33,634 bases of DNA, taken from positions 1 to 33,634 of the forward strand of contig JAHDEL010000040.1 in the NCBI GenBank assembly GCA_020628855.1. The letters run 5' to 3'. Under the pieces are notes generated by a model, which ran no database searches, was not told the DNA's origin, and saw nothing but the letters and a program-made list of their open reading frames with translations. Of this stretch, positions 1 through 33,634 are shown in pieces (position 1 is the first letter of the stretch; each line of letters starts with the position of its first letter). Position numbers and translations under genes: made by a program. The stretch comes from Saprospiraceae bacterium (GTDB lineage Bacteria; Bacteroidota; Bacteroidia; Chitinophagales; Saprospiraceae).

Positions 1-359
1 TAGGGACCATTTTTGCCCCATTAATGTGGTTGATTGGTGTTGCAGACGATGATGTAATGCTGATGGGTCAATTACTCGGAATAAAACTAGCAGCCAGTGA
101 ATTTGTTGGCTATGTGCAACTTGCAGATTTGAAGGATGTTAACAATGCTATTCATCTCACCCATGAAAAATCTATCCTTATGGCGACCTATATGCTTTGT
201 GGATTTGCCAATTTTGCAAGTATTGGTATCCAGATAGGAGGAATTGGGTCACTCGCGCCTGGTCAAAGAAAAACATTATCAGAGTTTGGTCTCAAGGCTG
301 TGATCGGGGGATCACTTGCATCACTCTTATCTGCAACAATTGTTGGCATGTTGTTTTAG
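1..359 (+). CDS. NupC-type Na+/nucleoside symporter, C-terminal fragment
   Basis: The reading frame is open from the first complete codon at base 3, so the gene begins outside the window; the ATG at 24 is internal. About 118 residues remain. The end carries the NupC/CNT hallmark GFANFASIGIQIGGIGSLAP, followed by a hydrophobic helix rich in small residues (AVIGGSLASLLSATIVGMLF) that ends the protein, as in the concentrative nucleoside transporter family. Members import nucleosides across the inner membrane with Na+ or H+. The family call is firm; substrate range cannot be judged from the fragment. No terminator-like hairpin follows. Confidence 0.9.
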   Translation, partial: GTIFAPLMWLIGVADDDVMLMGQLLGIKLAASEFVGYVQLADLKDVNNAIHLTHEKSILMATYMLCGFANFASIGIQIGGIGSLAPGQRKTLSEFGLKAVIGGSLASLLSATIVGMLF

Positions 360-426
360 AGACAAAATTGTCCGAGTTTAACACTTTAACTCTTTCAGAA
401 TCCGTTATTGAACTAAGGATTTTCTG

Positions 427-434
427 TATCCTTG
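427..434 (+). promoter_or_regulatory. Possible -7 element for the CHAP gene
   Basis: TATCCTTG matches the Bacteroidota TAnnTTTG -7 consensus with one mismatch. It lies 30 nt before the GTG start at 465, and a TTG at 408-410 sits 16 nt upstream as a possible -33 element. The spacing resembles the better elements elsewhere in the window, but the imperfect match keeps this tentative. Confidence 0.3.
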
Positions 435-464
435 CAACTCAGTCGTAAACCAAACTAGTACTCT

Positions 465-1160
465 GTGACACTTTCGAAGTTGATAGCTTTGTTCATAACT
501 TTATGCTTCAGTGCATCAGTAGTCTATTTCACTGTTCTCAAACCAGAAGGTTATACATTCGACAAACTCAATTTTCCCAAACTTTCGTTTTCAAAGTCTA
601 AGCAAAACAAAGAGTACAAGGCTAGCTTTAAGTCTAAGAAAGACTATTCCAAACCCAATACTTCTTATTCTCCCAAAGTCATAGACTCATTCAATGGAGT
701 CGAAATATATGACAATGGAAAAACTACGAACGTCTATGGTCGAAATACAACTAAAGACGGGTATAATCTTGGATTGAGGTATCAATGCGTCGAATTCGTC
801 AAGCGATATTATTACGAATACTACAATCACAAGATGCCTGACAGTTATGGTCACGCAAGAGAGTTTTTTAACACTAGCCTACCTGACGGAAGGTTTAATT
901 CCGCTAGAGGACTCTATCAATTTAAGAACAAGAGTAAAACGAGGCCCCAAGCAGGTGACTTGTTGGTTTTTGGACCTACCCCTGGTAATAGCTACGGTCA
1001 TGTTGCCATCATTGCTTCGGTACAATCTGATAATATAGAAATTGTACAACAAAACCCAGGTCAAGGTAACTCCAGTCGAGTTAATATAGCATTAGGCCAA
1101 CTGGATGGAAAGTGGTATCTCTATGGTAAGCATATTTTGGGTTGGTTGAGAAAAGACTAA
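465..1160 (+). CDS. Membrane-anchored CHAP-domain amidase/peptidase
   Basis: The 231-residue protein has an N-terminal hydrophobic segment (about residues 5-24) that is a signal anchor or signal peptide, a Lys/Ser-rich linker (40-70) and a CHAP domain (about 75-231). The CHAP cysteine is in LGLRYQCVEFVKRYYYEYY (Cys108) and the histidine in NSYGHVAII (His179); the acidic or polar third residue probably lies around IEIVQQN (191-197). CHAP domains are papain-like amidases that cleave peptidoglycan cross-peptides or glutathionylspermidine-type amides. Secretion suggests a cell-wall role. An in-frame stop at 456-458 makes GTG 465 the first usable start; it includes the whole hydrophobic segment. 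The gene appears monocistronic, and the precise substrate is unknown. Confidence 0.8.
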   Translation: MTLSKLIALFITLCFSASVVYFTVLKPEGYTFDKLNFPKLSFSKSKQNKEYKASFKSKKDYSKPNTSYSPKVIDSFNGVEIYDNGKTTNVYGRNTTKDGYNLGLRYQCVEFVKRYYYEYYNHKMPDSYGHAREFFNTSLPDGRFNSARGLYQFKNKSKTRPQAGDLLVFGPTPGNSYGHVAIIASVQSDNIEIVQQNPGQGNSSRVNIALGQLDGKWYLYGKHILGWLRKD

Positions 1161-1244
1161 TAGGTTAATCCAAGTTATTTCTCTCTGCTCTTTTGATTCT
1201 CTTGTTCTACCTTCTTCATTATCTTTAGATGCAATTCAGTATCT

Positions 1245-3002
1245 ATGAGCTTATCCTACTTAGACTGGTCAATCGTGATTGCTTTCTTCGCAATATCCTT
1301 AGGCATTGGCTTGTGGTCATCCAAAAGAGCATCAACAAGTAAAGAAGAGTATTTTCTTTCAGGTCGAAAAATGCCTTGGTGGCTATTGGGTGTATCGATG
1401 GTTGCTACAACTTTCTCTGCGGATACTCCAGCCTTGGTCACAGATATCGTACGTCAAAACGGTGTCAGTGGTAATTGGATTTGGTGGGCTTTTCTACTTA
1501 CAGGTATGTTGACCGTATTTATTTATGCAAGACTTTGGCGACGATCCGGCATACTGACAGATCTTGAATTCTATGAACTTAGATATAGTGGAGAAGCAGC
1601 AACATTTCTGAGAGGATTCAGAGCTGTATACTTAGGATTAATTTTCAACATCCTAGTAATGGCAAGTGTTTGTCTTGCTGCAATAAAGATCGGCTCTACG
1701 TTATTTGGCTTGAGCCCTATTCATACCTTACTTATATCAGCTAGTGTTACTGTAATCTACTCGGCACTTGGTGGTCTGAGGAGTATTATTCTTACCGACT
1801 TTTTCCAATTTGTCTTGGCTATGATTGGCTCTATATGGGCTACCATTTACATTGTTCAATTACCAGAAATAGGTGGACTCGACAATCTCCTGACACATGA
1901 AGCTGTGAGAGATAAGCTGGATATTATTCCAGGTACAAATGATCCACAAACTTTGCTCATCCTCTTTATATTACCACTCACAGTGCAATGGTGGGCTTCG
2001 TATTATCCTGGATCAGAGCCTGGAGGTGGCGGTTACATAGTTCAGAGGATGTTGGCTTCTAAAAATGAAAAAGAGGCAATCTATGCAACATTAGTTTTTA
2101 ATATTGCGCACTATGCTTTAAGACCTTGGCCCTGGATACTTATTGGGCTTGCATCCTTGGTTATCTTTCCTAGCTTACAAAGTATTTCAACAGCATTTCC
2201 TGACGTCGAGCCAGGCTTAATTGGCCATGATCTTGCATATTCAGCTATGCTGACGTATCTACCAGCTGGACTATTGGGATTAGTTGCAGCTTCTTTGGTA
2301 GGAGCATTTATGAGCACAATTAGCACTCACTTAAATTGGGGAACATCTTACCTCATCAATGATGTTTATCACAGATTTATTAATCCTGAAGCATCGGAAG
2401 CAGTCTTAGTTCACTATTCTAGAATATTGACCATAGTTATTATGGTGCTTGCTGGAGCTTTATCATTAAACCTTGATACCGCTAAAGACACTTTTGAAAT
2501 CATTGTACTCATTGGAGCAGGGACTGGCTTGATTTATATTTTGAGATGGTTTTGGTGGAGGATCAATGCATATAGTGAAATTGCAGCTATGGTAATTTCA
2601 TTTATTGTGGCCTTAGCATTCAAGTTTGTCTTCACCGACATCCCGACTCATTGGGCACTTATTATCAGTGTAACCGTGACAACACTAGGTTGGATTATTG
2701 CCACTTATCTTACACCGCAAACAAAAGATGAAATTCTCATTAGTTTCTACGAAAGAATCCATCCATATGGTAAAAGTTGGCAGAATAAAATGACAAGTCT
2801 TGGTGTAAAGCTGATCAAAAATGAAGAAAAATTCAACCAGGATTTAATCTTGATTATTTTGGCTTCATTTGGCATTTATGGCGCCTTAATTGGTACTGGA
2901 TTTGTAGTTTACGGCAGTGGGATTAATGGAATAATTACCTTAGCAATTAGCATTTTGCTTCTTGGTTTTGTTATAAAAAAGCTTGTTAAACTCCGCACAT
3001 AA
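1245..3002 (+). CDS. SSS-family Na+/solute symporter
   Basis: This 585-residue polytopic inner membrane protein belongs to the sodium:solute symporter family (LeuT fold). Family signatures are YFLSGRKMPWWLLGVSM (36-52) after TM1, the helix carrying TTFSADTPALV (55-65), and ALGGLRSIILTDFFQF (174-189). Around 13-15 hydrophobic segments are visible. There is a soluble stretch around YERIHPYGKSWQNK before the last two helices. The start at ATG 1245 leaves TM1 immediately after the N-terminus, as is usual. Such proteins import sugars, amino acids, organic acids or other solutes using the Na+ gradient; the substrate cannot be assigned. It has no transported-substrate enzyme as neighbour, and it is only distantly similar to the second SSS protein at 29325-30938. 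Confidence 0.9.
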   Translation: MSLSYLDWSIVIAFFAISLGIGLWSSKRASTSKEEYFLSGRKMPWWLLGVSMVATTFSADTPALVTDIVRQNGVSGNWIWWAFLLTGMLTVFIYARLWRRSGILTDLEFYELRYSGEAATFLRGFRAVYLGLIFNILVMASVCLAAIKIGSTLFGLSPIHTLLISASVTVIYSALGGLRSIILTDFFQFVLAMIGSIWATIYIVQLPEIGGLDNLLTHEAVRDKLDIIPGTNDPQTLLILFILPLTVQWWASYYPGSEPGGGGYIVQRMLASKNEKEAIYATLVFNIAHYALRPWPWILIGLASLVIFPSLQSISTAFPDVEPGLIGHDLAYSAMLTYLPAGLLGLVAASLVGAFMSTISTHLNWGTSYLINDVYHRFINPEASEAVLVHYSRILTIVIMVLAGALSLNLDTAKDTFEIIVLIGAGTGLIYILRWFWWRINAYSEIAAMVISFIVALAFKFVFTDIPTHWALIISVTVTTLGWIIATYLTPQTKDEILISFYERIHPYGKSWQNKMTSLGVKLIKNEEKFNQDLILIILASFGIYGALIGTGFVVYGSGINGIITLAISILLLGFVIKKLVKLRT

Positions 3003-3130
3003 TTACCTAAATTCATTTACTTTTACAGCAGTTTGGAGTTAGATTAAAACCTGAGAAGTCAACTTTCTTGATCCCGTAAATTGGTTTAGCTTATCTAAGC
3101 CTACCCTTTTTATAAGTTTAATAATTTAAT

Positions 3131-4258
3131 ATGAGAGTTTATCAACAAAGCATAAACAATGCTAGTGCTGTGTCTGATCTTAGCATTGATTTAAATCCAA
3201 ATGTGTTCTTCCTCTTTGTTTCACCCACTTACACAGAGAAGCAAGAAACTATTTCAGCGATCAGAGCAAAATATCCAAAGGCACTACTTTTCGGATGTTC
3301 TACATCTGGTGAAATTCTTGGCAATAACGTTACTGATGATACGGTAGCCTTGACTGCTGTTGAATTTGAAAAGACTGAAACAAAGCTTGCGGAAATTGAC
3401 ATAAAGGATTGTAATGGAGATAGTAGCCTGGCAGGCATGAAGCTAAGTCAATCATTAAACGGAGAGAACTTGAAGCATGTATTCGTCTTATCTGATGGAT
3501 TAAATGTCAATGGAGCAGAACTAGTCTTAGGGCTCAATAAGACAATTCAAGAGGGAGTAAGTATTACTGGTGGCCTTGCTGGAGACGGACCTAATTTTAA
3601 TGAAACATTTACCATTGCCAATGAAAATATCAGTAGTAATAAGATAGTTGGTCTTGGTCTCTATAGCAATGCATTGAATGTTCAATTTGCCTCAAAGGCA
3701 GGTTGGGATAGCTTTGGTGTAGAACGTGTTGTAACGAAATCTGATAAAAATGTACTCTATGAATTAGATGGTCAACCTGCACTTGAGTTATACAAATCAT
3801 TTTTAGGAGATAAGGCAAAAGATCTTCCAGGTTCTGGTCTTCTCTTTCCACTAAGCATGAGAAACGAAGAAGATACAGAACCTGTAATTCGTACGATACT
3901 AGCCATTGATGAAGAGAACCAAAGTCTAACATTTGCAGGAAATATCCCTGAGAAATCTTATGTGAGATTAATGAAGGCAAATATTGACAGACTCATTGAT
4001 GGAGCTGAAGAATCAGCAATTATAACTGATAAACAATCTGACATCCAATCGGAACTCGCCATATTAATTAGTTGCGTGGGTCGTCGCTTGGTGATGAAGC
4101 AATTAGTTGAAGAAGAAGTAGAGGCAGTTAATGGTGTCCTAGGAGATCAATCACGTTCGACAGGCTTTTACTCTTATGGTGAATTAGCACCTTTTGATAC
4201 TTTCAAGGCTTGCACCCTACACAATCAAACTATGACTATCACCACTTTAAGTGAATAA
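3131..4258 (+). CDS. FIST N/C domain sensor protein
   Basis: This 375-residue cytoplasmic protein matches the FIST family. The N-terminal half contains NVFFLFVSPTY (24-34), a conserved LLFGCSTSGEILG segment, FVLSDGLNVNG, and the Gly-rich ITGGLAGDGPNF. The C-terminal half contains NALNVQFASKAGWDSFG and ends with a FIST_C-like section (ISCVGRRLVM, GFYSYGELAPF). FIST domains are small-ligand sensors, proposed to bind amino acids or related molecules, that are usually coupled to signal transduction. Its stop (4256-4258) directly abuts the ATG of the hybrid kinase at 4259, so the two are almost certainly co-transcribed and translationally coupled. The inference is that FIST supplies ligand input to that kinase. 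Confidence 0.88.
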   Translation: MRVYQQSINNASAVSDLSIDLNPNVFFLFVSPTYTEKQETISAIRAKYPKALLFGCSTSGEILGNNVTDDTVALTAVEFEKTETKLAEIDIKDCNGDSSLAGMKLSQSLNGENLKHVFVLSDGLNVNGAELVLGLNKTIQEGVSITGGLAGDGPNFNETFTIANENISSNKIVGLGLYSNALNVQFASKAGWDSFGVERVVTKSDKNVLYELDGQPALELYKSFLGDKAKDLPGSGLLFPLSMRNEEDTEPVIRTILAIDEENQSLTFAGNIPEKSYVRLMKANIDRLIDGAEESAIITDKQSDIQSELAILISCVGRRLVMKQLVEEEVEAVNGVLGDQSRSTGFYSYGELAPFDTFKACTLHNQTMTITTLSE

Positions 4259-5998
4259 ATGGGCATAAATAATTATCATAGACTTCTAAAAAGGCAGATC
4301 AAGAAAGGTGGTCTTACTCCGGAACAAATAGACTCTCTTGCACCATTCCTTGATTCTATCAATGAGGCTTATTCTGATTACAGTAGTGATATGTCTCATT
4401 TGGAAACAATACTCGAGAAAAGTTCTAAAGAACTCTTTAGTATCAATCAGCAATTAAGATCCAATGTTGATGATATCTCGAAACGCTTGGATAACATTGT
4501 TTCTAATATTAAGGAAGTCATATTTGAGACTGATGCAAAAGGGAATTGGGTCTATCTTAACTCAGCATGGAAGCTAGTAACAGGACTGGAGTCTGATGAA
4601 TGCATTGGTAGACATTACAGCGAATTCACCCAACATCTTCTAAAGCGGGACAAATCAAAGTTATCTAAGTTAAGTGCTCTTGAGTTTGATCATTACAAAG
4701 GTACAATAGAGTGCCTCATTGATGAGGAGCACCATAGCTGGTTTGATATTTCTTTACAGGTTATCACGGATAAGGATGGTCAACCCACTGGGTGTATAGG
4801 GACAATGGTGGATGTCACGAGTATCAAGCTGATTGAGAATGAACTCAAGGTCGCAAATGCTGCAAAAGATGAATTTCTTTCCACCATGTCTCATGAGATT
4901 AGAACTCCTCTGAATGCAGTAATTGGAATCAGTCATTTGTTGTTACTTGAAGATCCTATGGAGAGTCAGTTGGAGAATCTGAATGTACTCAAATATTCTT
5001 CAGAGCATTTATTGGGTATAGTCAATGATATTCTCGACTTTAATAAAATTAATGCTGGACTGCTTGAGTTAGAAGAGACCGAATACAGCATTGAACACAT
5101 ACTGAACAGCTTAAATAGCACATATACAACTAAGGCCGCTGAAAAGAATGTAAGATTTGTCATAAAGAGAGATGATATACTTCCAAGTGTCCTGATTGGA
5201 GATTCCCTGAGAATTGCTCAAGTACTCAATAACATCATTAGTAATGCAATTAAGTTTACTGAAGAAGGCAAGGTCACTTTAGATATTGAGGTAGAATCCA
5301 AAACTGATGATGAAGTTGAGATCTTGTTCAAAGTTATTGATACCGGTATTGGTATAGAGGCTGAAAATCAACAAAAAATATTCGATTCTTTTGCTCAAGC
5401 GAATATCGATACAACTAGGAAATATGGTGGTACTGGTCTTGGCTTAGCCATTTGCACTAGGTTACTCAAATTGATGGGGTCTGACTTATCTCTAGAGAGT
5501 GAATTTGGCAAAGGCAGTACATTTTCATTTCTACTCAAGCAAAAAATCAGCGACAACTTTGCTGAATCAAAAGCTACAGTTAATAGTACACTACCTTCAT
5601 TTGCAGGACTTGATAATCTCAATGTGCTAGTTGTCGAAGATCATAAGATAAACATCATTGTCATCAAGAAATTTTTCAAAAAATGGAAGATCGATTTTGA
5701 CATTGCTGAGAATGGAGCATTAGCTGTTGAACAAGTAGAGAAAAAAGCCTACGATGTAATACTTATGGATTTAAGGATGCCTGTAATGGATGGTTACACT
5801 GCCTCTTCACATATTCGAAAATCCAAAGCATTTAAGAATGCTACGATACCTATTTATGCATTATCAGCATCCGCAACAATGGATGTCAGAGATAAAGTAG
5901 AAAAGCATGGAATGAATGGGCATATTTCGAAGCCATTTAACCCAACAGATTTGTATCAAACACTGAAATCTATTCAGTTAGAAAAAGAAAGTCAATAA
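4259..5998 (+). CDS. PAS hybrid histidine kinase with receiver domain
   Basis: The 579-residue soluble protein has a coiled-coil-like N-terminus (about 40-80), a PAS/PAC domain (about 75-190), a HisKA domain with FLSTMSHEIRTPLNAVIG (phospho-acceptor His212), an HATPase domain with N-box NIISNAIKF (Asn329), G1 DTGIGI (361-366) and G2 GGTGLGLAI (390-398), and a C-terminal receiver domain (about 453-575) with acidic pair Glu460/Asp461, phospho-acceptor Asp504 in ILMDLRMPVMDG and Lys558 in ISKPF. There are no membrane helices or signal peptide, so it senses cytosolic input. It follows the FIST gene with zero spacing, which suggests FIST as its sensory partner. No output regulator lies beside it; phosphotransfer to an unlinked regulator is likely. 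Its 3' end overlaps hemF on the opposite strand by 7 nt. Confidence 0.93.
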   Translation: MGINNYHRLLKRQIKKGGLTPEQIDSLAPFLDSINEAYSDYSSDMSHLETILEKSSKELFSINQQLRSNVDDISKRLDNIVSNIKEVIFETDAKGNWVYLNSAWKLVTGLESDECIGRHYSEFTQHLLKRDKSKLSKLSALEFDHYKGTIECLIDEEHHSWFDISLQVITDKDGQPTGCIGTMVDVTSIKLIENELKVANAAKDEFLSTMSHEIRTPLNAVIGISHLLLLEDPMESQLENLNVLKYSSEHLLGIVNDILDFNKINAGLLELEETEYSIEHILNSLNSTYTTKAAEKNVRFVIKRDDILPSVLIGDSLRIAQVLNNIISNAIKFTEEGKVTLDIEVESKTDDEVEILFKVIDTGIGIEAENQQKIFDSFAQANIDTTRKYGGTGLGLAICTRLLKLMGSDLSLESEFGKGSTFSFLLKQKISDNFAESKATVNSTLPSFAGLDNLNVLVVEDHKINIIVIKKFFKKWKIDFDIAENGALAVEQVEKKAYDVILMDLRMPVMDGYTASSHIRKSKAFKNATIPIYALSASATMDVRDKVEKHGMNGHISKPFNPTDLYQTLKSIQLEKESQ

Positions 5999-6885
5999 TT
6001 GATCCAGTCAATATCTTTCTTGAGCATAGCTTGAGTTTTTGCATATGCAGAATCTTGATCTGGCACAAAATCATAAATCCAATTGGCAATAGGTGGTAAG
6101 CTCATGAGAATGGATTCTGTACGGCCATTGGTATCTAATCCAAACTTAGTCCCTTTATCCCATACTAGATTAAATTCAACATATCTGCCCCTTCTCAAGG
6201 ATTGCCATTGCAAGTCTTGGTCGTTATAGGTTCTAGTCTTGTTGGCATCAACTAGGTATGTATAGATTGGTATAAAGCTTTTGCCAACAGCCTTTACATA
6301 TTCAAAAACAGCAGCTTTAGATCCTTTGCTTTCATCTAATCTGTCAAAGAAAATACCACCAATTCCTCTTGTCTCTTTTCGATGCTTGATATAGAAGTAC
6401 TCATCGGCCCACTGTTTAAACTTCGGATAATAATTACCATCAAACTTATCAGAAACAGTTTTTAAGTAGCGATGGAACCATCCTGCCTGTTCTGGTTGAA
6501 TAAGGTGCGGTGTAACATCGATACCTCCACCAAACCACCAATGACCAGAATCCGTTTGGAAGTATCTGACATTCATGTGTATAATCGGAATATGAGGAGA
6601 CTTTGCATGCAGCACAATGGAAACTCCAGTTGCAGTAAAGTTATTAGCAGGCAAACCTAATTTATTCGCAATTTTTTCTGGCATGTTACCTTCTACTGCA
6701 GAAAAATTAACTCCACCCTTTTCAATCAGACTGCCAGTAATTATTCTGGTTCTTCCACCACCACCTTCAGGTCTGTGCCAGAGATCTTGGTGGAATTTAC
6801 CACCATCTAATTGTTCCAAAGAATGACAAATATCATCTTGTAACCCTTTGAACCATTCAATAATGCCTTCTGCTGTCAATTGCAT
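5992..6885 (-). CDS. hemF: Oxygen-dependent coproporphyrinogen III oxidase
   Basis: HemF catalyses oxidative decarboxylation of coproporphyrinogen III to protoporphyrinogen IX with O2 in the cytoplasm, a late step of haem synthesis. At 297 residues the length is typical. Diagnostic segments are WHRPEGGGGRTRIITG (36-51), HIPIIHMNVRYF (98-109), WWFGGGIDVTPH (116-127), the family signature RGRYVEFNLVWDKGTKFGL (232-250) and GRTESILMSLPP (254-265). It is the second gene of a pair: the upstream ArsC/Spx-like gene ends 3 nt before its ATG. The use of the aerobic enzyme, rather than HemN, fits growth in oxygen. Its last 7 bases overlap the end of the convergent hybrid kinase gene. Confidence 0.97.
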   Translation of the reverse strand: MQLTAEGIIEWFKGLQDDICHSLEQLDGGKFHQDLWHRPEGGGGRTRIITGSLIEKGGVNFSAVEGNMPEKIANKLGLPANNFTATGVSIVLHAKSPHIPIIHMNVRYFQTDSGHWWFGGGIDVTPHLIQPEQAGWFHRYLKTVSDKFDGNYYPKFKQWADEYFYIKHRKETRGIGGIFFDRLDESKGSKAAVFEYVKAVGKSFIPIYTYLVDANKTRTYNDQDLQWQSLRRGRYVEFNLVWDKGTKFGLDTNGRTESILMSLPPIANWIYDFVPDQDSAYAKTQAMLKKDIDWINY

Positions 6886-6888
6886 AAA

Positions 6889-7242
6889 TTACTCTGTAGA
6901 TAATCTCTCTTTGAGCGATTGGACAACGCTCTTTGTATTTCCTACAAAAGTATCATTCCCTACTATAAAGACTGGTCTTTTTAAGAAAGTGTATTCTTCG
7001 AGAATGTATTTTTTGTACTCTTGTTCGCTAAGTGTCTTTGTATTAAGGCCCATTGAACGATACTTCATCGCACGCTTGCTGAACACGGCCTCATACCCAC
7101 CAGAAGCTTTTGCTATTGCATCAAGTGTAGCTTCGTCAATATTCTCTTCTTTGATGTTTTGCAGCTCACCCTTCCATCCGACTTCTTTTACGATTCTTTG
7201 GCACGTGCCACAATTATTCAGTATATAACCTTTCATCTTCAT
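6889..7242 (-). CDS. ArsC/Spx-family thioredoxin-fold protein
   Basis: The 117-residue protein starts with a beta-strand and redox motif YILNNCGTCQR, with Cys11 and Cys14 forming CxxC as in Spx/MgsR-type members of the ArsC family. It retains the typical late segments FLKRPVFIVGNDTFVGNT (about 86-103) where a cis-proline and the substrate/thiol site lie. ArsC proteins reduce arsenate; Spx-like ones are redox-sensing regulators of RNA polymerase; many short Bacteroidota members are uncharacterised. No other arsenic genes are present. Tight linkage to hemF (3-nt gap) hints at a housekeeping redox role. Starts at 7242 (M1) or 7236 (M3) are equally plausible. Confidence 0.75.
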   Translation of the reverse strand: MKMKGYILNNCGTCQRIVKEVGWKGELQNIKEENIDEATLDAIAKASGGYEAVFSKRAMKYRSMGLNTKTLSEQEYKKYILEEYTFLKRPVFIVGNDTFVGNTKSVVQSLKERLSTE

Positions 7243-7338
7243 AAATTGAGATTTGATAAAAGGTAAAGAGTGTAAATAGAGAAAGGTTCTTAATTCTGAT
7301 AAATTAACTCAAAATTTTACAAGAAATCCAGTAACAGT

Positions 7339-8643
7339 TTAAATGAAGTACTTTAGATTAATTCCAAAATTGACCGGTAAATTAACGGTGTGTAATAAAT
7401 CTTGCTGGTCATTTGAGAACAATCTAAATGACGGAGCAATTGGCTTAGTCAAAATTACTCCAAGACCAAATTTCCCAGATTGATATTCATATCCCAGGCT
7501 TGCCTCAAAATTCCAATCCGTGCTTTTGGCTACTGTGTAAGAGTGTACATGATTTGCCGTGCTGTGATTTTGGTAGAGATAAGTAAAATCTACAACTCTC
7601 ACTTCTTGACTAGTCAAACGCTTGGTAACAGAGCTTTCTATCTGGATATTGTTGGTTACATTTCTGACTATTTGTCCACCAACATGAAAGTTGTGCTTTT
7701 TAAAATGACGTTTAATCCTCACAGGTGCAACAAAGTTCACAAGTTGACTAAATGTGAAATCATGTTCTGATGCCAATTCAATATCAGATTGCGCTTGATT
7801 CTTGATCGAAAATAAATTCTCCTCCTTGATTTTAAAATTAAACCCAGCACCAGTTTCAAAACTCCAATTACCCATCGGGACATTTACTCCTGCTATTAAT
7901 CTAACACCAGCATTTTGATTGGACAACCCAAGTTCAGAAAACATTCTGACTGGTTTTTTTCTGAGAGGGATTAAAATTTGTCCAAACTTACCATCCATAG
8001 GTAGACTTGCGGAGTGTTCCAAATTTGGACTCACGCCTGTTGGTAGGAATGTGATAGCATCAACAGTTGGTTGGTTATGCTCAATCACCTTTTCCGAAGA
8101 AACAGATGCAATAACCTTATCAGTTAATTCAGCAACTTGAGAATGCTTTGTCACAATTGGTATTGTAGTTTCATTCTGTAATGCAACTGATTGATCAGAA
8201 AGAATAGCAGTGTTATGTCGTGAGAGAATTGTCTTTACTTTCTCTTGAGAATTTTGAACTACCTTATTATCGGCATTACTTTTAGTCTCTACACTTGCTT
8301 GAAGCGGCGTTGCGGGTATTTCTTTAGTTTCAGGTATTTGAGGACCAACTGGTAATGTTTCATTATCAAAACCCTCATGTAATTCTAACTTACTTGGCTC
8401 TTGCTCAATGAGTACAGCACTATCATCAATACTAAAGAATGCATACATGGCAGTCAATCCCACCAAAGCTAAAATAAGCGAGAGTCTCCTTGTCCAAATA
8501 ATGTCGCCCCCCTTGGGCGTATAATTGATCGCTTCTGCACCTACTCCTTGCGAAAATGCTTCCCATGCTTGCTCAGCGCCATTGTAGTCGATCCCATTAA
8601 TTTGGTCTCTGATAAACTTGTCGAAATTGTGGTTACTCTTCAT
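7339..8643 (-). CDS. Putative anti-sigma protein with C-terminal beta-barrel-like domain
   Basis: The 434-residue protein has a cytoplasmic N-terminal region (1-50; FDKFIRDQI and AEQAWEAFSQG, resembling the short helical N-termini of Bacteroidota anti-sigma-like proteins), one transmembrane helix (about 54-72), a Thr/Ser/Glu-rich linker (about 73-230), and a C-terminal domain (about 233-434) of alternating hydrophobic beta-strands such as VRLIAGVNVPMG, WSFETGAGFNFKI, FEASLGYEYQSG and FGLGVILTKP, ending in LKYFI as outer membrane barrels often do. It starts 20 nt after the ECF sigma factor gene and is probably co-transcribed with it. Inference: it holds the sigma factor at the inner membrane and senses an envelope signal through its beta domain. 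No family name can be given with certainty. Confidence 0.6.
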   Translation of the reverse strand: MKSNHNFDKFIRDQINGIDYNGAEQAWEAFSQGVGAEAINYTPKGGDIIWTRRLSLILALVGLTAMYAFFSIDDSAVLIEQEPSKLELHEGFDNETLPVGPQIPETKEIPATPLQASVETKSNADNKVVQNSQEKVKTILSRHNTAILSDQSVALQNETTIPIVTKHSQVAELTDKVIASVSSEKVIEHNQPTVDAITFLPTGVSPNLEHSASLPMDGKFGQILIPLRKKPVRMFSELGLSNQNAGVRLIAGVNVPMGNWSFETGAGFNFKIKEENLFSIKNQAQSDIELASEHDFTFSQLVNFVAPVRIKRHFKKHNFHVGGQIVRNVTNNIQIESSVTKRLTSQEVRVVDFTYLYQNHSTANHVHSYTVAKSTDWNFEASLGYEYQSGKFGLGVILTKPIAPSFRLFSNDQQDLLHTVNLPVNFGINLKYFI

Positions 8644-8663
8644 TACTATAAAAAAGCATTACA

Positions 8664-9176
8664 TCACAGTAATACTGTGCTTGTTTGTTGTAAATATTGT
8701 TTGACCAATTTCCTTGCATTATTCACATGCCAGTGTGATGTACCTTCTGTAATAGAAAGTTCTTGAGCAATTTCTTTATGGTTATAACCTTCAAAAACGT
8801 ACAGGTTAAAGACCATCCTAGTTTTTTCAGGTAGCCTTTGAATCTGCTTCATAATATCTGCTTGCAACAAAGTTTGCTCTCCACTATTGCCTTCCATTCC
8901 ACATGCTTTTTCAGCAGAGAAATCAAACTCAACAATCTCCATCTTTTTCTTTCTAAGGAAATCTATTGCAGTGTGGATAATCACTGTCTTTGTCCACCCA
9001 TAAAAGCTCTCACTTTTGATCTTTCCTTCTTTGACATACTTTATAACCTTTACCATAGAGTCGTTAAATACTTCCATAGCATCTTCTCTGTTTCGGCAGT
9101 ATCGCATGGTGACACCAAAAAACTTTTGGTAACATTCCATGTAAATCTGCTTTTCTGTATGGAGGTTATTTATCAT
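8664..9176 (-). CDS. ECF-type RNA polymerase sigma factor
   Basis: With the ATG at 9176 the product is 170 residues, a normal size for a group 4 (ECF) sigma factor; an upstream TTG at 9194 would add six residues and is less likely. Region 2 (CRNREDAMEVFNDSMVKVIKYV and ESFYGWTKTVIIHTAIDFLRKKK) binds core polymerase and the -10 element. Region 4 (LPEKTRMVFNLYVFEGYNHK, then EIAQELSITEGTSHWHVNNAR) contains the helix-turn-helix that reads the -35. It directs transcription of a small regulon, very likely controlled by the membrane protein encoded 20 nt downstream. A perfect 14-bp palindrome lies 20-33 nt upstream of the ATG and may be an autoregulatory site. Confidence 0.92.
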   Translation of the reverse strand: MINNLHTEKQIYMECYQKFFGVTMRYCRNREDAMEVFNDSMVKVIKYVKEGKIKSESFYGWTKTVIIHTAIDFLRKKKMEIVEFDFSAEKACGMEGNSGEQTLLQADIMKQIQRLPEKTRMVFNLYVFEGYNHKEIAQELSITEGTSHWHVNNARKLVKQYLQQTSTVLL

Positions 9177-9195
9177 AGTGTCTTTAAGGAACAAT

Positions 9196-9209
9196 ACTAC
9201 GTACGTAGT
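9196..9209. promoter_or_regulatory. 14-bp perfect palindrome upstream of the sigma factor gene
   Basis: ACTACGTACGTAGT is a perfect inverted repeat without spacer, located 20-33 nt before the sigma factor ATG, in the expected promoter/5' leader region. It looks like a binding site for a dimeric regulator. No function is known. Confidence 0.4.
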
Positions 9210-9385
9210 TATTACCCTAGTCCTTTGGTAACTTATTTAAAATTACGAAGAATTTTTTATCACCAATGTCAAATCAGGTGCTTAACAGCACTTTAACTCT
9301 CGCCCAAATTCTTTGGTTTTCTACCAGAAATAGAAAGATAGTAACTGTATTCAGAAATGAAATCAGTTTAGAGTTTGTCCACAAC

Positions 9386-9393
9386 TACATTTG
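9386..9393 (+). promoter_or_regulatory. -7 promoter element for the secreted protein/STAS pair
   Basis: TACATTTG is a perfect match to the Bacteroidota TAnnTTTG -7 element, 29 nt before the ATG at 9423. No convincing -33 TTG at the usual 17-23 nt spacing is visible. The spacing to the start codon is like that of the purH element. Confidence 0.5.
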
Positions 9394-9422
9394 AAGTATA
9401 AATAACAAATAATCATTCGGAC

Positions 9423-9800
9423 ATGAAACATTTACTAATCATTACGTCACTAATCATCTCAATTACATTACAAGCACAAGATGCATTCATAGATTTTGAT
9501 GCTCCCTTATTTGATGAAGAAGTTCTTTCCTCAATAGCACCAGATGCACAATATATCTCTGGCCCTCATGCATTCGAGACTATTCAGCTTGATGAAGACA
9601 AAGACTTCTTTATCCATTCTGAAGATATTTTTAAAACGATCAGTTTATCGAACTCAGACGAGAAAGTTTTTCAAAATCTGCCTGTATACTCTGATAAATT
9701 ACATTTGAACTTGAATAATTATACTTCAGGAGTCTATGATTTATTAGTCTATTATGAAAATAATCCTGAACCTTCAATAATCCAGATTACTCTAAAGTAA
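9423..9800 (+). CDS. Small secreted protein of unknown function
   Basis: The 125-residue product begins with a signal peptide (MKHLLIITSLIISITLQAQ, cleavage probably after AQ at 18-19). The acidic mature part of about 106 residues includes EDKDFFIHSEDIFKTISLS. The last 35 residues (LHLNLNNYTSGVYDLLVYYE and after) resemble the final strands of a T9SS type A sorting domain or a DUF3244-like beta-sandwich, with the pattern L-NNY-SG-Y-LLVYY and a terminal ITLK. A bona fide T9SS signal would normally have an upstream YPNP motif, which is absent. It is followed 22 nt later by the STAS gene. Function unknown. Confidence 0.7.
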   Translation: MKHLLIITSLIISITLQAQDAFIDFDAPLFDEEVLSSIAPDAQYISGPHAFETIQLDEDKDFFIHSEDIFKTISLSNSDEKVFQNLPVYSDKLHLNLNNYTSGVYDLLVYYENNPEPSIIQITLK

Positions 9801-9822
9801 CAACCTCTAAAAACCAATCATT

Positions 9823-10074
9823 ATGAGCAGATTTCATTTTAACATCAATAAACAGAAAGAAACAGTTTCTGTAGCATTCTTCGGAACAATCAAATTTACC
9901 AATGTCATGGATTTCTGTAATGCAATTACTTCCATTGTAAGAAATGGAGAAACATTAATTGCTGACTTCACTGATGTGACAGCCATTGAAAAAAGTGGGC
10001 ACATTGCTCTTGATTTAATTAGAGCAAATCTCTCTGCAAAAGGCTCTAATTTTATTATAAGTACTAGAATATGA
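9823..10074 (+). CDS. Stand-alone STAS-domain protein
   Basis: The 83-residue protein is a minimal STAS fold: strand VSVAFFGTIKF (15-25), helix NVMDFCNAITSIVRNG, strand ETLIADFTDVTAIEKSG (43-59), helix and final strand NFIIST. In SpoIIAA-type anti-anti-sigma factors the motif is DSSG with the first Ser phosphorylated by an anti-sigma kinase; here it reads Glu56-Lys57-Ser58-Gly59, so the phospho-acceptor position is Lys. It may therefore not be regulated by phosphorylation, or may serve as a structural or partner-binding module. It sits 22 nt after the small secreted protein. No anti-sigma kinase gene is adjacent. Confidence 0.75.
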   Translation: MSRFHFNINKQKETVSVAFFGTIKFTNVMDFCNAITSIVRNGETLIADFTDVTAIEKSGHIALDLIRANLSAKGSNFIISTRI

Positions 10075-10132
10075 TTCAGAGCTAGAGCATCGTTTTTCAA
10101 AAAGGAGAAGTTCTCATAAAAGGTGTGTACGT

Positions 10133-10166
10133 GGCTATGTATATTTGCAGCTTTTTACACATAGCC
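10133..10166 (+). promoter_or_regulatory. Inverted repeat around the purH promoter
   Basis: GGCTATGT (10133-10140) and its reverse complement ACATAGCC (10159-10166) are separated by 18 nt that include the -7 element and probable transcription start for purH. The arrangement could be a split operator or a leader hairpin. No PurR-type consensus is recognised. Confidence 0.35.
10140..10147 (+). promoter_or_regulatory. -7 promoter element for the purH operon
   Basis: TATATTTG perfectly matches TAnnTTTG, 32 nt upstream of the purH ATG, implying a leader of roughly 25 nt. The identical octamer occurs upstream of three other transcription units in this window. No clear -33 element is seen. Confidence 0.6.
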
Positions 10167-10179
10167 CGAGATTGCCTTC

Positions 10180-11697
10180 ATGAGCCAAAAAACAATAAAG
10201 ACTGCTCTTATTTCAGTATTTGATAAAGGTGGACTAGATTCAATACTACCACTTCTCAAAAAACACAACATTCAAGTCTTATCCACAGGTGGTACTTATA
10301 ACTTCCTATCGGATAAAGAGCTCCGACTCTCAAAAGTGGAAGACCTCACCGCATATCCATCAATCCTTGATGGTCGTGTAAAGACTTTACACCCAAAGGT
10401 ATTTGGAGGAATATTAGCTAGGAGAATTGAAGCACACCGCGAGGAACTCAGCAATTACAACATTCCGGAAATTGATCTTGTAATAGTTGATCTCTATCCA
10501 TTTGAAAAAACAGTTGAACAGAGCGAAGACCATCAAGCCATCATCGAGAAAATTGACATTGGTGGAATTTCTTTGATAAGAGCTGCTGCAAAGAATTACC
10601 AAGATGTAGTCGTAATCCCTTCAAAGCAACACTATTCCAGTTTGGCATCAATTCTTGAACATCCTTCGCCATCAACCACATTAGAAGAAAGAAGAGCACT
10701 AGCTTCTGCAGCATTTAGCATAAGCAGTAGTTATGATGCCGCGATCAGAAATTATATCATTGATGAGCCGCTACCCGCAATTCAATTAGACAAAAGTAAT
10801 GTGCTCAGGTATGGAGAAAACCCCCATCAACAAGGAATATTCTTTGGTGAGATGGAGTCTATGTTTAATAAACTTTCTGGGAAAGCTCTCTCATACAATA
10901 ACCTTGTTGATGTTGATGCTGCAATTAACCTAATGAAAGAGTTTGCTGATGAAGGACCAACGTGTGCTATTCTGAAGCATACTAATGCATGTGGTGTTGC
11001 CCAAGGAAAAACACTCTTGGAATCGTGGGAAAGAGCTTTGGCTGCAGATAATGTATCTGCGTTTGGTGGCATTTTTATATTTAATCAAGAATTAGACCTT
11101 AGTACAGCAGAAGCCATTGACAAACTCTTTTATGAAGTAGTTATCGCTCCTGGGTTCTCACCAGAAGCAAAGAACCACTTAGCGAAAAAATCAAAACGTA
11201 TTCTTCTCAAACTCAATCATTATAACAAAGGAGTAAAATCTGTCAAAACAATACTCAATGGTTACATCGAACAAGATATCGATCTCACTTTGGAGGAGGG
11301 GAAGGATTTTAAGATAGCTACAAAGCAGCACCCAACTGCCGAGCAATCAGAAGATTTAGTGTTTGCTTTAAAGTGCGCAAAGCATCTCAAATCCAACACT
11401 ATTGTTTTTGCAAGAAATAAGCAACTTCTTGGAATGGGTTGTGGACAGACAAGCCGAGTTGATGCATGTAAACAAGCAATTGCAAAAGCAGAATCTTTTG
11501 GCTTTGATCTAAAAGAAAGTGTGATGGCATCAGATGCCTTTTTCCCATTCCCAGACTGTGTTGAACTAGCCGCTGCTGCGGGGACTAAAGCTATAATACA
11601 GCCCGGTGGATCTATAAAGGATCAATTGAGTATTGATGCTTGTGATAAGCATGATATTGCTATGGTAATGACTGGAGTTAGACATTTTAAGCACTAA
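10180..11697 (+). CDS. purH: Bifunctional AICAR transformylase/IMP cyclohydrolase
   Basis: PurH performs the last two steps of de novo purine synthesis: formylation of AICAR using 10-formyl-THF, then ring closure to IMP. The 505-residue protein has an N-terminal MGS-like IMP cyclohydrolase domain (about 1-190; ALISVFDKGG, VLSTGGTYNFL, GRVKTLHPKVFGGILARR) and a C-terminal AICARFT domain (about 195-505; LRYGENPHQQ, LSYNNLVDVDAA, LKHTNACGVAQG, ASDAFFPFPD, QPGGSIKD). The usual KHxNPCG motif reads KHTNACG here. It is the first gene of a tight cluster: coaX follows after 7 nt. A TATATTTG promoter and a flanking inverted repeat lie just upstream. Confidence 0.98.
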   Translation: MSQKTIKTALISVFDKGGLDSILPLLKKHNIQVLSTGGTYNFLSDKELRLSKVEDLTAYPSILDGRVKTLHPKVFGGILARRIEAHREELSNYNIPEIDLVIVDLYPFEKTVEQSEDHQAIIEKIDIGGISLIRAAAKNYQDVVVIPSKQHYSSLASILEHPSPSTTLEERRALASAAFSISSSYDAAIRNYIIDEPLPAIQLDKSNVLRYGENPHQQGIFFGEMESMFNKLSGKALSYNNLVDVDAAINLMKEFADEGPTCAILKHTNACGVAQGKTLLESWERALAADNVSAFGGIFIFNQELDLSTAEAIDKLFYEVVIAPGFSPEAKNHLAKKSKRILLKLNHYNKGVKSVKTILNGYIEQDIDLTLEEGKDFKIATKQHPTAEQSEDLVFALKCAKHLKSNTIVFARNKQLLGMGCGQTSRVDACKQAIAKAESFGFDLKESVMASDAFFPFPDCVELAAAAGTKAIIQPGGSIKDQLSIDACDKHDIAMVMTGVRHFKH

Positions 11698-11704
11698 ATT
11701 GAAT

Positions 11705-12424
11705 ATGATAGTTCTTTGCATAGACGAGGGAAACACCAGTGTGAAAATGGGTCTATTTGCAGGAGATAATCTTGTGAAATATGGTCGATTTGAAGAAGAT
11801 TGGGCTAGTGATATCCCTCAATTTGTCGGAGTTCAAGAACCAGAACGCATCATGTTTCTTTCATCGAAAGAGGACTATGCTTCAGTAGAAGAAAAAATCA
11901 ACCATCCAAACCTACACATTATTCGTCAAGTTGATGACATCCCTCTGACAATTGAATACTTGACACCCAAGACTTTGGGCAAAGACAGAGTAATATCTGC
12001 ATATGCTGCAACTCAATTATTCCCAGATGACCATTGTGCAATATTTAATATTGGCACTTGTCTGACTTCAGATTTTGTGGAAAGAGGAGGAATATATAAA
12101 GGTGGTAATATAAGCCCCGGACTAAAAATGAGGCTCAAGTCAATGCATAAATTTACTGCTAAGCTTCCTTGGGTAGAGGTAGATGCAGAATTAGAACCTT
12201 TGGGATTGACAACTGAGCAAGCCTTACAAAATGGTGCTTATTATGGAATGCTGTACGAAATTCAAGGTTTTATCATTTCCTTAAGAAAAAAATATAACTA
12301 TATACGCGTTATGCTTACAGGAGGCGACGCAAATTATTTTGCAAAAAGATTAGAAAAGTCCATCTTTGTTGATCCTTTCCTCAATCTTAAAGGCTTACAC
12401 TATTTATCACAATCCTATGCTTAG
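11705..12424 (+). CDS. coaX: Type III pantothenate kinase
   Basis: CoaX phosphorylates pantothenate, the first step of coenzyme A synthesis. The 239-residue ASKHA-fold protein shows the type III motifs DEGNTSVKMG (7-16, phosphate-binding), LGKDRVISAYAA, NIGTCLTSDFV and GGNISPGLKMR, and ends with a typical LTGGDANYFA adenosine motif. Its ATG at 11705 is 7 nt after the purH stop; a TTG six bases further upstream is less likely. The final 8 bases overlap the start of the outer membrane protein gene, so translation of the two is probably coupled. The second residue of the usual DxGNT motif is Glu (DEGNT), which is unremarkable. Confidence 0.94.
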   Translation: MIVLCIDEGNTSVKMGLFAGDNLVKYGRFEEDWASDIPQFVGVQEPERIMFLSSKEDYASVEEKINHPNLHIIRQVDDIPLTIEYLTPKTLGKDRVISAYAATQLFPDDHCAIFNIGTCLTSDFVERGGIYKGGNISPGLKMRLKSMHKFTAKLPWVEVDAELEPLGLTTEQALQNGAYYGMLYEIQGFIISLRKKYNYIRVMLTGGDANYFAKRLEKSIFVDPFLNLKGLHYLSQSYA

Positions 12425-13763
12425 ATATTATTCTATCATACTATTATCATTATGCCAACTCTACGGATTTGGTCAATCTACTGATAATTCTATTTTTTCT
12501 AGATTTGGTCTAGGAGATATACAACCTCAATCTTATACAAGTTTTCAAGCACTTGGAGGTAGTGCATCTGGGTACGCGACCACTTTTACAATAAATAGCG
12601 TTAATCCGGCTTTCTATTCCAAACTTGGGACAACTGCATTTGATTTTGGATTATCTGCAAGATATTTCAGAACCGATTTGAATGGAGAAGCAGGGAATAG
12701 CATCTGGGCCGGTCACCTAGAGAATGTAGCAATTGCGTTTCCACTAAGGAATGCAATTAATAAGAGCTTAGACCCAATAAAGAAACCTACAGATTTTGGT
12801 ATGGCTTTCGGAATCCATCAAGTCTCAAGAATTGGATATAATGTCTCGAGTACAGAATTAATTGATGGAATCGGTCAAATTAAGAGAGAGTATGAAGGCT
12901 ATGGTGGACTCTACAAATTCTATTGGGGGAATAGTGTTAAGTATAAAAACTTTTATGCTGGAATCAATGCTAGCTACTTATTTGGAAGATTTACTTATGA
13001 GAAAAACATTCTTTTCTCGGACATTCTAAGTGCGTTTGATGATTATTTTACTACGAGCTATAACGCACGAGGATTTCAGTTAGATTATGGGCTTGCTTAC
13101 TCGCACAACTTCAAACAATCAGAAGAAGTAGATGCCAATAACCTATTTGGTAATATTCTGACCATTGGGGTGCATGGAATGCTGCCAACCAATTTAAAGA
13201 CACTAGCTGACGAGCAGAATGTATTAATACAAGACTTTGGAACTGTATCCATTGCATCAACTGACACTCTTCTCAATGTCACAGAACAAGAAGGTAATAT
13301 GAAATTGCCAACGGGTCTTGGTTTCGGGATTAGCTACCAGCAAGAACAAAATTGGGCTGTAACAGCATCCTTTAAAATAACACCTTGGTCACAATATAAT
13401 AATGAAGCTAACCCTGAGACTTTACAAGATGTAAGAAGTCTTCAATTTGGTGCATGGTATACACCAGATTATAAATCTTACACATCTTACTTTAAGAGAA
13501 TCAGATACAAAATCGGAGGTTTCTACCAAAACGAACCTGCTAGAATTGGTCTTGAAAATAGTGAGGATGATGAAGTTACGCACTATGGGTTAACATTAGG
13601 AACTCAACTGCCTTTCGTCAATCAAAGAAAGATTAGTAGAGCTGATATTGCTGTCACTTTGGGATATAAGGGTAACTCTATTATTAATGAACGTTATTTG
13701 AACATAAAATTTGGATTTTCATTTAATGATGATCAATGGTTTTTAAAGAGAAAGTATAATTAA
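12417..13763 (+). CDS. Outer membrane beta-barrel protein
   Basis: The 448-residue product starts at ATG 12417, giving a clean signal peptide (MLRYYSIILLSLCQLYGFGQ). The open frame reaches further upstream but that start would bury the signal peptide. The mature part begins with DNSIFSRFGLGDIQPQSYTS, a pattern seen at the N-terminus of Bacteroidota outer membrane transport-like proteins that often follow coaX. The rest is made of amphipathic strands with many aromatic and Gly residues (GLYKFYWGN, FYAGINASYLFG, LGFGISYQQEQNWAVTASFK, IRYKIGGFYQNEPAR). It is likely a channel or lipid-associated barrel; the substrate is unknown. It overlaps coaX by 8 nt and lies 27 nt before the TPR gene. Confidence 0.8.
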   Translation: MLRYYSIILLSLCQLYGFGQSTDNSIFSRFGLGDIQPQSYTSFQALGGSASGYATTFTINSVNPAFYSKLGTTAFDFGLSARYFRTDLNGEAGNSIWAGHLENVAIAFPLRNAINKSLDPIKKPTDFGMAFGIHQVSRIGYNVSSTELIDGIGQIKREYEGYGGLYKFYWGNSVKYKNFYAGINASYLFGRFTYEKNILFSDILSAFDDYFTTSYNARGFQLDYGLAYSHNFKQSEEVDANNLFGNILTIGVHGMLPTNLKTLADEQNVLIQDFGTVSIASTDTLLNVTEQEGNMKLPTGLGFGISYQQEQNWAVTASFKITPWSQYNNEANPETLQDVRSLQFGAWYTPDYKSYTSYFKRIRYKIGGFYQNEPARIGLENSEDDEVTHYGLTLGTQLPFVNQRKISRADIAVTLGYKGNSIINERYLNIKFGFSFNDDQWFLKRKYN

Positions 13764-13790
13764 CCAAATAAAGAACAAAAACACTGAACT

Positions 13791-15209
13791 ATGATTTTGA
13801 GAGCATTAGGAATTACGGCCTTATTCAGCCTACTTGCTTTACCTGGTTACAACCAATGTGAAACTTGGGTTGACAATGCAAAACAAAGTGCAGCAGAGGA
13901 TGCACATTCTGTTTACAGACAGGCATTAAAAACAGAAGATTATGAGATTGCCGAAGAATATTGGCAACAAGCTTATGATATTGCTCCAGCTGCTGATGGA
14001 GTGAGAGACTATCATATGACTGATGGTGTGCTTATTTATCTCAATAAGCTCAAAAATGAAACTGATGACACCAAGAAAGCTGAATACAAAGAAAAGGTGC
14101 TTGGATTCTATAATCAAGCGATTGATTGTTACAATGCTGGTGGAATAAATATCAAATGTGACTCAGGAGATCAAGAAGCATGTAACAAAGAAAGAATTGC
14201 TTATCTCAAAGGTAGAATGGGTTATGACATGTACTACTATCTAAATTCTCCGTATAGCTTAAACTACGCTGCATTAAACGAAGCAATTGATGAGGGTGGT
14301 AACGAAGCTGAGTATATAGTACTGGATCCATTTGCTAAGATCACTGTGTATCAATATCAAAATCAAAAATTGGACAAGGCAACTGCCTTAGCAAACTTCG
14401 AAAAGATGGAAGCTTTGGCTAACTATAATATTGAAAATAATTCGGCGTACGGAGAGTCTTATGATCAAGCTTGGGCAGCTGCTAAAGCTCACTATGCTCC
14501 AATTGAAACTGAGATATTTGACTGTGAATACTTTAAGCCTAAATATCGACAAGAGTACGAAGCTGCTCCTGATGATATGGATAATGTAAAAACGCTCATA
14601 GTATTATTGAAGAGAAGAGGCTGTGCAGAAAATGATCCATTTCTTTCTGAGCTAGAAGCTAAATGGGAAACATATGCAAAAGCAACGAATGCAGCAAGAC
14701 AAGCAGAATTCGAAGCTAACAATCCTGCTCTCCTTGCTAAGAAAGCTTATGATGCAGGTAATTTTGCAGACGCTGTCACCAAATACGATGAAGCAATCAA
14801 TAAAGAGACAGACCCAACCAAGAAAGCTAGAATGCTTTTTTCAAAAGCATCAATTCAGTTTAGAAAACTCAAAAAGTACAGTGATGCTAGAGCAACAGCT
14901 CGTGAATCTGCTAAGTTAAACCCAAGCTCTGGGAAGCCTTACATGCTCATTGGAGATATGTATGCTACATCTGCAAGGAACTGCGGAGATTCATGGAATC
15001 AAAGGCTAGCAATTATTGCAGCAATTGATAAGTACAATTATGCAAAATCTGTGGATCCTTCAATAGCTGACGAAGCAGGAAGTAAAGCGGCAAAATATAG
15101 AAGCTCATTACCTGCTCAAGAAGAAGGTTTTATGAGGAACATCAAAGCAGGACAGACCGTAACAGTGGGTTGTTGGATTGGTGAATCTGTGAAAGTAAGA
15201 TTTCAATAA
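13791..15209 (+). CDS. Secreted/periplasmic TPR protein
   Basis: The 472-residue protein has a signal peptide (MILRALGITALFSLLALPGYNQ) and a helical body of TPR-like units: YRQALKTEDYEIAEEYWQQA, a Cys-containing segment NIKCDSGDQEACNKE, and two or three clearer repeats near 315-400 (AKKAYDAGNFADAVTKYDEA; KASIQFRKLKKYSDARATAR; GKPYMLIGDMY). It ends with a compact beta segment GQTVTVGCWIGESVKVRF, which recurs at the ends of such Bacteroidota proteins. It is the last gene of the purH-coaX-OMP-TPR unit, ahead of a strong terminator, and may form a periplasmic or cell-surface scaffold with the neighbouring outer membrane protein. The specific role is unknown. Confidence 0.8.
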   Translation: MILRALGITALFSLLALPGYNQCETWVDNAKQSAAEDAHSVYRQALKTEDYEIAEEYWQQAYDIAPAADGVRDYHMTDGVLIYLNKLKNETDDTKKAEYKEKVLGFYNQAIDCYNAGGINIKCDSGDQEACNKERIAYLKGRMGYDMYYYLNSPYSLNYAALNEAIDEGGNEAEYIVLDPFAKITVYQYQNQKLDKATALANFEKMEALANYNIENNSAYGESYDQAWAAAKAHYAPIETEIFDCEYFKPKYRQEYEAAPDDMDNVKTLIVLLKRRGCAENDPFLSELEAKWETYAKATNAARQAEFEANNPALLAKKAYDAGNFADAVTKYDEAINKETDPTKKARMLFSKASIQFRKLKKYSDARATARESAKLNPSSGKPYMLIGDMYATSARNCGDSWNQRLAIIAAIDKYNYAKSVDPSIADEAGSKAAKYRSSLPAQEEGFMRNIKAGQTVTVGCWIGESVKVRFQ

Positions 15210-15227
15210 ACTTAGTATAAATCAAAT

Positions 15228-15260
15228 AAAAAAAGCTGTCAGATTCTGATGGCTTTTTTT
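15228..15260. terminator. Bidirectional intrinsic terminator
   Basis: A7-GC-TG-TCAG (15228-15242), loop ATT, then CTGA-TG-GC-T7 (15246-15260) forms a 15-bp stem including two G-U pairs, with a U7 tract on either strand. It ends the purH-to-TPR operon on the plus strand and the 3-hydroxybutyryl-CoA dehydrogenase transcript on the minus strand; the dehydrogenase stop codon overlaps its T-run. Confidence 0.9.
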
Positions 15261-16143
15261 ATTTAAAGTTGCTTGCAACCACTTCGGCCTTACGGTGTTC
15301 GCTGTAGTCATAGAACCCTTCCCCACTCTTCTTTCCCATATTCCCTGCTTGGACCATATTGACTAATAATGGGCATGGAGCATACTTAGCTTCACCGTAA
15401 CCTTCATAGAGAACATCTAAAATGGCTTTACAGACATCTAATCCAATAAAGTCAGCTAACTCTAATGGACCCATTGGATGAGCCATTCCTAACTTCATTA
15501 TGCTATCTATCTCTTTTACTCCTGCCACTCCCTGATATAGTGCAAAGATTGATTCATTAATCATTGGCATTAATATCCTATTAGCGATAAACCCAGGGTA
15601 ATCGTTAACTTCTACTGCAATTTTACCTATTTTCTCTGAAAGGGCTATAACCTCTTTGGTAGTCTCATCACTTGTCTTATAGCCTCTGATAACTTCAACC
15701 AGCTTCATGATAGGAACAGGATTCATAAAGTGCATTCCGATAACTTGCTCTGGTCTATCAGTAGCACTAGCAATTTTTGTAATTGAAATAGAACTCGTAT
15801 TCGATGCAAGTATACAAGCCTCTGGGGCATGTTCATCAATAATTTTAAATAGCTGAAGTTTGATTTCTTCTGATTCGCTTGCAGCTTCGATGACAAGATC
15901 GGCTCCTTGGACTGCATCTTTGATATCAGTGTAGGTAGTAATGTTCTTTAAAGAGTTGTCATGGATCTCTTCTGTGATTTTCTCCTTAGCTACCATTCTC
16001 CACAAATTGCTTTTAATGGTTTCTAGCGCCTTATCAAGGGCCTCTTCAGAAATATCACAAAGATTGACATTGTGTCCATTCATGGCAAAGACATGTGCGA
16101 TTCCATTTCCCATTGTACCCGCTCCAATAACAGCAATATTCAT
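15259..16143 (-). CDS. 3-hydroxybutyryl-CoA dehydrogenase
   Basis: The 294-residue enzyme oxidises (S)-3-hydroxybutyryl-CoA to acetoacetyl-CoA with NAD(P)+, in short-chain fatty acid or butanoate metabolism. The Rossmann motif IGAGTMGNG (6-14), the dyad SNTSSISIT and MHFMNPVPIMKLVEVI (catalytic His138 and Glu150) and NDYPGFIANR followed by the C-terminal all-helical domain (MGPLELADFIGLDV, GKKSGEGFYDY) are diagnostic. ATG 16143 gives the normal N-terminus MNIAVIGAG; an upstream TTG at 16152 adds three residues and is rejected. A perfect TATATTTG element lies 32 nt upstream. It resembles HbdA/PaaH enzymes; no thiolase or crotonase gene is adjacent, so the pathway is not resolved. Confidence 0.95.
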   Translation of the reverse strand: MNIAVIGAGTMGNGIAHVFAMNGHNVNLCDISEEALDKALETIKSNLWRMVAKEKITEEIHDNSLKNITTYTDIKDAVQGADLVIEAASESEEIKLQLFKIIDEHAPEACILASNTSSISITKIASATDRPEQVIGMHFMNPVPIMKLVEVIRGYKTSDETTKEVIALSEKIGKIAVEVNDYPGFIANRILMPMINESIFALYQGVAGVKEIDSIMKLGMAHPMGPLELADFIGLDVCKAILDVLYEGYGEAKYAPCPLLVNMVQAGNMGKKSGEGFYDYSEHRKAEVVASNFK

Positions 16144-16174
16144 GTGTAGCAATTTTGTAGTGTATTTAATGGGG

Positions 16175-16182
16175 CAAATATA
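16175..16182 (-). promoter_or_regulatory. -7 promoter element for the dehydrogenase gene
   Basis: On the minus strand this reads TATATTTG, a perfect TAnnTTTG match, 31 nt before the ATG at 16143. No -33 TTG is evident at standard spacing. Confidence 0.6.
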
Positions 16183-16216
16183 CCATGAATCAGCTTCTAT
16201 TATATTAAGGTCGTAC

Positions 16217-16224
16217 TACATTTA
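16217..16224 (+). promoter_or_regulatory. Possible -7 element for the kinase-pfkA-cutA unit
   Basis: TACATTTA has one mismatch to TAnnTTTG and lies 23 nt before the ATG at 16248. It is back to back with the dehydrogenase promoter in the 104-nt divergent intergenic region. Confidence 0.4.
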
Positions 16225-16247
16225 CAGAAGTAAAGAAGAACCAACAT

Positions 16248-17084
16248 ATGGACTTAATTATTGACGGAGGTGCATCCAATCTGAGTTATGTGATATTTGA
16301 TCAAAATCAGATTCTGCTTAAAGAAAAATTGCAAGGTAGAAATTTCATGCATGGTGTTGAGCACATTGATCTTTCTGGGATTAAGCATAGGCAAGAAATT
16401 AGTAGAGTATTTCTTTTTGGTGCAGGTATTCGAGCTAAAGATGATAACTCCGCCCTTGAAAACCTCATGTTAAAAACCTTTCCCAGTGCTAGCCTAATCG
16501 AATTGCATAATGATCTAGATCTCACCGCAATAGCGATTGGTAATACACCAGAATGTATCGTGAGTATTATTGGAACAGGGTCCAATGCAGGTCTTTCTCA
16601 GTTTGGCAAATTGACAAAAACAATCATCGCTGGTGGATATGTGCTTGGCGATCAAGGTAGTGGATACAAAATTGGAAAAAAGATTCTTCAATACTATATA
16701 GAAAATCGATTCTCTGAACAAGAGGACGCACTATTCTTATCGAAATTTGGAACTTCTAAATTCGATATTGTAAAAGCAGTCTATGATGCAGATAATACTA
16801 AACGATTCGTTGCAAAGCATAGCACATTCATTCATGAGATTTCGGAAGATCTAAGAAATGAAATTCTCAGATTGGAGTTCCATAAATTTTTTCAAAATGT
16901 CTTTAAACAAATTCCAGAAAGTCAGCAGTTGAAATTTAATTTTTCCGGTAGTATTGCATTTCATTTTGCAGATGCTATTAGAATGGCTGGAAAAGAAAAA
17001 GGAATTGTTGTAGATCAAATAGTAGCAAGCCCAATGGAGAATATAGATGCTATTTATGCTTTTATAAAAGAACAATATGGATAA
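16248..17084 (+). CDS. BadF/BadG-type ATPase, N-acetylglucosamine kinase-like
   Basis: This 278-residue ASKHA-fold protein has the phosphate-1 loop LIIDGGASNLSYVIFD (3-18), a probable catalytic Asp89 in HNDLDLTAIA, the second phosphate loop SIIGTGSNAG (106-115) and GGYVLGDQGSGYKIG (129-143), which together match the BadF/BadG/BcrA/BcrD family and its N-acetylglucosamine kinase branch. The adenosine motif NFSGSIAFHF lies near residue 230. It probably phosphorylates an amino sugar or related substrate. Its last 8 bases overlap pfkA, and cutA follows, so sugar kinase and glycolytic kinase are made from one transcript; this favours a role in sugar catabolism. Confidence 0.85.
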   Translation: MDLIIDGGASNLSYVIFDQNQILLKEKLQGRNFMHGVEHIDLSGIKHRQEISRVFLFGAGIRAKDDNSALENLMLKTFPSASLIELHNDLDLTAIAIGNTPECIVSIIGTGSNAGLSQFGKLTKTIIAGGYVLGDQGSGYKIGKKILQYYIENRFSEQEDALFLSKFGTSKFDIVKAVYDADNTKRFVAKHSTFIHEISEDLRNEILRLEFHKFFQNVFKQIPESQQLKFNFSGSIAFHFADAIRMAGKEKGIVVDQIVASPMENIDAIYAFIKEQYG

Positions 17085-18054
17085 ATCAATAAAGAAAATA
17101 GGCGTGTTCACCTCAGGAGGAGATGCTCCAGGCATGAATGCAGCAGTGAGAGCAACCGTCAGAGCTGCAAGAGGCATGCAGATAGATGTCTGTGGTATAT
17201 ATAATGGTTATGATGGTATGATCCAAGGCAGTTTCGAACCCGATATTGAACATAAGATTGCAAATATTATCCAGCGAGGTGGCACCATTCTCAAGACAGC
17301 AAGGAGCAAACAATTCATGACCCCTGAAGGCAGGAGTAAGGCTTATAAAAATTTGAAAAGCCAAGGCATTGATGCCTTAGTCGCCATAGGAGGAAATGGG
17401 ACTTATACTGGTGCTATGAAGCTCGGAAATGAACACGATATTGCTATCATTGGCCTTCCTGGCACTATTGATAATGATATTTATGGGACGGACTATACTA
17501 TTGGATTTGATACTGCCATCAACACTGCAATTGAAGCAGTAGACAAAATAAGAGATACAGCAGATAGCCATAATCGATTATTCTTTATTGAAGTAATGGG
17601 TAGACATGCAGGCTATATCGCTCTACATACCGGAATTGGCAGCGGAGCTTACACTGTTTTCTTACCTGAAACAGAAACTGACATACCACAATTCGTACAA
17701 GACCTTAAGAAGCAAAGGAAAAAACTTTTTAATATGGTGATCGTTGCCGAAGGAAACACAAATGGCAATGCGCATGAAATTGCTCAAAAGGTAAAGTCTT
17801 CAGGATTTGATCAAGATATCCGTGTTGCTGTCATTGGACATTTGCAGAGAGGAGGAAGCCCAACTTGTCATGATAGAGTATTGGCGAGCAGACTTGGTTA
17901 TAATGCTGTGCGTTGTCTTCTTGATGGAGACAAGGGAATAGCACTCGGAATTGTCAATGACAAACTACAGAAGACTCCTTTCCAAGAAGCAATCAAAGAG
18001 CAAAAAGCACTCAATGAAGATTTATTGAATATGCTCAACTTGCTATCCAAGTAA
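17077..18054 (+). CDS. pfkA: 6-phosphofructokinase
   Basis: PfkA phosphorylates fructose 6-phosphate to fructose 1,6-bisphosphate in glycolysis. The 325-residue protein aligns along its length with E. coli PfkA: FTSGGDAPGMNAAVRA (11-26), LKTARSKQF, GLPGTIDNDIYGTDYTIGF with catalytic base Asp132, EVMGRHAGYIAL and GHLQRGGSP. The residues that mark ATP-type enzymes are Gly (PGTID and GGNG), not the Asp/Lys of PPi-dependent enzymes. Unusually, the Mg-ATP motif GGDGS/T reads GGNGT: Asn107 replaces the Asp equivalent to E. coli Asp103. It overlaps the sugar kinase gene by 8 nt and cutA by 1 nt. Confidence 0.95.
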   Translation: MDKSIKKIGVFTSGGDAPGMNAAVRATVRAARGMQIDVCGIYNGYDGMIQGSFEPDIEHKIANIIQRGGTILKTARSKQFMTPEGRSKAYKNLKSQGIDALVAIGGNGTYTGAMKLGNEHDIAIIGLPGTIDNDIYGTDYTIGFDTAINTAIEAVDKIRDTADSHNRLFFIEVMGRHAGYIALHTGIGSGAYTVFLPETETDIPQFVQDLKKQRKKLFNMVIVAEGNTNGNAHEIAQKVKSSGFDQDIRVAVIGHLQRGGSPTCHDRVLASRLGYNAVRCLLDGDKGIALGIVNDKLQKTPFQEAIKEQKALNEDLLNMLNLLSK

Positions 18055-18374
18055 TGACAAAATCAATACTTCAAGTTTACTGTCCATTTCCCAATCAAAA
18101 AACTGCAGAAGAAAGCATACGGGACTTATTGGAGAAGCGACACATTGCTTGTGCCAATTTTCTAAGTGGAACTAGCTTATACAATTGGGAAGGAGAAATA
18201 GAACATGCTGATGAAATTGTTGTCATAATGAAGACTTCTCTTTCTCTGAAAACTTTACTGTTTAAAACTTTGGAGAAGTTACATCCCTATGATATCCCTT
18301 GTATTGCAGCAAAAGAAATTGAAGTGAATTCATCATATTACGACTGGTTGGAATCCGTAACAAGTTCAAACTGA
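18054..18374 (+). CDS. cutA: CutA1 divalent-cation tolerance-like protein
   Basis: The 106-residue protein has the CutA1 pattern: an N-terminal strand ILQVYCPFPNQKTAEESIRD, the signature HIACANFLSGTSLYNWEGEI (30-49), strand EIVVIMKTS, and HPYDIPCIAAKEI (77-89), ending with YDWLESV. CutA1 is a trimeric ferredoxin-like-fold protein related to PII; the cellular role is debated, with links to copper tolerance and, for some relatives, small-molecule sensing. The ATG overlaps the pfkA stop (TAATG), so it is co-translated with pfkA. No copper-handling genes are nearby. Confidence 0.92.
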   Translation: MTKSILQVYCPFPNQKTAEESIRDLLEKRHIACANFLSGTSLYNWEGEIEHADEIVVIMKTSLSLKTLLFKTLEKLHPYDIPCIAAKEIEVNSSYYDWLESVTSSN

Positions 18375-18415
18375 TCAAACTATAGTTCGTTAGTTATCTA
18401 CATCTAAAAAATACA

Positions 18416-18430
18416 TTGACATATTGTCAA
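18416..18430. promoter_or_regulatory. Palindrome upstream of the adhesin gene
   Basis: TTGACATATTGTCAA is a perfect 6-bp inverted repeat around TAT, 105 nt before the adhesin ATG and 42 nt after the cutA stop. It could be an operator for a dimeric regulator; the TTGACA half also resembles a promoter -33/-35 element, with TACCTTAA (18442-18449) as a weak downstream partner at 23-nt spacing. Confidence 0.4.
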
Positions 18431-18535
18431 AAAAGGTCATATACCTTAATGGTTTGCACTGATTTTGAATAAGTAGTAATATATTCTTCACTGAATTCAG
18501 TTACTTTATAGAATTACACCTCAGACAGTACGACT

Positions 18536-21500
18536 ATGAAAATGATGCAAAGCAAGTTCTCAACCTTAATTTTATGCTTCATCTGTCTAACTTTATTATT
18601 ATCCTACTCCAGCAATCCACCGAATGGTAAAACTGGAGCTCCAGGCGAAGGTGCTTGTAACGAATGTCACAATGGATCCAGTTCGTTGGACGGCAATATT
18701 AGTATTACTGGTTTGCCATCAACATTAACTCCAAATACAACATACAATCTTACTGTTACACTCGACAATCCCAATGGTAATGCAGTCAGAGGTGGTTTTC
18801 AATGGGTTGCTCTTGATTCAGGATTTAGCAACGCTGGAAGTATGTCAAATGCATCTCCAATGTCCGCAATCATGTCTTCAGGCGGAAGAATGTATCATGA
18901 ACACAATGGTAGTAACTTTTTCTCAGGTCCTCTCAGTTGGAATGTAGATTGGACTGCACCAAGCGGACCAGTTGGTGAGAATATTACTTTATACAGCAGA
19001 GCAGTTGTTGGCAATGGCTCTGGGAGCTCTGGAGATGAAGTTGTGTCATCAACAGTATCTGCAACAATTGGAAGTGGTACAGGCCCTATGACCGTTGCAA
19101 TACTTGACTATGACGACCCATTATGTCTTGGAGAAAACACTGGAGTTGCAACAGCTCAAGTATCAGGAGGAAGTATGCCTTATACCTATCTGTGGTCCAA
19201 TGGCAATACTATGAATCCTGCGAATGATTTGAGCTCTGGTCTGAATACAGTTACTGTTACAGATAGTGGTGGTCAAACATCAAGTGCTTCTGTCAGTCTA
19301 GTAGATCCAAGTCAAGTAGAAGTAGAACTTGTTCTCATACAAAATCAAATTTGTCCAGGAAGTAACAATGGGTTTATAGAAGTACACGGACTAGGAGGAA
19401 CAGGAGGTTATACCTACCAATGGTCAAGTGGACAAACAACAAATTGGATTGCAGGGCTAGTAGCTGGGACTTATAGCGTGACGGTATTTGATCAAAATAG
19501 TTGTTCTGCAAGTGATAGTTATTCGATTCAAGAAAGCGGACTAAATGTCACCATTCAAGGTGCATCAATTTTTTGTTCAGGGACAACAATAGAACTCAGT
19601 GCTCCATCTGGTTTTACAACATATTCATGGTCAACTGGAGATATCACCCCTCAAACAACAGTCAGCCAAGGTGGAGATGTCAGCCTTGTTGTAACAGATG
19701 TAAGTGGATGTACTGGATCTTCATTAGTTACATTAACAGAATTAGCTTCTCCAGAACCAGTCATTCAAGGGCCAACGGAGATTTGTCCAGGCATACCTAA
19801 TACTCTTATAATACCTGGAACATACACGAGTTATCTGTGGAATAATGGTGATGTTGGTCAATCTTTGGTCATCGATGACTGCGGAACTTACTTTGCTACA
19901 GTCACTGACTCCAATGGATGTACAGGCGATACATTTACTACGGTAGTTTGTGCTCAACCTTTCAGCGTTGAATTGGTATCTCTTTCTCCGACGACGTGCT
20001 ATGACGCAAATGATGGAGCTCTTGAAGCTGGAGCAAGTATTGGGACTTCTAATGTTTCTACATTGTGGTCAACTGGAGAAACTAGTCCATTCATTGATAA
20101 CCTTTCTGAAGGTGAGTATTCAGTCACAATGACTGATAATACTGGATGTAGTGTTATTGATACTTTCATAATTCCAGCATTTGACACCTTGGTGGTCTTG
20201 GTAGACAGTCTTGAGTTACCAGTTTGTCATGATGATACTACTTCCTTGATCATGGTAAGTGGTCAAGGTGGAGCAGGATTGTACTCATTCTTCTGGCCTG
20301 ATGGTATCCTTGGTGATTCAATTACAGAATTTGGGTCTGGCAATTATCAGGTGACCATAGTCGATTCAAATCAATGTATCGATTCAAACGTGGTGGCCAT
20401 ACCAAGTATAGACTCGTTGCAAATCGTTATTGATAGCATAGATCATGTAGATTGCTTTGGGGAAAGTTCTGGTTATGTTCAGATATCTGGATCCGGAGGT
20501 CATGGTGGTTATGAATACTTTTGGGCTGACAACACTCTAGGACAAGAAAGAACGATGTTAATGGCTGGTGATTATGAGGTGTTTGTAAGAGATTCTTTGG
20601 GCTGTGGTGTGATTGATACGATTAGAATAAATCAAAATTCCGAAATCCAAATCACAGCCAATGTAATCAACGAATCTCAAAGTGGTAGTAATGATGGTAG
20701 TATCTCATTAAATATAACAGGTGGTCAGGCTCCTTATACTGTGCTTTGGCCAGATGGCAGTACAGGGTTAACCTTAGACAATCTTAGTCCTGGTAATTAT
20801 TTTGTAAATGTTCAAGACGGGCTTGATTGTATCAGAGATACGTCCTATACTATTCTAAGTGGAGCTTGTAATTTATTTGCGACTGCTTCAATAGAAAATA
20901 ACAGTTGTCCAGAAGGTAATTCAGGTAGTATTCTTGTATCAGTAATGGGCGGAATCGAACCTTACACTTATACTTATTCTGAAAATATTGCGCCTGAAAA
21001 CATTCAAAATAGCACTTCAATCATCAATCTTCCAGCAGGTAGTTTCTCCATTTCAATAACAGATCAGGCTGATTGTATTTTCGTTTTATCAGTAGATATA
21101 GACGAACCCGAGTCTTATGGGTTAGAACTAGCGTCTAATGATGTATTGTGCAAAGGAGATTCGACTGGTAGTTTTAGTATACTTGTTGACAGCCTGAATG
21201 CAAATTTCCCAGGCATTGAATCAATTGATTTTGAAACCTATGATGGTAACAATTTAGTGGGATTACCAGCAGGAAGTTATATGTTGACTATTACAGATAG
21301 TAATGGTTGTCAGCTAGCCTACCAAGGAACAATTGGAGAACCAGAAGCAGAGTTATTAGCATCTAATATCATCACAACAGCTGCAAGCTGTGATGGAGTA
21401 GAAGATGGCAATATCGAAGTGCAAGTGAATGGAGGGACTGCTCCTTATTCGTATCTATGGTCTACAGGAGAAGAAGATATAAACCAAATATTTGTTGGGG

Positions 21501-22756
21501 CCGGCAATTATTCCGTCACAATTACTGACTCAAATGGTTGTGCACTAATTGAAGATATCAGTATTGAGGCAAACGATACAATACCCCCAACACTTGAGTT
21601 AATGTCTCAAACAATCTATTTAGATGAAAATGGAAACGCTGAATTACCTCCTTTGGAGTCTTTCATCAATATGAATTTGGACCAATGCGGAATTGATACG
21701 GTGTATATGCAAGATATACAAGCACTAGATTGTAGTTCTGGTGAAGTTTGGATATATGTAAACTCCACTGATTTATCAGGAAATACATCGCTTGATTCTA
21801 CTACATTGGTAGTGTTAGATACTTTACCTCCTTCTATTACTTGCCCAAGCGTATTATCTTTTGGAGAGTGTGAGATTGTAGAATACACTATTTCCTCAAC
21901 AGACAATTGTGACATAGTATCTTCCGAACTTATCAATGGGTTCGAGACGGGAAGTCAATTTCCAACTGGAGTGACTGAAGTAATCTATCAGTTTACTGAT
22001 GCAAGTAACAATGCAGTCGAATGTGCATTTTTAATAGAAGTAATACCAAGTATCGAACTCGATCCCATTGCTGATATCACAGTTTGCTTTGGTGAGTCTT
22101 CAATTGTTTTCTTACCTGAAATAGAAGGATTAGATATAGAAATTTTGGGAGCTGAAGCTGATGAACCACTCGAACCAGGTGAATACATAATGTTAGCAAC
22201 TGATACATTTGGTTGTATGTCTGTGGATACATTTCAAATTCTTGAAAACACAGAAGTACTATTGGAACTTATCTCAGCCGAAAATGAATCTTTCGAAAAT
22301 GCTAACAATGGAATGATAGCGGTAGAAACAACTGGGGGTAGCCAACCTTATAGCTATGAATGGACATTAGACGGAGAACCATTTAATCAAACAAGCAATC
22401 TCGCATTAGATTTGGCTCCAGGTGAATATAGCATTCAGTCAATAGATAACAATGGTTGTTTGAGCAACCTACTTACTGTAACAATTGAACCAGGTGTATC
22501 TTCCAATATTAATGAAACGTCTCAATCCAAAATAGATCTCTACCCTAACCCAACATCTGATAAGCTATTTTTGAAGAAATCTGCTGATATCAAGATTATT
22601 AGTACACGTATTGTAGATACTAAAGGCAATACAATGTTGTACGAAAATGAATTTCTTCAAGAATATGACTTAACTACACTTACGAGTGGGCTGTATATCC
22701 TCATTATTGAGAGTGATAGAGGAATACTTTATAAGAAGATTTTGAAATCTGAATAG
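18536..22756 (+). CDS. Large T9SS-secreted surface protein with SprB-type repeats
   Basis: The 1406-residue protein has a signal peptide (about 1-24), a choice-of-anchor V/Reeler-like domain (about 30-180) beginning KTGAPGEGACNECHNG with a CxxCH motif (Cys41, Cys44, His45), then around a dozen 65-80 residue beta units. Most are SprB-like (GGTAPYSYLWSTGEE with GNYSVTITDSNGC is the model unit); two Ig/PKD-like units lack the GG-PY core. HYR-like modules follow (SITCPSVLSFGECEIVEYT; VIYQFTDASNNAVECAF), then a last SprB unit and a type A T9SS sorting domain (about 1332-1406; LYPNPTSDKLFL, SGLYILII). It is expected to cross the outer membrane by T9SS and act at the surface in gliding, adhesion or matrix binding. 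M1, M3 and M4 are alternative starts. Confidence 0.9.
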   Translation: MKMMQSKFSTLILCFICLTLLLSYSSNPPNGKTGAPGEGACNECHNGSSSLDGNISITGLPSTLTPNTTYNLTVTLDNPNGNAVRGGFQWVALDSGFSNAGSMSNASPMSAIMSSGGRMYHEHNGSNFFSGPLSWNVDWTAPSGPVGENITLYSRAVVGNGSGSSGDEVVSSTVSATIGSGTGPMTVAILDYDDPLCLGENTGVATAQVSGGSMPYTYLWSNGNTMNPANDLSSGLNTVTVTDSGGQTSSASVSLVDPSQVEVELVLIQNQICPGSNNGFIEVHGLGGTGGYTYQWSSGQTTNWIAGLVAGTYSVTVFDQNSCSASDSYSIQESGLNVTIQGASIFCSGTTIELSAPSGFTTYSWSTGDITPQTTVSQGGDVSLVVTDVSGCTGSSLVTLTELASPEPVIQGPTEICPGIPNTLIIPGTYTSYLWNNGDVGQSLVIDDCGTYFATVTDSNGCTGDTFTTVVCAQPFSVELVSLSPTTCYDANDGALEAGASIGTSNVSTLWSTGETSPFIDNLSEGEYSVTMTDNTGCSVIDTFIIPAFDTLVVLVDSLELPVCHDDTTSLIMVSGQGGAGLYSFFWPDGILGDSITEFGSGNYQVTIVDSNQCIDSNVVAIPSIDSLQIVIDSIDHVDCFGESSGYVQISGSGGHGGYEYFWADNTLGQERTMLMAGDYEVFVRDSLGCGVIDTIRINQNSEIQITANVINESQSGSNDGSISLNITGGQAPYTVLWPDGSTGLTLDNLSPGNYFVNVQDGLDCIRDTSYTILSGACNLFATASIENNSCPEGNSGSILVSVMGGIEPYTYTYSENIAPENIQNSTSIINLPAGSFSISITDQADCIFVLSVDIDEPESYGLELASNDVLCKGDSTGSFSILVDSLNANFPGIESIDFETYDGNNLVGLPAGSYMLTITDSNGCQLAYQGTIGEPEAELLASNIITTAASCDGVEDGNIEVQVNGGTAPYSYLWSTGEEDINQIFVGAGNYSVTITDSNGCALIEDISIEANDTIPPTLELMSQTIYLDENGNAELPPLESFINMNLDQCGIDTVYMQDIQALDCSSGEVWIYVNSTDLSGNTSLDSTTLVVLDTLPPSITCPSVLSFGECEIVEYTISSTDNCDIVSSELINGFETGSQFPTGVTEVIYQFTDASNNAVECAFLIEVIPSIELDPIADITVCFGESSIVFLPEIEGLDIEILGAEADEPLEPGEYIMLATDTFGCMSVDTFQILENTEVLLELISAENESFENANNGMIAVETTGGSQPYSYEWTLDGEPFNQTSNLALDLAPGEYSIQSIDNNGCLSNLLTVTIEPGVSSNINETSQSKIDLYPNPTSDKLFLKKSADIKIISTRIVDTKGNTMLYENEFLQEYDLTTLTSGLYILIIESDRGILYKKILKSE

Positions 22757-22772
22757 AAAAAAGAGATAGTAT

Positions 22773-22849
22773 AAAAAAAAGTAGCCCGTGATTGGGGATC
22801 ACGGGCATTACTCAATTTAATAACCAAAACTCATATTCACATTGAGTAA
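22773..22849 (-). ncRNA. Putative small RNA, unit A
   Basis: On the minus strand the unit starts with TTACTCAAT (22849-22841), then a loop exposing AGTTTTGGTTATTAA, then ATTGAGTAA (22816-22808) closing a perfect 9-bp stem. Next is GCCCGTGAT-CCCCA-ATCACGGGC (22806-22784), a 9-bp perfect hairpin, then TAC and T8 (22780-22773), a complete intrinsic terminator. Immediately upstream is TAGTGTTTG (22860-22852), a near -7 element with one extra spacer base. The predicted RNA is about 76 nt. The 19-nt core is identical to unit B. It has no coding potential and is not just an adhesin terminator, since the U-run is on the minus strand. Confidence 0.55.
22813..22831 (+). repeat. 19-nt direct repeat, copy 1
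   Basis: CAATTTAATAACCAAAACT, identical to 23044-23062. It lies 6 nt from hairpin A and partly in the loop of the upstream stem. Confidence 0.95.
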
Positions 22850-23000
22850 AGCAAACACTATGCCAAAACATGAATATATAGTTCTATATGTCTATGTAAA
22901 TGCTATCTAAAAGGTATAATTATAAGCTTTTATCTTCAACTGAATACTACCTAAACAAGTATCAATCTTCAGATTGCTTTCAAGGAAATGAGGTAGGGGC

Positions 23001-23067
23001 AAAAAAAATGCTCGTGACATCTCACGAGCAAAAACGAATTTTACAATTTAATAACCAAAACTTACAC
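23001..23067 (-). ncRNA. Putative small RNA, unit B
   Basis: On the minus strand a perfect TATATTTG promoter element (23079-23072) is followed after nine bases by AGTTTTGGTTATTAAATTG (23062-23044), a short AT-rich spacer, the hairpin TGCTCGTGA-GATG-TCACGAGCA (23030-23009), and T8 (23008-23001). This predicts an RNA of about 67 nt. Compared with unit A the hairpin keeps its shape while one C-G pair becomes a U-A pair, a compensatory change. The alternative is a distant terminator for mqnD, whose stop is about 170 nt upstream, but that would not explain the promoter element or the conserved 19-nt core. Confidence 0.6.
23044..23062 (+). repeat. 19-nt direct repeat, copy 2
   Basis: CAATTTAATAACCAAAACT, identical to 22813-22831. 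It lies 13 nt from hairpin B on the side opposite the A8 tract. Confidence 0.95.
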
Positions 23068-23071
23068 AGTT

Positions 23072-23079
23072 CAAATATA
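23072..23079 (-). promoter_or_regulatory. -7 promoter element of sRNA unit B
   Basis: Minus-strand TATATTTG, the same octamer as the purH, dehydrogenase and tRNA-Arg promoters. There is no gene start downstream on the minus strand before the hairpin and U8 at 23001, so the transcript would be short. Confidence 0.5.
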
Positions 23080-23198
23080 TAACATATTATATTAATTTGT
23101 AATGTGTATTAAAATGTTTTTTAGCTATTTACAAATATTTATTTTATTTAATATATTAGGTGTTGATTTACAACATCATTATCTGCGCTCTAGTATGA

Positions 23199-24029
23199 CT
23201 ACTTTTCTATAAACAGCCAATGTTCTGTATCAACGGGCTTATATTTCGAAGGAATTACTGTTCCTATCATATAATTGATAGCTTCAATATCAATGGCTTG
23301 TAAACCTCGGGTACTAGCATTAACATAGAGATCTATATGCTTCTGCATTACACTTTCGTCCATTTCTTGAGCATGCTCCTTGATATATTTTAGTATAGGT
23401 CCAATATCATCATCTGCAAGCAAGACACTCTTTTTCAAATCAGAACAAGCTTTTTGTTTAACCATCTTTGGCAAGCTTCTTTTTATGGCAATACAACCTA
23501 AAGGAATGGGTAATCCAGTTTTTGACTCCCAATATTGACCTAGGTCTTCTACTAGATGCAGTCCTCTCATAGCGTAGGTAAACCTATTCTCATGAATAAT
23601 CACACCAGCATCTACCCTATTACTTAGAACAGCATTCTCGATATCTGAAAAAAGCATTGGAACAGCTTCGTAGTCCTGTAAGTCAAGATTCTTCAAGAGC
23701 AAGTGGGCCGTGGTGTGTTCTCCAGGAATAGCAATTCTTCTCAAGTCAGATAATTGTGTTGGCTTGGCTGAGATAAGCAAAGGACCTACCCCATAACCAA
23801 GCGCACTCCCATAAGGCAATACCTGGTAATGATTGATTACCTTACAATAAGCATGATAGCTCATTTTGACTAGATCATAACTCATCTTCATAGCATGATG
23901 ATTGAGTTCTTCGACATCCATTAGCTCTATGGAGTAAGTGAGATCTGTAGGTACATTCCCTAATGCAAGGTTTCCAAAGATGTAGGTATCATTTGGGCAA
24001 GGAGAATAGGCAAGTTTGAGTTTTTCCAC
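23199..24029 (-). CDS. mqnD: 1,4-dihydroxy-6-naphthoate synthase
   Basis: MqnD converts cyclic dehypoxanthinyl futalosine to 1,4-dihydroxy-6-naphthoate in the futalosine route to menaquinone. It has a periplasmic-binding-protein-like fold and acts in the cytoplasm. Motifs are LAYSPCPNDTYIFG near the N-terminus, a central GEHTTAHLLL, VIIHENRFTYAMRGL with the conserved catalytic His, and GLPIPLGCIAIKR. No ATG exists near the N-terminus: GTG 24029 gives EKLKLAYSPCPND and about 276 residues, as in the family, while TTG 24038 adds three. Other mqn genes are not in the window. It diverges from the pseudouridine synthase gene across about 65 nt. Confidence 0.92.
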   Translation of the reverse strand: MEKLKLAYSPCPNDTYIFGNLALGNVPTDLTYSIELMDVEELNHHAMKMSYDLVKMSYHAYCKVINHYQVLPYGSALGYGVGPLLISAKPTQLSDLRRIAIPGEHTTAHLLLKNLDLQDYEAVPMLFSDIENAVLSNRVDAGVIIHENRFTYAMRGLHLVEDLGQYWESKTGLPIPLGCIAIKRSLPKMVKQKACSDLKKSVLLADDDIGPILKYIKEHAQEMDESVMQKHIDLYVNASTRGLQAIDIEAINYMIGTVIPSKYKPVDTEHWLFIEK

Positions 24030-24094
24030 AATAGACAAACCTTAATTCGGTAATTATTGTTTCGCAAACAGAAGAATGCTTAGATTCGTACGCC

Positions 24095-24790
24095 ATGAAA
24101 CAACATACAGTTAAAATACTCTATGAAGATAATCACCTCATTGCTGTAAACAAGCCAATTGGATGGCTTAGTCAAGGTGATGAAACAGGAGATTGGACTC
24201 TCATGGATGAAGTAAAGAAATATATTAAAAAGAAATATGACAAGCCTGGAGATGTCTTTTTAGGTTCATTTCAAAGATTGGATAGACCCACTAGTGGTGT
24301 CATCTTTTTTGCAAAGACAAGTAAAGCCCTGACTCGAATGAACACGTTGATTCGGGAGCGAAAAATTACCAAACGTTATTTAGCTGTTGTTGATGGACGT
24401 CCAAATATTGAAAATAAAAGATTGGTCCATTACCTATCTAAGGATAAAAAGACTAACAAATCTAAGGCTTATGACAAGGCAGGAAAAAAGAGAAAAGAAG
24501 CAATACTCAACCTAGAAGTATTAGCTTACCTCAATCAAGTTAGCCTTTTGGACATAGACTTAAATACAGGGAGGTCACATCAAATCAGAGTTCAATTATC
24601 AAAAACTGGTACTCCAATCGTGGGGGACATGAAATATGGCGCAATGCGAAAGACGCCTAACCTGGGTATAGCATTACATTGTTTAGAAATAGGATTTATA
24701 CATCCTGTTAAGCAAATTCCTATATCAGTAAAAGCAAAGTTCCCTGACTTTTATCCTTGGGATAATTTCAAAGATTTCAAAACTGTTTGA
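24095..24790 (+). CDS. RluA-family RNA pseudouridine synthase
   Basis: The 231-residue enzyme isomerises uridine to pseudouridine in rRNA or tRNA. It carries motif I (LIAVNKPIGWLSQ), catalytic motif II FQRLDRPTSGVIFFAKTSKA with Asp63, KRYLAVVDG, and motif III LNTGRSHQIRVQLSKTGTPI. It has no S4 domain, like short RluA/RluC-type members of many Bacteroidota. The usual HRLD is QRLD, a tolerated variation. The target uridine cannot be inferred. The stop at 24788-24790 abuts the convergent DUF151 stop at 24791 with no gap. Confidence 0.9.
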   Translation: MKQHTVKILYEDNHLIAVNKPIGWLSQGDETGDWTLMDEVKKYIKKKYDKPGDVFLGSFQRLDRPTSGVIFFAKTSKALTRMNTLIRERKITKRYLAVVDGRPNIENKRLVHYLSKDKKTNKSKAYDKAGKKRKEAILNLEVLAYLNQVSLLDIDLNTGRSHQIRVQLSKTGTPIVGDMKYGAMRKTPNLGIALHCLEIGFIHPVKQIPISVKAKFPDFYPWDNFKDFKTV

Positions 24791-25384
24791 TTAACCTTGT
24801 TCTTCTCTTTTATTGAGCTCGTCTCTAATTTTTGCTGCTTTCTCATAATTCTCTTCTGAAAGCACATTATCCAACATCTTCTTTAATGCGCTTGTAGAGT
24901 AAGCACTGAATGGCTTCTGCTGAGAGGATGCTTTGGCTTCTTTTTTTACAGGTTTTGGGGTACCTCTTTCGTCTTCCAAAATCACACCAGCCTGCTGCAA
25001 AATAAACTCATAAGTATAAATAGGGCAACCAAATCTTACTGATAAAGCAATGGCGTCAGAAGTCCTACTATCGATAATAACTTCTTCTCCTGAAAGATTT
25101 ACGCAAACAAGTTGAGCATAAAATATTCCGTCTAATAAATTATTGATGATAACTTCTTTGACTTCTATATGAAAGTTATCCAGAGTATTTTTAAACAAGT
25201 CATGAGTTAATGGGCGATTAGGAGTCATGTTTTCGAGAGCTACAGCAATGGCTTGAGCTTCAAAACCACCTATTACTATGGGCAATCTTCGATCTCCCTC
25301 TATTTCACCAAGGACAACTGCATAGTTACTTGACTTAGTTACACTATGTGAAAGAGCTACTATTTTGAGTTCTATTTTATTCAT
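24791..25384 (-). CDS. DUF151 bifunctional-nuclease family protein with UVR motif
   Basis: The 197-residue protein has a DUF151/BFN domain (about 1-135; LPIVIGGFEAQAIAVALE, RPLTHDLFKNTLD, GIFYAQLVC, IDSRTSDAIALSVRFGCPIY) and, after a Lys/Ser linker, a UvrB/UvrC (UVR) motif (about 160-195; LKKMLDNVLSEENYEKAAKI). In other organisms DUF151 proteins show DNase/RNase activity or act in defence regulation; UVR motifs mediate protein contacts. This fusion is typical of Bacteroidota. The ATG at 25384 follows a 140-nt intergenic region shared with a divergent TPR gene. Confidence 0.9.
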   Translation of the reverse strand: MNKIELKIVALSHSVTKSSNYAVVLGEIEGDRRLPIVIGGFEAQAIAVALENMTPNRPLTHDLFKNTLDNFHIEVKEVIINNLLDGIFYAQLVCVNLSGEEVIIDSRTSDAIALSVRFGCPIYTYEFILQQAGVILEDERGTPKPVKKEAKASSQQKPFSAYSTSALKKMLDNVLSEENYEKAAKIRDELNKREEQG

Positions 25385-25466
25385 CTCTTACCCGACAATT
25401 TACTCAGTACTATAACTAAGTTTGCTATGGTTTTGTTTTTATAAGCTAGAGTTCAGTTTTGTACTC

Positions 25467-25474
25467 TACCTTTG
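25467..25474 (+). promoter_or_regulatory. -7 promoter element of the small TPR gene
   Basis: TACCTTTG matches TAnnTTTG perfectly, 50 nt before the ATG at 25525. A leader hairpin CTTCTT-AAATTC-AAGAAG (25505-25522) lies just ahead of the start codon. Confidence 0.45.
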
Positions 25475-25524
25475 TATAACAAATATAATTAATATACACT
25501 CAGACTTCTTAAATTCAAGAAGAT

Positions 25525-25848
25525 ATGTCAGATAGACTTCAGCAACTTCTCCACTTTCTAAAAGAAGATCCAAATGATGGTTTCTTGAGATTTGCTCTCG
25601 CTAAGGAGTATGAAAAACAAGAAGATTTTGATAATGCGCTCAAATTCTACCTCGAGCTTTACAATGCACAACCTGATTATATAGGTCTCTATCTCCACCT
25701 AGGTGGTCTCTATGAAAAGTTATCAGATTCGAGTAATGCAATGCGCATTTATTCAGAAGGCCTTGTCGTTGCAAAGAATCTGAACGACTTTCACGCAGCT
25801 TCAGAATTGAATACTGCTAAAATGAACTTAGATACTAGTATTGACTAA
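25525..25848 (+). CDS. Small cytoplasmic TPR protein
   Basis: The 107-residue protein consists of about two and a half tetratricopeptide repeats (19-52: LRFALAKEYEKQEDFDNALK; 53-86: LYLHLGGLYEKLSDSSNAMR) and a C-terminal helix. There is no signal peptide. Such short TPR proteins act as protein-binding adaptors; a partner cannot be named. Its final four bases overlap the end of convergent ftsY. Confidence 0.8.
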   Translation: MSDRLQQLLHFLKEDPNDGFLRFALAKEYEKQEDFDNALKFYLELYNAQPDYIGLYLHLGGLYEKLSDSSNAMRIYSEGLVVAKNLNDFHAASELNTAKMNLDTSID

Positions 25849-26801
25849 CTGGCAAACAAGCTATCAACAAATGCTTGTCTATTGAATAATTGTAAGTGTT
25901 CAATACCTTCTCCGACACCAATATATTTTATTGGAATTTTGAATTGATCAGAAATACCCAGCACTACTCCACCTTTTGCCGAGCCATCTAACTTTGTAAG
26001 GGCCAGTGCTGTAACATCTGTTGCCTCTGTAAAATGCTTTGCTTGCTCAATAGCATTTTGACCAGTTGTGGCATCTAAGACAAGAAGTACTTCATGTGGT
26101 GCTCCTGGCATCTTCTTATTGACAGAGTTCTTAATTTTAGTTAATTCATCCATGAGGTGCCGCTTGGTATGCAGTCTCCCAGCAGTATCAATGATGATGA
26201 CATCAGCACCATGATTGATTCCATATTGTACTGTTTCATAAGCGACAGCTGCAGGATCTGTATTCATACCTTTTGAATAGAACATACAATTATTCCGTTC
26301 AGCCCAGATCTTTAATTGATCAACTGCTGCTGCTCTAAAAGTATCCCCTGCTCCTAACACTACTGATTTCCCTTGCTTCTTTAACTGATAAGCCAACTTA
26401 CCGATCGTTGTAGTTTTACCTACTCCATTCACTCCAACAACCAACATAACGGCAGGCCATTCTTCTGTTGGCACTCCAAATCTTTCGACATCATCCGTTT
26501 TATTCTCAGAGAGAATTACCCCTATTTCACTCTTTAAAATTGCATTGAGTTCTTCTGTATTGAAATATTTATCCTTTGCAACCCTTTCCTCTAATCGCTC
26601 AATAATCTTTATTGTCGTATCAAGTCCAACATCCGCACTGATCAGAATGTGTTCGAGTTCATCTAAAAAAGATTCATCAACTTTCGCCTTACCTGCAACA
26701 GCTTTGGCTATCTGTCCAAAAATGTTCGATTTCGTTTTTTCAAGACCTTTGTCAAGATCTTCTTTTTTTTCTTTTGTAAAAAAGCTTTTAAATATGCTCA
26801 T
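25845..26801 (-). CDS. ftsY: Signal recognition particle receptor FtsY
   Basis: FtsY is the membrane-associated GTPase that receives SRP-ribosome complexes and hands them to SecYEG. The 318-residue protein has a very short, charged N-terminus (1-20) in place of a long A domain, the N domain four-helix bundle (about 25-100), and the G domain with GVNGVGKT (123-130), DTFRAAAVDQL (153-163), DTAGR (205-209) and TKLDGSAKGG (269-278), ending with GVGEGIEHLQLF. It follows the rpmB-rpmG-DUF4295 block, from which a strong terminator separates it, so it is likely transcribed from its own promoter. A CATATTTG (26831-26824, minus) 22 nt upstream is a weak candidate. Confidence 0.97.
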   Translation of the reverse strand: MSIFKSFFTKEKKEDLDKGLEKTKSNIFGQIAKAVAGKAKVDESFLDELEHILISADVGLDTTIKIIERLEERVAKDKYFNTEELNAILKSEIGVILSENKTDDVERFGVPTEEWPAVMLVVGVNGVGKTTTIGKLAYQLKKQGKSVVLGAGDTFRAAAVDQLKIWAERNNCMFYSKGMNTDPAAVAYETVQYGINHGADVIIIDTAGRLHTKRHLMDELTKIKNSVNKKMPGAPHEVLLVLDATTGQNAIEQAKHFTEATDVTALALTKLDGSAKGGVVLGISDQFKIPIKYIGVGEGIEHLQLFNRQAFVDSLFAS

Positions 26802-26838
26802 TATAGTATGCTTACATGGAGATCAAATATGAATAAAA

Positions 26839-26870
26839 AAAGGCCTTCTCTTGGAGAAGAGAAAGCCTTT
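26839..26870. terminator. Strong bidirectional terminator after the ribosomal protein unit
   Basis: AAAGGCCTTCTCT (26839-26851) and AGAGAAAGCCTTT (26858-26870) pair with one C/A mismatch around the loop TGGAGA. On the minus strand it is followed by T7 (26841-26835), ending tRNA-Arg-rpmB-rpmG-DUF4295 transcripts before ftsY. On the plus strand GTTTTT follows. Confidence 0.88.
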
Positions 26871-26890
26871 GTTTTTCTGCTTTTGCACGA

Positions 26891-27067
26891 CTATTTATTG
26901 TCCGCAAAGTATTCTTTGACTTTATCCTTGTGGATCATGACTTCTTTATAAGTATATTTTCCTGTTTCAGGATCTTTTATACTTTTTACGACTTTAACAA
27001 AGTCTCTTCCCGAACCAGCATTTGCAGCTCTTTGCCCTACTCTTGCGTTTTTCGATACTTTTGCCAT
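26891..27067 (-). CDS. DUF4295 small protein
   Basis: The 58-residue basic protein (MAKVSKNARVGQRAANAGSG at the N-terminus, then RDFVKVVKSIKDPETGKYTY and a final KDKVKEYFADNK) matches DUF4295, a family found almost only in Bacteroidota and encoded directly after rpmG. Its function is unknown; its size, charge and position suggest association with the ribosome. The ATG at 27067 is 6 nt after the rpmG stop, and the gene is too short to be found by a length cut-off of 60 codons. Confidence 0.9.
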   Translation of the reverse strand: MAKVSKNARVGQRAANAGSGRDFVKVVKSIKDPETGKYTYKEVMIHKDKVKEYFADNK

Positions 27068-27073
27068 GTTATA

Positions 27074-27262
27074 TTATTTTATTTCTTTGTGAATTGTATA
27101 CTTCTTCAAAATAGGATTGTACTTTTTTAGTTCCAATCTATCTGGAGTATTTTTTCTATTCTTTTGAGTAACATATCTAGATGTGCCTGGAAGACCTGTT
27201 GTCTTATGTTCAGTACACTCTAAAATTACTTGGATTCTATTTCCTTTGGATTTCTTTGCCAT
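27074..27262 (-). CDS. rpmG: Ribosomal protein bL33
   Basis: The 62-residue large-subunit protein has the bL33 sequence [20 protein letters not shown], followed by [20 protein letters not shown] and [10 protein letters not shown]. Only one Cys is present, so it is the zinc-independent (C-) form, lacking the two CxxC pairs. It lies 22 nt after rpmB and 6 nt before DUF4295. Confidence 0.97.
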
Positions 27263-27284
27263 GCTATCTGTTGTTCGCTTTGGA

Positions 27285-27533
27285 TTATAACTCTATTCCG
27301 TGATTATAGCCTTTCTTCTCAAGTTTCTGCAAGTAAGCATAGATGCCTAGCTTATTGATTGTTCTCAATGCAGTAGAAGATACTTTAAGTGTTATCCACT
27401 TATCTTTCTCTGGAATGTAGAACCTCTTCTTGTGAAGATTTGGCAAAAATCGTCTCTTAGTCTTCTTATTTGAGTGAGAGACATGATTTCCTGTGATCGG
27501 CCTCTTACCTGTTAATTGACATATTCTTGACAT
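27285..27533 (-). CDS. rpmB: Ribosomal protein bL28
   Basis: The 82-residue protein ([20 protein letters not shown] at the N-terminus, then [19 protein letters not shown] and [20 protein letters not shown]) is bL28. The ATG at 27533 gives the canonical MSRxCxLTGK start; the open frame continues upstream to 27593 but that would run into the tRNA gene. It begins 33 nt after tRNA-Arg. Confidence 0.97.
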
Positions 27534-27566
27534 CACTAAATTGTTTAAATCTCTTTTATAAAAAAA

Positions 27567-27640
27567 TGACTTCGGAAGGATTCGAACCCTCAACCTTCTG
27601 ATCCGTAGTCAGATGCTCTATCCAGTTGAGCTACGAAGCC
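27567..27640 (-). tRNA. tRNA-Arg(ACG)
   Basis: The minus strand folds into a cloverleaf: acceptor GGCTTCG/CGAAGTC (one G-U pair), D arm GCTC/GAGC, anticodon arm TCTGA-CTACGGA-TCAGA with anticodon ACG, and T arm GAGGG-TTCGAAT-CCTTC. The discriminator is A; CCA is not encoded and T7 follows. Position 34 is A, so TadA deamination to inosine is expected to allow reading of CGU, CGC and CGA. It is the first gene of the tRNA-rpmB-rpmG-DUF4295 unit. Confidence 0.97.
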
Positions 27641-27703
27641 TTAAATTCTTCAATTTTCAGCAATAAAAACGTACTCCTCGAAAAGCCTTCCTAAATTGGA
27701 GTG

Positions 27704-27711
27704 CAAATATA
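27704..27711 (-). promoter_or_regulatory. -7 promoter element of the tRNA-Arg/ribosomal protein unit
   Basis: Minus-strand TATATTTG, a perfect TAnnTTTG element, about 63 nt upstream of the mature tRNA 5' end. A leader would be removed by RNase P. No other promoter-like element appears before rpmB, so one transcript is likely. Confidence 0.55.
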
Positions 27712-27768
27712 GAACAAATTACAGAAACTTTTACTTGTCGATTGCAATTATATTAAACCCACTCTAGA

Positions 27769-28767
27769 TTAGACATAATACACATTCAAGAGCTTGTCTA
27801 CCCTTTCTTTGAAGTGCTTATAATCGTTTTCCATTTTTAAGAAAAATAACTCTCTATACTGATATCCTTCAGAGCTGATAAGGACAGAACGTTTGCGAAT
27901 CTTATTTATCCATTCTGTAGTATAGGCAAAGAGTTTTTCGTTATGTGAGACTAAGTACTGAGGAATATCAAAACCAATAAATGTCGCTTTGAATTTTGGT
28001 GATTCATACAAGACTAAATTGAGGTAGTTACCAAATTCATTTAAGTAAATTTTCAACTCTGTGTTTGGTCTAGAACCAAGACTTGCCTTTTCACCACTGA
28101 GCGCTAAATCTCGTAGGTGGTTTATCAGTTTACCAATATCTCTGACAAGGTTCTCAATGAATGCCACATCTTCAAATGCTCTGATTGTAATACTAAAAAT
28201 GACCTGCTGGTACATATTTGCAAACATGTTCGAATTCCAGATCTCAGTTACTGGATGTGCATTATAATAGTTGGTTATTTCTTTCCGAATCTTCTGTATC
28301 CTCTCATCAATGACAACATTCTTATTGATCACAAGACGACTGTCTTGCCAATGTAGGTGATTCCAAATCGATAAGAGAAAGTTAAAGATATATTCATGAG
28401 AAAAATAATAAAACACTGGTAGCTCATTAGCCAAGTAGGTCAACCTACTCTCACCAGGTGTGCCCAAGGGTATGAGAAACATATTAAATGTATCCAGAAA
28501 ATCAATGCTGCTCCTGTTACTCGAAAAAGGATGAATAAATGAAATAAAGTCTTCATCACCAAGAGATGCATCAAGTGATACTTTAAAGTGTTTTGCCAGC
28601 ATCGTAAGCTCTGCAGTTGTCAATGCTGTATCACCATTCATTCTTTTGTACACTGCTCCTTTCCGTAAATTTAAAATTTCCATGGAGTCGTGTAAGACTA
28701 CCTCAGAACCTACTCTTTTTGAAAGAAATGCAAAGAACTTTTCTTGATTCTCTTTTTGCGGATTCAT
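27769..28767 (-). CDS. HTH-domain regulator with large C-terminal domain
   Basis: The 332-residue protein has a predicted helix-turn-helix near the N-terminus (about 26-70: LHDSMEILNLRKGAVYKRMN, then TTAELTMLAKHFKVSLD), resembling BetR/XRE-type DNA-binding domains. The C-terminal 230 residues are helical and aromatic-rich (FLLSIWNHLHW, EIWNSNMFANMYQQ, YLNLVLYESPKF) and match no domain I recognise. There is no signal peptide or membrane segment. It is divergently oriented, across 118 nt, from the membrane protein and SSS symporter genes, which it may regulate. The DNA-binding call is moderate; the effector is unknown. Confidence 0.6.
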   Translation of the reverse strand: MNPQKENQEKFFAFLSKRVGSEVVLHDSMEILNLRKGAVYKRMNGDTALTTAELTMLAKHFKVSLDASLGDEDFISFIHPFSSNRSSIDFLDTFNMFLIPLGTPGESRLTYLANELPVFYYFSHEYIFNFLLSIWNHLHWQDSRLVINKNVVIDERIQKIRKEITNYYNAHPVTEIWNSNMFANMYQQVIFSITIRAFEDVAFIENLVRDIGKLINHLRDLALSGEKASLGSRPNTELKIYLNEFGNYLNLVLYESPKFKATFIGFDIPQYLVSHNEKLFAYTTEWINKIRKRSVLISSEGYQYRELFFLKMENDYKHFKERVDKLLNVYYV

Positions 28768-28885
28768 AAAATTCGGATTTAAACCATTATGCTAAATTTA
28801 CAAAATGTCAAGATAAAAATTTGAGTTTTGGCAATTTCTACTATTCCCAATTTTAACTATCTTCATTACACTAAATCGAAAGACT

Positions 28886-29311
28886 ATGAAAATCAAATTA
28901 CCCCCTTGGTTTTGGATAATTGCTATACTCGCATTGCTTTGGAATCTGATGGGCGTTTTAGCTTTTTTTTCAGATTTGAATCAAGAACCGCCTGACTTGA
29001 CTGGCTTTGCGCAAAACGAAGTAGACTACTATAATAGCTTTCCTTCATGGACAAAAATAGTGTATGGAGTTGCTGTCTTTGGGGGTGTTCTAGGATGTAT
29101 TGGACTACTCCTCCGTAAACTTTGGAGTAAACATATTCTTGGGATTTCGTTATTTGCCGTACTCATTCAATTCGGATTCTCAATAGGACGACTTGCTAAG
29201 TATGATATGCTTTCAGCAGATAAGTTAATCATGCCTGCTTTGGTTGTGTTAATTGCAATTGGATTGATTGTATTTGCGCGTTATGCATCAAATAAACATT
29301 GGCTGACATAA
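28886..29311 (+). CDS. Four-helix inner membrane protein linked to a symporter
   Basis: The 141-residue protein has four hydrophobic segments (about 8-28, 57-77, 85-103, 115-132) and a polar segment between the first two (LNQEPPDLTGFAQNEVDYYN). It resembles small membrane proteins that occur beside sodium/solute symporters in Bacteroidota and Gammaproteobacteria, but has no assigned function. The SSS gene starts 13 nt after its stop, so the pair is co-transcribed; it could be an accessory subunit. Confidence 0.65.
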   Translation: MKIKLPPWFWIIAILALLWNLMGVLAFFSDLNQEPPDLTGFAQNEVDYYNSFPSWTKIVYGVAVFGGVLGCIGLLLRKLWSKHILGISLFAVLIQFGFSIGRLAKYDMLSADKLIMPALVVLIAIGLIVFARYASNKHWLT

Positions 29312-29324
29312 TAATTTTTGAATT

Positions 29325-30938
29325 ATGACTTTTGAAGCTTTAGATTGGATTGTATTAGCTGCGTATTTCGGTATTCTCCTTGCAATTGCCTATTGGGTAA
29401 TTATGAGGCAAAATAAGAGTACTGAAGATTATTTTCTTGCAGGAAGAAATGTAGGCTGGTTCGTCATTGGAGCTTCAATATTTGCATCGAATATTGGGTC
29501 TGAGCATGTAGTCGGTCTTGCAGGGACTGGTGCTGCTGGTAATATGCCTTTAGCACATTATGAGCTCCATGCTTGGATTGTCCTTCTATTAGGCTGGCTC
29601 TTCTTACCATTCTATATGCGTAGTGGTGTTTTTACCATGCCCGAATTCTTAGAACGTCGTTTTGATTCTAAGTCAAGATGGTTTCTGTCAGTTTTTTCAA
29701 TTCTTGGTTATATTCTGACAAAGGTCTCAGTCACAATCTACGCCGGAGGAATTGTTATTTCGAATCTCTTAGGTCTAGATTTTACTTTAAGTGCCTTACT
29801 TACAGTAGCCATTACTGGACTTTATACTGTCTTGGGTGGAATGCGTGCAGTTGTATACACAGAAGCAATACAAACCGTCATTTTGATTATAGGAGCGACT
29901 ATCATTACAATTCTTGGTCTGCATGCAGTCGGTGGATGGCAAGAATTAAAAATTGGAGCAGGGTCAGACCATTTCAATATGTGGAGGCCACCATCTGATC
30001 CAGACTTCCCTTGGACAGGAATGATGTTTGGTGGTGCCATTGTAGGAATATGGTATTGGTGCACTGATCAATATATTGTACAAAGAACACTCGCAGCTGC
30101 CAATATTAAAATTGGAAGAAGAGGTGCAATTTTTGGAGCATATCTGAAAATATTACCAATATTCATTTTTCTAGTTCCGGGAATTATTGCCTACGTGCTT
30201 AAGCAAAAAGGGTTGCTCACCTATTCTAAGGCAGATGAAGTCTTCCCCGCTCTTGTTCAGTACCTATTACCTGCAGGATTGAGAGGATTAGTTGCCGCAG
30301 GGCTCATGGCAGCTTTGATGAGTTCTTTGGCTTCAGTATTCAATTCTAGCTCAACAATATTTACGGTTGACATCTTCAAAAAACTCTATCCCAACGTTGG
30401 TGAAGAGCGACTCCTTCGTATCGGAAAGTTAGCCACTGTTGTCATAATGATAATAGGGTTTCTCTGGGTTCCATTCTTGGAATCTTTGTCAAAAGGTACA
30501 CTCTACCAATATCTACAAAGTGTGCAAGCATACATCGCACCTCCAATTACCGCAGTATTCTTAATGGGTATTTTATGGAAGCGAACGACGTCTTCTGCAG
30601 CAATATCAACTTTGTGTATTGGTCTTGTATTTGCAATTTTGAGAATCAGTGCTGAGCTCATCACAGGTGGTGAAGGGAGTGGTCTCATTGCTGGATTTGC
30701 AAAAATCAATTTTGCGCATCTTTGCATTTACCTATTTTTCTTCTACATCCTTGTGTTGATAGTTATCAGCCTTTTGACACCAGCACCTTCTGCACAACAA
30801 ATAGAAGGATTGACTTTTGGGAGTTTAACGGATGAACAAAAGGCTGCAGCTAAAAACAGTTATAGCCTCATAGACATTACTGCATCCTTAGCATTAATTG
30901 GAGTCATTATCTGGATATTGAGCTATTTCACCGGTTAA
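29325..30938 (+). CDS. SGLT-like Na+/sugar symporter
   Basis: This 537-residue SSS-family protein carries YFLAGRNVGWFVIGASIF (36-53) and SNIGSEHVVGLAGTGAAG (55-72), closely like the Vibrio SglT/SGLT branch, plus VLGGMRAVVYTEAIQ and the Ser-rich Na+ site region LMAALMSSLASVFNSSSTIF. About 14 helices are evident, with a soluble insert (QQIEGLTFGSLTDEQKAAAK) before the last. Sugars such as galactose or glucose, or myo-inositol, are the common substrates of this branch, so a sugar substrate is likely but not proven. It lies 13 nt downstream of the four-helix membrane protein. The next gene, a histidine kinase, is 121 nt away. Confidence 0.9.
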   Translation: MTFEALDWIVLAAYFGILLAIAYWVIMRQNKSTEDYFLAGRNVGWFVIGASIFASNIGSEHVVGLAGTGAAGNMPLAHYELHAWIVLLLGWLFLPFYMRSGVFTMPEFLERRFDSKSRWFLSVFSILGYILTKVSVTIYAGGIVISNLLGLDFTLSALLTVAITGLYTVLGGMRAVVYTEAIQTVILIIGATIITILGLHAVGGWQELKIGAGSDHFNMWRPPSDPDFPWTGMMFGGAIVGIWYWCTDQYIVQRTLAAANIKIGRRGAIFGAYLKILPIFIFLVPGIIAYVLKQKGLLTYSKADEVFPALVQYLLPAGLRGLVAAGLMAALMSSLASVFNSSSTIFTVDIFKKLYPNVGEERLLRIGKLATVVIMIIGFLWVPFLESLSKGTLYQYLQSVQAYIAPPITAVFLMGILWKRTTSSAAISTLCIGLVFAILRISAELITGGEGSGLIAGFAKINFAHLCIYLFFFYILVLIVISLLTPAPSAQQIEGLTFGSLTDEQKAAAKNSYSLIDITASLALIGVIIWILSYFTG

Positions 30939-31059
30939 GTCAAAACCAGACCATTTAGATCCGAAAATCGAAGCATTCTTACCAAAAACAGAAATGTGAG
31001 TTCTAAATAACTCCTGCAACTTTATTTTGAGGTTATTATTTGGTTTGAAGTTGTAAATT

Positions 31060-32478
31060 ATGCTTTGGAAGTTTGCTTTTTTACTCATCGGCTGGGTTAT
31101 CTTATCGTATTGCCTGAGACATACGCTTTACAGACTTTTTGATGTCAATCGCAACTCTGATGAAGAATTCCTTGCCAGTTATTATCGGTCTCAAGAGGAG
31201 TCGACTCGCCGATATGGTGCAATATCTTGTGCCGTTGGAATTATAATTCTTCTGTTCTATTCCTATCTAGATTACTTCATATTCAATCAAAAAGGCTTAG
31301 CGCTTCTTCGCTTACTTCCAGCAGCAGGCATGCTAATCTATATCCTGGCAAGCAGGTCTTATCTCAAAAAACATCCACAGTATACGATTCCTTCATACAC
31401 TTTCATCTTGATTCTTTGCATTATCAATATCGGGGGTCTACTTTGCGATGGTGCCTTGAGTACTTCGAAATCTATTGGAATTGTTTATAGCAGTATTCTG
31501 GGTTCTGTAGTGTTCTGGACATCGCTGGCACTTATTTCATTTGGGGCCTCAAAATTTTTTAATGCTATAAGTCTTGTTTGGGTCATTCTCTACATTTCTA
31601 TCTATGTTCTTTTCTATTCTGAAGTACATTATACATTACTCATTCCAACAATTGCAATAGTCTTTATTTGCAACATTCTAGTCAGTCAAAGAGAAAAGAT
31701 CAACTTCGAGAAATATGCAATTTATAAAGAGCTCAAGTTGAGCAAACAGCTCCTTGAAAAACAAAAGATTGAAATAGAGACACACAATGAAAAGTTACAT
31801 TCTTCGAATCAGCAGTTAGAATCATTTGCTTATCAGCTCAGTCATGATTTGAAAGCTCCTTTAAATACAATTTCTGCATTTAGCAATATTATTAAGAATG
31901 ATAATGACCTTGCATTTGAGCCTCAACATCATAAGTATCTCAATCATATTCTTGATTCTTCAAGCAGAATGCAGCAGCTAATTGCAGATTTACTAGATTT
32001 CTCAAAATTAAAATCTAAAGATTTTTCTCGTAGCGAACAGGTGGACCTGAATGCAGTTGTAGAAGATGCAAAAGCAAATTTGATTCAAAAAATAGATGCT
32101 TCTTCAGCTGTTATTAAGCATAAGAGATTACCTGTCGTACCTGGCCAATACTCATTAATGGTTCAGATATTTCAAAACCTATTGGCCAATTCAATCAAAT
32201 TCCAAAAATCTAACAACATACCAATCATCACAATATCAAGCCGTACTTCAGACAAGGACTCCTTGATTACCGTTGAAGATAATGGGATAGGTATCCCACA
32301 AACCAGCTTAGACAAGGTATTCAATTCTTTCTATAGGTCAGAAAACACCAAAAATTACGATGGAACAGGCATTGGCCTAGCCACATGTAAGGCCATAATA
32401 ACTGGTTTTGGTGGTGAAATCCAAGTGCAGTCTAAAGAAGATATGGGAACAAAATTTCAGATATTTATACCGCATTAA
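31060..32478 (+). CDS. Multi-pass membrane sensor histidine kinase
   Basis: The 472-residue protein has an N-terminal membrane part with about seven hydrophobic segments (2-24, 53-73, 80-98, 110-130, 141-161, 166-187, 192-208), a coiled-coil linker (about 210-255), a HisKA domain with FAYQLSHDLKAPLNTISAFS (phospho-acceptor His262), and HATPase boxes NLLANSIKFQ, VEDNGIGIP and DGTGIGLATCK. There is no receiver domain and no neighbouring response regulator, so it is an orphan kinase. It is similar to light- or phytochrome-like HK C-termini common in Bacteroidota. The signal is unknown. Confidence 0.9.
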   Translation: MLWKFAFLLIGWVILSYCLRHTLYRLFDVNRNSDEEFLASYYRSQEESTRRYGAISCAVGIIILLFYSYLDYFIFNQKGLALLRLLPAAGMLIYILASRSYLKKHPQYTIPSYTFILILCIINIGGLLCDGALSTSKSIGIVYSSILGSVVFWTSLALISFGASKFFNAISLVWVILYISIYVLFYSEVHYTLLIPTIAIVFICNILVSQREKINFEKYAIYKELKLSKQLLEKQKIEIETHNEKLHSSNQQLESFAYQLSHDLKAPLNTISAFSNIIKNDNDLAFEPQHHKYLNHILDSSSRMQQLIADLLDFSKLKSKDFSRSEQVDLNAVVEDAKANLIQKIDASSAVIKHKRLPVVPGQYSLMVQIFQNLLANSIKFQKSNNIPIITISSRTSDKDSLITVEDNGIGIPQTSLDKVFNSFYRSENTKNYDGTGIGLATCKAIITGFGGEIQVQSKEDMGTKFQIFIPH

Positions 32479-32495
32479 GCAAAACGGGCATCTTT

Positions 32496-33122
32496 TTACC
32501 CTAAGAGTTCTTTCTTCATCTTTTTGAACTCGGCTTCAGTAATAACTTTATCTTCCTTGAGCTTAGCAAGTTCTTTTAGTTGTTCGATTTTGTCTTCAGT
32601 CTCACTTCGAGATTCAACAATAGCTTCTTCAAACTCTGCATCTACCACATCGCTGGAATCTGCTTCCTCGTTGGCTTTATGTTCAGATTCCATATCCTTA
32701 GCCATTGCTTTACCTTGCTCAAATTTCTCATTATAGAATGCTTTAAACTTCTCAATGTTGAGATCGTTAAGACTTCCGCCTTCGGCAAAATGATTCTTAA
32801 ACACTTCTCCAACTGCATAAGTAGATGCCCCAGAAAGGACTGACATTGTCACACCTCCTAATACACTTCCAATGACGGGTACTGCTTTTGTCATTCCTGC
32901 GGCTAAACGTGCAAGCCCTGCCCCACCTAATGCGGAGACGATTGCTTTAGCCTGATTCTTCTCAAAATCCTTTTCATAGAGTTCTGCAAGTTTATTGATC
33001 ATGTCTAACTGGATACCTGACACGGCAACAAAATCAACCAAAGGCAATGGAATCAATCCTGCTCCAACTGAGAGATACATATGATTCTTTATTATTGAGT
33101 TCGCTTTGTTATTTAGCTTCAT
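32496..33122 (-). CDS. DUF697 membrane-associated protein with SHOCT domain
   Basis: With ATG 33122 the protein is 208 residues. The N-terminal part is a DUF697-like domain: SIIKNHMYLSVGAGLIPLPL, DFVAVSGIQLDMINKLAELY and a Gly-rich hydrophobic segment AKAIVSALGGAGLARLAAG with IGSVLGGVTMSVLSGASTYA, which probably associates with the membrane. An acidic linker (SDVVDAEFEEAIVESRSETE) leads to a C-terminal SHOCT motif (IEQLKELAKLKEDKVITEAE). An upstream TTG at 33203 overlapping the previous stop would add 27 atypical residues, so the ATG is preferred. Function unknown; SHOCT domains are oligomerisation modules. Confidence 0.75.
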   Translation of the reverse strand: MKLNNKANSIIKNHMYLSVGAGLIPLPLVDFVAVSGIQLDMINKLAELYEKDFEKNQAKAIVSALGGAGLARLAAGMTKAVPVIGSVLGGVTMSVLSGASTYAVGEVFKNHFAEGGSLNDLNIEKFKAFYNEKFEQGKAMAKDMESEHKANEEADSSDVVDAEFEEAIVESRSETEDKIEQLKELAKLKEDKVITEAEFKKMKKELLG

Positions 33123-33199
33123 GGCAATGTGTTTAACTAGTACAACTACTCTGTTAGTAGAATTGGTTTCAATATAAAGCTCGCTTTCTATGAATGTAT

Positions 33200-33634
33200 T
33201 CAAAAATTGGATGAATCTACGTTTAAGCGGCCTCCTGTATCAAAAGCCGACATATCTGGAGAATAATAACTCTGTAATTGTGCAACACCACCATTATACA
33301 TACCAGCTTGAGTTACTATAAGGTCATATTCAAATGTGTGCGTTCCCTTCGGCATCACTTCGATAAAGTACTCCATCCCTTTATCAGATGTACTTTCATA
33401 ACCATACAGACCATTCTTATAGATAAACTGAGATAGTTGATTCTGTGGCTCAGTACCTGTTGGTCTTTCATCAGACAAATAACAATAACTCAACTGATCA
33501 TGCGAAACAATCTCCAATCTGACTCTGAGACGATCCCCAACTGATACTGTTTCCTCTTCGATCTCACAATATACTGGAAGGTTATTCTCTATTTTCTTCA
33601 GAAAGATTGATTTTGAAAGAGAGAATTTAGGATT
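33200..33634 (-). CDS. Bacterial alpha-2-macroglobulin, C-terminal fragment
   Basis: The frame is open to the window edge (144 residues visible), so the start lies outside. The sequence VSVGDRLRVRLEIVSHDQLS, YCYLSDERPTGTEP, LYGYESTSDKGMEYFIEVMP, KGTHTFEYDLIVTQAGMYNG and GVAQLQSYYSPDMSAFD matches the final MG10-like domain of Bacteroidota alpha-2-macroglobulin family proteins. These are very large envelope proteins thought to trap proteases or act as periplasmic defence/repair factors. A TTG at 33517 could be misread as a start; it is internal. The TGA stop is 33200-33202. Confidence 0.9.
   Translation of the reverse strand, partial: NPKFSLSKSIFLKKIENNLPVYCEIEEETVSVGDRLRVRLEIVSHDQLSYCYLSDERPTGTEPQNQLSQFIYKNGLYGYESTSDKGMEYFIEVMPKGTHTFEYDLIVTQAGMYNGGVAQLQSYYSPDMSAFDTGGRLNVDSSNF

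Follow-up and report, generated by a model that had tools for sequence, protein, structure and literature searches.

Two small units placed in tandem in the genome of a member of Saprospiraceae, which we call A and B, are probably sibling trans-acting small RNAs (sRNAs): with one common seed and two different inputs, they would repress the translation of surface proteins. They lie in a stretch of 33,634 nucleotides, which we call the window. The evidence, all of it at the level of sequence, consists of a family of similar units with conserved terminators, promoters and seed, and of conserved complementary leaders in their putative target genes. The positions of all features are given in Table 1.

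Table 1. Features of the two units and of their neighbourhood in the window
Feature	Position	Strand	Sequence or motif	Remark
Class-A sRNA, predicted, about 67 nt	22773..22839	-		5' seed region, spacer and terminator
Core, unit A	22831-22813	-	AGTTTTGGTTATTAAATTG	putative seed
Terminator hairpin A	22806-22784	-	GCCCGTGA..TCACGGGC	followed by TAC and T8 (22780-22773)
Sigma-54 (-24/-12) promoter of unit A, putative	22851..22866	-	TTGGCATAGTGTTTGC	TGGCAY-N5-TTG
Class-B sRNA, predicted, about 65-67 nt	23001..23067	-		5' end deduced
Core, unit B	23062-23044	-	AGTTTTGGTTATTAAATTG	putative seed
Terminator hairpin B	23029-23010	-	GCTCGTGA..TCACGAGC	followed by T8 (23008-23001)
Bacteroidota-type -7 element of unit B, putative	23072..23079	-	TATATTTG	TAnnTTTG-like in sigma-A-type B units
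26-bp palindrome	23082..23107	-	ACATATTA-N10-TAATATGT type	putative operator of unit B
Giant surface protein gene	18536-22756	+		choice-of-anchor V domain and type IX sorting domain
Menaquinone biosynthesis protein, MqnD-like	23199..24038	-	PF02621	upstream neighbour
tRNA-Arg (acg)	27567-27640	-

Both units are found between convergent genes, as a preliminary description of this DNA had noted and as the reading of both flanking genes confirms. That description was also right on the identical core followed by a hairpin and T8 in each unit, and on the compensatory exchange of C-G for T-A in one stem pair. Its proposal of two tandem sRNA genes on the minus strand with intrinsic terminators is supported; the 5' end, the promoter and the additional stem which it gave to unit A are not. 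The units are intergenic and each has a predicted promoter of its own and an intrinsic terminator, as is expected for trans-encoded sRNAs. Covariance models of the RNA alone, with promoters excluded, match unit A at 22772-22839 with 85.9 bits (model R1, class A) and unit B at 22998-23065 with 95.6 bits (model R2, class B), each unit being itself part of the alignment of its model. The MqnD-like gene is a conserved neighbour and no part of the sRNA system. A homologue is found near 7 of 15 class-A loci, some of which are cut by contig ends; a pseudouridine-synthase gene (PF00849) is near nine of them and alanine dehydrogenase is close in six. These conserved neighbours indicate common descent of the locus, not function.

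In the genome of the window (3.43 Mb in 74 contigs) the core is present twice in exact form and once with two mismatches, the latter being the antisense of a gene start; the reversed control gives no match. Among 99 other genomes searched, 12 have the exact core, several of them in tandem. All 12 are Saprospiraceae, and none of the 39 genomes of other families in this set has it. The preliminary description had considered that a genome search might yield nothing else than AT-rich similarity devoid of hairpins; we have found the opposite. The alignments comprise 15 sequences of class A and 11 of class B. In class A the first 17 bases of the core are invariant in the 15 loci, and in both classes the core is near-invariant and unpaired in the consensus structure. 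The core had been put forward as a candidate target-pairing seed, and it does behave as one, although it is not strictly 19 nt long: in the wider family the stretch that is almost always conserved is approximately AGTTTTGGTTA.

Both terminator hairpins covary in these alignments. The hairpin of class A has 96.4% of its cells paired with 14 two-sided changes, that of class B 98.9% with 16 such changes. The covariation score is attained by none of 500 shuffles in either class; for the number of pairs showing a two-sided change, 7 of 500 shuffles in class A and 97 of 500 in class B do as well. When RNA B is folded alone, a weak 7-bp hairpin covers part of the core in the minimum-energy form and is absent in the centroid. 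The 9-bp stem which had been described at the 5' end of unit A, with the core in its loop, does exist in the DNA, and an RNA of 77 nt would fold in this way. The stem is not conserved: of 46 class-A units, two have it when one mismatch at most is allowed, the unit of the window included. We reject it for this reason and because the start predicted from the sigma-54 promoter falls downstream of its 5' arm.

The promoter of unit A had been read as a near-match, TAGTGTTTG, to the TAnnTTTG type. This near-match belongs instead to a putative sigma-54 promoter. The motif TGGCAY-N5-TTG, which we take to be the -24/-12 form of such promoters, is present at most 50 nt upstream in 40 of 42 class-A units and in 25 of the 27 class-A units outside the model, over a background of 0.0037 per 50 nt in which the units themselves are included. 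The genome of the window encodes RpoN (rpoN), so that class A has both the element and the sigma factor expected of a sigma-54-dependent sRNA. In the window there is a single site for 0.74 expected by shuffling, which by itself proves nothing. If the C of TTGC is placed at -12, RNA A would start at about 22839 and have about 67 nt, instead of the start at 22849 and the 76 nt proposed before. For the upstream site of an enhancer-binding activator, a logo of the 100 nt upstream displays, by eye, no strongly conserved block. Sigma-54 promoters have been described in another member of Bacteroidota, Flavobacterium psychrophilum (PMC9723704).

Unit B has a different promoter. The octamer TATATTTG is present nine bases ahead of its core, as had been reported, and a palindrome lies upstream of it. 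Of 44 B units compared with mismatches allowed, 35 have the palindrome with a 10-nt spacer and eight with one of 9 or 11 nt; in one unit none was found. We have compared the promoters of 98 distinct B-like units, taken from 80 of the 112 stretches found in a pattern scan of GTDB species genomes. The sigma-54 box is present in 66 of them, with 0.03 expected by mononucleotide shuffling; 27 have TAnnTTTG together with the palindrome and one has TAnnTTTG alone. The others are three near-misses of the sigma-54 box, judged by eye, and one unit with neither promoter. Among the 66 sigma-54 units, three also fit TAnnTTTG and ten the loose palindrome, in DNA which is rich in AT. The two promoter types thus appear almost mutually exclusive across the 98 units, a split which defines a third class, a B-like RNA with a sigma-54 promoter. 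The sequence GTAAGATTCG is present in 58 of the 66 sigma-54 units and GTAAAATTCG in all 28 units with TAnnTTTG. Twenty further units are consistent with this division, 12 of sigma-54 type and 8 of B type by eye. The sigma-54 B-like class is often multicopy: among the matches listed there are six in genome G143 and four each in G222 and G247. Arrays of near-identical sigma-54 B-like sRNA genes are found in L116 (3190-3826), L117 and L118, one locus in each case. We infer that most likely the sigma-54 B-like form is the older one and that B swapped its promoter.

Covariance-model searches within Saprospiraceae and over the class, of the kind which the preliminary description had suggested, do detect a family, with its matches in Saprospiraceae. 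Model R1 matches 93 of 298 Saprospiraceae genomes in 38 of 112 genera, and R2 matches 142 of the 298 in 60 genera. The two models partly cross-match: the cross-matches of B fall in the range weaker than E 1e-6, and the count of R1 is 70 of 298 when this range is left out. Among 295 genomes spread over the class, R2 matches three, all of them Saprospiraceae, and none outside this family. The 80 stretches listed of the 112 in the pattern scan are titled Saprospiraceae, Saprospirales, Chitinophagales or Bacteroidetes/Bacteroidota; the named carriers among them are Portibacter lacus and P. marinus. In the searches made so far the family is found in Saprospiraceae only. A phage origin is unsupported: a scan of viral contigs with one exact B-type pattern yields no stretch. 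In each of the 31 loci which have both units, B precedes A on the same strand, at a distance of 46-267 nt in 30 of them and of 8.9 kb in the other one; B is missing from 11 more A loci, whose length is limited. Both classes are present in Saprospirales bacterium GYS_P2D (L186), a record which bears no metagenome-assembly label.

Some loci depart from this arrangement. In L082 a class-A RNA (1501-1568) is found right behind an apparent end of a B promoter and has no sigma-54 box; it is possibly a chimera of B and A produced by deletion. In two Portibacter loci, L128 (1921-1986) and L129 (2141-2205), the class-A core has decayed and the adjoining B copies are intact. A genome of the same genus as that of the window, G001, has a second class-A sRNA apart from the tandem pair (L479, position 3261, plus strand, in contig C80), with its own sigma-54 box and terminator.

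No described family was known to the author of the preliminary description, and we have found none that matches in Rfam or in the literature searched. Rfam 15 gives no sRNA at the gathering threshold in the window, where it detects a tRNA elsewhere; the best match below threshold is sroB, with 26.2 bits versus the 44 required. In eight loci of relatives it detects just an SRP RNA elsewhere. In the open-access literature searched we found no paper on regulatory RNAs of Saprospiraceae, no mention of the core sequence and no paper on a sigma54-dependent small RNA connected with an adhesin or T9SS in Bacteroidota.

The best predicted target in the genome of the window is found in contig C74. It is a gene for a giant protein of 1423 amino acids with a type IX sorting signal, which has a perfect complement of 17 nt placed 7 nt before its AUG. 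The predicted duplex energies are -26.6 kcal/mol for A and -20.3 kcal/mol for B, and no start region in the backgrounds of 110 and of 389 gives a duplex as strong. For A the nearest of them, at -21.9, comes from the giant gene next to the sRNAs in G001. Contig C29 contains a gene for a small secreted protein (129 amino acids) followed by a giant one of at least 1726 amino acids. The small gene has a match of 10 nt; background regions are as good in 2/110 and 6/389 cases for A, and in 26/110 and 81/389 for B. The second cistron is unremarkable, with 17/110 (A) and 84/110 (B) background regions as good. The start region of the giant gene of the window itself has no seed complement. Unlike that of the copy in the window, the start region of its homologue in G001, likewise adjacent to the sRNAs, is predicted to pair strongly with A.

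We have also selected genes by their proteins, that is by similarity to the N-terminal domain of the 1423-amino-acid protein. There were 43 matches, of which the 30 with loci were used and 16 start regions were readable; ten ORFs ran off the locus, three could not be located and one began too far in. For G127 we used the second in-frame ATG. Where the genome has class A, 5 of 10 start regions contain the complement (4 of 9 without the query); in other genomes none of 6 does. Those five genes together with one in G035 make six related giant genes which can be aligned; G002 was left out as near-identical to the genome of the window (G000). The rows are anchored on AACCAAAACT, so that identity is 1.00 over the ten anchored bases by construction. 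Pairwise identity is 0.79 over the 7 nt beside the anchor, and it is 0.31 further upstream and 0.46 downstream.

The search for complementary mRNA leaders which had been proposed has given a divided answer. Genome-wide totals of seed complements near ATG have no excess over the reversed control, and there is no overall enrichment. What does stand out are particular recurrent leaders, which were found by searching for the complement itself. In them the complement stops 5-8 nt short of the AUG in genes for giant type IX-secreted proteins and for small secreted proteins, both in the genome of the window and in others. The leader AACCAAAACTCAATCTC-ATGA with up to three mismatches has 76 matches in 39 of 46 class-A genomes (control 13), and the exact form has 17 matches in 16 of these genomes. 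Among 58 genomes without strong class A there are 29 matches in 25 genomes (control 17), none of them exact and two with one mismatch. With one mismatch at most, the leader is present in 22 of 46 class-A genomes (14 genera) versus 2 of 58, the set of 46 including two Portibacter genomes (G122 and G211) which have decayed or weak class-A copies only. The two genomes with the leader despite the lack of strong class A are G037, which has a B unit, and G015, which neither model matched. The co-occurrence of leader and class A is not independent, since both share a clade. In 41 genomes lacking strong class A we detected no leader which recurs. The genomes without strong class A are not a uniform group, since a B-type unit is present in G037 and G016 at least. 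The complement also resembles A-rich start regions in general, and unrelated matches occur near ATG too.

We have read 23 leader sites with up to three mismatches. At 22 of them an ORF opens with a start which, by eye, is like a signal peptide; the other one, L400, has no gene start. Thirteen of these ORFs are small (121-163 amino acids) and nine are long: eight have at least 1381 amino acids and one is ended at 136 amino acids by the end of its contig. Both long targets tested (L050 and L386) have a type IX sorting domain at their end. The three small targets tested belong to no Pfam or NCBIfam family, and six small targets compared have 9-24% identity to the first. They form a divergent group of small secreted proteins of about 120-160 amino acids (L384 5199-5588, L308, L388, L312, L325, L311), and several of their genes lie directly upstream of giant secreted proteins. 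In three operons read (L310, L311, L384) the second cistron begins 19-31 nt past the first stop and has a leader of its own, which speaks against this leader being part of a promoter. In Portibacter, two genes for giant secreted proteins have AACCAAAACTTATCTC, which fits B rather than A. Core matches with one or two mismatches are found in L037, L040, L048, L050 and L051 and might have been another RNA; for the last four this is ruled out, as they are the antisense of start regions. Complementarity between the seed and start regions is thus present in related genes of several genomes, as judged from their sequences.

Other readings of the two units have to be weighed against these data. Both units end between convergent genes, where plain terminators or AT-rich repeats with no sRNA function might be found, but it is very improbable that they are nothing else: promoter, 5' seed and terminator are conserved jointly, across genera and in differing neighbourhoods. 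Hardly any credit can be given to a short translated ORF (ATG AGT TTT GGT TAT TAA, for MSFGY) or a coding remnant. In unit A of the window this frame is open, but it is not conserved and we have rejected it: in class B the frame lacks an ATG, in several A units the ATG is replaced by TTG, and changes of one base in the length of the core, together with differing bases downstream, break the frame. 

The RNAs might instead be mainly decoys which bind an RNA-binding protein or a further sRNA, or titrate it, with the 5' stretch as a protein site. In B and in the sigma-54 B-like class about 33 nt of the 5' part are conserved, more than a seed needs, and RbpB is described to bind the 5' portion of the FopS RNAs of Bacteroides (PMC11697453). 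Such a role is nevertheless improbable, since the complement is kept in the target leaders while their flanks diverge, and the duplex in the window's own genome ranks first. A somewhat less remote reading, which we still consider unlikely, keeps the sibling sRNAs and changes their effect: pairing would activate or stabilise the mRNAs of surface proteins, or the main targets would lie elsewhere and the match to surface-protein genes would be secondary. Since the leaders are AT-rich, binding of the sRNA could be protective instead of blocking, and at least in the genomes without strong class A, where no recurrent leader was found, other targets must exist. Against this reading, the complement stops 5-8 nt short of the AUG, where a duplex is expected to block the ribosome, and in Bacteroides repression by the FopS RNAs acts close to the start codon (PMC11697453). 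We therefore prefer sibling sRNAs which repress through the common seed.

Among known systems the FopS/GibS RNAs of Bacteroides are also from Bacteroidota, of about 65-70 nt, multicopy, with a conserved 5' seed, and pair near the start codon of surface-protein mRNAs; FopS RNAs block initiation at susC mRNA (PMC11697453). As described there, FopS has sigma-ABfr promoters and susC-like targets, whereas the Saprospiraceae family has one class with sigma-54 and giant type IX proteins as putative targets. That promoter type is not what we find here: class A and the sigma-54 B-like class have the sigma-54 box and B has TAnnTTTG. R2 has no match outside Saprospiraceae among the 295 genomes of the class-wide search, and the comparison with FopS/GibS is by description. 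The tandem siblings OmrA/OmrB of E. coli have a near-identical 5' end, and their targets include outer-membrane proteins and the control of curli; both are under EnvZ/OmpR, whereas A and B differ in predicted polymerase specificity (PMC4211561). LhrC of Listeria is also multicopy and impedes translation of a surface adhesin, but it is Gram-positive, with a CU-rich motif, and controlled by LisRK (PMC4132741). Rfp36 of F. psychrophilum is also a putative sRNA behind a Bacteroidota sigma-54 promoter; it comes from a different bacterial family and its likeness to class A is by description alone (PMC9723704). The Qrr RNAs of Vibrio are multiple siblings as well, with an invariant core of 32 nt; they are activated by the response regulator LuxO, and their targets include quorum-sensing regulators, unlike the surface proteins considered here (PMC4211561).

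According to the reading which we prefer, A and B would be RNAs of about 65-67 nt with a single-stranded 5' seed and an intrinsic terminator at their end. Unit A would be transcribed by sigma-54 RNA polymerase, as its 5' end deduced from the -12 position supposes, and an enhancer-binding activator would then be needed. Unit B would be transcribed by the housekeeping polymerase from the TATATTTG promoter; its palindrome occupies the upstream half of this promoter, which suggests that a second regulator acts there. Pairing in the cell would take place through AGUUUUGGUUA(UUAA) with the complement found 5-8 nt upstream of the start codon. The duplex would block the entry of the ribosome and lower the production of giant type IX-secreted proteins and of their small secreted partners. 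Two different signals may thus converge on a single set of targets. The known Qrr sRNAs, which depend on sigma-54, share one type of promoter. The nature of the signals is a guess by analogy. The sigma-54 regulon of F. psychrophilum includes genes for envelope stress, chaperones, gliding with a SprB adhesin operon, and exported proteins (PMC9723704), and from this class A might respond to the state of the envelope or surface and B to the regulator of the palindrome. For the history of the family, the chances seem about even that an ancestral sigma-54-driven sRNA, often multicopy, was duplicated and that one copy replaced its sigma-54 promoter by a housekeeping one with a new operator while it kept the seed; the tandem pair would then silence giants and small partners, whose leaders retained the complement, upon two unrelated signals, as a surface RNA hub common to the whole family.

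To our knowledge, little is known of how Bacteroidota limit the production of giant type IX-secreted surface proteins. The family described here offers a handle on the regulatory RNAs of Saprospiraceae and on the control of these proteins. It also provides a clear example from nature of sibling sRNAs with one seed which appear split between two polymerase specificities. Since the seed is kept and the polymerase differs, promoter exchange in the evolution of sRNAs may be studied on many examples, at least 98 units.
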